This document shows, in pieces, positions 1 through 64,000 of a DNA stretch of 64,000 nucleotides. A program made the position numbers and the translations under genes. Each line of letters opens with the position of its first letter. The first letter of the stretch is position 1. The stretch comes from Butyrivibrio fibrisolvens 16/4 (GTDB taxonomy: Bacteria > Bacillota > Clostridia > Lachnospirales > Lachnospiraceae), in contig FP929036.1 of NCBI GenBank assembly GCA_000209815.1, forward strand, positions 1,931,906 through 1,995,905, written 5' to 3'. The notes beneath the pieces are model-generated. The model made no database searches, was not told the DNA's origin, and was given only the letters and a program-made list of their open reading frames with translations.

Positions 1-545
1 CCGATTGTAGATGCATCAGAAAGGTTCTTTAACATATTAACAAGTCCAACAAGGGTACCAATCATTCCCCATGCAGGTCCCATTTCACCCCATTTAGACC
101 AGAAATTAATTACTACTTTATGTCTGTCCTCAAGACAGCTCATATCTGTTTCCAAGATAGCTCTAACAAGTTCTGGATCAGTACCATCAACAACAAGATT
201 TATTCCTTTTTTTAGGAATTCATCTTCAATACTGTGGGCAGCTTCTTCAAGTGCAAGGATACCTTCCTTACGGGAAATATTTGCAAGATTTATAATATTT
301 CCAATAGTATCTGCTGCATTACCTACTGGAGGCTCCTTAATAGCTAGGGTAAGTCCTTTTAAACCTGCTACGAAATCAGGCATCTTATTACAAGCGATAC
401 ATGATGACAAAGAACCACCGATGGTGATAATAACGGATGGAACATCTATGAAGTTCGAAAGAGCTGCAACGCCTCCGGAAGATACGATACCGAAGATAAC
501 CATTACAACACCAAGGCCCAAGCCAATCAAAGAAGCTATATCCAA
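1..545 (-). CDS. motA: Flagellar motor stator protein MotA (partial, runs off left edge)
   Basis: MotA forms, with MotB, the inner-membrane proton-conducting stator that drives flagellar rotation. About 181 N-terminal residues are visible. They begin MDIASLIGLGLGVVMVIFG, a first membrane helix typical of MotA, and include the family-like segments GGSLSSCIA and WGEMGPAWGMIGTLVGLV; the gene is cut at ...DASTIG. I place the start at a TTG (543–545) because the product then begins exactly like other MotA proteins and GAGAG lies just upstream; a GTG four codons earlier (555–557) is possible but badly placed for its ribosome site. It follows flgE after a terminator and has its own promoter candidate, so it may form a separate transcription unit from the hook genes. 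Confidence 0.93.
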   Translation of the reverse strand, partial: MDIASLIGLGLGVVMVIFGIVSSGGVAALSNFIDVPSVIITIGGSLSSCIACNKMPDFVAGLKGLTLAIKEPPVGNAADTIGNIINLANISRKEGILALEEAAHSIEDEFLKKGINLVVDGTDPELVRAILETDMSCLEDRHKVVINFWSKWGEMGPAWGMIGTLVGLVNMLKNLSDASTI

Positions 546-646
546 AAACTCTCTCACCACCCCATCAAATAAATCTGTTTACATGTTTCAAATGTAAAAA
601 TCCAGAAAAATTTGTATAGAAATACTCGGTATACACTTTTGTGATT

Positions 647-675
647 ATTTTACTAGATTTGTACATTATTGTCTA
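647..675 (-). promoter_or_regulatory. SigA-type promoter candidate for motA
   Basis: On the minus strand TAGACA (670–675) is followed after exactly 17 nt by TAAAAT (647–652); each hexamer is one mismatch from consensus. It lies about 100 nt upstream of the motA start and downstream of the flgE terminator, which would let the stator genes be transcribed apart from the hook operon. Inferred from sequence only. Confidence 0.5.
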
Positions 676-778
676 CTTTTCTTAGGAAAATGGTCGCATA
701 TTATTGTGTAATTTTCGTGTCCAAACCACTATATATAGATTATTCACAGAATTTTTAGAATTTTATCGAAAATTTAGA

Positions 779-801
779 AAGAGAGGGTCAAGCCCTCTCT
801 T
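779..801 (-). terminator. Terminator after flgE
   Basis: A 9-bp perfect stem (AAGAGAGGG / CCCTCTCTT) with a 5-nt loop begins about 15 nt past the flgE stop. On the minus strand it is followed by TTCTAAATTTT, an imperfect U-rich tail. It probably ends or attenuates the hook operon before motA. Confidence 0.65.
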
Positions 802-816
802 CCAAAAAATCTAAGG

Positions 817-2565
817 TTATCTCTTCAAATTGATAAGTTCCTCAAGCATAGTGTCTGAAACCGTGATTATACGGGAATTTGCCTGGAAACCACGCTGTGT
901 TGTAATCATATCTGTGAACTCACTTGAAAGGTCTACATTGGCCATTTCCAGCTGACCTGTATTCATAGCTGAACCATCTGCTGAAATATCGATACCAATA
1001 CCATCAAATTCACCAGAGTTAAGTGTTGTATCGTAGCAGTTATCACCCTTCTCCTCAAGACCTGATGCATTAGCAAACTGAGCTACTGCGATCTGTCCTA
1101 AAAGAACTGTATTACCATTGCTATAAGATCCAAAAATCTTACCATCACTCTGAACTGAAAGACCTGTCATTGTACCAAGCTTCTTTCCTTCACCTCTCAT
1201 TGATGAGCCATCAGGAATACCACGGTTTGCAACTACAGTAGAAGTACCGCTATTGTCGTAGTTTAATAAAGCGCCAAGCTCTACTTCAATATTTGACATA
1301 GCTGCATTCTGCTCTGTTGTAGGATTTCTGTTAGGTCCAAGAAGCGATGCATTGAACATAAGTGTTGTGCCGCCATCGTTTCCTGCAGTAATAAGTGTAC
1401 CTTCTTTTGTATCAAACTGAAGACCATAATTTACTGTATCAAATGTAATCTGAAGTTCGCTTTTAACTGTTCCACTTGAAAGATTAAGTCCTGACCAGTC
1501 AATAGTGTTAAGATTCTTTAAATCGTCTGTAGCCACACCAAAAAGCTTTGTAAGTGAAACATCGCCGATTTGGTTAGTTGCCTCATCATAAGTGAGAACT
1601 GTACCATCAGAAAGCTTTGTTAACATAAGCTCTCCGGCTGTTGTGGTAGCCTTTGATAACAAATACTTTTCGTTTGTTGCAGTGTCTGTGTATACCCATC
1701 CACCAGTACCAGTACCATTTGCCACTGTACTGTCATAGGTTACGTTTGAAGAGAAATTATAGGTCTTTGTAGTTGTTCCAGCAGCACCGAAAATTTTATC
1801 AAGTGTGTTATCTGGAGATGCTGCAAGGTACTCTGCAAGCTTATCTACGTTATCCTGATCAAATACGTTTGTAAGCTCGATAGAATACTTACCTGTTGTG
1901 CCATCAACCTTCTTGATAGAGAATTTTGCATTATATGCATATCCTAAATTATCGTAGAAAGTAAATGAACGAACGTAACCGCCAGTACTTTCAAACTGAC
2001 TATCATTCTTATCGATAACGCCAGCGAAATTAGCAGCTGTTGTTGCCTCAGGAGCTGAGGTAAGGTTTTCCGCTCTCATAACTCTAAGAGGTGAAACAGT
2101 ATCCTTAATGATATTTGAAGGATCATCTGCATCAACCTGCCATCCCATTACAAGATATCCAGTTGTAGTCATTGCAAGGTTACCGTTTCCATCAATGTAG
2201 AAGGAACCAGCTCTTGTAAATAAGTTCTGGGAACCGTTGCTAACGATAAAGAAATTTGTAGAATTAGCGTCTGTAAGTCTGATATCAAGGGCATCACCAG
2301 TAGACTGAGCAGCACCTGCTGATGTAATGGAAACCTTTGTAGCACCATTAGTAACACCAAGACCTATCTGCTTAGCATTTGTACCACCACGAGTAGCTGT
2401 GGCGCCTGAAGCCTGCTGTGTTGTCTGGTACATAATATCAGAAAAAGTTGTTGCTGAAGATTTAAAAGCAACTGTATTTACGTTAGAGATGTTATTACCA
2501 ATAACATCCATCTTTGTCTGGTGAGTCTTAAGACCTGCTACACCAGAGAAAAGTGATCTCATCAT
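817..2565 (-). CDS. flgE: Flagellar hook protein FlgE
   Basis: This is the structural subunit of the flagellar hook, exported by the flagellar type III system. The 582-aa product has the N-terminal rod/hook signature MRSLFSGVAGL...MDVIGNNISNVNT (residues 2–31), needed for export and coiled-coil packing. It also has the FlgE-type C-terminus ...MANVDLSSEFTDMITTQRGFQANSRIITVSDTMLEELINLKR. The long central region (about 90–480) is the variable surface-exposed hook domain and is larger than in enteric FlgE (about 400 aa). The start has two adjacent ATGs behind GGAGG; the first gives 10-nt spacing. It is the last gene of the hook operon, followed by a hairpin terminator. Confidence 0.96.
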   Translation of the reverse strand: MMRSLFSGVAGLKTHQTKMDVIGNNISNVNTVAFKSSATTFSDIMYQTTQQASGATATRGGTNAKQIGLGVTNGATKVSITSAGAAQSTGDALDIRLTDANSTNFFIVSNGSQNLFTRAGSFYIDGNGNLAMTTTGYLVMGWQVDADDPSNIIKDTVSPLRVMRAENLTSAPEATTAANFAGVIDKNDSQFESTGGYVRSFTFYDNLGYAYNAKFSIKKVDGTTGKYSIELTNVFDQDNVDKLAEYLAASPDNTLDKIFGAAGTTTKTYNFSSNVTYDSTVANGTGTGGWVYTDTATNEKYLLSKATTTAGELMLTKLSDGTVLTYDEATNQIGDVSLTKLFGVATDDLKNLNTIDWSGLNLSSGTVKSELQITFDTVNYGLQFDTKEGTLITAGNDGGTTLMFNASLLGPNRNPTTEQNAAMSNIEVELGALLNYDNSGTSTVVANRGIPDGSSMRGEGKKLGTMTGLSVQSDGKIFGSYSNGNTVLLGQIAVAQFANASGLEEKGDNCYDTTLNSGEFDGIGIDISADGSAMNTGQLEMANVDLSSEFTDMITTQRGFQANSRIITVSDTMLEELINLKR

Positions 2566-2692
2566 AACTAAATGACCTCCTCATTGGCATCAAAGAAAGA
2601 CCCTTTTAAGGCATCTTTAATGCAGACTTAATTGAGGGTGATCTGTCTGTCGCATCTGTCAGTCCGCGATATTTAGCTTCCATAAGGTCCAG

Positions 2693-3100
2693 CTAAACTA
2701 TAACAGCACCATCAATATTTGTAAAAATGTTCTCATCTGATTCAGTCTGATCCATAGCTGTAACTACGGTTTGGTTTGGTACATTAACGATGAATGCTAA
2801 TGTATCAACTAAAACAAGCGAATCAGTAATCCCTTTTTCAGATGCTTTCATAACACCTTCTTCTAGTCTTTGGGATTGCTCTTTTGTAAGTTCGATATTT
2901 CTGTCGTCAAGCCTTTGTGTTGCGTGCTTGGAAAATTTAAGCTCTGATGTGCTTTGAAGCTTCTGCTTGAATATTTCTTCAAAAGACTGTCCCTTTAAAG
3001 TACCAAGCGGTCTTGACTCAGCGGCTGGATTCAAATAGGTTCCAGCTACCTTCTCGATGGAGGTAAAGTTTGGATTAATATTTATATTGTTCATATCCAC
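2693..3100 (-). CDS. Flagellar operon protein, TIGR02530-type
   Basis: A 135-aa protein between flgD and flgE, the usual place for the TIGR02530 flagellar operon family. Its core, LKFSKHATQRLDDRNIELT (about residues 54–72), matches that family's hallmark SKHAxxRLxxRxI. It is followed by a helix-rich region and the strand-rich DSLVLVDTLAFIVNVPNQTVVTAMD. The molecular role is not established; the position suggests hook assembly. It starts 3 nt after the flgD stop, so translation is probably coupled. The 127-nt gap to flgE holds only the flgE ribosome site as far as I can see. Confidence 0.85.
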   Translation of the reverse strand: MDMNNININPNFTSIEKVAGTYLNPAAESRPLGTLKGQSFEEIFKQKLQSTSELKFSKHATQRLDDRNIELTKEQSQRLEEGVMKASEKGITDSLVLVDTLAFIVNVPNQTVVTAMDQTESDENIFTNIDGAVIV

Positions 3101-3103
3101 CTC

Positions 3104-3925
3104 CTAGACTCCCTCTACGTTAGTCTCCTGTTCCTTATCATCTGTGATTTTTGTTTCTTCTGTTGCTTCCACTGCTGGATTTGCTGTAGTCTCTTCAGTA
3201 GTTGTCTCTGCGTCTTTCTTAGCTTCTGCTTCAGCAGCTTCCTTAGCCTTTTTTGCTTCCTCTCTTGCCTTTGCAAGTTCATCAAATCTTGCTGCAATCT
3301 TTGTAAGATTTTCTTTAACTTCATCTTTAAGGAAGCTTTGTGTGTAATTATCCATTGAATTGAAGATAGTTACAGCCTCTGTAATTTCCTTCTCATTACC
3401 AAGTGTTACATTCTCTAGAGTTGGAAGTTTGTTGTATGCATCGTTGAATGCCTCGATCATAACAACTGCTCCATAGTAGGCTTCATCTACTACAGATTCA
3501 ATATCATCTACCTTGTAGTTCTTTTCGTTTACATTGACGTACATTGTACCGTCATCATCCTGTGAAACGAAATTAACTTTTCCGCGAACCTCTTTGTTAT
3601 TGTCGTTAATAACAACATATTTACCAACAAGACTGTTTGCTTCAATTGTTGCCATATCATTCTGTACCGACTGAATTGCTTCAATCTGTGTAAATGATGC
3701 AAGCTGTGCAACATACTGTCCGTTATCTGTTGGTTCCAGTGGGTCCTGATACTGCATTTCAGCTACTAAAAGCTGTAAGAACATTTCCTGATTGTACTGA
3801 GTTCCCTTACTTTCTGCAGTTTTTGAAGTAGATGTTGTACTGTTAGATTTTGTAGCTTCCTGAGATGCGGCTGTCTTTTTATATGCACCGTCATTGACTG
3901 CGCCAACTAATAATGATTCCGCCAT
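3104..3925 (-). CDS. flgD: Flagellar hook capping/scaffold protein FlgD
   Basis: FlgD caps the growing hook and guides FlgE polymerisation. The family hallmark sits at residues 42–90: QYNQEMFLQLLVAEMQYQDP, then LEPTDNGQYVAQLASFTQIEAIQ. A Tudor-like segment follows (GKYVVINDNNKEVRGKVNFVS). The C-terminal ~85 residues are unusual, a highly charged Lys/Glu/Ala stretch ending in a Thr/Glu-rich acidic tail instead of the FnIII-like domain of enteric FlgD. GGAGG precedes the ATG. It is co-transcribed with fliK upstream and the TIGR02530 gene downstream. Confidence 0.94.
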   Translation of the reverse strand: MAESLLVGAVNDGAYKKTAASQEATKSNSTTSTSKTAESKGTQYNQEMFLQLLVAEMQYQDPLEPTDNGQYVAQLASFTQIEAIQSVQNDMATIEANSLVGKYVVINDNNKEVRGKVNFVSQDDDGTMYVNVNEKNYKVDDIESVVDEAYYGAVVMIEAFNDAYNKLPTLENVTLGNEKEITEAVTIFNSMDNYTQSFLKDEVKENLTKIAARFDELAKAREEAKKAKEAAEAEAKKDAETTTEETTANPAVEATEETKITDDKEQETNVEGV

Positions 3926-3947
3926 CTAACTCCTCCTAACTAAAAAC

Positions 3948-5416
3948 CTAGGCCATAAAATCTAATGTGCCTCCATTGTCTTTCATCATCTGAGCTATCA
4001 GCATATCCTCATCAGACATCAATCCTGTAAGTTCATCAAGACTGTTAAGATTGATTCTGGAATTACGTTTTGCTGACTGCTTTGATGCCTGCTCCTGATT
4101 ACTAGAATTATCTCTAGCGTTTTCATCAAGATTTCTTTCGAACTCGTGGGCTCCAACAGAAACCTCAATTGATGTAACCTTTGTATTACTTTGGTTCATC
4201 TCAGTTCTAAGAGATGCCATCTGATTTTCAAGAGCTTGTTTTACTGCATCGTTTTCTGTAAAAATCTTTGCTGTAATCTCGTCGCCCTTTTGAGTAACCT
4301 GAAGGAAAATTTTTCCAAGTCCTTCTGGATTTAGTGTCATTTCCATTGTGGTTGCCTCTGAATCTGTCATCACCTTGGCCTGCTCTATCAGCTGGTTTGC
4401 AATATCTTCTGCCTTAACAGTTTCTCCTGTTGGAAGTGTTACCACTGATGTTTCAGGAGTGAACTGAATTTCATTATTTTGCTGAGCAAAAATCATATTT
4501 TCGCCTCGGCTAACAAAGGATTCATTCTGGGCTTTCTCAGGCATTTTGAAATTATCCTGACTGTCTTCCTTTTTTCACTTTCGGTATCTGGATTCTGCTG
4601 TTTGATTTCTGTAACAACAGGCTTAATGTCTTCCTCGGCCTCCATAGCTACTACATTTTCCTTTTCTACTACAGCCTCCTGTTTTACAGCTGTATTAGAA
4701 TTCTCCTGAATTATAGGAGCTAAAGATTCCTGATTATCAGTCTGTACTTCTTCAGTAACAACCTGTCCTTTTGTTTCAAAAGTTTCAGGTATTATATCAG
4801 CTTCAGGTATTTCTGATACCTCTGCTAAATCAACCTGTTCTTTTGCAACCTGTTCAACCAGATCTTTTAATTGAATAAAGGAATTGTTTGTCTCTTCAAA
4901 TAGCTGGTTTGTAAGCTCTGTTACCTTATCCAAAATTCCTGCAAAATCATCACTTAACACAAGAGAAATAGATTCGGTCTCCCCTGTTAGCTCTGATACA
5001 AGTTGTGCCAGACTCTGTGGATTAAGAAGATCAATAAAGGTTAGCCCAAGGTTTTCCATAGCCTGCTGAATGTCTTCATCGGTCACATCCAGTTGGTCTT
5101 TGATTACTTCCTTGACTTCCTCTACTACCGCCTCAACCTTTTCTACAACCTGTGGATACGCTTCCTGTGGCTTTGATTCCTGATTAACACTTATGCCCTC
5201 CTTTGGAGTATCTACTCCTCGGGTCTTAATGTTTGTTTTTGACTCAGGAACTGTAGAATTCTTGTTTGGGTCTACACTAGGAACTTTGTTAGCAACGTTA
5301 ATTAAGGTCTTTTCAAATAAACCATTCTGGGACTGAGCTGTAGTCTTGTCAGATGTTACAGAAACGTCCACCTGGCTTACCTGAACCAGCAAGTTAGTAA
5401 CATTGCTACTAGTCAT
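3948..5416 (-). CDS. fliK: Hook-length control protein FliK (frameshifted in this sequence)
   Basis: FliK measures hook length and switches the export apparatus from rod/hook to filament substrates. The N-terminal part (from 5416) is a low-complexity Gln/Glu/Val-rich ruler. The C-terminal part (to 3948) carries the Flg_hook domain, with MTLNPEGLGKIFLQVTQKGD and the helix QALENQMASLRTEM. The two are in different frames. At the T6 tract 4570–4575 (A6 in the mRNA) one extra base joins them through ESEKKEDSQDNFKMPEKAQ, giving about 489 aa. The C-terminal domain is intact and conserved, so I read this as a sequencing deletion, not a dead gene. It lies between the MotE-like gene and flgD, the normal place. 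Confidence 0.88.
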
Positions 5417-5472
5417 GTAATCCCTCCTTTCGCACTATTTTGTTTTCAAGGTGCTATAAAACGTATTTATGA

Positions 5473-6362
5473 TTAAGGTTCCATCATTTTTGTAAGTATT
5501 GCTGCATTTTCCTTATCCATAGCCTCCAAGATGGATGAACGAGTGCTTGCATCCATAGCCTGAAGAATTTCACAAACAAGGTCAAAATCATCTGTCATAG
5601 TATCAAAAATTGCCGCTGCATTTTTAGCCTTCATACTTGTGTAAGTCTTTACGTAATCTTCGATTTCCTTGTCTGTTTGAAGCTGTGAAACCACCTGCTT
5701 ATAAATAGCGGCAGCGTTTTCAGCTTCAATGGATTCATAATACGTCTTATATTCATTTATATCGGGCGCATTATCGGAAAAAACAACCTCCTCGTAAAAT
5801 TTTTCCTTAGTTTCTTCAAAAGTTGCTTCGTTAGCTTTGTATTCTGCAAGCTCAGCAGCGGCCGTTTCCAGTTCTGCTATATAATCAGCGTTAGAGCTAC
5901 CGGCATTTTTCAGCTCCTCCACCTCTTTTTCGAGCTCTTTTATTCTCTCAATTGCCTGCTCAACAGTCTCATACTGAGCATATGGATTATCCTCTTCTTC
6001 CACAGGCAAATATTCCTCTATACCAGGTAAAATCTGATTAACGTATGGCACATCTTTTAATACAGGGAAAAGCACAGTGGAACCAAAACCGCCCACATCC
6101 ATCTTTACAAGGAAGGCAAAAATAACAAGCCAAATAAGCAGAATCAAAAGCACAACAAAAGCCATTATGATGCCACCGCCTATACCTAATCTTTCCTCGT
6201 CCTCAGGCAGTACCTCACCATTTTTTTAGCTTCCTTGCGTCGTTCTTTTTCCGCCTTTTTAGCCTCTTTTTTTGCTTCCTTTTCAGCCTTCTTATCGGCT
6301 TTTTCCTGCTCTTTGTCTACTGCAGGTTCTTCTGTTGCCTGTGTTTCTGCTACATCTGCCAT
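5473..6362 (-). CDS. MotE/YlxF-like flagellar operon protein with MgtE-N type C-terminus (frameshifted)
   Basis: Reconstructed product of about 296 aa. It has a Lys/Glu/Ala-rich cytoplasmic N-terminus starting MADVAETQATEEPAVDKEQE, then one membrane helix (AFVVLLILLIWLVIFAFLV), a coiled coil (IERIKELEKEVEELK) and a C-terminal repeat like the MgtE intracellular N domain (NAAAIFDTMTDDFDLVCEIL...NAAILTKMM). Homologues between fliJ and fliK (YlxF in Bacillus, MotE in Campylobacter) are linked to the motor or its assembly; the role here is inferred. The frame breaks at T7 6221–6227, and one added base gives the continuous EAKKNGEVLPEDEERLGIGGG. The ATG at 6360–6362 lies 3 nt after fliJ. Confidence 0.8.
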
Positions 6363-6365
6363 AAC

Positions 6366-6821
6366 TTACTCATCCTCTTTTTCATTGTTAAAATATGTGT
6401 AACTTACCAACTCATCTGTAATTTTACTTTCCTCATGGTCAAGCTCGTCTAAAAAATCTTCAAATGCATGCTCTCGTAGCTTTTCATGCATTTTTCGTTC
6501 CATCATAACAGTATTCAGTCTGTTTCTAGCCGCTTCCATAGCCTTTTTCGCCTTGGAAACCTCAATCATCTGATCCCTAAGAGCCACCTTCATGGAGGTG
6601 ATTGCACTTTTGCAGGTTTTAATGGCCTTGATATCTATCTTTCCTACAGAAAGCTCCTTGAGCCTTCTTTCGTACCCAGCCTGTTTTATTATTAACTGTC
6701 TAAGCTTGTCCTGCTCCTCATTAAACCTGGCGGTAGCCATTCCAAAATTGGCCTTTTCCTGCTCTTCAATCTTCTGCTTTAGTTCCAGGATATTTTGCAT
6801 TCGATATACAAATTTAGCCAA
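6366..6821 (-). CDS. fliJ: Flagellar export chaperone/ATPase stalk protein FliJ
   Basis: FliJ is the small coiled-coil protein that sits in the FliI hexamer and links it to the export gate. The 151-aa, almost entirely helical product begins MAKFVYRMQNILELKQKIEEQEK, typical for FliJ, with heptad-rich Lys/Glu/Arg sequence throughout. The start is a TTG (6819–6821) preceded by AGAGGTG; no in-frame ATG gives a typical N-terminus. It follows fliI by 13 nt and its stop is 3 nt before the MotE-like gene. Confidence 0.88.
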   Translation of the reverse strand: MAKFVYRMQNILELKQKIEEQEKANFGMATARFNEEQDKLRQLIIKQAGYERRLKELSVGKIDIKAIKTCKSAITSMKVALRDQMIEVSKAKKAMEAARNRLNTVMMERKMHEKLREHAFEDFLDELDHEESKITDELVSYTYFNNEKEDE

Positions 6822-6834
6822 ATAGCATCACCTC

Positions 6835-8144
6835 TTAATCTGCAAAAATAGCCGTCATAAGCTCCAAGATTTCATCATAGTCAAATTTATCATGAGTCTG
6901 CTGAAGCAAAAATTCATTTACTGCATCAATTTTTTAATAGCATAATCTATAGACTTGTTTGAGCCGTTTTTATATGCACCAATATTAATCAAATCCTCTG
7001 CTTCCTGATATGTAGCAAGTACATTCTTTAGCTTTCCTGCAATAGCTTTGTGCTCTGGAGTTGCCACTGCAGACATAACTCTGGAAATAGACTGTAAAAC
7101 ATCAATAGCCGGATAATGATTCTTCTGGGCTAATTTACGATTTAATACAATATGACCGTCCAAAATAGAACGTGCTGTATCAGTAATTGGCTCGTTAAAA
7201 TCATCACCATCAACAAGTACTGTGTATAGTCCTGTAATGGAGCCTACTGCAGCATTACCTGCTCTCTCCAAAAGACGTGGCATCTCGGAATAAACTGAAG
7301 GTGGATAGCCTCTTGTAACTGGTGGCTCACCAGATGCCAAGCCTATCTCTCTTTGAGCCATAGAAAAACGTGTCAGAGAATCCATCATCAAAAGCACATC
7401 CTTTCCCTGATCTCTAAAATATTCTGCTATGGCAGTGGCTGTAAGAGCCGCCTTTTTTCTGATAAGGGCAGGCTTGTCTGATGTGGCACAAACTACTACA
7501 GACCGGGCCATACCTTCTGGGCCCAAATCGTTTTCAACGAATTCACGAACCTCACGACCACGCTCGCCAATAAGAGCAATAACATTAACCTGAGCCTTAG
7601 TATTTCTGGCAAACATACCCATAAGAGTAGATTTTCCTACGCCAGAACCGGCAAAGATTCCAATTCTTTGTCCCTTTCCTACAGTAATAAGTCCATCTAC
7701 AGCCTTTACCCCAAGGGAAAGAGGCTCTTTGATGATTACACGTGCCATAGGGTCTGGTGGGTCAGCCTCTGCAGGATATTCAACCAAATCTTCAAAATCT
7801 GATAAATCATCCACATCTGAAGGCACACCAAGTCCATCTACCAGATGTCCCAAAAGCTGGTCGCCTACAGCTACGCCAAGAGGATGTTTAGTATTTTCAA
7901 CCATACAGCCAACGCCAATGCCTTCCACGTTCTCATAAGGCATCAAAAGCAGACGCTTGTCTTTAAATCCGACAACCTCTGCTTTAATTCTCTGTTCAGA
8001 GCCTTCTACGATTATTTCACAAAGGTCTCGTAGCTTGGCCTCTGGTCCCACTGATTCAATTGTAAGTCCAACTACCTTTACAACCTTGCCAAGAGATTTA
8101 AAGTAATCCTTCTCAGTCAGCTGCATCAATAATCCCTGGTCCAC
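6835..8144 (-). CDS. fliI: Flagellar export ATPase FliI (frameshifted near the 3' end)
   Basis: FliI is the type III export ATPase, related to F1-beta, that energises delivery of rod, hook and filament subunits. Walker A is AGSGVGKST (about 165–173). Other family segments are LIGERGREVREF, the Walker B-like DVLLMMDSLTRFSMAQREIGLASGEPP and RGYPPSVYSEMPRLLERAG. The frame stops early after AIKKLMQ; one base added in T6 6930–6935 restores ...AIKKIDAVNEFLLQQTHD...TAIFAD, the expected C-terminus, for about 436 aa. The start is a GTG directly after AGGAGG; an ATG six codons in is an alternative. It begins 8 nt after fliH. Confidence 0.94.
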
Positions 8145-8152
8145 TTAGCCTC

Positions 8153-9055
8153 CTAACTTAGGGCTTTTATTTCCCTGATAAGATTATCTAATTCCGTATC
8201 AATACTACAATCAAAAATGCCACCATCTGTCTCGATGATACATTGGCTCTCGTTTAAAAGCGGGTCTGCAATAATATCCAAGCCCACTTCAGCACCTATT
8301 TTTCCTTGAATTTCTTCCTTCTTACTCTTTATAAATTCCGCATTGGCATCACTTACCTTTATTTGCATCTGGCCAGTGCGCTCAATTTTCATTATGCAGT
8401 GGTCCAAAAGATGATAAATCACATCCTTTTTGCCAGAAAGCTCTGCCGCAAAAACGTGTTCAAAAACAGGCAAACACATTTCCACAATCTCTCTTTCCAT
8501 TTCCATCTGCTTTTCCATATATTCGTTTTCTATGCGCTGGATTTGGGATTGCATATTGTTTTGAGATTCCTGAAGCTCTAATGCTGCTCTTTGTGTCCCT
8601 TCATTGTAGCCTTCCTTCTCTCCGTCCTGCCTAGCCAGATTTTTCATGGCATCAGCATTAAGCTGTGCAGCATTTAAAATCTCCTCGGCCTGGGCATTGG
8701 CATCTGCAATTATCCGCTGAGCCTCCTCCTGTGCCTGAGCAATTATCTCTTCTCTTGCAGGTCCCGCATCATCAGGCTCCTCTTCCTGCATAATGGTATC
8801 TGCAAGCCCTAAAAACTCATCAGCATTCATACCTTCCGGTATTTCTGCACCAGACTCACGCATAGCTTCTAGACGACGTTCTCTTTCCTCCTCTAATAGC
8901 TTAGCCTTATAGGCCTTCTCCTGCTTTAGAATCAGCTCTTTTGCAAGAGCATTGGAGTCAATAACAATCTCATCTTTTTCTCCGGTTTCCTCATCTGGTA
9001 CATTAGGCACCACTAGACAACCATATATTACGTTGTTACTAGACAATGAGCTCAT
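8153..9055 (-). CDS. fliH: Flagellar assembly protein FliH
   Basis: FliH binds FliI and tethers the ATPase to the C-ring, regulating it. The 300-aa product has a charged N-terminal half (KAKLLEEERERRLEAMRESG), then an Ala/Gln-rich coiled coil (EEAQRIIADANAQAEEILNAAQLNADAMKN) like the stalk of ATPase b-subunits, and a C-terminal FliH/HrpE-type domain (PVFEHVFAAEL...IIADPLLNESQCIIETDGGIFDCSIDTELDNL). The E-T-D-x-G-x-x-D motif near the end is characteristic. It overlaps fliG by 17 nt, so translation is coupled. Confidence 0.92.
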   Translation of the reverse strand: MSSLSSNNVIYGCLVVPNVPDEETGEKDEIVIDSNALAKELILKQEKAYKAKLLEEERERRLEAMRESGAEIPEGMNADEFLGLADTIMQEEEPDDAGPAREEIIAQAQEEAQRIIADANAQAEEILNAAQLNADAMKNLARQDGEKEGYNEGTQRAALELQESQNNMQSQIQRIENEYMEKQMEMEREIVEMCLPVFEHVFAAELSGKKDVIYHLLDHCIMKIERTGQMQIKVSDANAEFIKSKKEEIQGKIGAEVGLDIIADPLLNESQCIIETDGGIFDCSIDTELDNLIREIKALS

Positions 9056-10046
9056 CGCCGCCTCCTCTTGAAATTACAATCTCTGCGGAATCCTCAAGCT
9101 TTCTGATAATACCAACAATCTTCTGCTGAGCTTCCTCAACATCCTTCATACGAACAGGACCCATGAATTCCATGTCTTCCTTGATCATAGATGCAAGACG
9201 AGAAGACAAGTTCTTAAAGATTGCGGCCTGAACCTCATCATTAGCTCCCTTAAGTGCCACGCCGAGATCTGAGTTATCAACGTCTCTAAGAACACGCTGG
9301 ATAGCTCTGTCGTCCAGAAGAAGGATATCCTCGAATACGAACATCTTCTTTCTGATTTCTTCAGCAAGCTCTGGCTCTTCAATTTCAAGAGACTCCATAA
9401 TACGTTTTTCTGTACCACGGTCTACTGTATTCAGGATGTTTACTACCGCATCTACACCGCCGGCGATAGAGTAATCCTGATTGATAAGAGAAGAAAGCTT
9501 TCTTTCAAGAACTCTTTCAACCTCTTTAATAACTTCTGGGCTGGTTCTATCCATCAAAGCAATACGCTTTGCAACATCAGCCTGTTTTTCTGGTGGTAAG
9601 GCGCCAATAATAAGGGAAGCCTGACCTGCAGACAAATAAGACAGAATCATAGCGATTGTCTGAGGATGTTCTTCCTGTATGAAGTTTAGCACCTGTGATG
9701 GCTCTGTCTTTCGGATAAACTCGAAAGGACGAACCTGCAGTGATGCTGTCAGCTTTGTAATTACATCCTGAGCGCGGTCGTCACCAAGAGCCTTCTCCAA
9801 AAGCTCTTTAGCGTATCCGATACCACCTTCAGCAATATACTGCTGTGCAAGACATACCTGATAAAATTCTTCGATAACCTCTTCCTTGAGAGCAGGAGAA
9901 ATACTTCTCGTGTTGGCAATCTCCAGGGTAAGCTCCTCTATTTCCTCTTCCTTGAGATGTTTAAAAATCTGAGATGATTTCTCTGGTCCTAGGGCGATTA
10001 ATAGTACGGCGGCTTTTTGTACGCCATTCATGTCTTCAGTAGCCAT
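9039..10046 (-). CDS. fliG: Flagellar motor switch protein FliG
   Basis: FliG is the rotor protein of the C-ring that meets MotA and turns export and chemotaxis signals into rotation direction. The 335-aa length is standard. The N-terminal domain (VQKAAVLLIALGPEKSSQIFKHL) binds the MS-ring. The middle domain carries the conserved EHPQ motif (126–129, in FIQEEHPQTIAMILSYL). The C-terminal torque helix is seen in KMFVFEDILLLDDRAIQRVLRDVD with its charged residues. It starts 4 nt after the fliF stop. Confidence 0.97.
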   Translation of the reverse strand: MATEDMNGVQKAAVLLIALGPEKSSQIFKHLKEEEIEELTLEIANTRSISPALKEEVIEEFYQVCLAQQYIAEGGIGYAKELLEKALGDDRAQDVITKLTASLQVRPFEFIRKTEPSQVLNFIQEEHPQTIAMILSYLSAGQASLIIGALPPEKQADVAKRIALMDRTSPEVIKEVERVLERKLSSLINQDYSIAGGVDAVVNILNTVDRGTEKRIMESLEIEEPELAEEIRKKMFVFEDILLLDDRAIQRVLRDVDNSDLGVALKGANDEVQAAIFKNLSSRLASMIKEDMEFMGPVRMKDVEEAQQKIVGIIRKLEDSAEIVISRGGGDELIV

Positions 10047-10050
10047 AACC

Positions 10051-11664
10051 TTATCCCCAATCCTCGTTTAGCCAATTTCTCAGAAGCTGAGCAACAGCCT
10101 CCGGTTTCTCATCCACAAACTTTTCAATAAGTATGCGGGCTTCAGATTTCTCTGTATAACCAATATCCTCAAGCTCCTCTTCCTCTTCTGCAGCGGTAGA
10201 AGCAATAAGATCATCAATTGTAAGCTCCTGCTCCACAGGCTCTTCTTCCTCTGTCTTGAGACTTCTGAATACAACAAAGCCAAGCATTGCAAAGATAAGA
10301 AGTGCAAGTACAATCTGAATAATATCGGTAGGCTTAATTGGCATACCCTCAGAGTACTGGAACATAGGAATCTCATAAGCTACAACCTTAACGTTCGCAA
10401 CTGGGAAGCCTGTGGTTCTCGCTACTATTTCAACGATATCATCAGTAACTTCCATCTGAACAGGATTTGAATTTGCTTTAACAAACTCATCGAAGGTCTG
10501 ACCAGCTTCTGTTAGAGTACCATCCTTCTCCATCTTATCCTGATTATAAATTGCAAACTTTTTGCATGTAACAGAGATAGATGAATCATCAAGAATCTGC
10601 TTTCCTATTTCATCCTTGTGAGTTGTAATTCTTTCATCAGGAAGATAATCCTTCACAAATTCCTCTGTAGAGGTCTGTGTCTGATTATTATCCTCCATTA
10701 CATAGGTGGTATCATCATCGTTGGTATCAGTGCCTGGAACACCACCATTTCCACCTATTGATGAAGAGCTGGATCCTGATTCACTATCCAGATAACCTTC
10801 TGTACGTCCTTCATCTACTGAATAATCGTAATCTACATAGCTGTTCTCATCAAAATTCATTGATAGGTTTACACCTACAGAAACAGCATCATAAAGATTG
10901 GTTCCATCAAGCACAGTCTGAACTCTACTTACGATTTCAGCTCTGGCTTTATCTCTGGCATCCTGATTTGCAGATGCTGAAGCACCTGCCGAGCCTGTGT
11001 TTGCTGTTGGGTAAAGCAGATTTCCATCTGTATCCATGATGGTTATATTGTCAGTTGTTTCATTGGCAAGGTTAGTAGCCATAATTGTTGCAATTCCTGT
11101 AACTGTTTCATCAGAAATTGGTGCAGACAACGTAAGAATAACTGATGACCAACCAGGCTGATCCCTTGCAATAATTGTTCCATCATCCTCTGGAATATTG
11201 AGCGTGACTCTGGCCTTCTCTACCATTTCAAATTGCTCAATATCTTCTGCAAACTGCTGCTCCAAAAGAATCTTATATCTCTTTTGCTTATCAGCTTCCG
11301 TTGTAGAGAAGCTGCCGTCAATAACATTATCAATTGTATATTTTGATGTTGGGATTTCATTAGAACCTAAAAGAACATTAGCCCGCCACTCATCCTTCTC
11401 ATCAATGTAGAAGGTGTAGCCATCCTGAGAAGTCTCGTATTTGATTCCTTCGTCCTCAAGAAGAGTCTTTACAGCAGCTGCCTGCTTTCCATCTTCACAG
11501 ACAACCAGCTGCATCATTGTAGGCCTTGTCAGTATCACCCCTAAAATAATCAGTGACACCACAACAACAGCAGTGATTGAAACAATCAGTACCTGCTGTC
11601 GCCTTGTAAATTTTCTCCACCATTCAAGTATCTTGTTTAAAATAGCCTGAATTTGTTCTGGCAT
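10051..11664 (-). CDS. fliF: Flagellar MS-ring protein FliF
   Basis: FliF forms the membrane MS-ring, the base of the flagellum and housing of the export gate. The 537-aa product has an N-terminal membrane helix (QVLIVSITAVVVVSLIILGVIL, about 24–45). Ring-building motifs follow (TLNIPEDDG, then VILTLSAPISDETVTGIATIMA). A Gly/Ser/Asp-rich periplasmic loop comes next (GSSSSSIGGNGGVPGTDTND), then a second helix (IIQIVLALLIFAMLGFVVF, about 440–458). The FliG-binding tail ends LIEKFVDEKPEAVAQLLRNWLNEDWG. The start follows GGGGAGAG. It is separated from fliE by a 145-bp palindromic element, the largest gap inside this operon. Confidence 0.96.
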   Translation of the reverse strand: MPEQIQAILNKILEWWRKFTRRQQVLIVSITAVVVVSLIILGVILTRPTMMQLVVCEDGKQAAAVKTLLEDEGIKYETSQDGYTFYIDEKDEWRANVLLGSNEIPTSKYTIDNVIDGSFSTTEADKQKRYKILLEQQFAEDIEQFEMVEKARVTLNIPEDDGTIIARDQPGWSSVILTLSAPISDETVTGIATIMATNLANETTDNITIMDTDGNLLYPTANTGSAGASASANQDARDKARAEIVSRVQTVLDGTNLYDAVSVGVNLSMNFDENSYVDYDYSVDEGRTEGYLDSESGSSSSSIGGNGGVPGTDTNDDDTTYVMEDNNQTQTSTEEFVKDYLPDERITTHKDEIGKQILDDSSISVTCKKFAIYNQDKMEKDGTLTEAGQTFDEFVKANSNPVQMEVTDDIVEIVARTTGFPVANVKVVAYEIPMFQYSEGMPIKPTDIIQIVLALLIFAMLGFVVFRSLKTEEEEPVEQELTIDDLIASTAAEEEEELEDIGYTEKSEARILIEKFVDEKPEAVAQLLRNWLNEDWG

Positions 11665-11691
11665 ACTTCTCTCCCCTTATAATTATCCTAC

Positions 11692-11836
11692 TAGTTCTAT
11701 TCAGACTCTATTCGCAAAATCGCATTTTCAATGCTTTCCTTTTGCTCATAGAGGTATCTCACCAAATAAATCTTAATCTTATAATTGATGCAAGCATCAT
11801 ATCAGATTAAGATTTACTTGGCTCTGAATAGAACTA
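11692..11836. repeat. 145-bp element with nested inverted repeats between fliE and fliF (MITE-like or RNA structure)
   Basis: Outer arms form a perfect 14-bp inverted repeat, TAGTTCTATTCAGA (11692–11705) and TCTGAATAGAACTA (11823–11836). Inside lies a second perfect 13-bp palindrome, TAAATCTTAATCT (11767–11779) and AGATTAAGATTTA (11804–11816), whose loop holds a third pair TGATGC/GCATCA. The right outer arm contains the fliE stop codon. On the minus strand the space between outer arm and inner hairpin reads as a short open frame (GTG start, MRYLYEQKESIENAILRIESE) that ends in the left arm. Either a miniature inverted-repeat element inserted at the fliE 3' end or a structured intercistronic RNA; no clear target duplication is visible. 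Confidence 0.6.
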
Positions 11837-12145
11837 TATTTGCATCTGCATTATCTGTTGATAAGCTTCCAAAATTCTATCTCGTACTGCTACTGTATAC
11901 TGCAGCGCAGTATTTGCCTTCTTTTCTGCAATCATCAAATCGTGAGTGTTATCAGATTCACCAAGTTCTAATGCTACCTGTTCTCTATTAGCAACCTTTT
12001 GCAAAGCATTGGTTTCATCTAAAAGCCCCATAACAGAATCCAGCATGCTTTGGAATCCGGTTGTATTATCTGCTTTTTTAACCTGAGTATTACTTACAGG
12101 TGTTGCCCCATAAAGACTTTGAAGAGAAGCAATATCCATATCCAT
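11834..12145 (-). CDS. fliE: Flagellar hook–basal body protein FliE
   Basis: FliE links the MS-ring to the proximal rod and is the first rod protein exported. The 103-aa length is standard. It has the family C-terminus, SDNTHDLMIAEKKANTALQYTVAVRDRILEAYQQIMQMQI, including the conserved N-D-x-H-x-x-M-I-A-x-x-K-A motif (about 69–83). GGGGG lies 5 nt before the ATG. The stop codon falls in the outer arm of the adjacent palindromic element, so the very end of the protein may have been set by that element. Confidence 0.93.
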   Translation of the reverse strand: MDMDIASLQSLYGATPVSNTQVKKADNTTGFQSMLDSVMGLLDETNALQKVANREQVALELGESDNTHDLMIAEKKANTALQYTVAVRDRILEAYQQIMQMQI

Positions 12146-12164
12146 ATGTAACCCCCATTATTCA

Positions 12165-12620
12165 CTAACGCTGACCAATCTGAATGCCGTAGCCTGCCAT
12201 AGACTTTATGGCATCAAAAGCTGTTACATTTGCCTCATAGGAGCGACTGGCATCAATAAGATTTGTCATTTCAGTAACTGTATTTACATTGGGATATCTA
12301 ACATATCCATTCTCATCGGCATCCGGATGAGATGGGTCGTATTCCATAATAAAATCTGTCTCTGTGTCTTCAGAAACCTTACTAACCTTTACACCGTTTC
12401 CGTAAAAGCGAAGCTGCTTATCCTTAAGAACATTCTTGAAATTAGGAATTCCGGCATGATAATTCTTTTCTGTAAAAGTAACAATTTTTCTTCTGTAAGG
12501 TCCACCATTTTGTGTTCTGGTTGTACTTACATTGGCTATATTCTCAGCAATAATATCCATTCTAAAGCGCTGAGCTGTAAGTCCTGTTGCCACAATATCA
12601 AAAGGTTGAAATAATCCCAT
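12165..12620 (-). CDS. flgC: Flagellar proximal rod protein FlgC
   Basis: FlgC is a proximal rod subunit. From the chosen ATG (12618–12620), preceded by AGGAGGTG, the product is 151 aa and begins MGLFQPFDIVATGLTAQRFR. It has the rod-family N-terminus (IIAENIANVSTTRTQNGGPYRRKIV) and C-terminus (TVTEMTNLIDASRSYEANVTAFDAIKSMAGYGIQIGQR). An ATG six codons upstream is in frame but would place the ribosome site inside the gene. It lies between flgB and fliE, as in most Firmicutes. Confidence 0.95.
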   Translation of the reverse strand: MGLFQPFDIVATGLTAQRFRMDIIAENIANVSTTRTQNGGPYRRKIVTFTEKNYHAGIPNFKNVLKDKQLRFYGNGVKVSKVSEDTETDFIMEYDPSHPDADENGYVRYPNVNTVTEMTNLIDASRSYEANVTAFDAIKSMAGYGIQIGQR

Positions 12621-12643
12621 AAAGCACCTCCTAATCAAACCAA

Positions 12644-13042
12644 CTACTTACCGCAAACAATTGAAAATCTTTCAAATTCGTTTGAAATGCTTGTGGTATA
12701 CGCTTGATAACGAAGCTGTTCTGAGGCCAACTCGACATTTTCTGTGTCTGGGTCAACATTGTTGCCGTCTAGTCTGTAAGAATAGTTTTCGTAATCAATG
12801 TACTCATAGCCGTCTACATGATTGCCATTATCGTCAAGCACGTTTACAGCTCTGTCCAGAGTCCTTTCATGGGTTTCCATCAATTCCTTTTTCAAGACAC
12901 TTCCAAATTCTATATCTTTTCTCTTGTAACCGGGAGTGTCGTCATTAGCAAGATTATTCAAGATAAGTGTTTGCCTGCGCCAGCTGGCATCGGCAGCACA
13001 GTCAAGTGCATTAACATAAGAAAAAGCATCCGATAAAATCAT
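12644..13042 (-). CDS. flgB: Flagellar proximal rod protein FlgB
   Basis: FlgB is a proximal rod subunit and here the first gene of the flagellar operon. The 132-aa product has the rod N-terminal signature (ASWRRQTLILNNLANDDTPGYKRKDIEF, about 19–46) and the C-terminal helix typical of FlgB (ELASEQLRYQAYTTSISNEFERFSIV). AGGAGGAG precedes the ATG. A promoter candidate with a perfect TATAAT lies about 33 nt upstream, separated from codY by that gene's terminator. Confidence 0.95.
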   Translation of the reverse strand: MILSDAFSYVNALDCAADASWRRQTLILNNLANDDTPGYKRKDIEFGSVLKKELMETHERTLDRAVNVLDDNGNHVDGYEYIDYENYSYRLDGNNVDPDTENVELASEQLRYQAYTTSISNEFERFSIVCGK

Positions 13043-13074
13043 ACTTACACTCCTCCTAGATTACTTTTAACTAA

Positions 13075-13102
13075 ATTATAAAAGAAGTATTCTGAAAAAC
13101 AA
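13075..13102 (-). promoter_or_regulatory. Promoter candidate for the flgB flagellar operon
   Basis: Minus strand: TTGTTT (13097–13102), 16-nt spacer, perfect TATAAT (13075–13080). The –35 box is weak (3 of 6), which would fit an activated or repressed promoter. It sits between the codY terminator and flgB, so the flagellar operon can start here. Confidence 0.45.
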
Positions 13103-13155
13103 AGCATTTTTACCATATATTGTGTTAATTTACCATTTTTTAACAATTTGTACAC

Positions 13156-13187
13156 AAAAAGGACTTAAGAATTTCTTAAGTCCTTTT
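13156..13187 (-). terminator. Terminator after codY
   Basis: A nearly perfect palindrome (AAAAGGACTTAAGAA / TTCTTAAGTCCTTTT) ends in TCCTTTTTG on the minus strand, 30–60 nt past the codY stop. It separates codY from the flagellar operon and leaves only read-through linkage. Confidence 0.8.
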
Positions 13188-13216
13188 AAATCAAATTCAC
13201 GATATATCCCTGTGAA

Positions 13217-13993
13217 TTACTTATTCTTTTTGATTTCCTCTAACTCGTCGAATACTACATCGTTAAGAACCTTGATGTATGTTCCCTTCATACCTGATGA
13301 ACGAGACTCAATAACACCAGCTGATTCAAACTTACGAAGTGCATTAACGATAACAGATCTTGTTATACCTACTCTATCGGCAATTTTTGATGCAACCAAC
13401 ACCCCTTCGTTACCATCTAATTCTTCGAAGATGTGGATAATTGCTTCAAGCTCTGAGTAAGAAAGTGTTGAAATAGCACTCTTTACAACCTGGAGCTTAC
13501 GATTCTCCTCTGCAGACTCTTCATTAACTGAACGCATCATTTCAAGACCAACTACTGTTGTGCCGTACTCTGTAAGAATGATGTCATCAATATCGTACTG
13601 CTTGTCAAATCTGTAAACAAAAAGAGTACCAAGTCTCTCACCTGCAATATCGATTGGAGCGATAATTGCTGAGTACATATCAATATCAGACTTTTCAAAG
13701 CCTAATGTCTTAAGATTAACATTTTCCTTTGTTGAAAGAATTGAAAGTAATCTCTCATTTAAAAGTGGATCGATGAATCCACCAACCTCATCAACGATAA
13801 GCTCACCAATCTCTGTTGTGTTTGGAAGATGTGAAAGTCCAAGTACTTTACCCTTCTTAGAAATAACAAGTACAGAAGAGTCGAGAATTTCTGTCAATAC
13901 TGAACAAATATCATTAAATACAACTTTTGAAGAATTGTTGTTGTGAAGAAGCTTTCCAATCTTTCTAGTCTTGTCTAATAACTGTACACTCAT
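13217..13993 (-). CDS. codY: Global GTP/branched-chain amino acid-sensing repressor CodY
   Basis: CodY represses nitrogen, motility and competence genes in Firmicutes when GTP and branched-chain amino acids are plentiful. The 258-aa length is standard. The N-terminal GAF-like sensor spans about 1–150 (MSVQLLDKTRKIGKLLHNN...YSAIIAPIDIAGERLGTLFVYRF). The C-terminal winged helix has the diagnostic recognition region ASKIADRVGITRSVIVNALR followed by KFESAGVIESRSSGMKGTYIKVLND. The start follows AGGAGG. It is monocistronic, ended by a strong hairpin, and sits directly upstream of the flagellar operon with a CodY-box candidate behind it. Confidence 0.97.
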   Translation of the reverse strand: MSVQLLDKTRKIGKLLHNNNSSKVVFNDICSVLTEILDSSVLVISKKGKVLGLSHLPNTTEIGELIVDEVGGFIDPLLNERLLSILSTKENVNLKTLGFEKSDIDMYSAIIAPIDIAGERLGTLFVYRFDKQYDIDDIILTEYGTTVVGLEMMRSVNEESAEENRKLQVVKSAISTLSYSELEAIIHIFEELDGNEGVLVASKIADRVGITRSVIVNALRKFESAGVIESRSSGMKGTYIKVLNDVVFDELEEIKKNK

Positions 13994-14144
13994 TTATCTT
14001 TATTCCTCCTAAATATAAAACAAAATGCAAATTTTCATAAATCATTTTGTCCCCGCAAATCTCACAAAATAATATCAAGCATTTAAAATTCTAGTCTGGA
14101 AGAAATTTGTACCAATTATAGCACCGATTCGAACAAATAGCAAT

Positions 14145-14159
14145 AAATTTCAGAATATT
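14145..14159. promoter_or_regulatory. Candidate CodY box
   Basis: AAATTTCAGAATATT matches the published CodY consensus AATTTTCWGAAAATT at 13 of 15 positions. It lies about 150 nt upstream of the codY start and 15 nt past the topA stop. It could mediate autoregulation. AT-rich spacers give chance matches, so this is a candidate only. Confidence 0.4.
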
Positions 14160-14174
14160 TTAACTATTCACAAA

Positions 14175-16244
14175 TTAATTTTGACTCTGAACAAATCTAC
14201 ATTCGTCATTGCCACAAACAAGTTTGTTGCCCTTTTCGACCATATAAGTACCACATTTTGGACATTTAACGGTAGTTGGTTTTGACCAGCTAATAAAATC
14301 ACACTCTGGATGATTAGAGCAGCCATAGAACTTTCTACCCTTTTGAGATTTTCTAATAACTACATCGCCACCGCATTTTGGACAAGGAACTCCAATTTTC
14401 TCTAAAAATGGCTTTGTATTACGACACTCTGGGAATCCAGGACAAGCCAGGAATTTACCGTGAGGGCCAAATTTTATTACCATGTTTCTGCCACATTCTT
14501 CGCAGATAACATCTGTAACCTCATCATGAATCTCAACCTTTGCCAGCTCTTCCTCGGCAACCTTAACTGCCTTTTCCAAATCTGGATAGAAGTTTCTGAC
14601 TACTGATTTCCAATCAACTGTACCTTCTTCTACACCATCTAAAAGAAGCTCAAGATTAGCTGTGAACTTGTCATCGACAATGATTGGGAAGGAATCAACC
14701 ATAATAGAGTTAACTACCTCTCCAAGCTCAGTAACGAAAAGGTTCTTAGCTTCCTTTGTAATGTAATGACGCTTAATAAGAGTTGTAATTGTAGGCGAGT
14801 ATGTACTTGGTCTACCAATTCCAAGCTCCTCAAGTGTCTTAACCAATGATGCCTCAGTAAAGTGAGGTGATGGCTGAGTAAAGTGCTGCTTCTCCTCAAA
14901 GCTGTTGAAGGAAAGCTTTGTATCCTCAGTAAGCTTTGCAAGTGGATGAGTCTTTGACTCTTCCTCATCATCTGCAGCTGTATAAATCATCATGAAACCA
15001 TCAAAGTTAATTGATGATTCTGATGCTGTAAACACCTGGTCCTTAGCAGAAACGCTAAGTGAAACTGTATCATAAACAGCATTTGCCATCTGACTGGCAA
15101 CAAAACGCTTCCATACAAGCTGATATAATCTAAACTGATCTCTTGTAAGACTATCCTTTATTTCAGAAGGGATAAGCTCTATATTGGCAGGTCTTATAGC
15201 TTCATGAGCATCCTGAACCTTGCCTGAGTTCTTCTTTGCATTTCCTGCTGACTCTGATAAATAATTATCTCCATAATTTGAAGAAATAAAGCTTTCTGCT
15301 GCAGCCTTTGCCTCATCAGAAACTCGTGTAGAATCAGTACGAAGGTAGGTAATAAGACCTACTGTTCCATAACCTTTTACAGTAACACCTTCATAAAGCT
15401 GCTGCGCAACACTCATAGTCTTTTGAATTGAGAAATTCAAAGCCTTTGAAGCCTCCTGCTGCATTGTAGATGTTGTAAAAGGAAGTGGCGCCTTCTTCTC
15501 ACGTGTTCCCCTCTTAATAGATGCAATATTAAATGACGCACCTTTAAGAGATTCCATAATCTTATCAAGGCTTTCCTTATCAGAAATATCCTTCTTTCCG
15601 GATGTATCTCCATAGTACTTTGCAACTATAGGCTTTTTAGAGCCTGCTGCATCAAGGAGAACATCAAGGGTGTAATACTCCTGTGGAATAAACTGTTCAA
15701 TTTCTTTTTCTCTGTCGCAAATAATTCTAAGAGCAACAGACTGAACACGTCCTGCAGAAAGACCTCTCTTTACCTTTGCCCAAAGAAGTGGTGAAATTTC
15801 GTAACCAACCATTCTATCAAGCATACGACGTGCCTGCTGTGCATCAACAAGATCCATATCGATTTCTCTAGGATTCTTTAATGAATTCTTAACAGCAGTT
15901 TTTGTAATTTCATTAAAAGTAATACGATATACCTTTTTATCCTGTAAATTAAGGGCGTGAGTAAGATGCCAAGAAATAGCTTCTCCCTCACGGTCGGGAT
16001 CAGTTGCCAGATATATCTTATCTGCTTTCTTTACTTCCTTACGAAGTGCTGCAAGCAACTCTCCCTTTCCTCTTATTGTTATATATTTAGGTTCAAAATC
16101 GTTTTCAGGGTCGAATCCCAGCTGAGACTTTGGCATATCTCTAACATGTCCCTGGGAAGCCATTACTTCGTAGCTGCTTCCTAAAAACTTCTTGATGGTA
16201 TGCACCTTAGCTGGCGACTCTACAATAACAAGATTTTTTGCCAT
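14175..16244 (-). CDS. topA: DNA topoisomerase I (type IA)
   Basis: Relaxes negative supercoils by a transient 5'-phosphotyrosine link. The 689-aa product starts MAKNLVIVESPAKVHTIKKFLG (Toprim domain) and has the Toprim acidic motif DPDREGEAISWHL. The active-site tyrosine lies in GLITYLRTDSTRVS near residue 300. Three C-terminal four-cysteine zinc modules follow: CEECGRNMVIKFG...CPGFPEC, CPKCGGDVVIRKS...CSNHPEC and CPKCGTYMVEKG...CGNDEC. It lies downstream of dprA and upstream of codY, an order common in Clostridia. Confidence 0.97.
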   Translation of the reverse strand: MAKNLVIVESPAKVHTIKKFLGSSYEVMASQGHVRDMPKSQLGFDPENDFEPKYITIRGKGELLAALRKEVKKADKIYLATDPDREGEAISWHLTHALNLQDKKVYRITFNEITKTAVKNSLKNPREIDMDLVDAQQARRMLDRMVGYEISPLLWAKVKRGLSAGRVQSVALRIICDREKEIEQFIPQEYYTLDVLLDAAGSKKPIVAKYYGDTSGKKDISDKESLDKIMESLKGASFNIASIKRGTREKKAPLPFTTSTMQQEASKALNFSIQKTMSVAQQLYEGVTVKGYGTVGLITYLRTDSTRVSDEAKAAAESFISSNYGDNYLSESAGNAKKNSGKVQDAHEAIRPANIELIPSEIKDSLTRDQFRLYQLVWKRFVASQMANAVYDTVSLSVSAKDQVFTASESSINFDGFMMIYTAADDEEESKTHPLAKLTEDTKLSFNSFEEKQHFTQPSPHFTEASLVKTLEELGIGRPSTYSPTITTLIKRHYITKEAKNLFVTELGEVVNSIMVDSFPIIVDDKFTANLELLLDGVEEGTVDWKSVVRNFYPDLEKAVKVAEEELAKVEIHDEVTDVICEECGRNMVIKFGPHGKFLACPGFPECRNTKPFLEKIGVPCPKCGGDVVIRKSQKGRKFYGCSNHPECDFISWSKPTTVKCPKCGTYMVEKGNKLVCGNDECRFVQSQN

Positions 16245-16388
16245 AGATTTTCATCTCCATATTATTAGTCTTGTTCCATTTATTATGTTGAAACGTTACT
16301 CACTATACAACATTAATTTTCTATTTTCAAGGAAAACTTTAATTATTGACAGAACATTCAAAGAGTCATAACAAAAACCCATGTTAAA

Positions 16389-17483
16389 TTATCCTTGTTT
16401 TACGTAATTATTTTTGAAGGCCTCACATAGCAATCCCATACGTTCTAAAGTAAGTACACTGGATAATAACTGAAGATAATCAAGGCCTGATTCTTCAAGA
16501 ACTGTTGAAAGACTCTTGGGATACATATCAAAGAAATTGTATACCTTAAGCAATTCTGGCTCTAATTTTATTTTTGTGTTTTCGTATGTTTTGTGTTTAG
16601 TACGGGTGCGCCATAGGTCTCCTGCAATTCACTTAAAAAATTATCTATGTCCCAAATTACTCCTGCACCTTGGGAAATTAATTTATTACATCCTACAGAT
16701 AGAAAATCCCCTACCCTTCCAGGAACAACATAAATATCTTTTCCCTGCTCTAAGGCAAAATCCGCCGTAATTATAGAGCCTGATTTTTCTCTGGCCTCCA
16801 CTACTATTACTACATCTGAAAGTGCTGACACGATTCTATTTCTACGAGGGAAATTCATAGCAAGTGGATCTGACCCCATTTGATACTCAGATATAACAGC
16901 TCCATTTTTAAGTAATCTCTTCATATAATAAATGGTTTTCTGGGGGATATATTACATCGCAACCACAACCTAGCACCGCTACAGTCTTTCCGCCCCCTTC
17001 AATGCAGCCTTTATGAGAATATGAATCTACACCTCTGGCCATACCACTGATAACCGTAAATCCTGCCGCACCAAGAATCTTTCCCAGTTCAAAGGACATC
17101 TTTTTGCCATATGCACTACATCGTCTTGCCCCTACAATAGAAACACACCTTTCAAAGCTAGGAAGCTTTCCTGTGTAATAGAATCCATATGGCGTGTCAT
17201 AAATATTCTTAAGCTTATCTGGAAATGTATTATCTTCTACCGTGGTAAATGAAAAAGGTGAATGGGTAAATTTCTCGTATTCCTTTGCCAAATCATATTT
17301 GCTTCTGTTTGATATAAATAAATCTACAGTCTTTTCATCTAACAGACCACTGTTTAAGAGCTGCGCTTTGTCAGCAAAGAATATATTATAGGAATCATAA
17401 AAATAATCTAATAGCTTAACCTTTTTCCCATAGCTTATGTCTTCATTCGTAAGAAACCAGTGCTGATATACTATTTCATTCAT
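16389..17483 (-). CDS. dprA: DNA processing protein DprA (two frameshifts in this sequence)
   Basis: DprA binds incoming single-stranded DNA and loads RecA during transformation. The Rossmann core shows SIVGARRCSAYGKKM, GFTVISGMARGVDSYSHKG and KTVAVLGCGCDVIYPPENHLLYEEI. It continues in another frame as KNGAVISEYQMGSDPLAMNFPRRNRIVSALSDVVIVVEA and then IITADFALEQGKDIYVVPGRVG. The first break (about 16907–16915) is best mended by removing one T, giving EEITKNGAVISEY. The second, at T5 16571–16575, needs one more base and opens the DprA-type winged-helix tail (LEPELLKVYNFFDMYPKSLS...YVKQG). The total is then about 364 aa, normal for DprA. It starts 1 nt after comM. Confidence 0.88.
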
Positions 17484-17484
17484 A

Positions 17485-19017
17485 TTAGGCCTCCTCCCAG
17501 TACTTTTTATCTAAGCCTCTGTAAAGAATGGCCTCCTGTAAATGAATACGGCCTATATTTTCACTGCCATCCAAATCTGCAATGGTTCTGGCTACCTTTA
17601 GAGTCTTATGGTAGGTTCTGGCTGTAAGACTATATTTATCATACATTTCCTCCATATATTCCAGATCTTCAGCAGACAGTGGACAGAATTTTTCAATGAG
17701 ATTGCTAGGAAGCTGACTATTAAATCTAAACCCGTACCCTTTATATCTATTTCGTTGAATCTCATGAGCCTTTACCACTCGTTCTCGTATGTTAGCGGAG
17801 CTTTCATTATCCTGCTTCCTATTTAACATCCCAAAATTCAGGGTAGGTGCCTCCGAGCAAATGTCTATTCTATCTAGCAATGGCTGTGAAATCTTGTTTA
17901 AATAGCGCTGTATGGATAAACGTGTACAATGACAGCGATTTAGATCCGGATAATATCCGCAGGAACACGGATTCATTGCCGCCACCAGCATAAAATCTGC
18001 CGGGAATGTAAAGCTTCCTGTAGCTCGGGATATATTTACCTTTTTATCCTCTAACGGCTGTCTAAGGATTTCCAGTGTGGATTTGGAAAACTCTGTAAGC
18101 TCATCCAGGAATAAAACTCCACCATGGGCCAAGGAAATCTCTCCTGGCTTAGGAACCTGTCCGCCACCTACAAGTCCCTGTGGAGATACAGTATGGTGAG
18201 GACTTCTAAAAGGTCTGTTTTTGATTAATCCCATTCTCTCATCGAACTTACCAGATACAGAATATATCTTTGAAAGCTCCATCTGCTCCTCTGAATCCAT
18301 AGGAGGCAGTATAGATGGAATGCATTTTGAAATCATTGATTTACCTGCACCCGGAGGACCAACCATTAAAAGATTATGCATTCCAGACACAGCAACCTCG
18401 CAGGCACGCCTAAGGGCCTGTTGTCCGTTAATCATGGAAAAGTCATAGGATTCCTCTTTTACAACTTCTCTAAAATTAGCCTGAGGAATCTCCTCCATAT
18501 GAAAGTCGCCCTGATTAAGAAGCTCTATAACATCCTTCAGCTGCTTTACTCCTATAGTGACAATATCAGGAACTAGTCTTGCCTCTAATAAATTATCCTG
18601 TGGAACGATAACAATATCCAAATTGTTCTTCTTTGCCTCGATTACCATGGATAACACGCCATTTACAGGCTGAATTTTGCCATCTAAGGCAATTTCTCCA
18701 CACAGGCATATATTCGCCAGGCTTTCACAGTTTATTATCCCTATAGCCGATAAAATGGCTACTGCAATGGGTAAATCAAATCCTGCTCCTGTTTTTCTAA
18801 TACTTGCTGGTGATAAATTTACTGTAATTCGTTTGATAGGCAAGGTATAGCCTTCATTTTTGAGAGCAGCTCTCACACGCTCTCTAGCCTCCTTAACCTC
18901 AGACGAAAGATATCCCACCATGTCAAACATGGGCATACCTTCAGAAATATCTGCTTCTACAGATATGATTTTAGAATCGATACCAAAAATGGTAGCGGTT
19001 TTAACTGTACTATACAA
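17485..19017 (-). CDS. comM: YifB/ComM-family Mg-chelatase-like AAA+ ATPase
   Basis: ComM-type helicases help branch migration when incoming DNA integrates during natural transformation. The 510-aa length is standard. The N-terminal Lon-protease-like ChlI domain shows VEADISEGMPMFDMVGY and ITVNLSPASIRKTGAGFDLPIAVAIL. Walker A is MVGPPGAGKSM (about 216–226) and the Walker B region is HGGVLFLDELTEF. The family cysteines lie in AMNPCSCGYY...CHCT. It is translationally coupled to dprA, its usual partner, which supports a role in DNA uptake. Confidence 0.93.
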   Translation of the reverse strand: MYSTVKTATIFGIDSKIISVEADISEGMPMFDMVGYLSSEVKEARERVRAALKNEGYTLPIKRITVNLSPASIRKTGAGFDLPIAVAILSAIGIINCESLANICLCGEIALDGKIQPVNGVLSMVIEAKKNNLDIVIVPQDNLLEARLVPDIVTIGVKQLKDVIELLNQGDFHMEEIPQANFREVVKEESYDFSMINGQQALRRACEVAVSGMHNLLMVGPPGAGKSMISKCIPSILPPMDSEEQMELSKIYSVSGKFDERMGLIKNRPFRSPHHTVSPQGLVGGGQVPKPGEISLAHGGVLFLDELTEFSKSTLEILRQPLEDKKVNISRATGSFTFPADFMLVAAMNPCSCGYYPDLNRCHCTRLSIQRYLNKISQPLLDRIDICSEAPTLNFGMLNRKQDNESSANIRERVVKAHEIQRNRYKGYGFRFNSQLPSNLIEKFCPLSAEDLEYMEEMYDKYSLTARTYHKTLKVARTIADLDGSENIGRIHLQEAILYRGLDKKYWEEA

Positions 19018-19053
19018 TTTATTATTCTGGGGAAATATTTGAATATGTAAAAA

Positions 19054-19082
19054 GACAGGGGTTATGTTAACATACCCCTGTC
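19054..19082 (-). terminator. Terminator after trpS
   Basis: GACAGGGG paired with CCCCTGTC, with an inner palindrome around GTTAAC, followed on the minus strand by TTTTTAC. It lies 12 nt past the trpS stop and 36 nt before the comM start. Confidence 0.85.
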
Positions 19083-19094
19083 ATAAAATCAATA

Positions 19095-20102
19095 TTATCT
19101 GATACGCTCTGTAAGGCCAAGCTTCTTGTGAACCTTACGTAATGTCTTGTTTGCAAAATATGAAGCCTTCTCTGCATTTTCCTTGATGCATTCGTCGATA
19201 AATGCCTTATCCTTTTCAAGCTCAGCGCATCTTTCGTGGAATGGAGCAAGCATATCTGCAACAGACTCTCCAACTGCAAGCTTGAAATCGCCGTAGCCCT
19301 TACCCTCAAACTCCTTAGCGATTTCATCCATAGTCTTTCCTGTAACAACACCATAGATTTCCATAAGATTTGATACTCCAGGCTTGTTTTCTGTATCGTA
19401 GCGAACCTCAGCATCAGAATCTGTAACAGCCTTCTTAAACTTACGAATGATTGTATCTCTGTCATCTACAAGATAGATTGTAGCATTAACATTTTCGTCT
19501 GACTTTGACATCTTCTTTGTAGGCTCTGCAAGAGACATAATTCTAGCGCCTGTCTTTGGGAAATATCCCTCTGGAATAGTAAATACATCACCATAGATGT
19601 TATTGAAGCGCTCTGCCACGTCACGGCAAATCTCAAGGTGCTGCTTCTGATCGGCACCGATAGGAACTAAATCAGCCTGATATAAAAGAATATCTGCTGC
19701 CATAAGTGCTGGGTATGTAAATAAGCCGGCATTGATATTATCAGCGTGCTTTGCAGACTTGTCCTTAAACTGAGTCATACGATTAAGCTCACCCATATAT
19801 GTGAAGCAATCAAGTACCCAGCCAAGCTCTGCGTGAGCAGATACATGAGACTGGAAGTAAATGCAGTTTTTCTTTGGGTCAAGACCTGCTGCCACGTACT
19901 GTGTATAAATTCGTCTTGCGTTCTGTCTAAATTCTGTAGGATTCTGACGTACTGTAAGTGAGTGTAAATCCATTACACCAAAGAAGCAATCGTACTCCTC
20001 GTGTAAATTAACCCAGTTTTTTAGGGCTCCAATATAATTTCCAATGGTAAGCTTTCCTGTAGCCTGCATACCTGAATATAAAACTTTTCTTTCCTTTTCC
20101 AT
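19095..20102 (-). CDS. trpS: Tryptophanyl-tRNA synthetase
   Basis: Charges tRNA-Trp. The 335-aa class I synthetase has the HIGH-like TGKLTIGNYIGALKNW (about 16–31), the Trp-family segment GVMDLHSLT, GADQKQHLE, and KMSKS in PTKKMSKSDEN. GGAAAAGGAAAG upstream forms the ribosome site. It is downstream of a DUF5662 gene and a GlgX-like gene, 18 nt after the former, so it is probably transcribed with them. Confidence 0.96.
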   Translation of the reverse strand: MEKERKVLYSGMQATGKLTIGNYIGALKNWVNLHEEYDCFFGVMDLHSLTVRQNPTEFRQNARRIYTQYVAAGLDPKKNCIYFQSHVSAHAELGWVLDCFTYMGELNRMTQFKDKSAKHADNINAGLFTYPALMAADILLYQADLVPIGADQKQHLEICRDVAERFNNIYGDVFTIPEGYFPKTGARIMSLAEPTKKMSKSDENVNATIYLVDDRDTIIRKFKKAVTDSDAEVRYDTENKPGVSNLMEIYGVVTGKTMDEIAKEFEGKGYGDFKLAVGESVADMLAPFHERCAELEKDKAFIDECIKENAEKASYFANKTLRKVHKKLGLTERIR

Positions 20103-20120
20103 AATAACTATATCTCCAAA

Positions 20121-20657
20121 TTACTTTTTATTTTTTAGTATTTCTCTTCTGATGTAATCGTTTGTAGCCTCTTCACCGTGGTCTGCCAGGTAGTGAAGCA
20201 TACTCTCTAATAGCTTTGCAGTATTAGCGTGCATAAGATATTTGCCCTTGCCCTTTTCGTAGTATTCAAGGGCGCTTCTATCTGTATAAGCATCCTTCTG
20301 ATAATTTTTGCAGGCAGCAACTCTATCGCAATACATTTCCACTACGTAATTTACAGGCATTTCCATACCTGTCATACCGTGATGCTCATCAAGTCCGTAA
20401 TCAATCCAATACTCAAAATGGTGTTTGTTACGTCCCTTGTGATGAAGCCAGGCCATTGATACACCTGTAGCTTCTCTTTCTGCATTATTAGGACTTTTGT
20501 CTCCCTGATAGTATTTTGCCCCTACGGAAAACTCCGTCCAAGAATATTTTGATAAATCATGTAAGAGCCCCTGCTTATAGAGACCTACAGCAAAGCATCC
20601 CTTCATAACTAAATGTCTATGATTTGTGATTGTTTTAAAATGTTCCCAAGCCTTCAT
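20121..20657 (-). CDS. DUF5662 family protein
   Basis: A 178-aa protein of unknown function resembling the DUF5662 family. It is rich in His, Tyr and Trp: HFKTITNHRHLVMKGC, LLHDLSKYSWTEF, AWLHHKGRNKHHFEYWIDYG. The spaced H...HD...H pattern (HRH, LHDLSKYS, HHKGRNKHH) resembles HD-type metal-binding proteins, but I cannot assign an activity. It has no signal peptide or membrane helix. It starts 15 nt after the GlgX-like gene and ends 18 nt before trpS, so the three probably form one operon. Confidence 0.72.
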   Translation of the reverse strand: MKAWEHFKTITNHRHLVMKGCFAVGLYKQGLLHDLSKYSWTEFSVGAKYYQGDKSPNNAEREATGVSMAWLHHKGRNKHHFEYWIDYGLDEHHGMTGMEMPVNYVVEMYCDRVAACKNYQKDAYTDRSALEYYEKGKGKYLMHANTAKLLESMLHYLADHGEEATNDYIRREILKNKK

Positions 20658-20672
20658 GAATAACTCCTAGTC

Positions 20673-22526
20673 TTACTTCTTTTCGTATTTGATTCCCACA
20701 AGCACACTGATAGAACTTCCTGGAACCTTAATAGACTGTTGGTCATGTATAGGTTTTGGAGAAAAATCACTATCTGCATCGAATTCAGCTGTATTGAAGC
20801 AAAGACGCCATCGTTTTCCCGGTGCCAAAAGTGGAAGTGCCATATCCACACTATCATAATGGAAGTTGTAGCAAACAAATACATCTTCCTTTTCATTTGC
20901 ATAAGCACCATTATAGAGAACCCCCAGAGCCTTTTGCTCTTCTCCTATGCTCATCATCCAAGGCTCGGAGCCGTGGAAGGACATATCCGGAAGGCCAAGG
21001 TGTTTATAATCATTCATGTAGAATGGCGTCTCACCTCTAAGGCACTTGTGCTTCTTTCTGAACTCAATTAACTGGATAACAAAGCTCTGCAAAGCATTCT
21101 TGCTCTTGTTCTTTTGAAACATAGTGTAGCCTGTCTTGTTATCCTGGCAATAAGGATTATTATTGCCCTCATGGGTGGCTGCCATTTCATCCGCAGCAAC
21201 AATAAGTGGTACGCTTTGGGACATAAAAAGTGCAGCAAAGGCATTTCTCATTTCCCTGAAGCGATTAGCATTAATCACTTTATTTGTGGTCTTTCCTTCT
21301 ATGCCATAGTTGAAGGAATAGTTGTTGTTTGTACCGTCTCTATTGTCCTCGCCATTGTCATAATTGTGCTTTTCCCCATATGAGTACGAATCCCATAAAG
21401 AAAAGCCATTGACATTAGCCATATAATTTACAAAGCCATAGGAAGCATTCTGTCTTCGCATATGATTTGCAAACTGTACCATACTACCATTCATATGATT
21501 TTGAATCTGACGGGTAACATTCATAAATGAATCATTGTAGATAAATAAATGCTTTTTGCCTGATTCACTGCAAAGAATCTCCTCTGGAATAAATTCGTAG
21601 AAAATCTTTGTATCAGAAAGGTATGGCTCTGCAGCAATCTGCTCTATAGGCGCATTGCAGCCTACAATGTGAAATCCATCAATATGGAAATATCTAACAT
21701 AATATTTAAGGCAATCAATGTATACCTTCTGGCTAATCTCATTTGCAAAAGAAAACTCCATAATAGCCTCAAGTCCATTAGCATGGAGAGTGCTAACAAG
21801 AGCTCTCAAGCCCTCTGCCGCGCTTCCTGCGCCGCCAAAATAAGAAGCCTTTGGAGCAAAATAATTAGCCAGACCAAAACCCCAGTAATTATTCTTACCT
21901 GTATATTCTAATGTATCTACCATTTTGCCCTTAGGAGAAATGATAGTCTTAGTCTCTAAAAACAACTCGTCGAAATCATAAAGAGGCATAAACTCAATGC
22001 TTGTCACTCCAAGCTTTTTGAGGTATGAAAGCTTAGAAAGCATGCCCTTATAAGTGCCAATTTTAGAATCTGCCATAGAAAATCCAGCAGTAAAGCCACG
22101 TAAATGCAGCTTGTATAAAACCATATCCGAAGGCGCTATATCAACAGAAGTATCCTTCCAATCCTTCTCGATATGGGAAATGCCAGAATAAACCTTGTAA
22201 GAAAGCCTTGATCTGGTTTTGGCATCGCCCCATGTATCTCTTCCTACTACGGCAGTAGCATAAGGATCCACATAGGATTTGTGGTCCTCTCTTAAGAGAT
22301 AGCAGATTTCATCTGGATTAATACCTGAAACCTTTACAGAATAAACTGACCCAATGGCATAATCCTTGGAAATATCTATTAAAAACAATTGTTTATAAGT
22401 GGATTTGTCGAATAAAATGATGGAGACCTTCTCCGAAGATGGCTTTACAGAAAAAGTAAAGATAACCGCATCCCTTCCACTGATTCGTGGACCATATTCC
22501 CCAAAATCTCCTCTTGAAATGTTCAT
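20673..22526 (-). CDS. GlgX/isoamylase-like GH13 protein with lost catalytic residues (probable pseudoenzyme)
   Basis: A 617-aa protein clearly related to glycogen debranching enzymes. It has an N-terminal CBM48-like domain (1–125), a TIM barrel and a retained GlgX signature YGEKHNYDNGEDNRDGTNNN (383–402). The catalytic motifs have decayed. Region I DVVxNH is EFSFANE (about 256–262). Region II GFRxD is GFHIV (about 284–288), so the arginine and nucleophile aspartate are gone. Region IV HDGF is VNGF (about 372–375). Only the region III glutamate (FYEFIPEE) remains. The frame is long and undamaged, so it is under selection, probably as a glycan-binding or regulatory protein. It shares an operon with the DUF5662 gene and trpS, and is divergent from DUF1292. 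Confidence 0.85.
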   Translation of the reverse strand: MNISRGDFGEYGPRISGRDAVIFTFSVKPSSEKVSIILFDKSTYKQLFLIDISKDYAIGSVYSVKVSGINPDEICYLLREDHKSYVDPYATAVVGRDTWGDAKTRSRLSYKVYSGISHIEKDWKDTSVDIAPSDMVLYKLHLRGFTAGFSMADSKIGTYKGMLSKLSYLKKLGVTSIEFMPLYDFDELFLETKTIISPKGKMVDTLEYTGKNNYWGFGLANYFAPKASYFGGAGSAAEGLRALVSTLHANGLEAIMEFSFANEISQKVYIDCLKYYVRYFHIDGFHIVGCNAPIEQIAAEPYLSDTKIFYEFIPEEILCSESGKKHLFIYNDSFMNVTRQIQNHMNGSMVQFANHMRRQNASYGFVNYMANVNGFSLWDSYSYGEKHNYDNGEDNRDGTNNNYSFNYGIEGKTTNKVINANRFREMRNAFAALFMSQSVPLIVAADEMAATHEGNNNPYCQDNKTGYTMFQKNKSKNALQSFVIQLIEFRKKHKCLRGETPFYMNDYKHLGLPDMSFHGSEPWMMSIGEEQKALGVLYNGAYANEKEDVFVCYNFHYDSVDMALPLLAPGKRWRLCFNTAEFDADSDFSPKPIHDQQSIKVPGSSISVLVGIKYEKK

Positions 22527-22584
22527 AATAAGCCCCGTTTTCTTGTGAGTTGTGTAATAATCGGCTGAAATATCAAAAAAACAC

Positions 22585-22613
22585 TAGACATCGCCATTGC
22601 TGAATTATATCAT
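22585..22613 (+). promoter_or_regulatory. SigA promoter candidate for the DUF1292 gene
   Basis: TAGACA (22585–22590), 17-nt spacer, TATCAT (22608–22613), each one mismatch from consensus, 44 nt before the ATG at 22657. AAAAGGAG supplies the ribosome site. Confidence 0.6.
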
Positions 22614-22656
22614 AAGGACAGTTCTTAAACAAATATTATCTTAAAAGGAGTATAAG

Positions 22657-22968
22657 ATGGACGAGAATCAGGTTTTCCCAGTAGACAATGAGGATGATGA
22701 CGTAGTAGTAACTTTAAATTTAGATGACGGTTCAGAAGTGACTTGCGAAATCCTTACTATATTCGATGTTAATGATCAGGATTATATTGTTTTGCTTCCA
22801 CTTGATAAGAAGGGTGAGCCAAACCAGGACGGAGAAGTTTACATCTATCGTTATTTTGAAGATGAAACAGGTGCTCCATCCCTTGACAACATCGATTCTG
22901 ATGAGGAATACGAGGCAGTAGCAAAGCGCTTCGACGAAATCTGCGAAGAGGATTTTGATGAAGAATAA
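22657..22968 (+). CDS. DUF1292 family small acidic protein
   Basis: A 103-aa, very acidic protein of the DUF1292 (YrzB) family, common in Firmicutes and of unknown function. Family core: VVVTLNLDDGSEVTCEILTIFDVNDQDYIVLLPLD (about 15–49) and EVYIYRYFED. No cysteine motif, signal peptide or membrane segment. It is monocistronic with its own promoter and a strong terminator, and divergent from the GlgX-like operon. It converges on the UvrD-like gene with 2 nt between the stops. Confidence 0.85.
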   Translation: MDENQVFPVDNEDDDVVVTLNLDDGSEVTCEILTIFDVNDQDYIVLLPLDKKGEPNQDGEVYIYRYFEDETGAPSLDNIDSDEEYEAVAKRFDEICEEDFDEE

Positions 22969-22970
22969 CT

Positions 22971-24668
22971 CTATATTTTCATTTCACTTAAAAATCGGGA
23001 CTTGTCCCGATTTTTTTTATTGTTATAGGTTATGGACAGGTTTTTCTTGCATCTGGTAATGCCAACATAAAAAAGCCTTCTCTCCCCTTCCATTTCCTCT
23101 CTGGTTTCAGCCTTACTATTCGGAATGATACCATCATTTACAGCTATAATAAAGACATTTTCAAATTCTAGTCCCTTGCTGGAATGTAGGGTGTACAGGC
23201 CCACTTTACCTGTTTTATCCACATTTCTGTTCTTATTCTCATAGTCAATTTTCAGTCTAAGAATGTTTAATTTATCAATGGCCTGTCGTACAGTTCTGCA
23301 CTCCCTAAAAACCTCTGTGATAAAGTCTAATACATCCCTGTATTCGGAATAATCAACCTGTTTTTTAACAGCTTCCTCGGCTAGAAAAGTATCGTATCCC
23401 ATGGCTCTTCTAATGTAGCTGATGGCCGCAACAGCATTCATTTTCCCGATAAGCTCTATATCAGCCCAAAGGGCTTCTACTGTTCTGTAATTCCCCGGAT
23501 TTATTTTATAAAAATCAAGCATTGCTCTTTTTTCAGCGCCCCGCTCTACAGATTGTCTGTGTAAAAACCTGTTGGGACGATTTAAAATGGCAAGCATCCT
23601 TGCCTTCGTGATATTTCCAAGGGCCAGCTGAAAGTAGTTTTCTATATCACTAATTATAAAATGGGTATATACATTAGGCATTTGCTCCTTTAGATAGAAA
23701 GGGATATCGCTACTTACCAGCCTATCTACCACATATCTGGCATCAGAGTGATTACGGTATAGCACAGCTATTTCATCAAGGCTTACTCCTTTTTCTCTTA
23801 GCTTACATATGCTGTTAATAATATAATCAGCCTCTTCTTCAGGAGAATTTCTTTCTAATACCTGAATACTCCCCTCTGGTGTAGTACTCTTTATATCCTT
23901 TGGAAATCTATTTTTGTTTACACCAATAAGACTGCCTGCAGCAGTCACAATGTTCTTGGGATTTCTGTAGTTGTAATCAAGGATTATCTTTGTGGCATCA
24001 GGATAGATTTCCATAAAATCCTGCATCATCTTTGGATTTGCTCCTCTAAATCCGTAGATTGATTGGTCGTCATCACCGACACAAAAAAGATTATTAGTCT
24101 TTGCAGATAGCATAAGGATAAGCTGAAACTGTAAATCATTCATATCCTGCATTTCATCCACAAGAAAATATGTGAATCTATCCTGCCATTTGGTAAGTAC
24201 CTGTGGCCGCTGCAAAAATAGCTGATGTGCCTTTGTAAGCATATCATCAAAATCTAAAACGTGATATTTATCCTTTAAAAACTGATACTTTTTAGGGATT
24301 TCAGCTTCATCCTCTCCTGCTAAATGCATGGCCTCTCTATAGACTCTTTCTTTGGCTGCTCCCATAATGATGTCGCAGTTTTTGTAGCCTAATTCTTTTT
24401 GTATAATTCCCCAAAATAAAGAATGGAACGTTCCAAAGGTCACCGGAGCTCTCTCCTCTGATAACCTTTCGAAACGTTCCTTCATTTCAATAGCTGCAGC
24501 CTTGGTAAATGTGATAACCAAGACCTCGTTTGCTGGTACACCAGAATTTATAAGCTCCTTAACCCTCTGTGTCAAAACCGCAGTCTTTCCACTACCTGGG
24601 CCTGCTATAACAAGACATGGCCCTTCCTTGTGGAAAACAGCCTGCCTTTGTGGGGCATTAAGATTCAT
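22971..24668 (-). CDS. Short UvrD/PcrA-type superfamily 1 DNA helicase
   Basis: A 3'-5' helicase of the UvrD family, probably in DNA repair or recombination. At 565 aa it is shorter than UvrD/PcrA (about 720–770). Motif I is LVIAGPGSGKTAVLTQRV (about 19–36), Ia is VLVITFTKAAAIEMKER, II is YFLVDEMQDMND, III is VGDDDQSIYGFRGA. IV–VI include YNYRNPKNIV, LYTLHSSKGLEFENVFI and EEMEGERRLFYVGITR. The Q-motif LNAPQRQAV is present. It ends soon after motif VI and lacks the Tudor-like tail of PcrA. Its last ~15 codons overlap the terminator of the convergent DUF1292 gene. Confidence 0.9.
   Translation of the reverse strand: MNLNAPQRQAVFHKEGPCLVIAGPGSGKTAVLTQRVKELINSGVPANEVLVITFTKAAAIEMKERFERLSEERAPVTFGTFHSLFWGIIQKELGYKNCDIIMGAAKERVYREAMHLAGEDEAEIPKKYQFLKDKYHVLDFDDMLTKAHQLFLQRPQVLTKWQDRFTYFLVDEMQDMNDLQFQLILMLSAKTNNLFCVGDDDQSIYGFRGANPKMMQDFMEIYPDATKIILDYNYRNPKNIVTAAGSLIGVNKNRFPKDIKSTTPEGSIQVLERNSPEEEADYIINSICKLREKGVSLDEIAVLYRNHSDARYVVDRLVSSDIPFYLKEQMPNVYTHFIISDIENYFQLALGNITKARMLAILNRPNRFLHRQSVERGAEKRAMLDFYKINPGNYRTVEALWADIELIGKMNAVAAISYIRRAMGYDTFLAEEAVKKQVDYSEYRDVLDFITEVFRECRTVRQAIDKLNILRLKIDYENKNRNVDKTGKVGLYTLHSSKGLEFENVFIIAVNDGIIPNSKAETREEMEGERRLFYVGITRCKKNLSITYNNKKNRDKSRFLSEMKI
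22992..23018 (+). terminator. DUF1292 terminator embedded in the end of the UvrD-like gene
   Basis: AAATCGGGAC-TT-GTCCCGATTT followed by eight T on the plus strand, a textbook intrinsic terminator 24 nt past the DUF1292 stop. The same bases encode the UvrD-like codons for NNKKNRDKSRF on the other strand. Confidence 0.9.
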
Positions 24669-24725
24669 AAAACTCCTCTTTGCCCGAATTCAAGATCAAC
24701 CAACAAATTAAATTTACCCTAATAA

Positions 24726-26174
24726 TTATGACAACTTTTCGATAGCTGCCTTGATACGCTTGATAGACTCTTCCTTACCAAGAATCTCCATAAGCTCTGT
24801 TGCACCACCAGGAGTCATCTGCTTTCCTGAAACAGCTGTACGTACTGGCCAGAGAACGTATCCATTCTTGTATTCGTGCTCTGCAGCAAATCCTGAAAGA
24901 AGTGCGTAAAGAGCATCATTTGAGTAATCGTCCTGTGCCTCAAGAACTGGAAGAAGCTCCTTGAGAACTGCAAGTGAAGATTCCTCATTAGTCTTCATTT
25001 TCTTGTGAGTATACATTGAGCTGTCATACTCTGGAACAGCATCAAAGAAATCAACATGATCTTTGATGTCTGGGAAGATTTCGATTCTTGTCTGAACCAT
25101 CTTTGCAATCTTCTTAAGGTCGTAATCGCCCTTGATGTATTCCTTAAGATATGGCTCAGCCATCTCGTAGAACTTGTCAAAGTCCATAGCCTTCATGTAC
25201 TCGCCGTTCATCCACTTAAGCTTTGTGATGTCGAATACTGCAGGTGACTTTGAAATACGATGATAATCAAACTCCTTAACAAGCTCCTCTAAAGAGAAAA
25301 TCTCGTTATCATTCTCTGGTGACCAACCAAGAAGAGCTACGAAGTTAACAACAGCCTCTGTAAGGAAGCCCTGCTCGATTAAATCCTCGTATGAAGAGTG
25401 GCCTGAACGCTTAGAAAGCTTCTGGTGCTCCTCGTTTGTAATAAGTGGGCAGTGAATGTATTTTGGTACTTCCCAACCAAATGCCTCGTAAAGACGATTG
25501 TACTTTGGTGATGAAGAAATGTACTCATTACCACGAACTACGTGAGTGATACCCATAAGGTGATCATCAACAACGTTTGCAAAATTGTATGTAGGATATC
25601 CATCAGACTTGATAAGAATCATATCATCAAGCTCTGCATTATCTACTGTAATCTCTCCATAAAGCTCATCTACGAATGTAGTAGTGCCTGTACGTGGATT
25701 GTTCTGACGGATAACATATGGCTTTCCAGCTGCAAGATTTGCCTCTACCTCTTCCTTTGAAAGATTAAGGCAGTGCTTGTCATAGATGTGGATTTCCTTA
25801 TCTCCGATGACCTGTTTGCACTCAGCAAGACGCTCATCATTGCAGAAGCAGTAATATGCTTCTCCTTTTTCGATGAGCTGCTTAGCGTACTCAAGGTAGA
25901 TACCAGCTGCCTGACGCTCAGACTGAACATATGGACCAACGCCCTTGTCCTTATCTGGGCCTTCGTCGTGAATAAGGCCTGTAGCTGCAAGTGTTCTGTA
26001 GATGATATCAACAGCTCCCTCTACAAGACGCTCCTGATCTGTATCTTCTATTCTAAGAAGGAAATCTCCTCCCTCGTGCTTTGCTACTAAATATGCATAA
26101 AGAGCTGTACGAAGATTACCAACGTGCATACGACCAGTTGGTGATGGTGCGAAACGTGTTCTTACTTTACTCAT
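24726..26174 (-). CDS. gltX: Glutamyl-tRNA synthetase
   Basis: Charges tRNA-Glu (and tRNA-Gln where GatCAB is used). The 482-aa class I synthetase shows [19 protein letters not shown] (HIGH motif, about 6–24), the GluRS segments [15 protein letters not shown] and [16 protein letters not shown], and the KMSKS variant [10 protein letters not shown]. The C-terminal anticodon-binding helical domain is complete, ending [23 protein letters not shown]. It is downstream of the lipoprotein/DUF4956/VTC operon and separated from it by a hairpin that could be a terminator or part of the gltX leader. Confidence 0.97.
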
Positions 26175-26205
26175 TTATATTTCCTCTCAATATCAAAAAT
26201 AAACT

Positions 26206-26231
26206 AAGGACTGCAAAAATCCGCAGTCCTT
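26206..26231 (-). terminator. Hairpin between the beta-helix lipoprotein gene and gltX
   Basis: A 9-bp stem AAGGACTGC / GCAGTCCTT with a loop of about 8 nt, followed on the minus strand by AGTTTATTTTT. It probably terminates the upstream operon. A TTGAAA–16 nt–TAAAAT promoter-like pair (26236–26263) lies just upstream, so it could also be a 5' hairpin of the gltX transcript. Confidence 0.65.
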
Positions 26232-26274
26232 AATTATTTTATACCAATTTCTATTTTTTTCAAGTAGTTGATTC

Positions 26275-27576
26275 TTATAATGAATCATCATTCTGTTGGT
26301 TATCAGTGCCACCTTCTGGTGCTTCTGTTTTTTCACCATTTTCAGGTGGCTCTGGTCTGTTTTCAGGATCAAAGTCCTCTGGAAGGTTATTAGGATCGAA
26401 ATCCCCCTTCTCGCCAGGGCCGCCCTGACCTCTCTCGCCACCTGGGCCTGCTTTGCCACCCTGGCCACCCATTCCTCCGCCTGAGAATGTCTCGCCAGTT
26501 ATATTATTATCTCCACCGTTTTCGATGATTGGACTGTTGCAGCCTCCTGTAGCAGTTACCTTTCCTCCGTTTATAATGACAGAAGATTCATCCGCATCTA
26601 ATGCACCATCAGGCATTCCAGCTCCAGTAGCATTAACAACGCCATCATTTATGGTAAGGCAACCATCAAAACCGCCGTTACTATCTATAGCATCATTATT
26701 AGTGCTTTTAACAGTAACTGTTCCTCCATTGATTTCTATATAGCAGCTGGCGTTAATACCATCATCTACAGAATCTACAGTTATATCGCCTCCATTTATG
26801 AATATCAAGCTCTTTGACTCGATACCCTCGTTTTCACTAGTGACGTTAACAGTTCCTCCGTCTATGCTCAAAAGATCATTGGCACGAATTCCATCCTTCA
26901 CATTTGAAACTACATTAATTGTTCCAGATTCTATATAAAGCTTGTCATCACAGGCAATGCTATGCTTATAATTTCCTGTTACATTAAGAGTTCCCTCTCC
27001 TAAAAAGATTAAATCATCGTTGCAAGAAATAGCTGCTTTACCGATATCATTTCCCTCAGAATCCGTTTCGTATTCAGAGGAATCCTCTATGGAATTTGTA
27101 GTGCCGGCTGCTGTTTCAATATACAGATTTTTCACCTGCTGGCCATAAATCACCGGGCCTTTTGCACTCTTTAATTCCACTCCATTAAGAATCAGCTTTA
27201 CATTTTCATCAGTATTGATAAGAATAGATGCATTATCGCTGGTGCCTGTCAGTGTGTAAGCGCCGCCCTCTGTGATATATAAAACACCATCCTCATTAGA
27301 GCATCCACTTCCGTCTATAGTCATTCCATCAGATGAAAATGTAATAGTAGCTTTACTATCCCAGTCAGTTTTAATAGTCAGCTCTTTATAGGCAGCTGAC
27401 GCAGACGCAGCATCACTATAAGCTGTATCCGAAGATACTTCTTCTGTGGTGACTGTAGTTTCTGTCTGTTCCTCTGATTTTGCTGAAGTAGCTGTATTAG
27501 TTTTATTAAAACTGCAGCCAACTAAAGAACCAACAAGTAATAAACCTAAAATACTAATTACAATTTTGTTTTTCAT
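26275..27576 (-). CDS. Secreted lipoprotein, Cthe_2159-like carbohydrate-binding beta-helix
   Basis: A 433-aa exported lipoprotein with N-terminus MKNKIVISILGLLLVGSLVGC (lipobox LVGC, Cys21) and then a Thr/Ser/Glu-rich linker. Residues about 85–345 are short repeats of the type GTxNVxS-(N)-DGI-x-A, for example SGTINVVSNVKDGIRAN, GGTVNVTSENEGIESK and GGDITVDSVDDGINAS. These are characteristic of the Cthe_2159 carbohydrate-binding/parallel beta-helix family (DUF4353). The C-terminal tail is Gly- then Pro/Glu-rich and disordered. It follows DUF4956 and VTC genes, a combination found repeatedly in Firmicutes; the joint role is not established. Confidence 0.85.
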   Translation of the reverse strand: MKNKIVISILGLLLVGSLVGCSFNKTNTATSAKSEEQTETTVTTEEVSSDTAYSDAASASAAYKELTIKTDWDSKATITFSSDGMTIDGSGCSNEDGVLYITEGGAYTLTGTSDNASILINTDENVKLILNGVELKSAKGPVIYGQQVKNLYIETAAGTTNSIEDSSEYETDSEGNDIGKAAISCNDDLIFLGEGTLNVTGNYKHSIACDDKLYIESGTINVVSNVKDGIRANDLLSIDGGTVNVTSENEGIESKSLIFINGGDITVDSVDDGINASCYIEINGGTVTVKSTNNDAIDSNGGFDGCLTINDGVVNATGAGMPDGALDADESSVIINGGKVTATGGCNSPIIENGGDNNITGETFSGGGMGGQGGKAGPGGERGQGGPGEKGDFDPNNLPEDFDPENRPEPPENGEKTEAPEGGTDNQQNDDSL

Positions 27577-27577
27577 A

Positions 27578-28266
27578 TTATAATTCCTCAGCTTCGTTCA
27601 TATCACAACGACCACATACAACTGTAAGATTTCCATTTCTCATTCGGATTTCATCGATGAATGTTTTTCCTGCTTTTCATCATTTAATTTTACCCTATAA
27701 TTGATCTCATACATAGAGCCCATATTTGTAGTCTTTACTGCGACCTGCTTGTGACTCTTTGTATATTTCTCAAAAATATCATCGAATATATCTCTATAAT
27801 CAAGATTTTCTGGAATTGTTACCCTAAGATCCTTTTCATCCACATCATTTGCTGCAAAGTTTGTATAGTAAAGAACCATATGAATTGCACAAATAAATGC
27901 TGTTACCAAAAGTGCCAGTGGCAATTCTCCAATTGCACAAATAATACCTACAGTCATTGTAAAGAAAATAAATCCAATGTCCCGGGAGCTTCCCTGAAGG
28001 GATCTAAATCTAACCAGTGAAAAGGCTCCAACAACAGCAAGACTTGTTCCGAAGTTTCCATTAACTGCCAACATTACAAGACAAACTAAACTAGGTAAAA
28101 TAATAAGTGTTCTTGCAAAATTCTTTGAGTTTTTTCCTGTTTTGATATACGTAAATGAAATAATAAGTCCTAAAATTGCTGCAAGACCTGCATCCATTAA
28201 TGCGTCTGCGATTGTAAAAGTTGTCTCCACATTTGTACTTTGAATTGCTGATAAAATCGATTCCAT
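27578..28266 (-). CDS. DUF4956 membrane protein (frameshifted near the 3' end)
   Basis: Integral membrane protein of the DUF4956 family, about 229 aa when reconstructed. Four hydrophobic segments are visible: about 26–42 (LAAILGLIISFTYIKTG), 52–68 (TLIILPSLVCLVMLAV), 74–85 (GTSLAVVGAFSLVRF) and 103–135 (FFTMTVGIICAIGELPLALLVTAF). A cytoplasmic domain follows. The frame fails at T5 27664–27668; one added base restores KQEKTFIDEIRMRNGNLTVVCG and a stop 1 nt before the lipoprotein gene. It lies between a VTC-domain gene and the beta-helix lipoprotein, which suggests a shared membrane/cell-surface function, possibly linked to polyphosphate. Confidence 0.85.
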
Positions 28267-28287
28267 ATTTTAAATTTACTCCTTTTC

Positions 28288-28983
28288 TTACGCTTCCTTT
28301 AATTGTTTCTTATAAAAATTTCCATATTTTGAAAATGATGTTGGATATATCTCATACCTTGATAGTAATCTTACAAACCACAAAGGCATTGAATCTGATA
28401 TTTTAACTTCCATTAATCTTTGACCTGGCTCTAATAGATACTCATTATCCTCATCACTGTACAAAGTCAGGTTGTAATCCCTGCTTCTTATGTTCATATC
28501 AAAAGTAACTCGAAATTCTGAATCTTCTTTTCCAAACATTGCCAGTCTGTCGTATGCTATGTATCTTTTAGGTTCTAAAGGATAATGACTAAAGAAATAG
28601 TCTATCTCTCTAAAAATCTGATTTGGATTAGAAGGTAACGTACCATCTATCAGATAGCTTTCTGCCTCTTCCATTGGAATTGCTACTCGCCTCTTATTAA
28701 CCAGGCCCTTGTATTTTTTCTTTATTTCCAGAAAACACATACTATCGTAGGATGGCTTTCCGTAACAACGTACTCTGAATTTTTCTTTGTACTTTGGTCC
28801 CTCTATAGATGTTCTTATAAGCTCATCTGTTGGTGTGTCATAATAAATATTTCTAATAGTATGGACTCCGTAATCATCTTCCTCCATATATTCATCCAAA
28901 TCTTTCTTAAATTTCAGATAAGTATTTTCATCTAGTAGAAATTTCTTTTCGTATCTGTTAAATACTTTTTGGATCTCAGCCAT
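28288..28983 (-). CDS. VTC-domain polyphosphate polymerase-like protein
   Basis: A 231-aa protein of the VTC domain family, whose eukaryotic members polymerise polyphosphate from ATP inside a tunnel of basic residues. Visible family features: NRYEKKFLLD (about 9–18), the acidic/Tyr motif IRNIYYDTPTDELIRTSIEGP, KEKFRVRCYG, CFLEIKKKYKGLVNKRRV, and the late LMEVKISDSMPLWF with the ExK motif. It is first in an operon with DUF4956 and the beta-helix lipoprotein. Actual polyphosphate synthesis is inferred from the family. Confidence 0.85.
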   Translation of the reverse strand: MAEIQKVFNRYEKKFLLDENTYLKFKKDLDEYMEEDDYGVHTIRNIYYDTPTDELIRTSIEGPKYKEKFRVRCYGKPSYDSMCFLEIKKKYKGLVNKRRVAIPMEEAESYLIDGTLPSNPNQIFREIDYFFSHYPLEPKRYIAYDRLAMFGKEDSEFRVTFDMNIRSRDYNLTLYSDEDNEYLLEPGQRLMEVKISDSMPLWFVRLLSRYEIYPTSFSKYGNFYKKQLKEA

Positions 28984-29091
28984 ACTGTGGCTCCTTTCTG
29001 TGTGATTTGTTGCTATGGCTATAATCTAATGGTGGAAAGTGATTGTTAGGTGAAGATAAAATGAATTTCAAAAAAAGGTTAAATGAAAAAA

Positions 29092-29121
29092 AGCTCCTTG
29101 ATGGTCTCCCATCAAAGAGCT
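29092..29121 (-). terminator. Terminator after galT
   Basis: AGCTCTTTGATGG paired with CCATCAAGGAGCT (one mismatch), loop GAGA, followed by TTTTTTTC on the minus strand, 13 nt past the galT stop. Confidence 0.9.
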
Positions 29122-29133
29122 AAAAAATCAATA

Positions 29134-30626
29134 TTATAATGTATCAACAAATCTCATAAATGCTGCAATTCCTTCTTCATTGCACTTGTAAACACCAGCG
29201 CACTCTAGTACTTCACAAAAGACCTTACCGATTTCCTGTTCAAGGATTTCATTTACGTTACTAGCATCGATATGGTCGTAATTCTTAGAAAACTCTTCAA
29301 CCCAATCAGCATGCTTTTCAAGTACCTCATTGCTTCTAAGGTCCTTACCATTGACAATATAATCAGCAAGCTGTTCCATCTCACCTTTGAGACGACTAGG
29401 AAGAACTGCAAGTCCCATAACCTCTATAAGACCAATGTTCTCCTTTTTAATATGGTGAAGATGAGCATGTGGATGATAAACACCAAGAGGATGCTCTTCT
29501 GTAGTGATGTTGTTTCTAAGAGCCAAATCTAGCTCGAACAAATCCCCACGCTTTCTAGCAATAGGTGTGATAGTGTTATGCTTTTCACCATTGGTCTCTG
29601 CAAAAATAAATGCAGCTTCATCACTATAGCCTCTCCAGGCATTTAAAATATGCTCTGCCAAATCAATAACACGCTTTTCGTCCTTGCACTGTAAGCGGAT
29701 AACTGAAAGTGGCCATTTAACAATACCGGCATTAACATCCTCAAATCCCTTTACAGTGAATTCCTTTATAATAGGAGCTTTTTCCATAGCAAATGTGTAG
29801 CAACCGCCCTGGAAATGGTCGTGACTAAGAATAGAACCTCCTACGATAGGAAGGTCTGCATTACTTCCAAGGAAATAATGTGGAAACAGCTTTATAAAAT
29901 CAAAAAGCTTTACAAATGTGGCACGCTCGATTTTCATAGGAGTATGCTCTCCATTAAATACTATGCAGTGCTCGTTGTAATATACATATGGGCTATACTG
30001 GAATCCCCATTTGCTATCATTAATAGTGATTGGAATGATACGATGATTCTCTCTTGCAGGATGATTGCTTCTACCTGCATATCCCTCATTTTCCATACAG
30101 AGCTGGCACTTTGGATATGATGACTGCTTTGCATTCTTTGCAGCAGCAATAGCCTTAGGATCTTTTTCTGGCTTTGAAAGATTGATTGTGATATCAAGTG
30201 TTCCATAATCAGTCTCTGTAGTCCACTTTAAATCCTTCTTAACTCTATAGGTGCGGATATAATCAGATGCCTTACTAAGATTATAGAAATAATCTGTAGC
30301 TGCCTTAGCACCTTCATTTTTATAAATGTTATTAAACTCTGTAATTACCTGTGATGGTCTTGGACAAAGGCAATTCATAAGCTTTGTATCGAATAAATCT
30401 CTATAAGTAACAGAATCCTCAATAATGCCTTTTTTAACAGCCTCGTCTAAAAGATCTGAAAGAACATCCTCAAGAACGATATCAGACATATCGCAATCTG
30501 GATCAGTGTACTCATCCTCCTCAAGACATTCTAGCAATAGATTTGTAGTGTAGATTCGCTCGCACTCTGGTGTAAGCCCCTTATTAATTCCATACTGAAC
30601 TAATTTTTTATACTTTCCTGAACCAT
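29134..30626 (-). CDS. galT: UDP-glucose–hexose-1-phosphate uridylyltransferase, class II GalT (frameshift near the start)
   Basis: Leloir-pathway enzyme that exchanges UMP between UDP-glucose and galactose-1-phosphate. It is the longer Firmicutes class: NKGLTPECERIYTTNLLLE near the N-terminus, CQLCMENEGYAGRSNHPARENHRIIPI, then LPIVGGSILSHDHFQGG and GVYHPHAHLHHIKKENIGLIEVMG in the C-terminal domain. GGAGGGG lies just upstream of an ATG at 30624–30626 that opens MVQESIK in a different frame. One base added in T6 30604–30609 gives MVQESIKKLVQYGINKGLTP and a 497-aa protein, the normal length. The alternative upstream TTG start is probably an artefact of that shift. Monocistronic. Confidence 0.92.
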
Positions 30627-30756
30627 AATCCCCTCCGATTATTTCCAAATATTGTATTTCAAATTATTCATTCCCTATGGAAACTATTTTAAACTATTTC
30701 AGTTTTCAAATTCAAGCTTTCTTACTAAAAATGTTGCAAATTCGACCATAAAAAAA

Positions 30757-30782
30757 GCTAGCAGCCCTTTTCGACTACTAGC
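30757..30782 (-). terminator. Terminator after dnaJ
   Basis: GCTAGTAGTC / GGGCTGCTAGC with two mismatches around a GAAAA loop, followed by seven T on the minus strand. It lies 8 nt past the dnaJ stop and ends the hrcA–grpE–dnaK–dnaJ operon. Confidence 0.88.
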
Positions 30783-30789
30783 AAACATT

Positions 30790-31962
30790 TTATAAATCAT
30801 CTATCGCATCTTTAATCTTATCTGCAAATCCCTTGCGTTTCTTCTCTGTCCTAACTGTCTTTGGACCACCTGTAGTAGTGTTTCCAGTAAGCTCATCGTA
30901 TTTACGAAGTGCGTCCTTTGCATCCTTTGAAAGTGATGTAGGAACCTGAACTACAAGTGTAACGTAGTGATCGCCACGAACAGCCTTGTTTCTGAGTGAA
31001 GGAATACCTTTGCCCTTTAATCGAATCTGAGTATTTGTCTGGGTTCCAGGCTTAACCTCATATGAAACCTTTCCATCAAGAGTCTCGATAATAACCTCTC
31101 CACCAAGTGCTGCCTGAGCAAATGAAATAGGAGCTTCTGAGTAAATATCATAATCACGACGATGGAATGTAGGATGACTAGAAACGATAACTTCTACAAG
31201 TAAATCTCCTCTAGGACCACCATTTCTTCCTGGCTCACCCTTTTCACGGATTCGTACACTCTGGCCATTATCAATACCTGCAGGAATAGATACAGCAATC
31301 TTCTTTCTGCGAGATACATAACCAGTACCACCACAATCTGGACATGGAGTGTCGATAACTTCACCAGTACCATGACAATCAGGACATGTTGTAACATTCT
31401 GAACCATTCCAAAGAGTGACTGCTGTGTAACCATTACACGACCCTTACCACCACACTTTGTACATGTTCTCTTGCTTGTGCCAGGCTTTGCACCTGATCC
31501 ATGACAAGCTGCACACTCTTCCTTAAGAGCAATTTCAATCTGCTTTTCACAGCCAAAAGCTGCCTCTTCAAAAGTGATGTGAACAGCTGCACGAAGGTTA
31601 GCTCCACGCATTGGACCATTAGAGGCACGGCCTGCGCCGCCACCACCAAAGAAGCTGCCAAAAATATCTCCAAAGATATCTCCAAAATCCATGCCAGAGA
31701 AATCAAATCCACCGGCACCACCGCCACTATTTTCAAATGCAGCAAAGCCAAACTGGTCATACTGACGTCTCTTGTCTGGATCTGAAAGAACCGCGTATGC
31801 TTCTGAAGCTTCCTTGAATTTCTTTTCAGCCTCAGCATCACCAGGATTCATATCTGGATGATACTTCTTTGCAAGCTTTCTGTATGCACTTTTAAGCTCA
31901 CTATCTGAGGCTGTCTTGGAAACACCAAGGACCTCATAGTAATCACGTTTTTGTTCTGCCAT
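30790..31962 (-). CDS. dnaJ: Chaperone protein DnaJ
   Basis: Hsp40 co-chaperone that delivers unfolded clients to DnaK and stimulates its ATPase. The 390-aa product has the J-domain with HPD ([20 protein letters not shown]), a Gly/Phe-rich linker ([31 protein letters not shown]), and four CxxCxGxG zinc motifs from CAACHGSG to CPDCGGTG. The C-terminal client-binding domains are complete. I chose the ATG at 31960–31962 ([13 protein letters not shown]), 9 nt from AAAGGA; an in-frame TTG three codons earlier sits too close to it. Confidence 0.97.
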
Positions 31963-31988
31963 ATTTATCAATCCTTTATTACACTATA

Positions 31989-32008
31989 AGCTCCCCCGAA
32001 GGGGAGCT
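31989..32008 (-). other. Intercistronic cUUCGg tetraloop hairpin, dnaK–dnaJ
   Basis: On the minus strand AGCTCCCC-TTCG-GGGGAGCT forms an 8-bp perfect stem capped by the extra-stable C(UUCG)G tetraloop. No T-run follows, so it is not a standard terminator. It may stabilise the upstream dnaK message or cut dnaJ expression relative to dnaK. Confidence 0.7.
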
Positions 32009-32025
32009 ATTATTTTATTTATTAT

Positions 32026-33930
<1,905 letters not shown>

Positions 33931-33942
33931 CTAAATATTAAC

Positions 33943-34551
33943 TTAGTTAGCAACCTTTACCATTGAATGACGAACTACTGTATCATTGTACATATAGCCC
34001 TTTTGGAATTCTTCTACGACGATATTCTCGCCAACCTCCTCATCCTCTACGTGCATTACTGCATTGTGGAAGTCTGGATTGAATTCCTGACCTACAGCCT
34101 CAATAGGCTTAACTCCTGCCTCATCAAGTGTTGTAAGCAATTGCTTGTATATCATAAGCATTCCATCAGCAAATGGATCTGCTCCTTCTTCAACTGTAGC
34201 CAGACCTCTTTCGAAGTTGTCTACTACAGGAAGTATCTTTTCAACGATGCTCTTGGCACCTGTGGCGAACATCTGAGACTTTTCAAGCTCTGTACGACGT
34301 CTGAAGTTTTCAAACTCTGCCATCTGACGCATTACCTTGTCATTAAGCTGTTCAATCTGCTCGTCTCTTTTGTCCTTCTTCTTTTCCTTTTTCTTGAAGC
34401 CCTTCTTTGATTCCTTTTCAGAATTCTTTTCATCTGCAGCTTCTTCAGTAGTTTCAGCTGCTGGAGCTTCCTCTGTCATTTCTTCCGCGTTCTCTACAGC
34501 TTCCTTAACTGCTTCTTCTGTAGAAAACTCTTCCATTTTATTCTCTGCCAT
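33943..34551 (-). CDS. grpE: Nucleotide exchange factor GrpE
   Basis: GrpE releases ADP from DnaK. The 202-aa product has an acidic low-complexity N-terminus (about 1–45), a long helix (KDKRDEQIEQLNDKVMRQMAEFENFRRRTELEKSQ) and the beta-wing signature (VGQEFNPDFHNAVMHVEDEEVGENIVVEEFQKGYMYNDTVVRHSMVKVAN). Its ATG overlaps the hrcA stop by one base (TAATG), with AGGAG 9 nt upstream, so the two are translationally coupled. Confidence 0.96.
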   Translation of the reverse strand: MAENKMEEFSTEEAVKEAVENAEEMTEEAPAAETTEEAADEKNSEKESKKGFKKKEKKKDKRDEQIEQLNDKVMRQMAEFENFRRRTELEKSQMFATGAKSIVEKILPVVDNFERGLATVEEGADPFADGMLMIYKQLLTTLDEAGVKPIEAVGQEFNPDFHNAVMHVEDEEVGENIVVEEFQKGYMYNDTVVRHSMVKVAN

Positions 34552-35611
34552 TAAGAAAATCTCCTAACTATCGTTTTTTTCTCATTGCGAAGCAGCTTAT
34601 CAAGCTGTCCCTTGAGACTCTTTATATTATCAACAACATTTTCGTAATCCATTCTTTTTGGACCTACGATACCGATTGTGCCCTTAACTCCGTCTCCAAG
34701 TTCGTATGTTGCTGTAACAATCGAACAATCCTTCATAGTAGATATAGGCGATTCGTCACCGATATAAACCTGAATGCCTGTCTCCTCCTCAGATGACTTA
34801 TCTGTAAGGAGCTCTATCAATGACTGCTTTTCTTCGAATGTATCTAAAAGCTCTGAAGCTTTCTTAGAATCTGAAAGCTCTGGGTATTTGAAGATGTTGG
34901 TAGCACCTGAAGTGTATACCTGTAAATCCTCATCCTCTGTAATGGTCTCAGCAACTGTATCCAAAACCTGAGAAACTATCTCATCGTGAATGCCTGCCTG
35001 TTCTTTAAGTCTGGTGATAAGTGCCAGATTAATCTGATCAACAGAAAGACCATTAAGGTTTGTATTTAAAAGCATATTCAGCTTAAGTAATGTTTCGTTA
35101 TCCAGTGGCTTATCAATATGGATGATTTTGTTTTAACAATGTTTCCATCCATAACCACAACTGATAATAACTGATTTTCATCTACAGCTGAAAGCTGAAC
35201 AAACTTTAGTCTGTTTGAAACAACTGATGGAGCGGAAATCATTGTAGCGTACTGGGTATTTGTAGCTAAAACCTTTGCTACGTTTTTGAGAAGTGTTTCC
35301 ATTTTCTCTTCTCGCTCTATCATCCATTCCTTCATATCTGAAACTTCCTTATCTTTGGAAGCTATCAGATTGTTTACGTAGAATCTGTAACCTTTATCTG
35401 AAGGGATGCGGCCTGCAGATGTATGAGGCTGAATAATGTATCCCAAATCCTCAAGATCTGACATTTCATTACGAATGGTAGCAGAACTTAAATTTAAATC
35501 TGTATATTTAGAAATGGTACGTGAACCTACAGGCTCTCCAGTTTCTAAATAGTTCTTTATTATCGCATTAAGAATCTTAACTTTTCTCTCATCAAGCTCT
35601 GTATCTGCCAT
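34551..35611 (-). CDS. hrcA: Heat-inducible transcription repressor HrcA (frameshifted in this sequence)
   Basis: HrcA binds CIRCE and represses chaperone operons; GroEL keeps it active. The N-terminal winged helix is clear: ERKVKILNAIIKNYLETGEPVGSRTISKYTDLNLSSATIRNEMSDLEDLGYI...HTSAGRIPSDKGYRFYV. The C-terminal GAF-like half is in another frame (MLLNTNLNGLSVDQINLALITRL...VGPKRMDYENVVDNIKSL). One base added in T4 35126–35129 joins them through IVKTKIIHIDKPLDNETLLK, the expected HrcA sequence, for about 353 aa. This is a likely sequence error. First gene of its operon, 47 nt downstream of a perfect CIRCE. Confidence 0.93.
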
Positions 35612-35657
35612 ACATTCACCTCACTCCCAACCTGTTGTTTGGAAATTTTGATATTTG

Positions 35658-35684
35658 TTAGCACTCATCTAATTGGAGTGCTAA
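35658..35684. promoter_or_regulatory. CIRCE operator for HrcA
   Basis: TTAGCACTC-N9-GAGTGCTAA, a perfect match to the CIRCE consensus on both arms. It lies 16 nt downstream of the –10 box of the hrcA promoter, overlapping the expected transcription start, the normal place for HrcA repression. Confidence 0.98.
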
Positions 35685-35699
35685 TCATTTTCTGATGTT

Positions 35700-35728
35700 A
35701 ATTTACACCTACCCAATGGGTTTGTCAA
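35700..35728 (-). promoter_or_regulatory. SigA promoter of the hrcA operon
   Basis: Minus strand: perfect TTGACA (35723–35728), 17-nt spacer, TAAATT (35700–35705), with CIRCE directly downstream. This is the expected architecture of a class I heat-shock promoter. Confidence 0.8.
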
Positions 35729-35865
35729 CAGACTTTAGATTTTTTTAATAAAACATTTATTTCTATAATGAAGTGATTATTTTTACCTGCCTGTTTTGCC
35801 AGCAATTCTTGTTATTTTCACCTGCCTCTGATAAGATAATTTCAGTATTTTTATAGAGGTAATGT

Positions 35866-37670
35866 ATGGATCAGAGTAAAATAAGAAATTTTTGTATTGT
35901 AGCACATATCGATCACGGCAAATCGACTCTTGCGGATCGTATTATACAAATGACCGGTACTCTTACAGACCGTGAGATGCAGGCACAGGTTCTTGATAAT
36001 ATGGACCTTGAGCGCGAGCGTGGAATCACTATCAAGTCTCAGGCCGTTCGTATTATCTACAAAGCCGATGATGGGCAGGAGTATATCTTTAATCTCATCG
36101 ACACTCCAGGCCATGTAGATTTTAATTATGAAGTTTCCCGCTCCCTTGCAGCTTGCGATGGAGCTATTCTTGTTGTGGATGCTGCCCAGGGTATCGAGGC
36201 TCAGACTCTTGCAAACGTATATCTTGCACTTGATCACGACCTTGATGTTATCCCAGTTATCAACAAAATAGATTTACCATCTGCAGACCCAGAGCGCGTT
36301 ATTGAAGAAATCGAGGATGTTATCGGCCTAGAAGCTCATGATGCTCCACAGATTTCTGCCAAAACTGGACTTAATATTCACGATGTATTAGAGGCAATCG
36401 TAAATCAGCTTCCTGCACCAAAAGGCGATATAAACGCACCTCTTCAGGCACTTATTTTCGATTCCCTTTACGATCCTTACAAGGGAGTTATCGTTTTCTG
36501 CCGTATCAAGGAAGGTACCCTTAAAGTTGGCGACAAAGTAAAAATGATGGCCACAGGCGCTCAGTTTGACGTTGTTGAAGTAGGCTATTTCGGAGCTGGT
36601 CAGTTCATCCCTTGTGAAGAGCTTCCAGCTGGAATGGTAGGTTACATGACCGCCTCTATCAAAAACGTTCGAGATACACGTGTTGGTGATACAATCACTC
36701 ACGTTAATCATCCAGCTCCAGAGCCACTACCTGGATACAAAAAGGTCAACCCTATGGTTTATTGCGGTTTATATCCAGCTGATGGTGCAAAATATCCTGA
36801 CTTAAGAGATGCCCTTGAAAAGCTTCAGCTTAATGATGCAGCTCTTCAGTTTGAGCCTGAAACATCTGTAGCTCTTGGATTTGGTTTCAGATGTGGTTTT
36901 CTCGGTCTACTCCACTTAGAAATAATTCAGGAGCGCTTGGAGCGTGAATATAATCTTGATCTTGTTACCACTGCTCCATCAGTAGTTTACAGAGTCCATA
37001 AAACAGATGGCACTATGATTGAGCTTACAAATCCTAGCAATCTTCCAGATCCATCAGAAATCGATTATATGGAAGAGCCAATCGTAGAAGCTGAAATCAT
37101 GGTTACCAGCGATTATATTGGCGCCATTATGGATCTTTGTCAGGAGAGACGTGGTCAATATATCAGTATGGAATACATTGAAGAGACCCGTGCTCTTCTT
37201 AAATACACTCTTCCACTTAATGAAATCATTTACGATTTCTTTGATGCATTAAAAAGCCGTTCCCGCGGATATGCATCCTTCGATTATGAAATGAAGGGTT
37301 ACATGAAATCTGAGCTTGTTAAGCTTGATATCCTTATTAATAAAGAAGAAGTTGATGCTCTCTCATTTATCGTTTTTGCTGGAACAGCTTACGAGCGTGG
37401 ACGTAAGATGTGTGAAAAGCTAAAGGAAGAGATTCCACGTCACTTATTTGAGATTCCTATTCAGGCTGCCGTTGGTTCAAAGGTTATTGCCCGTGAAACA
37501 GTTAAGGCTATGCGCAAGGATGTACTTGCAAAGTGTTATGGTGGTGATATTTCACGTAAAAAGAAGCTTCTTGAAAAACAGAAGGAAGGAAAAAGAGAAT
37601 GCGCCAGGTTGGTAATGTAGAAATTCCACAGGCTGCCTTCATGAGTGTTCTCAAGCTTGACGAGGATTAA
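35866..37670 (+). CDS. lepA: Elongation factor 4 (LepA), frameshifted near the 3' end
   Basis: Ribosome-associated GTPase that acts on stalled or mispositioned ribosomes. G1 is [13 protein letters not shown], the switch region [12 protein letters not shown]3 [15 protein letters not shown]4 [10 protein letters not shown]. The LepA-specific C-terminal domain includes [16 protein letters not shown] and [18 protein letters not shown]. The frame drifts after [10 protein letters not shown]. One base added in A5 37590–37594 gives [29 protein letters not shown] and a 601-aa protein, the exact family C-terminus, so a base is almost certainly missing. AGAGG lies 7 nt upstream of the ATG. hemW starts 2 nt later. 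Confidence 0.96.
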
Positions 37671-37671
37671 A

Positions 37672-38874
37672 ATGACACCTATCGAACTGTACATACATAT
37701 ACCATTTTGCGTTAAAAAATGTTTATATTGCGATTTCCTCTCTGGGGTTTTCGATGAAAAAATGCAGCGGCGTTACACCGCTGCTTTGTGTACTGAGATA
37801 AAATATGTTGCAAAGACTCACCCTGGCTGTATCATTTCCACTATTTATGTAGGTGGAGGTACTCCATCCTGGCTCTCAGAGGATTTGATGGATTCCATTA
37901 TAACTACCGTCAAACAGAGCTTTAAAGTGGATCCTCTTGCAGAAATATCCGTTGAATGTAATCCAGGTACCCTTTCTGCAGAAAAGCTTAATGTTTATCG
38001 TTCCATCGGAATCAACAGACTAAGTATTGGGCTGCAGTCTGCCAATGATGACGAGCTAAAGGAGTTAGGACGAATTCACGATTACAATCGTTTCCTGCAC
38101 ACCTTTGATTTGGTCCGTAAGGCTGGATTTGATAATGTAAATGTGGATATTATGACAGGATTGCCACATCAGACTGTAGAAAAGCTAGAAAAAACTCTTA
38201 GCTCTGTTACTATGCTTCGTCCAGAGCATATATCTGCCTACTCTCTCATTATAGAAAAGGGCACTCCTTTTTATGATAAGTACAAATTCGATGCTGTTAA
38301 GCAACAAGCTGGTATGGAAACAGAGGATTTACCTACTGACGAAGAGGCATATCACCTTTACAAATTCACAATGGAATACCTGGAAAACAAAGGATACAAA
38401 AGGTACGAAATTTCCAACTACGCCAGAGGAGGCAAAATCTGTCGCCACAATGTAGGTTACTGGGATAGAGTTCCTTATCTTGGAGTAGGTCTTGGAGCAG
38501 CTTCACTTTTTGATAATGTCCGCACCAGTAATATGCGTGATATATATAAATATGTTGAGACCTCCGAGGCTATTGCCAATGGCAAGGCAGTTTCTTCAGA
38601 GCTTTCCTCTCCTTATTTTGACAGTGAAGAGGTCCTTTCTAAAAAGGATGCCATGGAAGAATTTATGTTTTTAGGTCTACGCAAAATAGATGGTGTGGCC
38701 CGTTCAGATTTCTTTAACATGTTCGGCATCGATATTGAAGCTATTTATGGTCCTATTATTACCGCTTTACGCAATCAGGGCTTTATGGAGGCCAAAGAAG
38801 GCCGTCTATTCCTGACAGATATTGGTATAGATGTTAGTAATCAGGTTTTATCAAAATTTTTATTAGATAAATAG
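37672..38874 (+). CDS. hemW: Radical SAM heme chaperone HemW (CPDH-like)
   Basis: HemW-type radical SAM proteins bind and transfer heme; they resemble oxygen-independent coproporphyrinogen oxidase HemN but are not that enzyme. The 400-aa product from ATG 37672 opens MTPIELYIHIPFCVKKCLYCDF, with the CxxxCxxC cluster motif at about 13–20 (fourth residue Phe-Cys-Asp, as in HemW). TIYVGGGTPSWLS, INRLSIGLQSANDDELKELGR and HISAYSLIIEKGTPF follow. The HemN C-terminal domain is present. It starts 1 nt after the reconstructed lepA stop; lepA–hemW–hrcA neighbours are common in Firmicutes. Confidence 0.95.
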   Translation: MTPIELYIHIPFCVKKCLYCDFLSGVFDEKMQRRYTAALCTEIKYVAKTHPGCIISTIYVGGGTPSWLSEDLMDSIITTVKQSFKVDPLAEISVECNPGTLSAEKLNVYRSIGINRLSIGLQSANDDELKELGRIHDYNRFLHTFDLVRKAGFDNVNVDIMTGLPHQTVEKLEKTLSSVTMLRPEHISAYSLIIEKGTPFYDKYKFDAVKQQAGMETEDLPTDEEAYHLYKFTMEYLENKGYKRYEISNYARGGKICRHNVGYWDRVPYLGVGLGAASLFDNVRTSNMRDIYKYVETSEAIANGKAVSSELSSPYFDSEEVLSKKDAMEEFMFLGLRKIDGVARSDFFNMFGIDIEAIYGPIITALRNQGFMEAKEGRLFLTDIGIDVSNQVLSKFLLDK

Positions 38875-38884
38875 CCAAATTCTA

Positions 38885-38913
38885 TTGACAAATGGTCATT
38901 TATTCACTATTAT
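38885..38913 (+). promoter_or_regulatory. SigA promoter of rpsT
   Basis: Perfect TTGACA (38885–38890), 17-nt spacer, TATTAT (38908–38913). The start would be near 38920, giving a leader of about 85 nt that contains a GTTGAACTGTCCGTGTCCGG...CAACG segment able to fold. S20 is often autoregulated through its leader. Confidence 0.75.
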
Positions 38914-39004
38914 ATTCGAGTATGCGTTGAACTGTCCGTGTCCGGCTACAACGTATTTTAATTAGAACATTTAATTTTTATACAAATTGGAGGTGTAGCA
39001 ATAC

Positions 39005-39268
39005 ATGGCAAATATTAAGTCTGCTAAGAAGCGCGTTTTAGTAACAGCTGTTAGAACAGAGCGCAATAAGGCAATCAGATCAGAGGTTAAGACATACGTT
39101 AAGCGTGTTGAGGCTGCTGTTGAAGCTAAGGACAAGGCACTTGCTGAGTCAGAGCTTAAGGCTGCTGTTAAGGTTATCGAGATGGCTGGTTCAAAGGGTG
39201 TTTATCATGATAACACTGTTAGCCGTAAGGTATCTCGTCTTGCTAAGCTTGTAAACACACTTGCTTAA
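39005..39268 (+). CDS. rpsT: 30S ribosomal protein S20
   Basis: Small primary-binding protein of the 30S subunit. The 87-aa, Lys/Ala-rich, all-helical product begins MANIKSAKKRVLVTAVRTER and ends SRKVSRLAKLVNTLA, matching S20 throughout. GGAGGTG lies 8–9 nt before the ATG. It is monocistronic between its own promoter and a strong terminator, although the dus gene follows after 77 nt. Confidence 0.97.
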   Translation: MANIKSAKKRVLVTAVRTERNKAIRSEVKTYVKRVEAAVEAKDKALAESELKAAVKVIEMAGSKGVYHDNTVSRKVSRLAKLVNTLA

Positions 39269-39290
39269 TTTTAGATAAGAATTTATATTT

Positions 39291-39327
39291 AGAGCATCGG
39301 AACCGTCATCCGATGCTCTAATTTTTT
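39291..39327 (+). terminator. Terminator after rpsT
   Basis: A 10-bp perfect stem AGAGCATCGG / CCGATGCTCT with a 9-nt loop, followed by AATTTTTT on the plus strand, 22 nt past the rpsT stop. Confidence 0.92.
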
Positions 39328-39345
39328 AATCACTTAGGAGTTACT

Positions 39346-40289
39346 ATGGATTCGAACAAAAAAATATACCTTGCCCCGCTGGAGGGAGTTACAGATAGTA
39401 TTTTCAGAAACACCTTCAAAAAATACTTTGGTGGAGTTGATAAATACTACACTCCTTTCATCTCTCCTAATTCCACTTTTAAATTTACTACAAGAGAGTT
39501 CAAGGATATCGACCCTGAAAAAAATGATATAAATACAACTGTCCCTCAGCTTCTCACAAACAAGGCTGAGCATTTTTTATGGGCCGCAGGCGAAATTGCT
39601 TCCCTTGGCTTTAAAGAAATTAATTTTAATCTAGGCTGTCCTTCTGGCACAGTCGTTGCAAAGAAAAAGGGGTCTGGTCTTCTATACTATCCAGAAGAGC
39701 TTGATAGTATGCTCTATGAAATATTCGCTGGATTAAAAAATGATATTCAGGTATCTATAAAGACCCGTCTAGGCAAACTGGAGTCTGATGAGTTTTACGA
39801 GATTTTGGAAATCTACAACAAATACCCTATCTCAGAGCTTACAATCCATCCAAGAGTACAAAAGGATTTTTATCGCGAGCCTATTCATCCAGATTTTTTT
39901 CAGTATGCATATTCAAACGCAAAAGCTCCACTGGTATTCAATGGAGATGTTAAAACAATATCTGATATTGATGATACCTTTAATAACTATCCATTAATAA
40001 ATGCTGTAATGATAGGCCGAGGATTAATCTCCAATCCTAAGCTTGCCTTAGAATTTAAAAAGGTCCAAAGAACGAATCCTTAGACCAAAATGTTTTCAAA
40101 AACTTTCACAATGAGCTTTTAGCTCAGTATATAGATGTTCTTTCCGGAGAAAAGCCTGTACTCCACCGAATGAAGGAGTTCTGGGTTTATTGGGAAAATA
40201 ATTACCCTAATGAAGAAAAGCTTATAAAGAAAATCAGAAAATCAAATAAGATATCTGAATACAAATCTTCGGTAGATGCCCTGCTCTAG
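39346..40289 (+). CDS. tRNA-dihydrouridine synthase (Dus family), frameshifted
   Basis: FMN-dependent reductase that makes dihydrouridine in tRNA. TIM-barrel signatures: YLAPLEGVTDSIFR (about 8–21), NFNLGCPSGTVVAKKKGSGLL with the catalytic Cys, VSIKTRLG, LTIHPRVQKDFYREPIH, VFNGDVKT and VMIGRGLISNP. The open frame ends at ...KKVQRTNP. One base added in A5 40057–40061 restores EFKKGPKNESLDQNVFKNFHNELL and continues to a stop at 40287–40289, for about 314 aa, standard for Dus. The subfamily (DusA/B/C) is not certain. The reconstructed stop overlaps the stop of the convergent PilZ gene. Confidence 0.9.
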
Positions 40290-41086
40290 TCGTCCAATGT
40301 ACGACCCAAGGCATCTGCTACTTCCTGTCTCCAATTTTCGGAAGTAGATATCTTTTGAACATCATCAAATACCTTCTTTCCTGTAAGGGCTTCCATTTGC
40401 TTCATAGCAATATATTTCTGTAGCTGGGCTTCGTGCTTTTCCGCTAAAACGCAGCCATAGATTGTATTGCCGTTTTCAGGCTCTTCCACCCTATGTACTT
40501 TTCCTATAAATTTACCAACAGTAAATGATTTATCCCCATCACGCTCAATCAGCTTCAATATAAACGGTCTGCTGGCATCTATATCAGTTTTAGTCAGATT
40601 GATAAAACTAAATCCGCAATAAGATATCTCTCTTACAAGAATTATAAATTTGCTATCCCCCTGCTCTAATTCCATTCTAGTGTCAACATTCACACGCACG
40701 CCACGTCTTCGATTGTATCTTACCCCTAAAGTAGATACCGCATTAATTAAATGAAATGTCTTATCTGGTGGTAATGTGGTCTTTCTGATAAGTATATTTT
40801 CAAATTTGAATACACCATCGGGATTTACAACAACTACTTTCAAAGCGGAATTTTGTCCCTCAAATGATACCACAACCTCTTCTCCATTAATCTCCTGTGT
40901 AATTAATTCTATTGGTAGATAATGGTTGCCATAATTTACATTAAGAAACTCTATCTGCTCTAGGGTGAGTTCTGCATAGGTAGCCTGTATCTCGACCTTC
41001 TTAGGCCCCATCATAGCAGTAATAGAAATGCTATCTGCAGGCTGCACCTCTGATATATGAAGTTGCTGTTTCTTTGGTTCACTCAT
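40286..41086 (-). CDS. PilZ-domain protein, paralogue 1 (c-di-GMP effector candidate)
   Basis: A 266-aa cytosolic protein with an N-terminal domain of about 110 aa and a C-terminal PilZ domain. The c-di-GMP binding motifs are recognisable: the RxxxR region in YNRRRGVRVNVD (about 124–135) and ExSxxG in VREISYCGFSF. The usual Asp/Asn of the second motif is Glu here, which may lower affinity. It ends KYIAMKQMEALTGKKVFDDVQK, nearly the same as its neighbour. It overlaps the upstream paralogue by 8 nt. Architecture and context (GGDEF gene next door, motility genes nearby) suggest a YcgR-like motility brake, as inference. Confidence 0.82.
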   Translation of the reverse strand: MSEPKKQQLHISEVQPADSISITAMMGPKKVEIQATYAELTLEQIEFLNVNYGNHYLPIELITQEINGEEVVVSFEGQNSALKVVVVNPDGVFKFENILIRKTTLPPDKTFHLINAVSTLGVRYNRRRGVRVNVDTRMELEQGDSKFIILVREISYCGFSFINLTKTDIDASRPFILKLIERDGDKSFTVGKFIGKVHRVEEPENGNTIYGCVLAEKHEAQLQKYIAMKQMEALTGKKVFDDVQKISTSENWRQEVADALGRTLDD

Positions 41087-41882
41087 TCTTTTTCTCCGCC
41101 AGAGATTCTACTATAATGCCCTTCCAATTATCTCCAGTAACATTCCTTTGAATAGTTGGTGACATTTTCTTTCCGCTAATTTGTTCCAATTGCTTCATGG
41201 CAATATATCTTTGTAAAAAGGTAGAATGCTGGGATGACAAAACACATCCATTAAAAATACCACCTGCAGGGAGCTCCCTCTGGTTAATAACTTTTCCATA
41301 AAATTTACCTACCAGATTCTCACCATCCTTTGAATCCTCAACTAAGAACAATTCAAACGGTTCTCCCACCTTAATATTGGATGTCTCAGTATATTCAATA
41401 AAACCAACACCACAGTATGAAAGGTCTCTTACAACAACCTTGTGTATCTCTCCATCCTGTTGGATATCCATGCTTTTATCCAGGGCAATTCGTACTCCTC
41501 GCCTGCGATTAAATTTTTCTCCCTCTACCCTATCTGATTTAATAAGGTTTACCATTTTCCCTGATGCAAGAACTACCTTGTATATTTTGACTTTCTCCCA
41601 AAGAAACACACCCTCTGTATTAATAGCCATAAGATCTAATTTAGACAAATGCCCATTAAAGGAAACCTTAAAAAGCTTTCTCTTCCATTCCTGCACAACA
41701 TCTTCGATAGGAATTATATTTTCCCCATACTTAGCTCTTATTTCTACCAGCTCATTATCTGTAATATGGGCGTACTCCACCGGCAGTTCCAGCTTCTTGT
41801 CCTCCAAAGAAGCTATAACCGAAAGTGTTGTTTCTTTATTTATTTCTTGAATTGTTAGTTTAGGAATACGTTTTTCACTCAT
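41079..41882 (-). CDS. PilZ-domain protein, paralogue 2 (c-di-GMP effector candidate)
   Basis: A 267-aa paralogue of the preceding protein with the same two-domain layout. Both PilZ motifs are canonical: FNRRRGVRIALD (RxxxR) and VVRDLSYCGVGF (DxSxxG), so this copy is the better c-di-GMP binder candidate. The C-terminal QRYIAMKQLEQISGKKMSPTIQ is shared. I start it at ATG 41880–41882 (MSEKRIPKL), matching the MSE start of the paralogue; an in-frame TTG 11 codons upstream lies before the –10 box. No ribosome site precedes the ATG and a TGnTATAAT box ends only 6 nt before it, so the mRNA may be leaderless. Confidence 0.83.
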   Translation of the reverse strand: MSEKRIPKLTIQEINKETTLSVIASLEDKKLELPVEYAHITDNELVEIRAKYGENIIPIEDVVQEWKRKLFKVSFNGHLSKLDLMAINTEGVFLWEKVKIYKVVLASGKMVNLIKSDRVEGEKFNRRRGVRIALDKSMDIQQDGEIHKVVVRDLSYCGVGFIEYTETSNIKVGEPFELFLVEDSKDGENLVGKFYGKVINQRELPAGGIFNGCVLSSQHSTFLQRYIAMKQLEQISGKKMSPTIQRNVTGDNWKGIIVESLAEKKNE

Positions 41883-41888
41883 ATCGTT

Positions 41889-41915
41889 ATTATAACAGAG
41901 ATTTTTTAAATTCAA
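41889..41915 (-). promoter_or_regulatory. Extended –10 promoter of the PilZ gene pair (leaderless candidate)
   Basis: Minus strand TGTTATAAT (TGn plus perfect TATAAT at 41889–41894), with a weak TTGAAT 15 nt upstream (41910–41915). The ATG follows after 6 nt, so transcription should begin at or next to the start codon. Confidence 0.6.
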
Positions 41916-42001
41916 TTCGTAATAACAATTTTTTCACCATCATATCATATTTTTTCAGTAGAATACAATCAACAGTGTGGGTAAAAAGCCGGAGGAATTT
42001 T

Positions 42002-43785
42002 TTGAAACAATTTAATTACAAAATAACCACAACCACAAATGTTTCAAGCATCCTTAATGAGGTGCAGCAGAAGCTAGCTGATACCTCTTATTTATCTGTG
42101 CTTTTTCACATCTATTCATCTGGTTATAGCGATGATAATATTCTAAAACTCCAACAAGAAATCTATGAAGTATTTCCAAATGCATATATTTGTGGAACCA
42201 GCTGTAACGGTGCTATATATAACGGACAGCTGGTTGAGAAAGGTATTGTTTTAGCTATATCAGCCTTTGAAGATACTAAGATTGAAACTCACCTTATAAA
42301 GTGTGAGAAAAACGGAGAAGCTATTGTAGGAAACCGTGTAAAGCAGATAATAAATGACTCTCCAAATATAAGGGCTGCTGAAATCATTATTACTCTCAAA
42401 TCAATCAACAGTCACACCATTCTAAACATAGTAGAAACCTGTAATGAATCTGTTCCAATATTCGGTGGAGGAAGTGCAAATTTTGATATTACAGGCACTG
42501 ATACAAAAGTAATAGTTAATAATTCTATTTGCCACGAAGGCGTAGCCTTAGTAATCTACTCAGGCAACGATTTAATTGTAGATATCCATCACGCAATAGG
42601 TTGGAAACCACTTGGCAAAGAATTTTTGGCTACAAAAATCGAAGGAAAACGTTTATACGAATTAAATGATATTCCAGCAGGTGATGTATATAGGAATTAC
42701 CTGGATATCCAAGCCGATGATGACTTCTTCTCTAACATTTTGGAATTTCCTATAATGTCCCATCAGCATGGAATTGAAGTTTTGCGTATGCCTTTCTCTT
42801 GTTCAAATGAAGATAAATCCATTCTTTTGGCCGCTGATATAGATAAAGGCACCCCTGTTCACCTCTCTTATGGAGATCCTCAGGTAATACAAGAAGATGT
42901 CACTACACTGAAAAATATAGTAAAAGATTTTTCTCCAGAAGCCATCTTCTTAACCAGTTGTGGTGTAAGGCGTTTATACTGGAAATATTTAATCAATGAT
43001 GAAACATCCCCATTTGCAGAAATTGCTCCAGTTGCTGGTTTCTATTCCAGCGGCGAAATAATGCGAATGGATAATTACCTCATTGAGCATCACGTTACAC
43101 TGATTGCAATTAGTATGCGGGAAGGCAAGTGCGTTGCTTCAAAGCCTGCCGAGAACACATTAAAGGCTGAGCCAAAAACCGACAACGAAATAATCCATAG
43201 TCAGATGTCTCTTGTAAAGCGACTGGCCAACTTTATTAATGTAACATCTGCAGAGCTACAAGCTGCTAATGAGCAATTACAGGCTGCAAATAACCAGCTG
43301 CAGGAAATTGCTGATACAGATGCTCTAACTGGTTTATACAACAGACGAATGCTTGATAGGCTGGTTCATGATGCTATAAAACGTGCAACCAAATACAAAA
43401 TTGAAATGACTTTGGGAATCGTAGACATAGATGATTTCAAAAAATAAATGATACCTATGGACATGATATTGGTGATAAGGTATTAAAGGAAATATCTAAC
43501 TCTATGGCTTTTGAAGTAGACAAGCTGCCAAGTGCTATCTTTGGTCGTTGGGGTGGCGAAGAATTCTTATTTTTAGCTCCTACACTAAATGCAAAGCAGA
43601 TTTTCGATAATATTGAGACAGCCAGAAAAAGAGTTTCCGCTCTAAATATACCACCTGTTGGTGTAGTGACATTAAGCCTTGGAGTGACAAGCTTCTGTCC
43701 TGGAGATGATTATGAATCATTTTTCAAACGTGCTGACGATGCTTTATACGAAGCAAAAGCTACAGGAAAAATAAAAGCTTACTAA
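42002..43785 (+). CDS. FIST sensor–GGDEF diguanylate cyclase (frameshifted)
   Basis: A single-chain c-di-GMP synthase candidate of about 594 aa. The N-terminal FIST domain (about 1–370) is a predicted small-ligand sensor: FPNAYICGTSCNGAIYNGQLVEKGIVLAI, VPIFGGGSANFDITG, EAIFLTSCGVRR, APVAGFYSSGEI. A coiled coil follows (SAELQAANEQLQAANNQLQEIADTDALTGLYNRR), then GGDEF with active-site GGEEF (in GRWGGEEFLFLAP). The frame breaks after VDIDDFKK; one base added in A6 43439–43444 gives DFKKINDTYGHDIGDKVL, the exact GGDEF consensus. I start at TTG 42002, 6 nt after GGAGG. It is divergent from the two PilZ genes. No membrane helix. Confidence 0.88.
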
Positions 43786-43796
43786 TTCTATAATAT

Positions 43797-43836
43797 AAAA
43801 AGCTGAGCCAGCATAGCAAATGGCTCAGCTTTTTTA
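43797..43836. terminator. Bidirectional terminator between FIST–GGDEF and holA
   Basis: AAAAAGCTGAGCCA / TGGCTCAGCTTTTT, a 14-bp perfect stem with a 10-nt loop and T-runs on both strands. It serves the two convergent genes; its right arm touches the holA stop codon. Confidence 0.93.
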
Positions 43837-44813
43837 TTTGGCTGCATATTTCATCATTATCATTTCTACCGCAAGATTCTCATCTAATAAACCTGTTTTA
43901 ACCTGCTGCTCAAATGTAGCCGCATCAACAAGAAGATTCTTTATCTCCTTTGAACCAAGGTTTCTAATGAGGGCTTCATTTTTTCTAACAATGTAATCCT
44001 GCATACCTATTTTTTTAGCAATGGAAGCGCTGCTCTCTCCCTGCTCTTTAAGCTCCCTGATAACCGCTAGCTGTCTAAACTGCCTAACAATCATATAAAG
44101 AATACGCATAGGTGGTTCCTTTGCAGAAAGCATATCCTGATATAAATCCATGGTCTTAGGTAAATCCTTTAATGCAATAGAATTTATCATATCAAATATC
44201 TTTGTTTCTATTTGAGGAATGCAGATAGCATTTACATCCTCAATAGTTATCTGTGATCTATCCCCAACATAAGTAACAAGCTTATCAAGCTCTCGCTTCA
44301 TATTGTCCATACTACTGTCGGTCATATCTCTAAATTGAATCCAGGCATCCTTTTTCATTTGTTTGCCGGAATCCTTTAGCATTGCCCCTACCCACTGGGT
44401 AAGAACTGTTTCGTTAGGCATATTAATCTCGATATCACGGCCTGCTGCTTTTGCTGCCTTATATAGCTTTCCTCTTTTATCAGCGGAAGGCTCTACAAAG
44501 ATAAAGATAGTAAAATCAGGAATAGTTGATAAATACTCTCCTAATTCTTCTGGCATCTTTTTACCAAAACCACTATTTTCTATAAGAATAACTCGATGCT
44601 CAGCAAAAAAAGGCATAGTCTCCGCCTGATCAATCACCTGATTTACATTGATGCCTGTATCAGTATATTTGGAGAAATTCATATTATCCCCTTCACTCAC
44701 CAGAGCAGCTATCAGCTTGTTTCTATACTGAAGTTTTAGATATTCTTCCTCGCCGTAGATCAAATATAAATTTTGAAATTGTCCGTTTTTATGTCTTCAT
44801 CTATTCGTCTCAT
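43834..44813 (-). CDS. holA: DNA polymerase III subunit delta (HolA), frameshifted near the start
   Basis: Clamp-loader subunit that opens the beta sliding clamp. Visible family segments: LIYGEEEYLKLQYRNKL, VNQVIDQAETMPFFAEHRVILIENSGF, IFVEPSADKRGKLYKAAK, DMTDSSMDNMKRELDKLVTYVGDR and MRILYMIVRQFRQL. The downstream open frame starts only at MIYGEEEY. One base added in T4 44771–44774 extends it to ATG 44811–44813, MRRIDEDIKTDNFKNLYLIYGEEE, as in other HolA proteins (about 326 aa). It lies after a cytidylate-kinase-like gene and converges on FIST–GGDEF. Confidence 0.93.
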
Positions 44814-44838
44814 AGAAATTTAGTTTGACCTCTTTGTA

Positions 44839-45429
44839 TTAATTATTTTTTGCCGATTCGCAGATAAGATTAACGCAATTATCAATTCCAAGGGTAGAGC
44901 TTTTTACGCACAAATCGTAATAAGCAGCATTACCAAATTCCGTATCAGTGTAATACTTGCAATACTTCTTTCTGGTTTTATCAACAGCATGTATACGCTC
45001 TATAATCTTTTCTTCTGATACACCTGGCATCTTTTCCTTCATTCTATTTATTCTAAAATGCTCAGATGCAGAAATAAAAACATGAAGTGTTCTGTCAAAC
45101 TCTTTTAAAATAATATTTGCATTACGTCCAACAATAACGCAATTTCCCTTTTCAGCAACCTTCTTTATAGCCTCAGACTGAGCCTTAAAAAGCTTTTCAT
45201 CAAGTGGCTTATTGTAGAAATCAAAAAGACTCTGACCAAAGCCGAATTGTTTTGGAACCCTCTCATCGTAAAAACGAACTTCATCAGGGGTAAGACTACC
45301 ACTTTCAATAGCAGCTCTCACAATCATATCCTTATCACAATAGTAGTAGCCTAATTCCTCAGCAACCCTCATTCCAATTGTGCTTCCACCAGCACCAAAC
45401 TGGCGGCTAATTGTAATTATATTTTTCAT
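44839..45429 (-). CDS. Cytidylate kinase-like family protein
   Basis: A 196-aa P-loop protein of the cytidylate kinase-like family, common in Clostridia and of uncertain substrate. MKNIITISRQFGAGGSTIGMRVAEELGYYYCDKDMI carries a modified P-loop (QFGAGGSTIG) and the CDK-like acidic residues. CVIVGRNANIIL, a lid region (HFRINRMKEKM) and AAYYDLCVKSSTLGIDNCVNLI follow. It lies between the ABC transporter ATPase gene and holA, 17 nt after the former, so probably co-transcribed without an obvious functional link. Confidence 0.85.
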   Translation of the reverse strand: MKNIITISRQFGAGGSTIGMRVAEELGYYYCDKDMIVRAAIESGSLTPDEVRFYDERVPKQFGFGQSLFDFYNKPLDEKLFKAQSEAIKKVAEKGNCVIVGRNANIILKEFDRTLHVFISASEHFRINRMKEKMPGVSEEKIIERIHAVDKTRKKYCKYYTDTEFGNAAYYDLCVKSSTLGIDNCVNLICESAKNN

Positions 45430-45446
45430 ACCTTCAAAAATCCCTT

Positions 45447-46190
45447 TTATAATACTTTATTCAAGAAATCGATTGTTCTTGCTTCCTTTGGTGCCCCAAG
45501 AACCTCCTGTGGAGTACCTTCCTCGATAATGTATCCACCATCCATAAAGATAACTCTATCTGCTACTTCTCTGGCAAATCCCATCTCGTGAGTAACGATA
45601 ACCATAGTCATTCCCTCAGCGGCCAAGTCCTTCATTACCTGAAGAACCTCTCCAACCATCTCAGGGTCAAGTGCAGATGTAGGCTCATCAAAAAGCATAA
45701 TATCTGGCTGCATACAAAGAGCACGGGCTATTGCAACGCGCTGCTTTTGTCCACCGGAAAGCTGATTAGGATAGCTGGATTCCTTTTCAGCCAATCCTAC
45801 TCTTGCAAGCATTTTCTTTGCTCGCTCCTCTGCTTCTGCCTTAGAACACTTCTTTAATTGAACTGGTGCCAAAGTAAGATTATCAAGAATATTGAGGTTG
45901 TTAAATAAATTGAAATGCTGAAATACCATTCCAATATTTTCTCTCACCTTATTGATATTTACCTTTTTATCAACGATGTCCTCATTGTTAACAATGATGC
46001 TACCAGCAGTTGGCTTTTCAAGCTTGTTAAGACATCTTAAAAATGTAGACTTGCCTGAGCCAGAAGGCCCTATGATGCAAAGTACCTCCCCCTTATGGAC
46101 ATCAGTACTAATATCTTTCAGTACCTGCAAATCCCCATAAGTCTTCTTTAAATTTTTAACACTGATTTTCACTTCATTCTTATCTACCAA
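45447..46190 (-). CDS. Polar amino acid ABC transporter, ATP-binding protein
   Basis: GlnQ/ArtP-type ATPase of 247 aa that powers an amino-acid importer. Walker A is [14 protein letters not shown] (about 39–52), the Q-loop [15 protein letters not shown], the signature [14 protein letters not shown], Walker [16 protein letters not shown], and the H-loop [21 protein letters not shown]. It overlaps the permease gene by 11 nt and follows it in the usual order SBP–permease–ATPase. Exact substrate (glutamine, arginine, cystine and so on) cannot be told from sequence. Confidence 0.94.
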
Positions 46191-46851
46191 CGCTTAGCCT
46201 CCTCTCAACAACCTTTGCACTACGTGAAAGGATTGTAATGACAATCAAATACATAATTCCAACGATTGCCCAAGTCTGAAAAGACATAAACGTATTAGCC
46301 TGCACATTTTTTGCAGTATTAACTAATTCTGGGAATCCAATTACAGAAAGAATCGATGTATCTTTGAGTGTAATTATAAATTGATTAATAAATGTAGGTA
46401 TCATAGTTCTAATAGCCTGTGGCAACACTACCTTTCTCATAGCCTGGCTATAGGTAAGGCCTAAAGAACGAGCTGCTTCCATCTGCCCAATATCTACCGA
46501 CTGGATACCTGCTCTGATAATCTCTGCCATATACGCACCACAATTAAGCGCAAGACAGGCAGTACCAGCCTGAAGAGCTGTAAGATTAATTGCAAATCCA
46601 CCTATAATTGTGTTGAACAAATATGGAATACCAAAATAGATAAAAAATGCCAGTACTATCATTGGTACCCCTCGAATAACATCTACAAAAATCTGAGAAA
46701 TAATATTGCATGCTCTATTTTTCAGAACACCCATTATTCCAAAAATCATACCGATGATACAGGCAAAGAATAATCCTAAAAGTGCCAACAGCAGCGTGCG
46801 TCCCATAGCTATCAAAAGCATAGGTCCGTAAACTGTAATAATATTAACCAT
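46180..46851 (-). CDS. Polar amino acid ABC transporter, permease
   Basis: HisM/GlnP-type permease of 223 aa with about five hydrophobic segments ([48 protein letters not shown]; and others). It carries the EAA-loop signature [46 protein letters not shown]. The C-terminus is [26 protein letters not shown]. It lies 101 nt after the substrate-binding gene, with an intervening hairpin, and overlaps the ATPase gene. Confidence 0.94.
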
Positions 46852-46880
46852 AAAAACTAACCTTTCTTAAAACACACAAA

Positions 46881-46921
46881 GGGCAAAAAGCAGACCAAGC
46901 AATGCCTGGCTACTCCTGCCC
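46881..46921 (-). other. Intercistronic inverted repeat between substrate-binding protein and permease genes
   Basis: Outer pair GGGCA/TGCCC with inner CCAGGC/GCTTGG; imperfect between them. No T-run follows directly. Such hairpins often keep the abundant binding-protein mRNA stable and lower downstream expression; that role is inferred. Confidence 0.45.
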
Positions 46922-46952
46922 AGATAATCAAAGATGATAAATATATAATTGC

Positions 46953-47741
46953 TTATTCACCAAGATACTTTGCGATAATTTCATCATATTTTCCACTAGC
47001 CTTAATATTCTTAAGACCTGTGTTGAACATATCAACGAGCTCCTGATTATCAGCATTAAATATTGCAAATCCATAAGAAGCTGGATCATTTCCAGTACCA
47101 TCAAGAATCTTTAATGCAATACCTGTATCCTTGATATTTGAAGCCATAATTGGAGTATCATCAAAGCAAGCGGCAACCTGACCACCTACTACTGCCTGAT
47201 ACATTGTTGGTGAATCCTCAAAATAAGTAACTGTAAAATCATAATCTGCAGAAAGGCTCTCTGCATAAGAAGCGCTCATTGTACCAGTCTTTACTGCAAC
47301 AGACTTTCCAGATAAATCCTCGAAGCCCTTAATATCTGATGATGACTCAACAGCCATACTCTGGTTTGCATCATAATATCCATCAGAGAAAATCCAGCCT
47401 GAGCCCTTTCTCTCATCTGTGATTGACGCACCAGCCATAAGAGCATCTGCCTGACCTGCCTGGCACGCAGCGATTGAAGCATCCCAACCAAGTACCTGAA
47501 CCTCATATTTGAATCCCTGGTCCTCAGCGACTGCTGCCAGAATATCCATATCTATACCTACAAAATCGCCATTATTATCTGTGTACTCAAATGGCTTAAA
47601 GGAAGTATCTGTTGCGATTTTCCAAACCTTATCTGAGCCTGACTGGTTATCAGAAGTACCTGTGCCAGATGTGCCACCACAAGCTACTAAAGACAATGCC
47701 ATAACACCTGTCAATAATCCGCTAATAAGTCTTTTTCTCAT
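46953..47741 (-). CDS. Polar amino acid ABC transporter, substrate-binding lipoprotein
   Basis: Extracellular lipid-anchored receptor (262 aa, SBP family 3). The signal peptide MRKRLISGLLTGVMALSLVAC has lipobox LVAC (Cys21), followed by a Gly/Ser/Thr linker. Core motifs: IATDTSFKPFEYTDNNGDFVGIDMDILAAVAEDQGF, GQADALMAGASITDERK, FSDGYYDANQSMAV, LSGKSVAVKTGTMSASYAESL. AAGGAG lies upstream of the ATG. It is first gene of the importer operon, 22 nt after an SGNH-domain gene. Confidence 0.94.
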   Translation of the reverse strand: MRKRLISGLLTGVMALSLVACGGTSGTGTSDNQSGSDKVWKIATDTSFKPFEYTDNNGDFVGIDMDILAAVAEDQGFKYEVQVLGWDASIAACQAGQADALMAGASITDERKGSGWIFSDGYYDANQSMAVESSSDIKGFEDLSGKSVAVKTGTMSASYAESLSADYDFTVTYFEDSPTMYQAVVGGQVAACFDDTPIMASNIKDTGIALKILDGTGNDPASYGFAIFNADNQELVDMFNTGLKNIKASGKYDEIIAKYLGE

Positions 47742-47763
47742 AAGTATCTCCTTTTCTATAAAT

Positions 47764-48727
47764 TTATAAACTAATTGCCTCTAAAATTTTATCAGCAATA
47801 TATTTCATTCCTAAATCATTTGGATGTTTTAAAACTGCCTGATTTCTGATGGTATGCTGCTTTCCATCATCACCAAGTACCTTTGTACCACTAGAAGCGC
47901 GGTATGCTTTTTTACCTCTGATAGAAGAAATATCAACGTAATTGCATCCCTGATTTGCTGCCACCTGACTCTTTGCTGAGTCTCTACCGCTTCTGTACCA
48001 GTAGTCACCTACTATAACGATTTGTGCCTCAGGCTGTGCAGCCTTAACATATGAAACTAGCTTGTTGAAATCCTTTTTGAAGGTAGTCATATTATTTACA
48101 TTTTCGCCAAGCTGAATAACCACTAAATCATATTTATTAGCAAGCTTTTCATCAAACTTTGAAAGCTGTCTTGAACGATTAGAGCTTGTTTCCCAACTCT
48201 GAACTGAAATAATGTCTAAATTTACTGTCTCATATTTTTCTGAAAGGCCTGCCTGAACCTGGTGGATGTAGTCCTTATCCTTGCTAGATGCAGCCATTCC
48301 CCAAGAGCCCCACCAATATCCGCATACTGGATGAAGAGTGATTGAATTACCGATGGCAAGAATATTGTAGCTACCTTCCTTTACTGTAGGAAGTGCTGCA
48401 GCCTGGTCTTCCTGAGGAACCTGAGCCGATGTAGCTGCCGCTGCTTCCTCAGCATTTGCAAATCTGCCTTCTGCCTTGCCAAAATTAACATAATGCATAT
48501 ATAAAAGCTGTTCGTCATTTCCAAGAACAGCAACAACGTCAGGATAAGTAGCAGCATAAAATGCTGCGTCAAAAACAGCTTCTTCTGCCTGTTCTGTTTC
48601 TTCTGTAGTTGAATTAATTTCCGCTGCATTTGCAGTACTAAACGGCATAATAGTGCATAACAGTGCTAGTACGAAATAAGTTAAGATTCTCTTTTTGAGT
48701 TTTCATTACGTTGTTAATTGAAATCAT
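47764..48727 (-). CDS. Secreted SGNH/GDSL-hydrolase-like protein (signal peptide region frameshifted)
   Basis: A secreted protein of about 320 aa. After an N-terminal region with YAATYPDVVAVLGNDEQLLYMHYVNFGKAEGRFAN, a cell-surface motif common in Butyrivibrio-type bacteria, comes an SGNH fold. Block I is ILAIGNSITLHP with the nucleophile Ser, then LVVIQLGENVNNM, VIVGDYWYRSG and the C-terminal HPNDLGMKYIADKI supplying Asp/His. The signal peptide RILTYFVLALLCTIMPFSTANAAE is in frame only downstream. Two A/T tracts (T5 48692–48696 and T4 48700–48703) must each gain a base to link it to an ATG; I use ATG 48725–48727, which has AAAGGTGG upstream. Substrate unknown; perhaps a glycan esterase. Confidence 0.78.
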
Positions 48728-48745
48728 TACCTACCACCTTTACTA

Positions 48746-49633
48746 TTAAATCTCATTTGAAAATTCCGGAATAAAACTTTCCTTTGCAACTTTTCTATCC
48801 TGGATAAAAGCATTTTCTATCCCCAGCTCCAAAGCAAAATCTATTACCTGTTGGTATTCACGTTTTGTAACTCGTCTACCCAGCTCAGGATATTTCTCTG
48901 CTATCTGAGGCATTGGCGTATACTGGCTCATCAAACTTATGTAAATATTATCACAGTACGTCTTATAAAGATACTCTATTACTGCCTTTGAATCTTTTGT
49001 ATGTCCTGGCAGCAATAGCTGTCTAACAATAACACCTGATTGGATAAAACCATCCTCATTAAACTGAAGTGGGCCTGCCTGTCTTACCATTTCTGCTATA
49101 GCAGCCTTAGCAACCTCAGGATAATCCTCTGCAAAGGAATATTTTTTTGCAAGTGATTTGTCCCAGTATTTGAAATCCGGCAAATACGCATTTACGATGC
49201 CCTCCAGCATCCTTAAGCTCTCCACCTTTTCATAACCACTGGTATTATAAATAATAGTAATAGATAGCCCTTTATCTCTGGCCAATTTCACCGAATCAAC
49301 AATAGCAGGTATATAATGAGTGCCTGTAACCAGATTAATGTTATTAGCCCCCTGATTCTGCAGATTAAGATATATATCTGCCAGCTGCTCTATGGTGATT
49401 TCTTTTCCAACCTTACCGTGACTGATTTCCTCGTTTTGGCAAAAAACACAGTGGAGCGGACATCCACTAAAGAATACCGCTCCACTTCCATTATTTCCTG
49501 AAATACAAGGCTCTTCCCAAAAGTGTAAGGCAGCACGTGCTATTTTAACTTTGCTTGAAACCTGACATACGCCAAGAGTATTATCTCTATCAATGCCACA
49601 ATCTCTTGGACATAGCCTACATAAATTTTGCAT
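48746..49633 (-). CDS. Radical SAM protein, PflA-like (COG1313 type)
   Basis: A 295-aa glycyl-radical-activase-like radical SAM enzyme of uncertain target. The N-terminal four-cysteine region is CRLCPRDCGIDR...GVC. The cluster motif CxxxCxxC is in FFSGCPLHCVFCQNEEISHG (about 58–66). SAM-binding segments NLVTGTHYIPAI and ITIIYNTSGYE follow, and the C-terminal GRRVTKREYQQVIDFALELGIENAFIQD. Family members are annotated as putative pyruvate formate-lyase activators, but no glycyl radical enzyme is next to it here. It starts 16 nt after thrS. Confidence 0.86.
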   Translation of the reverse strand: MQNLCRLCPRDCGIDRDNTLGVCQVSSKVKIARAALHFWEEPCISGNNGSGAVFFSGCPLHCVFCQNEEISHGKVGKEITIEQLADIYLNLQNQGANNINLVTGTHYIPAIVDSVKLARDKGLSITIIYNTSGYEKVESLRMLEGIVNAYLPDFKYWDKSLAKKYSFAEDYPEVAKAAIAEMVRQAGPLQFNEDGFIQSGVIVRQLLLPGHTKDSKAVIEYLYKTYCDNIYISLMSQYTPMPQIAEKYPELGRRVTKREYQQVIDFALELGIENAFIQDRKVAKESFIPEFSNEI

Positions 49634-49648
49634 TTCTATATTTTCGTC

Positions 49649-51415
49649 TTAGTGACGACCTTTTGACTTAATTTCATTTACGATAAGCTCAACAAACTCA
49701 TCGAACTTAACTGTAGTAGTACCATGTTCGCCGTGAAGTCTGTATGAAACAGTGCCCTCAGCCTCTTCGTTCTTACCAAGAACTGCAAGATAAGGAACCT
49801 TCTGAATCTGAGCTTCACGCATCTTGTAACCAAGCTTCTCTGAACGTGTATCAAACTCAACACGAACATCTGCATCAGCAAGTGCATCAACAAGCTTCTG
49901 AGCATAAGCGTTAAGATCAGCATCATCATTCTTTACAGGAAGTACCTTAACCTGTGTTGGAGCAAGCCAAAGTGGAAGGTTACCCTTTGTCTCCTCAAGA
50001 ATATATGCCATAAATCTATCAAGTGATCCAAGAATAGCTCTGTGGATTACTACTGGTGTCTGCTTGTTGCTATCAGCATCTGTGTATGTAAGGTCAAACT
50101 TTGCAGGTAAGCAGAAATCAAGCTGGCATGTAGAAAGTGTAATCTCGTTACCAATAGCTGGCTTAACATTAACATCAAGCTTTGGTCCGTAGAATGCAGC
50201 TTCACCGATTTCCTCTGTGAACTCAATACCGATTTCTGTAAGAGTCTCACGAAGAGCCTGCTCTGCTGTGTTCCACATCTCATCATCCTGGTGATACTTC
50301 TTTGTATCAGCTGGATCACGAAGTGAAAGAACGCATCTGTAATCTGTGATTCCAAAATCCTCATATGTGCTGAAGATAAGGTCGCATACGCTCTTAACCT
50401 CAGACTTAATCTGCTCCTGTGTACAGAAGATGTGTGAATCGTTCTGGCAGAAGTGACGGCCTCTTTCGATACCCTTAAGAGTTCCTGATGACTCGAAACG
50501 GAAATCGTGTGCGATTTCAGCGATACGAATAGGAAGCTCCTTATATGAATGTGGTCTATTAGCAAAAATTCTCATGTGGTGTGGGCAGTTCATAGGACGA
50601 AGAACGAAGCTCTCTCCCTCAACCTCCATAGCTGGGAACATGTTCTCCTTGTAGTGATCCCAGTGACCAGATGTCTGGTAAAGCTGAACTGTACCAACGC
50701 AAGGTGTCATAACGTGAAGGTAACCAAGCTTGCGCTCCTTGTTACGGATGTAGTTTTCAAGCTCTGTCCAGATTGTATAACCGTTTGGAAGGTACATAGG
50801 AAGTCCACGACCAATTAAATCATCAGCCATGAAAAGCTGCATGTCCTTACCAATCTTTCTGTGATCGCGCTCCTTAGCCTCCTCAAGAAGTGCAAGGTGC
50901 TCATCGAGCTGCTCCTGTGTAGGGAAGCAAACACCGTATACACGGTTAAGTACCTGATTTTCTGCATCGCCCTTCCAATATGCACCTGAGTGCTTAATAA
51001 GCTTGAAGTAACGGCAAAGCTTAACATTATCAACGTGAGGTCCACGGCAAAGATCTGTGAAATCGCCCTGGTCGTAGCAAGAAATAGTCTGAGTATCCTC
51101 ATCCATATTATTAATTAAGTCAATCTTGTATGGGTCATCCTTGAACATCTCAAGAGCCTCGGCCTTAGAGATTTCTCTTCTGTAAATCTTGCAGCCAGAC
51201 TTTGCTACCTTCTTCATTTCTTTTTCAATTGCAGCAACATCCTCGTCTGTAAGCATAGTATCACCAAGATCCATATCGTAATAGAAACCTTCCTCTACTA
51301 CTGGACCAACCCAAAACTTAGCATTTGGATAAAGGTGCTTTACAGCCTGTGCCATCATATGAGCACATGAGTGATTGAGCATATTTAATGACTCATCTTC
51401 TTTGAAATTAACCAT
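49649..51415 (-). CDS. thrS: Threonyl-tRNA synthetase, lacking the TGS domain
   Basis: Charges tRNA-Thr. The 588-aa product from ATG 51413–51415 (AAGGAG 7 nt upstream) begins directly with the editing domain: LNHSCAHMMAQAVKHLYPNAKFW (HxxxH) and DTQTISCYDQGDFTDLCRGPHV. Class II motifs follow: HVMTPCVGTVQLYQTSGHW, RPMNCPHHMRIFANRPHSYKELPIRIAEIAHDFRFESSGTLKGIERGRHF and VVIHRAILGSLDRFMAYILEET. The anticodon-binding domain is complete. The usual N-terminal TGS domain of about 60 aa is absent. A longer frame reaching 51508 would translate the terminator and is unlikely. Controlled by the T-box upstream. Confidence 0.95.
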   Translation of the reverse strand: MVNFKEDESLNMLNHSCAHMMAQAVKHLYPNAKFWVGPVVEEGFYYDMDLGDTMLTDEDVAAIEKEMKKVAKSGCKIYRREISKAEALEMFKDDPYKIDLINNMDEDTQTISCYDQGDFTDLCRGPHVDNVKLCRYFKLIKHSGAYWKGDAENQVLNRVYGVCFPTQEQLDEHLALLEEAKERDHRKIGKDMQLFMADDLIGRGLPMYLPNGYTIWTELENYIRNKERKLGYLHVMTPCVGTVQLYQTSGHWDHYKENMFPAMEVEGESFVLRPMNCPHHMRIFANRPHSYKELPIRIAEIAHDFRFESSGTLKGIERGRHFCQNDSHIFCTQEQIKSEVKSVCDLIFSTYEDFGITDYRCVLSLRDPADTKKYHQDDEMWNTAEQALRETLTEIGIEFTEEIGEAAFYGPKLDVNVKPAIGNEITLSTCQLDFCLPAKFDLTYTDADSNKQTPVVIHRAILGSLDRFMAYILEETKGNLPLWLAPTQVKVLPVKNDDADLNAYAQKLVDALADADVRVEFDTRSEKLGYKMREAQIQKVPYLAVLGKNEEAEGTVSYRLHGEHGTTTVKFDEFVELIVNEIKSKGRH

Positions 51416-51473
51416 TGTTTTTCTCCTTTTTACTAATGAATGAATAAAGTTACTACTTGTACTAAGGGTGCTA

Positions 51474-51815
51474 AATAAAAAAACCTTAGGAAAAGCCATC
51501 TCTAGCATTTCCTAAGGGTGCATTCAAAGGATACTCGTCCATTTAAAGATTGCCTTCGGCAATAGGGCTCGTCTTGTTCTCGATTTTCTCTCATACTGAG
51601 CGAAAATCAAGAAATTTAGCACGGTTCCACCTTAGTGTTTCACTCATTTTGTCTTTAACGGAACTACCCGGAGACGCTTCGCACAAAATGTGTTTCTACG
51701 TTCAGCTCGAGAATGGTGTTCATATAAGCTTTCACTAGACGCTTCCAGCCTAGGCGTCCTCTCTCTTAGCTTCCACAAATACTACTGTTTCTGTCATCGC
51801 TTTTCGCAATTATCC
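51474..51815 (-). promoter_or_regulatory. T-box riboswitch (tRNA-Thr) controlling thrS
   Basis: The minus-strand leader has the features of a T-box. Stem I includes AGAGAGAGGACGCC. The specifier region GAACACCATTC reads ACC, a Thr codon, at 51715–51717. The T-box is CTAAGGTGGAACCGTGC (51619–51635). Its arms CTAAGG and GTGC flank the 7-nt bulge TGGAACC and pair exactly with GCACCCTTAG (51512–51521), forming the antiterminator. The competing terminator CCTTAGGAAA / TTTCCTAAGG (51484–51517) ends in seven T. The antiterminator loop is long (about 97 nt) and holds two extra hairpins. Uncharged tRNA-Thr should favour read-through. Transcription probably begins near 51815. Confidence 0.93.
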
Positions 51816-51823
51816 TACCACAA

Positions 51824-52117
51824 TTAACGTTTTTCCACAAGATTATTTGCAACTCTTTTTGCCCAATCAAGCTCCCATTTGATTCTTACATTAAGAATCT
51901 CCTGCTGCTGATTTAGCAAATTATCTTTCGTCTCCTGCTTTGATGTCATATATTTCATAGACTCACAGTTTTCATACATTTCATCATACTGTGATATTCT
52001 GTTTTTAAATTCATTTTTCATCATAGAAGGCACGCCTTCCTGATTGTATATAGCCTCTGCTTTTTTATGAACAACAGTCATTTTGGCATATAATTCTTCT
52101 AGTTTTGTTTTCTCCAT
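51824..52117 (-). CDS. Hypothetical small helical protein
   Basis: A 97-aa, highly charged, probably all-helical protein (MEKTKLEELYAKMTVVHKKAEAIYNQ...ILNVRIKWELDWAKRVANNLVEKR). No membrane segment, signal peptide or cysteine motif; I recognise no family. GAGGGGTG gives a good ribosome site. It begins 6 nt after the Nudix gene and is probably co-transcribed with it. The thrS promoter probably lies across its 3' end (TTGTGG–17 nt–TAGGAT). Confidence 0.7.
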   Translation of the reverse strand: MEKTKLEELYAKMTVVHKKAEAIYNQEGVPSMMKNEFKNRISQYDEMYENCESMKYMTSKQETKDNLLNQQQEILNVRIKWELDWAKRVANNLVEKR

Positions 52118-52123
52118 AATATT

Positions 52124-52582
52124 TCACCCCTCAATTATTGTATCTAAAAGATTGTCCTGATTATCATAAACAAGCTTTAGAGAGAAAAAATCTTCCCTTT
52201 CCTTTAACAGTTTCATGAAAGCCAGGTCTCCCTCCCAGAGATTTAGTTTTGTAACCTCATCAATATCAACCCAGACAAGCTCTCCTTCATCGCAATCCTG
52301 ACGTAAAGTTCCATCAAAATCATCACTTGTAAAAAGGATGGCATGCTCAGTTTCATCTCCCATTACAAAAGTAATGTAGCCCCTTAACTTTGCACTGTTT
52401 AAAGTAAGGCCGGTCTCCTCCTTTACCTCACGCTTTATGCAATCAGTAGGAGACTCTCCCTCTTCCACGTGTCCGCCTACACCAATGTACTTTCCGGCAT
52501 TAATATCCTGCTCCTTCTTGGTGCGGTGAAGCATAAGATACTTATTATCTTTTATTAAATAGCAAAGTGTCGTAAGTGTCAT
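52124..52582 (-). CDS. Nudix hydrolase (MutT-like)
   Basis: A 152-aa Nudix protein, probably an 8-oxo-dGTP or other NTP pyrophosphohydrolase. The Nudix box GX5EX7REUXEEXGU is complete: GHVEEGESPTDCIKREVKEETGL (about 37–59). The N-terminal strand CYLIKDNKYLMLHRTKKEQDINAGKYIGVGG precedes it and EGELVWVDIDEVTKLNLWEGDLAFM follows. The substrate is not determinable from sequence. Upstream of the small helical protein. Confidence 0.9.
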   Translation of the reverse strand: MTLTTLCYLIKDNKYLMLHRTKKEQDINAGKYIGVGGHVEEGESPTDCIKREVKEETGLTLNSAKLRGYITFVMGDETEHAILFTSDDFDGTLRQDCDEGELVWVDIDEVTKLNLWEGDLAFMKLLKEREDFFSLKLVYDNQDNLLDTIIEG

Positions 52583-52667
52583 TTGTTTTTCCTTTTCATT
52601 GAGATATTATTATAGATCTGAAAAGAGCTTCTTCCAAAGCATCAGGATTCTATACATAATATCTGGA

Positions 52668-53517
52668 TTAATCAAGCTCTATGCTGTCTGAAACATAAAC
52701 TATAAATCCATTTTTATGGGATTCCTTTACTGCAAAATCCTTGAGCTTGCTATCATCTGTATATTCTAACACATATGCCTTCTTTCCGTGAGACACAACA
52801 GAATTCAAATATTCCAAATAATAGTCTCTTGTATCCTCATCATTTTCTGCAAAGGATTTATTATCAAAATCAATTGACGTGTACACACTTTCCTGATTTA
52901 CTCCATCAAGGATACCATCCAGATTTCCATTTTCTTCCAAATATTTGGAAACATAGGCATCGCCACCATTGATTACAATCTGGGCCTTACTATTCTTTAA
53001 CTCCATTAGAATATTGGTAAGTCCCTGATACACTCCATCATTGTTATAATTGTAATAGACATCGGTGTTATCAATAAAAATCCATCAACACCTTTGTTTA
53101 ATATTGGTTTTGCCAAATCCTTTACAACAAAATCCTGCCATCTTTCATCTGCCACATTAACCCAGTATTCTTCTTCCCAATTTTCGTAGGGTCCTAAAAT
53201 CAAATCCTCGTATTCTGGAAAATAATCTCTAAAATCTTCAATAGAACCAACATTAAGATAAGATAACACAGTCCCATTGGTCTCTTTTAATTCAGCTATT
53301 TCCTTCTTTGAATAATACTGAGCATCGATAACTATTGTTTCGCAACTTACATCTTCTGGAAGCTCAGAATAGTTGTCACTAAGATATACGCCATATTCAT
53401 TTTTATATTTTTCAGTATCTACATCAACGCATCCCACTAAAATTGAACTCAGCAGCACCAATGAAATAATGGATACGTATTTTTTGTTTTCTTTAAATTG
53501 ATAATTCTTTTTTTCAA
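52668..53517 (-). CDS. Secreted GH114-like lipoprotein (two frameshifts)
   Basis: Reconstructed protein of about 283 aa resembling the GH114 endo-alpha-1,4-polygalactosaminidase/TM1410 fold. Core motifs: VIDAQYYSKKEIAELKETNGTVLSYLNVGSIEDFRDYF, the catalytic-region-like GVDGFFIDNTDVYYNYN, KNSKAQIVINGGDAYV and GKKAYVLEYTDDSKLKDF. The signal peptide KKYVSIISLVLLSSILVGC has a lipobox. Two breaks, T6 53480–53485 and A5 53076–53080, are each mended by one base. The start is TTG 53515–53517 after AAGGTG. Likely surface-anchored and acting on an amino-sugar polymer; the activity is inferred. A TGCTATAAT box upstream is a promoter candidate. Confidence 0.72.
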
Positions 53518-53661
53518 GACTTCACCTTCTTTTTTACTCTATCAAATAAAAATTATAGCAACATTGTATTACATTATTTTAATCATTTCATCTTACTACT
53601 GTAATAGTTTCAGTATACTTAGGGTTATACTATCCCGGGTCATTTTATAAAAGATAGGATT

Positions 53662-54433
53662 TTATTTTTGCTCTATCAAATGTACATCCAAATTTATTCC
53701 CTCTGCCTCGGTCGATACCAATAAATTTTTACCTATTATAATTCCAGATTTCTCATATTTAGCAAGTTTCTCCAAATTCTTTTTTGAATATGCAGCATCT
53801 GATGTCAATCCAAAGTGCTCCCAATAATAGGTCTTTCTTTCTCTTGAATTAAGCAATGCAAAATCTGGGTAGCATTGTTGCCCATTATAAAGAATAATCC
53901 TTGGCTCATAACAGTAAACTATTCCATATTTATCAAACAAATCTGCTAGTATTTTTCTGACTTTGACCTAACTAATTCTCCATTATTTGTAGCATATGGC
54001 ATACTGCATTCTATTGTATTTTCTCCTCCAGTATATTTTTCTTTCCATTTGGAAATATATTCATCATCAGGCATTACTATAGGTTTTATCAATTTCTTTC
54101 TACCATCAGATAGTCCTTCATACAAATTATTTCTGAATAACACATTATACTTTTTGTAAAGATTGAAATCGCCTTTTCCTGATTCTGAATTTCTTGCAAC
54201 ATCTTCTCATAATAATCTCTCTGGGCCAATCTAGCCGCGAATCCCTTATCCTTTGCAGCTATATATTCCATATCCCCTTTATTTCTTCGGAAATAATATT
54301 GAAACCATCTGTCAGATTTTCTAACCACCAGAAAGCAGTCTTTAATATCCGAGTTATTTTTTAATTGCTGTATAACATATTCCTTCTGTTCTTTGATAAT
54401 TGCTAATTCGTTTTCTAGTTCATCTATTTTCAT
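53662..54433 (-). CDS. PD-(D/E)XK nuclease-like protein (two frameshifts)
   Basis: Appears as three overlapping pieces. One base added in T4 54174–54177 and one in T5 53952–53956 give a continuous 257-aa protein. The N-terminal half is a helical Glu/Lys/Arg-rich region with KDKGFAARLAQRDYYEKMLQEI. The C-terminal half has a nuclease-like core: SEKILADLFDKYGIVYCYEP, CYPDFALLN, KTYYWEHFGLTSDAAY and KLAKYEKSGI, with Glu, PD, E-H and Lys in PD-(D/E)XK order. I know of similar uncharacterised Firmicute proteins but no named function. AAAGGA precedes the ATG. It sits directly downstream of the palindrome array, whose last half-site covers its –35 position. Confidence 0.65.
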
Positions 54434-54491
54434 ATTTATCCTTTCTTTGTTATTGGTCCTATATGCTGCTTTATAATTATTTTTCTTTTAT

Positions 54492-54814
54492 GCAGTAGTC
54501 TTCTAGATGTCCTCTACAGCATAATTACCATTACATTTTAATATGCAGTAGCCTTTACCTGAATACCTACTGCATCAGTACAAAATCTTGATCTACGCAG
54601 TATTAATAATTCTACTGTCTACTGCAGATATCATATTTATATCTGTTACGCAGTAGGTCACAAAATTCTATCTACTGCACGATTAATACTTTCTCCCCTT
54701 ACGCAGTAGATACCCAAAAACATCCTACTGCTCAGTTAATACTTTTCCTCTTACGCAGTAGACACTGCAAAACACTCTACTGCACAAATGGTGTTCCCAT
54801 CACATATGCTGTAT
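54492..54814. repeat. Regular array of six GCAGTAG/CTACTGC palindromes
   Basis: This 395-nt gene-free gap holds six dyads GCAGTAG-N15-CTACTGC. Left arms start at 54492, 54545, 54597, 54650, 54703 and 54755; right arms at 54514, 54567, 54619, 54672, 54725 and 54777. The arm-to-arm offset is exactly 22 nt in all six and the unit pitch is 52–53. A degenerate seventh left arm (GCTGTAT) sits at 54808, again at the expected pitch. Units 4–6 are perfect and share (G)TTAATACTTT...CTTAC between dyads; unit 1 has CTACAGC and unit 3 GCAGTAT. The 15-nt centres differ. Spacing near five and two helical turns suggests protein binding sites on one DNA face; six RNA hairpins are the alternative. Confidence 0.9.
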
Positions 54815-54828
54815 TAATCCCCTAAATA

Positions 54829-57164
54829 TCAGCTTATTTTCTTTATAAATAGCTTGATATCACCATCCAGCACCTTCACTCGTCCAGAATTCATGGTGTA
54901 ATATATCCTAGCGCCAGAGTTTTCCAGACGTTGGATGGCTTCATCAGCTGGATGTCCATACCTGTTTCTCTTAGAACAACTGATAACAGCAACATCAGGT
55001 GATATAACAGAAAGAAAATCTGCATCAGAGCTGTAGCGGCTGCCGTGGTGGCTTACTTTTAATAGGTTTACATGCTCCACCAAGCCTAAGGATGCTATCA
55101 GCTTTTCCTGCTCTGAGCCAATGTCTCCACCGAAGAAGGCACTATAATCAACTATTCCATCTAAATCATTGTCATATTCCATCAAAAGAGAAAGTGACAG
55201 TGCATTAATGTCATCTGAGCTATCATTATCTCCTGGGTATACACATTTAAATCGTAGATGCCTTGTTCCGCATAAATCACCTTGATTCATATATAAAATA
55301 TTTGTGTCATTTTTCTTCCCCAAAGAAATGATTTCAGCCCAAGCATCCCCTTTTGGAATTTGTGAAGACAATACAATATTTTCAATATCATACCCCTCCT
55401 CCAAAAGATCCAATAATCCAGAAATGTGATCCTCATCTGTATGAGATACAAACCAGTAATCTATTCTATTTGCACCCTTATATTTCAGAAATGGAAGTAG
55501 CACGTATTGTCCAACCTTATCCGATGACGTACTTCCTCCATCTATAAAGAAACGAATCCCATCTCCGGAGTCTATAAAGATTCCATCCCCTTGACCCACA
55601 TCTAAAATATCAATTTCAAACTTACCCCTAGTTGGTGCAACCCAGATCAGACACATAAACAAGAGCAATACTACTTTTCCTAGAAGTCCTCCAAATATTA
55701 CGCTTGATGTTTTTCCTAAAGACTTATAGCGTTTTTCCTCTAATCCTCTTTTCCACTTCACAAGATAATCCATGCCATGTATTACAAAAACAAGTATCAA
55801 ATAGTAAGCCGCCACTATCCAAACACTCTTATGCCCTACAATAATTTCCGCTAATGGTAGCTTGTTTACAAAAGAAGAAAGCAGCTCATAAAAATAAATA
55901 ACAATATGGCATATATAAAGAAGCTCCTCTGCTATTGGCATGAAGAATAATCCCATAACCCCAGCCACGAGCCCAACACCAATAACAACCGGCATCAATG
56001 GCAGAACGATAATATTTAATAGTAATGAGTACAGAGGGGTCTGATGATAAAGCTGAGTCACTATAGGGAGCATTGCTGCATACATCCCCAGAGAAAAAAT
56101 CAGACTTCTAATAATGTATTGAATTATTCTTCTACCCAATGGAGCTTTTTCTTCTATGAAATGCTCATGGGATTTATTAGCCTTTTTAATAATCTTGCAA
56201 TGATTTGTATATGCGGTATTAAGAGGTAGGACTATAAAGTATATTCCTATAACCGCAGAAAATGAAAATATAAAACTTCCATTTCTGATATAAAGCGGAT
56301 TATCGAAAAGCAGTACGTCTGCCATAAGTGCAAGGGCTGTTAGCATGTCGTATTTCTCCCCTACAACCTGAGCCAAAAGATATACTAAAAACATCCCAAT
56401 AGCCCTAATGGAAGAAACACTTCCTCCAGTAATAATTCCATATAAGACAGCAACAATCCCTGCCCAAAAACTGCACCATAAAAAACTCAAACCTCCTTTT
56501 CTTAGAAGTCTGTATAAATACATGCAAATGATTGACACGTGTAGGCCGGATACTGCCAAAATATGGGCTATTCCTACATCCTGAAAAAGTGATTTCAGCT
56601 CACCATCTAATCCGCTTTTTTCTCCGACAATTACACCAGAAAGAAACCCAGCTTCCTCTCCTGGCAGAGCTTCCTCGTAAACCTTAGAAATCTGTCTACG
56701 AACTAAAAAGCCAAAATCAATACTAGAAAAATAATTACTTTGATAATCATAAAAACTAATATCCTGAAGCTCAAAATATAAGCCTAGGGAATTGTAATAA
56801 TCCTTCATATCTAAGCAACCATCGTTAGTGGCTACGGAAAAATGTTTTATTCTTCCTTTTATATTTAATTTACTATTGTTTGGGATTTCATCCGAATCAA
56901 TTTTAAAAAGAAATGAAATGTTTGAAAGTGTTTTGCTTCCAGTGGTAATAGAAGCGTTTTTTACATAATAAAGAACTTTGTCTTTTTAATTTCCTTGTGA
57001 TAAACTAAGCCTTCGGCATTTGCAAAAGAATCCTCTACAAGATGTTCTTCCACAGCCTCAGCTTTATCATATACCCCCAGGAAATCCCAGGGGGCATATG
57101 AACTAATGGCAATTATAAGAATAATCACAAAGGAAATCCTACAAAGTACACGACCTTGTAACAT
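54829..57164 (-). CDS. comEC: DNA internalization channel ComEC/Rec2 (frameshifted near the start)
   Basis: Membrane channel that passes single-stranded DNA during transformation. The reconstructed length is about 778 aa. The N-terminal membrane segment RISFVIILIIAISSYAPWDF and OB-fold-like region (ITTGSKTLSNISFLFKID) are followed by the Competence domain (GEEAGFLSGVIVGEKSGLD, IAHILAVSGLHVSII, GGSVSSIRAIGMFLVYLLA) with many helices. The C-terminal metallo-beta-lactamase-like domain shows DILDVGQGDGIFI, VSHTDEDHISGLLDLL and KVSHHGSRYSSDADFL. The frame breaks at T5 56983–56987; one base restores HKEIKKDKVLYYVKNASI. Last gene of the comEA–RR–HK–GerMN operon. Confidence 0.93.
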
Positions 57165-57175
57165 ATAACCTCCTG

Positions 57176-58180
57176 TTATTCTTGAACTATTTCCTCTTCC
57201 AAAGGAGTCTCCTCATCTTCGGAAACGTAATCATCCTCTTCAATGAAAGAATCCTCTTCATCCAGTGATGTAAAGTTTATTATATTATCATTACGAGATA
57301 TGGCAGTTGATAAATCAGTCTCCACATTAGAAAGACGTGGTGTCTCACCGTTAACTAAAATCTGCACCTGCTTAATGCTATCAAGCTCAGTAAGGGAATT
57401 TACAATAGAATAAAGTGTAACATTCTCGGTAATTCCTGTGACTGCTGTTTCAAAGGTTGCATCAAAATTTACAATACAAACTCCATTTTCCGATACTGAA
57501 ATAGAATTAAGCTTTGTTCCTGTAGGAAGCGCTGATAAAAGCTTGCTGTTGTCCGGACCTTTTAAAAGCTGCTCCATAACAATCTTTTCAACAGAGACAT
57601 TTCTACTGTAATAAACTCTTCTATTTTCTGGAACTACAGACATTCCATCAGCACTGGCAAAATACAGCGTGAGCTCTGTGGAAAGAAGTGAATCTGTTTC
57701 CTGACCAAAATCTTCTATAAATGTATCCGCTGTCATAGCACCAATGGTCTCACCAGTAGAATCTACAAGTGGAGCATTGTTTACATAGAAAGAAACAGAC
57801 CTAACCTTATCAATCTGAATAAGAGTTTTAACAATAGCTGCCCTTACCAGTATCTCTGTGTATGTATCTAGTGAATCGTAATCGCCTACAAAGAAAAGCT
57901 CCAAATTTCCATCATTCAATGTCCAGCGTTTCAGCTCTAAGCCAGCAGGAATGGTAGTGATGTAATCAATATTATCAGTATCCTTTTTCAGCATTTCGAT
58001 TGCTTCTTTGATTTTGCCTTGAACCTGGCTGGAAGTAAATTTGTAATCTACTCCTGTAATGCTGGTTTTATCCGTATTTACGTAATAGATCTTTGAATCG
58101 TAATCTCCAGATGAACCACTACATCCAACAAAGGAAAGCATCAATGAACATATAAGTAATAATCCCACTAGTCTTTTCAT
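57176..58180 (-). CDS. GerMN-domain lipoprotein (LpqB/GerM-like)
   Basis: A 334-aa lipoprotein with signal peptide MKRLVGLLLICSLMLSFVGC (lipobox FVGC). It has two tandem GerMN domains, about 30–160 (IYYVNTDKTSITGVDYKF...VRSVSFYVNNAPLV) and 165–290 (LTLYFASADGMSVVPENRRVYYSRNVSVEKIVMEQLLKGPDNSKLLSALPTGTKL). The Asp/Glu-rich tail is EEDSFIEEDDYVSEDEETPLEEE. GerMN proteins act at the cell envelope in sporulation or, as LpqB, with the MtrAB two-component system. Here it directly follows a histidine kinase (1-nt overlap) and precedes comEC, matching the MtrA–MtrB–LpqB order. Confidence 0.87.
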   Translation of the reverse strand: MKRLVGLLLICSLMLSFVGCSGSSGDYDSKIYYVNTDKTSITGVDYKFTSSQVQGKIKEAIEMLKKDTDNIDYITTIPAGLELKRWTLNDGNLELFFVGDYDSLDTYTEILVRAAIVKTLIQIDKVRSVSFYVNNAPLVDSTGETIGAMTADTFIEDFGQETDSLLSTELTLYFASADGMSVVPENRRVYYSRNVSVEKIVMEQLLKGPDNSKLLSALPTGTKLNSISVSENGVCIVNFDATFETAVTGITENVTLYSIVNSLTELDSIKQVQILVNGETPRLSNVETDLSTAISRNDNIINFTSLDEEDSFIEEDDYVSEDEETPLEEEIVQE

Positions 58181-59619
58181 TAGTGCACCTCCTTTTCTAT
58201 GAAATTAAGAGGAATTCTAACATCAAAGGTTGTGCCTTCGCCAAGCTTAGAACGTACCTTGATTTCGCCATTGTGCATAGCGATAGCACTCTTAGTGATG
58301 GCAAGTCCAAGACCTGTTCCTCCGATTTCTCTGGAATGTGATTTGTCTGCACGATAGAATCTCTCAAAAATGTGGTCTACAGAATTCTCTGGAATTCCAA
58401 GACCATTGTCCTCTACCTTAATATAGAAAAACTGATGATCAGAGTTTAGGGAAATATGCACCCATCCACCTTCATCATTATATTTAATAGCATTTTCCAC
58501 CAAATTTGTAACAACCAGTGTAAACTTAACCTCATCAACCTCTGCCACAACTGGTCTGAAGGATTCAAATACAACTTCGATTCCAGCCTTTTCAGCTATT
58601 GGCTTTAAGCGTTTTAAAATATGCTCGATCAGTTCGTTGATATTTACCGCAGAAACATTAAGCTCCGCACCACTCTTGTCCATTCTAACAAGACTAAGAA
58701 GATCGTTAATAATCTTAGTCTCTCTGTCGATTTCATCTCCGATGTCCACCATAAATTCCTTGTACATCTCGATTGGTACGTCCTCGGAACCATTGAGGGA
58801 ATCAGCCAAAACCTTCATGGAAGTAAGTGGTGTTTTAAGCTCGTGAGACACGTTTGATACAAACTCCTGTCGAGATTGGTCGATGGCCTGAAGCTTTTTT
58901 ATTACCTCGTTAAATTTGTCTGAGATTTGCTGAAGCTCCCTGAACACGTGTATTTCTGGAAGGCTATCTGTATATTCTCTGATGATTGCATCTAAAGAAT
59001 TTGACATCTTTATCATTGGACTAGAAAAATGAATAGCTGAAAATACCGCTACCATAATAGCTAAAGAGACTACAATCACCGCACCAATAAGTGCATAGGA
59101 TACAAATATATCTGTGTTTTGATCAATGTAATCCATAGATTTATTGATTACAAGAGTACCTACTATTTCGCTATCAGAATTAGAAAGTGGTACTGTAACG
59201 ATGAGATATTTTGTAGCATCATCATAATAGTAGAGAGAATCTCCCTGCATAGAATGAATAATATTCTCCCAAATAACAGTCTTACCTATATCAACTGAAT
59301 ATGAATCTTTAACTACCTTTAAAGCTGAATTAACAATAAGAATACGGCCGTTATAGCTGTCCGCAATAGATTTTAGCTCTGTATCCAAAATGTTATTCTC
59401 CTCGCCGAGGATATAACCGCTGGTAACAATCTGACTATTATACTGCGCAGCCTGAGCCATAAGATTTGTAGCATCAGTATGAATTGAGACAGATTTATAC
59501 GCTCTCAAAGAAATAGGCACGCAAACCAAAAATGGAATGATGCCTATTAATATTATAATGGTTGCAATTTTAAGTCCTAAACTGTGTAAAGCAGAAAAGC
59601 TGAATTTATTTTTCATCAA
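58180..59619 (-). CDS. Membrane sensor histidine kinase (MtrB/WalK-like)
   Basis: A 479-aa kinase. Two membrane helices (about 16–36, IATIIILIGIIPFLVCVPISL; about 176–198, YALIGAVIVVSLAIMVAVFSAI) flank an extracytoplasmic PDC/Cache-like sensor of about 140 aa. A HAMP-like linker follows, then the H box FVSNVSHELKTPLTSMKVLADSL, N box LVVTNLVENAIKYN, G1 VEDNGLGIPENSVDHIFERFYRADKSHSREIGGTGLGLAI. The catalytic core is intact. It is encoded between its response regulator and a GerMN lipoprotein inside the competence operon; the signal is unknown. Confidence 0.93.
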   Translation of the reverse strand: MMKNKFSFSALHSLGLKIATIIILIGIIPFLVCVPISLRAYKSVSIHTDATNLMAQAAQYNSQIVTSGYILGEENNILDTELKSIADSYNGRILIVNSALKVVKDSYSVDIGKTVIWENIIHSMQGDSLYYYDDATKYLIVTVPLSNSDSEIVGTLVINKSMDYIDQNTDIFVSYALIGAVIVVSLAIMVAVFSAIHFSSPMIKMSNSLDAIIREYTDSLPEIHVFRELQQISDKFNEVIKKLQAIDQSRQEFVSNVSHELKTPLTSMKVLADSLNGSEDVPIEMYKEFMVDIGDEIDRETKIINDLLSLVRMDKSGAELNVSAVNINELIEHILKRLKPIAEKAGIEVVFESFRPVVAEVDEVKFTLVVTNLVENAIKYNDEGGWVHISLNSDHQFFYIKVEDNGLGIPENSVDHIFERFYRADKSHSREIGGTGLGLAITKSAIAMHNGEIKVRSKLGEGTTFDVRIPLNFIEKEVH

Positions 59620-59651
59620 TATAACTCTCTTGTAAAGTAATCCCTAAGATA

Positions 59652-60350
59652 TTACTGATAATAGTAGCCTACTCCCCATTTTGTACGAACGTACTTAGGC
59701 TCCTTAGGATTAGGTTCAATTTTTTCTCTGAGACGACGAACATGTACATCAACTGTACGCTCGTCACCAGGATAATCTGTTCCCCAAATAGTATGTAGTA
59801 AGTCTTCTCGTGAAAATACTTTTCTAGGATTTGTTACAAGTAACAAAAGCATATCAAATTCCTTAGAAGTAAGATTATATTCAACCCCAAGAATAGTAAG
59901 TCTTCTGTTACTCTTATCAAGAACAAGATCACCATTCTCGATAATATTTTCTTCTTCTCTACGCTCTTGAGCAGCTGCCATACCTATAGAAGCACGTCTC
60001 ATAATAGCTTTGATTCTAGCCTTAACCTCAAGAATATTAAATGGCTTAGTAATATAATCATCTGCGCCATACTCCAAACCAAGAATCTTGTCCATATCGT
60101 CGCCCTTAGCTGTAAGCATAACGATTGGAACTGTCGAAAATTCTCTAATGCTTTGACAAACCTCAAATCCATCTAGCTTTGGAAGCATAACGTCTAATAG
60201 AATCATATCGTAGTGATTGGCAGTGGCTAAATCCAGTGCCTCCTGTCCATCGTAAGCGCAGTCGACTTCCATACCGTCCTGCTCCAATGAAAATCTAATT
60301 CCTTTGACAATGAGTTTTTCATCATCTACTACCAATACTTTTTTAGCCAT
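59652..60350 (-). CDS. OmpR-family response regulator (MtrA/WalR-like)
   Basis: A 232-aa DNA-binding regulator. The receiver starts MAKKVLVVDDEKLIVKGIRF; the phospho-acceptor Asp lies in MILLDVMLPKLDGFEV (about residue 53), with the switch Thr/Lys in VPIVMLTAKGDD and DDYITKPFN. The winged-helix output domain (about 135–232) ends RLREKIEPNPKEPKYVRTKWGVGYYYQ. I start at ATG 60348–60350, with GAGGAT upstream; an ATG two codons earlier overlaps that site. It is second in the operon after comEA and partner of the adjacent kinase. Confidence 0.94.
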   Translation of the reverse strand: MAKKVLVVDDEKLIVKGIRFSLEQDGMEVDCAYDGQEALDLATANHYDMILLDVMLPKLDGFEVCQSIREFSTVPIVMLTAKGDDMDKILGLEYGADDYITKPFNILEVKARIKAIMRRASIGMAAAQERREEENIIENGDLVLDKSNRRLTILGVEYNLTSKEFDMLLLLVTNPRKVFSREDLLHTIWGTDYPGDERTVDVHVRRLREKIEPNPKEPKYVRTKWGVGYYYQ

Positions 60351-60370
60351 AATCATCCTCGAATTAATTA

Positions 60371-60946
60371 TTATATTTTTATAAGTGAATAAATTTGTTT
60401 GAAAATGCCATCACCGATTCCAGAAACGTTTTTTACATCCTCTATAGAAGCAAAATCACCATTAGCACTGCGATAAGCAATAATCTGTGCTGCTTTGGCC
60501 TGTCCTATGCCAGGAAGGGATGTAAGCTCTGCCTCGGTGGCGGTATTTATATTGACCAATCCATCTTCCTTATCTGCCTTTTCAGATTCAATCTGCTGTC
60601 TTTCCTCCAGAGAATAGACGTATATTTTTTGCCCATCTTCCAATAAAGAAGCCTGATTAATATCTGAATCGTCTGCTGAATCAAGCAGACCGCCTGCAGC
60701 CTCTATGGCTGCATAGACCCTGGAGCCTGTAGGTAAATTATATACACCAGGCTTGCTAACTGCCCCTGCAACCTGAATACAAATTACCTGTGGAACCACC
60801 TCAGAAATATCTGATGTAGCATCCTCCGATGCCTCACCTGATTCCGCTGATTCTTCAACCAGCTGAGTGGATTGAAAATATGATGTGTGCCCACAGCCTG
60901 TAAACAAAAATAGGCTACAAAGCACAAGAAATAAAACTTTTTTCAT
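60371..60946 (-). CDS. comEA: Competence DNA receptor ComEA (lipoprotein form)
   Basis: ComEA binds incoming double-stranded DNA at the cell surface and hands it to ComEC. The 191-aa product has an N-terminus MKKVLFLVLCSLFLFTGC with a lipobox (FTGC), where most ComEA proteins have a membrane helix. An SLBB domain follows (ICIQVAGAVSKPGVYNLPTGSRVYAAIEAAGG, about 56–87). The C-terminal helix-hairpin-helix pair is VNINTATEAELTSLPGIGQAKAAQIIAYR...GDFASIEDVKNVSGIGDGIFKQI. First gene of the operon that ends with comEC. Confidence 0.92.
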   Translation of the reverse strand: MKKVLFLVLCSLFLFTGCGHTSYFQSTQLVEESAESGEASEDATSDISEVVPQVICIQVAGAVSKPGVYNLPTGSRVYAAIEAAGGLLDSADDSDINQASLLEDGQKIYVYSLEERQQIESEKADKEDGLVNINTATEAELTSLPGIGQAKAAQIIAYRSANGDFASIEDVKNVSGIGDGIFKQIYSLIKI

Positions 60947-61026
60947 GTAATCTCCTATCTAAATATAAAATATTTAGCTTAGGAAATGTCAGTATCACTT
61001 GTACATTGTAGCCAATATCTGTAAAT

Positions 61027-61055
61027 ATTACAATAGTTTTACGTTATTATGTCAA
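61027..61055 (-). promoter_or_regulatory. SigA promoter of the comEA–comEC operon
   Basis: Minus strand: perfect TTGACA (61050–61055), 17-nt spacer, TGTAAT (61027–61032). It lies about 80 nt upstream of comEA and 35 nt past the argD stop. It implies basal SigA expression of the competence and two-component genes. Confidence 0.7.
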
Positions 61056-61089
61056 AACTTTTTTCATAACACTCGCAAAAACCTTGTAT

Positions 61090-62289
61090 TTATATGAATG
61101 AATCAAATACTTTTTCCAGCTTTTCTTTGAACTCATCTACATCTTTTTCAGTGATAACCAGTGGTGGAAGTAGGCGTAGCACGTCTTTTCCGGCAGAAAG
61201 AACTACCAGATTCTCCTCTGTTAATGCTTTTAACACAACATCCTTAACAGGTACAGTCAAAACAAGCCCTTGCATAAGCCCCATTCCACGTCTTTCTGTT
61301 ACAAAGTCATATTTTGCAACAAATATATCAAGTATTTCCTCTAAATACTTTGAAACCTCATTGACGTGATCTAAAAGCTTGTAATCCTCAAACATATTAA
61401 AGACCTGCGAAACAGCAGCTGTGCAGAGAGGATTTCCTCCATAGGTTGTTCCATGATCCCCTGGAACAAGTGATGCAGACGCTACTTTATCGGTCACACA
61501 AAATGCTCCTACAGGCACTCCATTTCCCAGGGCCTTGGCGGTGGTAAGAATATCAGGTAAAACGCCGTACTGCTGGAATGCAAACATCGAACCTGTTCGT
61601 CCCATTCCACACTGAATTTCGTCAAGGATAAGGAGGATTCCTTCATCATCACAAAGCTGACGAACCTTTTTAAGAAATGTCTTATCTGCCGGATATAATC
61701 CTCCCTCTCCCTGCACAGTCTCCATAATAATGGCGCAGGTCTTATCAGAAAGATTTGCAAGAACTGAACCAAAATCATTAAAGGTTGCAAACTTAACCCC
61801 TGACATAAGTGGATAAAATGGCTCACGATAATGCTCTGTTCCTGTAACAGATAAAGACCCTACTGTTCTGCCGTGGAAGCTATTTTCCATTGCAATAATC
61901 TCGTATTCCCCAGGACCGTTTTTCGTATATGCGTATTTTTTTGCAGTCTTAAGGGCTCCCTCAATGGCCTCAGCACCAGAATTAGTAAAGAAGACCTTGT
62001 CCATTCCCGAAGCCTTTGTAAGCTTTTCAGCTGCCTCAATCATTGGTATATGATAATAAAGATTTGATGTGTGGGTAATTCTCTTAATTTGTGTGGTAAG
62101 AACCTCCTCATAATCCTCATTACCATAACCAAAGGCCATTACGCCAATTCCTGAAGCGAAATCAAGATACTCCTGATCTAGCTCATCATATAAATGAACT
62201 CCCTTTCCATAATCAAAAATTACCGGAAAACGATTGTAAACATGTAATAGATTTTCTTCTGCAAGCTCAATGTATTCTTTCTTATTCAT
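61090..62289 (-). CDS. argD: Acetylornithine aminotransferase ArgD
   Basis: PLP-dependent class III aminotransferase converting N-acetylglutamate semialdehyde to N-acetylornithine in arginine synthesis. The 399-aa length is standard. Motifs: [60 protein letters not shown] and [25 protein letters not shown]. The PLP lysine is in [19 protein letters not shown], followed by [12 protein letters not shown]. It overlaps argB by 8 nt, in the order argJ–argB–argD. Confidence 0.95.
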
Positions 62290-63178
62290 GGTAATACCTC
62301 GTATCCTTGTTTCCTATAATTGCAGTACCGATTCCTTTGTTTGTAAAGAATTCAAGTAATAGACAATGGGCAATTCGTCCATCAAGAATATGCACTCTAT
62401 TTACGCCCTGCTCAATAGCATCAATGCAGTTTGTGAGCTTTGGAAGCATTCCTCCGCCAATATAACCTTCTCCTATAAGGTTTCTTGCCTCATCAACAGT
62501 CATTTCAGAAATAAGAGTATTGGGATCATCCTTGTCCTTATAAACCCCCTCGATATCAGTTAGGAAAGCAAGTTTTTCTGCATTAAGGGCCTTGGCGATA
62601 GCACAGGCAGCATCATCTGCATTTATATTGTAGGTTACAAAATTTTCATCCATACCAATAGGACAAACAATAGGAAGAAAATCCTTTTCCAAAAGGTCCT
62701 CCAAAATCTTAGGATTTACCTCTGTTATCTCTCCAACAAATCCTATATCCTGACCATCGGAAAGCTTCTTTTCTACCTTTAAGAGACCTCCATCCTTGCC
62801 AGATACTCCCACAGCATTTACCCCAAGGGACTGAACATTTTGAACCAGTGATTTGTTTACCTTATTCAAAACCATCTCCGCGATTTCCATTGTGGCTTCA
62901 TCAGTTTTTCTAAGGCCATTTACAAACTCTGGCTTGATTCCATTCTTCTCTACCCATTTGCTGATTTCCTTGCCGCCTCCATGGACAATGATAGGCTTGA
63001 AGCCAACCAGCTTTAATAGAGTAACGTCCTGGATTACCTGCTTTTTTAATTCTTCATCTACCATGGCACTGCCACCATACTTTACAATCATAATCTTGCG
63101 ATTAAATCTTTGAATGTAAGGCAATGCCTCGATTAAAACCTGAGCCTTATCTAATATTGGCTGCATACTGCTATCCAT
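62282..63178 (-). CDS. argB: Acetylglutamate kinase ArgB
   Basis: Phosphorylates N-acetylglutamate, the second step of arginine synthesis and often the arginine-feedback step. From ATG 63176–63178 (GGAGG 5 nt upstream) the product is 298 aa. Motifs: [80 protein letters not shown] and [29 protein letters not shown]. The N-terminal segment [28 protein letters not shown] resembles the kinked helix of arginine-sensitive hexameric forms. A longer frame reaching 63229 runs through an intergenic hairpin and is unlikely. Confidence 0.96.
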
Positions 63179-63206
63179 GAATCCTCCAATCCGGCAGTTA
63201 CGCTTA

Positions 63207-63261
63207 CAAGCATTGGTGTACCCCCTCACGAGATTGGTTCGGGAGTATCACCAAAAGCTTG
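63207..63261 (-). other. Intercistronic hairpin between argJ and argB
   Basis: On the minus strand CAAGC-tttt-GGTG-at-ACTCCC pairs with GGGGGT-a-CACC-aat-GCTTG, about 15 bp with small internal loops around a 15-nt apical loop. No T-run follows. It may stabilise the argJ mRNA or tune argB translation; this is inference. Confidence 0.5.
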
Positions 63262-63291
63262 TTAGCTACTGCCTCACTTAAAATATTCTAA

Positions 63292-64000
63292 TTAGCTGCG
63301 GTAATCTGCATTTATTTTTACGTAGTCGTAGGTCAGATCACAGCCCCAAGCGGTGGCTGATGACGAACCTTCATGCATATCAACATAAACTGTTACTGCA
63401 TCTGCTTTCATTATTGAAAGTGCCTTATCTTCATCAAAAACAATAGGTGTTCCTTTATCAAATACCTTTAGTTCTCCATTAACGCTCTTGAAGTAAAGTT
63501 CCACATCATTTTGATCAAAATCAGCTCCTGAATATCCCATAGCGCAAAGGAATCTGCCAAAGTTTGCATCACATCCAAATATGGCTGCCTTTGAAAGATT
63601 AGAACCTACAATAGCTCTTGCAAGTGTCTTTGCATCTTCCTTAGATTTTGCGTTAACCACCTGGGCCTCAAATAATTTGCTAGCACCCTCGCCATCTGCC
63701 GCCATACGCTTTGCAAGGTTCTCACAAACATACTTTAAAGCTTCTTTGAAGCTTTCGTAATCCTGATTCTTAGAGGTGATTTTAGCATTTCCAGCTAATC
63801 CGTTTGCCATACATAAAAGCGTATCGTTTGTAGAAGTATCACCATCAACAGTAATCATATTAAAGCTGTCTGCCACCACTTCGCTGACAGCTTCCTGAAG
63901 AAGTGATTTTTCTATATCAACATCTGTACCAAGGAATGCAAGCATTGTGCACATATTAGGATGAATCATTCCCGAGCCCTTGCTCATGCCTCCAAGTGTA
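63292..64000 (-). CDS. argJ: Bifunctional glutamate N-acetyltransferase/ornithine acetyltransferase ArgJ (partial, runs off right edge)
   Basis: ArgJ moves acetyl groups from acetylornithine to glutamate, recycling the acetyl group in arginine synthesis. About 235 C-terminal residues are visible, beginning TLGGMSKGSGMIHPNMCTML. This includes the self-cleavage site with its nucleophile Thr (NMC/TML, where most family members have NMATML). Next come MITVDGDTSTNDTLLCMANG, SNLSKAAIFGCDANFGRFLCAMGYSGA and the C-terminus TAWGCDLTYDYVKINADYRS. The frame is still open at the window edge. Upstream gene of argB. Confidence 0.95.
   Translation of the reverse strand, partial: TLGGMSKGSGMIHPNMCTMLAFLGTDVDIEKSLLQEAVSEVVADSFNMITVDGDTSTNDTLLCMANGLAGNAKITSKNQDYESFKEALKYVCENLAKRMAADGEGASKLFEAQVVNAKSKEDAKTLARAIVGSNLSKAAIFGCDANFGRFLCAMGYSGADFDQNDVELYFKSVNGELKVFDKGTPIVFDEDKALSIMKADAVTVYVDMHEGSSSATAWGCDLTYDYVKINADYRS

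Follow-up and report, generated by a model that had tools for sequence, protein, structure and literature searches.

The evidence gathered from the window, that is, the whole 64-kb stretch of DNA analysed, and from related genomes leads us to interpret a phased array of six palindromic units as an array of double-stranded DNA binding sites for the adjoining coiled-coil/PD-(D/E)XK-like nuclease, working in the manner of a REPIN-RAYT pair with an unrelated enzyme, a reading to which we assign a probability of about 0.6. The window array is one copy of a seemingly undescribed nuclease-linked repeat family of gut and rumen bacteria.

The six dyads of the form GCAGTAG-N15-CTACTGC (Table 1) show an arm offset of 22 in every case and a unit pitch of 53, 52, 53, 53 and 52, and the geometry reported in the first-pass annotation is thus confirmed by a dyad scan together with Markov simulations. 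The window has six dyads with at most one mismatch, and 60 simulated 64-kb sequences (first-order Markov) have a mean of 0.017 and at most one; seven matches with at most three mismatches compare to 1.67 expected. A generic phased-dyad detector (at least three units, pitch 40-70) returns only the six-dyad array from the window and nothing from 25 simulations. The seventh left arm that had been proposed (GCTGTAT) is present in the expected register, but agrees with the arm at five of seven positions only and by itself does not exceed chance. The proposed gradient of wear, with units 4-6 perfect and those on the nuclease side worn, did not hold in this simple form, because the worn units are 1 and 3 and the perfect ones 2, 4, 5 and 6. 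Across the own genome, a single contig of 3.16 Mb, all four occurrences of the exact dyad with N13-17 are in the window array, and the looser pattern RYAGTAR-N15-YTACTRY occurs at six places, four of them in the window array, as compared to five for the reversed control; no other comEC-type array was found there by these two patterns. The window has no match in Rfam at gathering scores, and a tRNA scan found none. Elsewhere in the same genome, at ~2.66 Mb, there is an open family paralogue (L030, 5849-6658) with arrays of its own that have AGTACT-type arms.

Table 1. Coordinates of the array and of neighbouring features in the window
Feature	Coordinates	Strand	Remarks
Phased array, six palindromic units (GCAGTAG-N15-CTACTGC, pitch 52-53)	54492..54783	.	
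Dyad 1	54492..54520	.	one mismatch
Dyad 2	54545..54573	.	perfect arms
Dyad 3	54597..54625	.	one mismatch
Dyad 4	54650..54678	.	perfect arms
Dyad 5	54703..54731	.	perfect arms
Dyad 6	54755..54783	.	perfect arms
Candidate worn seventh left arm GCTGTAT	54808..54814	+	arm identity 5/7; in phase; alone not above chance
Broken cognate nuclease gene, N-terminal piece	54134..54433	-	tblastn; residues 1-100 of intact relative
Broken cognate nuclease gene, middle piece, another frame	53952..54152	-	tblastn; residues 95-161 of intact relative
Broken cognate nuclease gene, PD-(D/E)XK-like piece, third frame	53665..53964	-	tblastn, family search; residues 158-257
comEC (Competence + metallo-beta-lactamase domains), syntenic neighbour	54829..56808	-	Pfam

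The nuclease candidate beside the array is a single broken gene, its three pieces lying in three frames of the minus strand. A broken nuclease, together with the lack of a further array by the two patterns in the window's genome, is as expected of a relic, on the basis of one case. The adjacent GH114/TIGR01370-like gene (window 52668-53461, minus strand) is likewise interrupted, running over two overlapping frames, and this part of the window thus comprises two decayed genes side by side. comEC has its minus-strand 3' end at 54829, which places the array downstream of the gene and 45 bp from its stop codon, and a comEC-type end adjoins the nuclease gene in most of the loci L006-L018. This proximity is what would speak for an operator of comEC, or for a centromere- or origin-like site special to the comEC locus, a reading that is already highly improbable given the array's position downstream of comEC and the occurrence of arrays of the same kind before nuclease paralogues elsewhere and alone. 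A partnership with comEC is thus not supported: the apparent partner is the nuclease family, and solo arrays of the same type are found at many intergenic sites in congeners.

Relatives of the window's last nuclease piece are present in 32 of 61 genomes, the own genome included, with up to 11 per genome; across the order, the nuclease family was found in 44 of 295 sampled genomes, representing two families and 17 of 129 genera. Intact proteins have about 263-265 amino acids, arranged as a helix, three strands and a long helix, followed by a C-terminal domain in which RSKSE, PDF and EH residues are invariant among 14 aligned sequences. The acidic residues by which PD-(D/E)XK enzymes are recognised are in place, with E160, D191, E206 and H207 invariant in 14/14 sequences, six of which were ORFs chosen by a filter for RSKSE and PDF. 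The AlphaFold2 model has a mean pLDDT of 89.6 for the whole protein (pTM 0.61) and of 92.4 for the N-terminal domain. Structural comparison of the C-terminal domain gave middling Z scores throughout, 8.7 for I-Bth0305I (rmsd 2.5 over 89), 8.1 for Bax1 (3.0 over 98) and 7.9 for TnsA (3.3 over 113), which are compatible with the modelled domain being a PD-(D/E)XK-like nuclease. Foldseek returned no match with E ≤ 0.001, to a Nop domain as in TIGR-Tas or to any other, for the whole protein or the N-terminal domain; prefoldin-like coiled coils ranked first in the fold search with the N-terminal domain, none with E ≤ 0.001. TasH was absent among the best 50 rows of that search, and the TasH rows in a second structural comparison covered the coiled coil alone.

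For 14 family members, Pfam gave no match over the cut-off and NCBIfam gave none. In all 14, the nuclease domain matches the C-terminal part of PADLOC PDC-S68, a candidate defence system whose model has ~1200 positions. A sequence search of the PDB gave no match to the 14-member alignment and four matches to the N-terminal domain with E 0.4-0.96. Viral contigs contained 15 pattern stretches, none of them a relative; phage records gave three matches, one spanning 88% of the query at 30% identity and two reaching the nuclease domain; and plasmids gave eight, none spanning >80% of the query. Of nine pairs compared, one is saturated and the other eight have a nuclease dN/dS of 0.09-0.20; intact nuclease genes are therefore under constraint.

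The association of arrays with the family was analysed for 104 distinct genes (117 before removal of duplicates; from 49 + 80 loci), defined as ORFs with the catalytic motif, some of them short and hence probably broken. A strict detector (7-bp arms with at most one mismatch, successive arms 5/7 alike, at least three units, steady pitch of 40-70, within 800 bp) found an upstream array in 53 of the 98 genes with enough upstream sequence, compared to 1/369 far-flank pieces and 0/98 shuffles. Downstream, it found arrays at 3/102 genes (L008, L009, L012), all at the comEC locus and each also with an upstream array; at these loci, arrays flank the nuclease gene on both sides. With a relaxed detector, 57/98 upstream pieces gave a pitch of 50-54 and 7/98 one of 61-65, together 64/98, as compared to five and zero region-pitch matches, respectively, in the 369 far-flank pieces. 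The remaining 34 pieces showed no five- or six-turn array by the relaxed detector, 30 being chainless and four having chains at 31, 42, 74 and 90. By autocorrelation alone, 34/98 upstream pieces exceeded the 99th percentile of the control pieces, a smaller number than either dyad detector gave.

Each paralogue group has its private arms (GATAGTAG, GACACGCA, TACCGCC, ACTTGCCT, TACGGGC, CAGTACT and others). Arrays of family genes have units numbering up to at least 14, and many of them have centres and linkers that closely resemble one another from unit to unit. Five loci (L006, L007, L019, L103, L104) exhibit two alternating unit types in a super-repeat of ~104 bp, equal to ten DNA turns, as if units had been duplicated in pairs. 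In 52 arrays of pitch 50-54, AAAA/TTTT runs cluster at both dyad axes of the unit, ~26 bp (2.5 turns) apart, with none in the arm region.

When the pitch was left free between 25 and 110, the best values for the 62 upstream pieces with an array were 42 (one piece), 50-54 (52 pieces), 62-64 (five) and 105-108 (four), with nothing else; the relaxed scan of 98 upstream pieces gave no pitch at 55-61. Stray relaxed chains, mostly single, at 31, 42, 47, 74, 78-80 and 90 involved 8/98 pieces, and in four of these eight there is a 52-53 array as well. At 10.5 bp per turn, pitches of 42, 52.5 and 63 amount to 4, 5 and 6 turns, these whole-turn classes having been noticed after the data were seen. The helical phasing suggested from the window array alone is hence borne out in the relatives, whose pitch gathers at ~5 or 6 turns and avoids 55-61. 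On a nuclease tree of 86 proteins, which includes five of the seven members of the 63-bp class and scores genes with <500 bp upstream as arrayless, this class requires four changes, at least three of them forced by well-supported branches; shifts between five and six turns therefore occurred more than once. The arm-to-arm offset within the unit varies between paralogues (19-31), and the pitch hardly varies. Such a combination of variable offset and near-fixed pitch is easier to reconcile with proteins stacked along one side of the double helix than with an RNA hairpin.

Selection on the arms, proposed initially from their conservation in the window, is supported by seven ortholog pairs, which when summed show divergence at 51/814 arm sites (6.3%) and 230/1443 spacer sites (15.9%), the sites not being independent. 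Arms are less diverged than spacers in five of the seven pairs; L094/L102 is nearly equal (22.3% vs 23.1%), and L089/L091 goes in the opposite direction, on 2 and 1 differences. Among 46 arrays, arm similarity correlates with similarity of the N-terminal domain at rho 0.335 (partial 0.26 given the C-terminal domain) and with that of the C-terminal domain at 0.26 (partial 0.14), which lends modest support to arm recognition by the N-terminal domain.

An RNA-based system, in which the array is a multi-hairpin leader processed into guide or antitoxin RNAs as in TIGR-Tas or type III toxin-antitoxin loci, would account for the array's position directly upstream of the nuclease gene. The script-assigned start codon follows the last arm at a distance of 14-46 bp in 10/39 arrays, and the leader transcript therefore probably includes some of the array; promoter-like matches before or after the arrays gave no clear pattern. 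TIGR-Tas (PMC12045711) provides a precedent for one protein working with a tandem array of stem-loops, and the six centres in the window all differ. The centres in many other arrays do not look like spacers, because they are near copies of each other. Stem mismatches on the coding strand of 54 arrays (pitch 49-55) comprise 67 G.T, 57 A.C and 110 others (p = 0.42), a comparison that serves as a balance test only because the detector itself limits mismatches. With no excess of G.U over A.C, with the pitch gathered at whole DNA turns and with the window lacking an Rfam match, the RNA system appears distinctly unlikely, and of the DNA and RNA possibilities considered at the outset a nucleoprotein-type DNA site is favoured.

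The dyads are also dispersed in congeners. Searched with RRYAGTAR-N15-YTACTRYY, 29 Pseudobutyrivibrio genomes contain up to 55 matches (G018), as compared to 0-5 for the reversed control; ten genomes have none. Twenty stretches at pattern matches away from nuclease genes were inspected, 19 of which hold 22 solo arrays of 3-9 units each. All 22 sit between ORFs of at least 120 amino acids, one overlapping an ORF by 5 bp, and no trace of a nuclease was found at solo arrays in the 20 stretches, at five further loci or at six earlier ones. The congener dyads are a dispersed repeat family that consists mostly of phased arrays, and not a scattered repeat. Against the conditions set for rejecting the first-pass reading, the outcome is mixed: tandems exist in related genomes, with their spacing conserved, but they do not always adjoin the same gene, standing before nuclease paralogues as well as alone; confinement to a single array, as found in the window's genome by two patterns, does not extend to the congeners.

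G003 and G013 have no matches to this N15 pattern and instead have N14 clusters of pitch 50-52, mostly 51, both at the comEC nuclease and at solo sites; in the other lineages seen, N15 with pitch 52-53 is shared by arrays next to the nuclease and by solo ones. Solo arrays therefore have the spacing of their lineage's nuclease array. G011 and G019 contain many solo arrays with GGCAGTAG arms, their nuclease array having GATAGTA. Possession of a clade nuclease is associated with at least eight dyads (11/12 vs 3/17; Fisher p = 1.2e-4, with a threshold set after the fact and dyads counted by two patterns). In G017, which has a comEC-clade nuclease, the strict detector finds no array, the relaxed one gives only a weak match, and there is no dyad cluster elsewhere. 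The genomes G023, G025 and G006 contain 27, 16 and 8 dyads, respectively, and their best family match shares at most 52% identity with the window's piece; a comEC-type nuclease thus seems to be missing from them.

Several sites bear on gain, loss and possible copying of arrays. One syntenic gene pair has a gap of 111-114 bp without an array (G008, G023) and of 363-488 bp with one (G006, G018), and no target-site duplication is evident at this presence/absence site. Among 26 methyltransferase loci, four show both flanking genes, two with and two without the array; two more have the array next to another or a distant neighbour, and the other 20 are uninformative. At the SGNH-hydrolase locus an array is found at one locus each of G011 and G019, and no empty site is apparent because the far-side gene was not found elsewhere. 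Three loci of G025 have array copies of 83-87% identity among themselves vs 74-81% to another G025 array, so that whole-array copying is only suggestive. At the syntenic gene pair mentioned above, G025 (L170; G025:C4:5500-14500) has a couple of similar five-unit arrays, both oriented alike, with ~4 kb between them that this gene pair lacks in G006; it looks like an array-flanked segment. The comEC locus of G023, in a fragmented assembly, has an array and no nuclease gene. Of its two breakpoints, one falls within an arm and the other at the 3' end of comEC, and a clean array-array recombination was therefore rejected for this locus.

These observations bear on a reading in which the array is solely a cooperative double-stranded DNA operator for the nuclease or another regulator, with solo arrays spread passively by recombination and slippage and the nuclease taking no part in the spread. 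The usual place of the array 5' of the nuclease gene and its helical phasing fit an operator, the 104-bp higher-order repeats resemble products of unequal crossing-over, and arrays persist in the three genomes seemingly devoid of a comEC-type nuclease. An operator alone accounts poorly for up to 55 dyads per genome and for solo arrays in many intergenic settings, as well as for the solo spacing that in G003 and G013 differs jointly with that of the nuclease array, and we consider it unlikely.

In the preferred reading, of a binding-site array for the nuclease, a symmetric assembly of the enzyme (dimer or higher) would contact the arms through the N-terminal coiled-coil/three-strand domain, and copies of it would be arranged next to one another along the same face of the helix. 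Occupancy of the array may control the nuclease gene and mark sites where the nuclease acts, which would include the matching solo arrays. Breaks or recombination stimulated by the nuclease could then spread, expand and lose arrays, a step that we infer because of the presence/absence differences, the changes in copy number and the dispersal. The fuller proposal of a two-part element, in which a paralogue-specific palindromic code word, repeated at whole helical turns, is bound side by side and copied to further intergenic sites by cutting and recombination, with spacing and sequence co-evolving with the enzyme, is put forward tentatively, at somewhat less than even odds.

Among the titles and abstracts listed by searches of the open full-text literature, none describes such a nuclease-array system, subscription journals and preprints being mostly outside this coverage; no known family with a testable defining enzyme fits. 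If right, the proposal adds a system of nuclease and arrays distinct from CRISPR, TIGR, toxin-antitoxin and REP-transposase systems. Change of spacing by whole helical turns would come close to a physical trace of proteins aligned along DNA, and the private arms of the paralogues would offer a natural library for reading out the enzyme's DNA recognition.

Among known systems, CRISPR differs in its identical repeats and unique spacers, whereas here the centres and linkers are near copies in many arrays, although those of the window differ in their centres. Type III toxin-antitoxin loci (ToxIN, CptIN, AbiQ) have tandem repeats directly upstream of a nuclease gene, and the order of repeat array and nuclease is all that they share with the arrays described here. 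Neither Pfam (E up to 0.1) nor NCBIfam (E up to 0.01) matches any of 14 family members to ToxN/AbiQ or another toxin family, the 14-46 bp before the start codon in 10/39 loci would leave little room for a terminator, the palindromes are phased as DNA, and solo arrays are dispersed. EDxHD/Vsr-like homing endonucleases (I-Bth0305I), Bax1 and TnsA resemble the modelled protein in the probable PD-(D/E)XK fold of its C-terminal domain, at middling Z and with Foldseek E >0.001; we know of no counterpart among them to the family's N-terminal domain and arrays. TIGR-Tas, as described in an excerpt of its published account (PMC12045711), combines a tandem palindrome-bearing array with one small protein, sometimes with a nuclease domain, and is similar in having such an array beside one small protein. 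TIGR-Tas units have a 36-nt dual-repeat form or are stem-loops with 8-12 nt spacers between boxes C and D; the system differs from the arrays here in the former, the units here being 50-54 or 62-64 bp (~52.5 or 63 bp) with conserved arms and centres that are often near copies, and in its RuvC or HNH nuclease as compared to the PD-(D/E)XK-like one found here.

The closest analogy is to REPIN-RAYT, for which excerpts of two accounts (PMC3116915, PMC8266576) describe an enzyme gene with its own palindromes adjoining, dispersed intergenic copies, and more than one enzyme type, every type being paired with a palindrome of its own. Spread of ordinary REP/BIME sequences by a RAYT (HUH Y1) transposase might be suspected from the dispersed intergenic palindromes, from the AGTAG contained in comEC-type arms and from Y1_Tnp matches in G000, G003, G013 (fragments) and G023. 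This explanation is contradicted for the genomes examined and retains hardly any plausibility: Y1_Tnp (PF01797) is missing from 7/11 genomes, among them the array-rich G008, G011, G012, G014, G018 and G019, and the arrays go with another enzyme, which is PD-(D/E)XK-like with conserved E..PDF..EH and not an HUH Y1 transposase, the 14 family proteins having no Pfam match over the cut-off. The GTAG tetranucleotide before the stem is likewise not a feature of the arms of many other paralogues (GACACGCA, TACCGCC, TACGGGC), and the tandem arrays at whole helical turns contrast with the single or paired, GTAG-tagged hairpins of REPIN-RAYT. What is shared is the palindromes adjoining the nuclease gene (53/98), cognate to it as judged by arm-protein correlation only, and the dispersed intergenic copies of comEC-type arms in congeners, with none by two patterns in the own genome. 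If the proposal holds, the nuclease-linked arrays offer another, independent example in which to ask what lets pairs of palindrome and enzyme like REPIN-RAYT persist.
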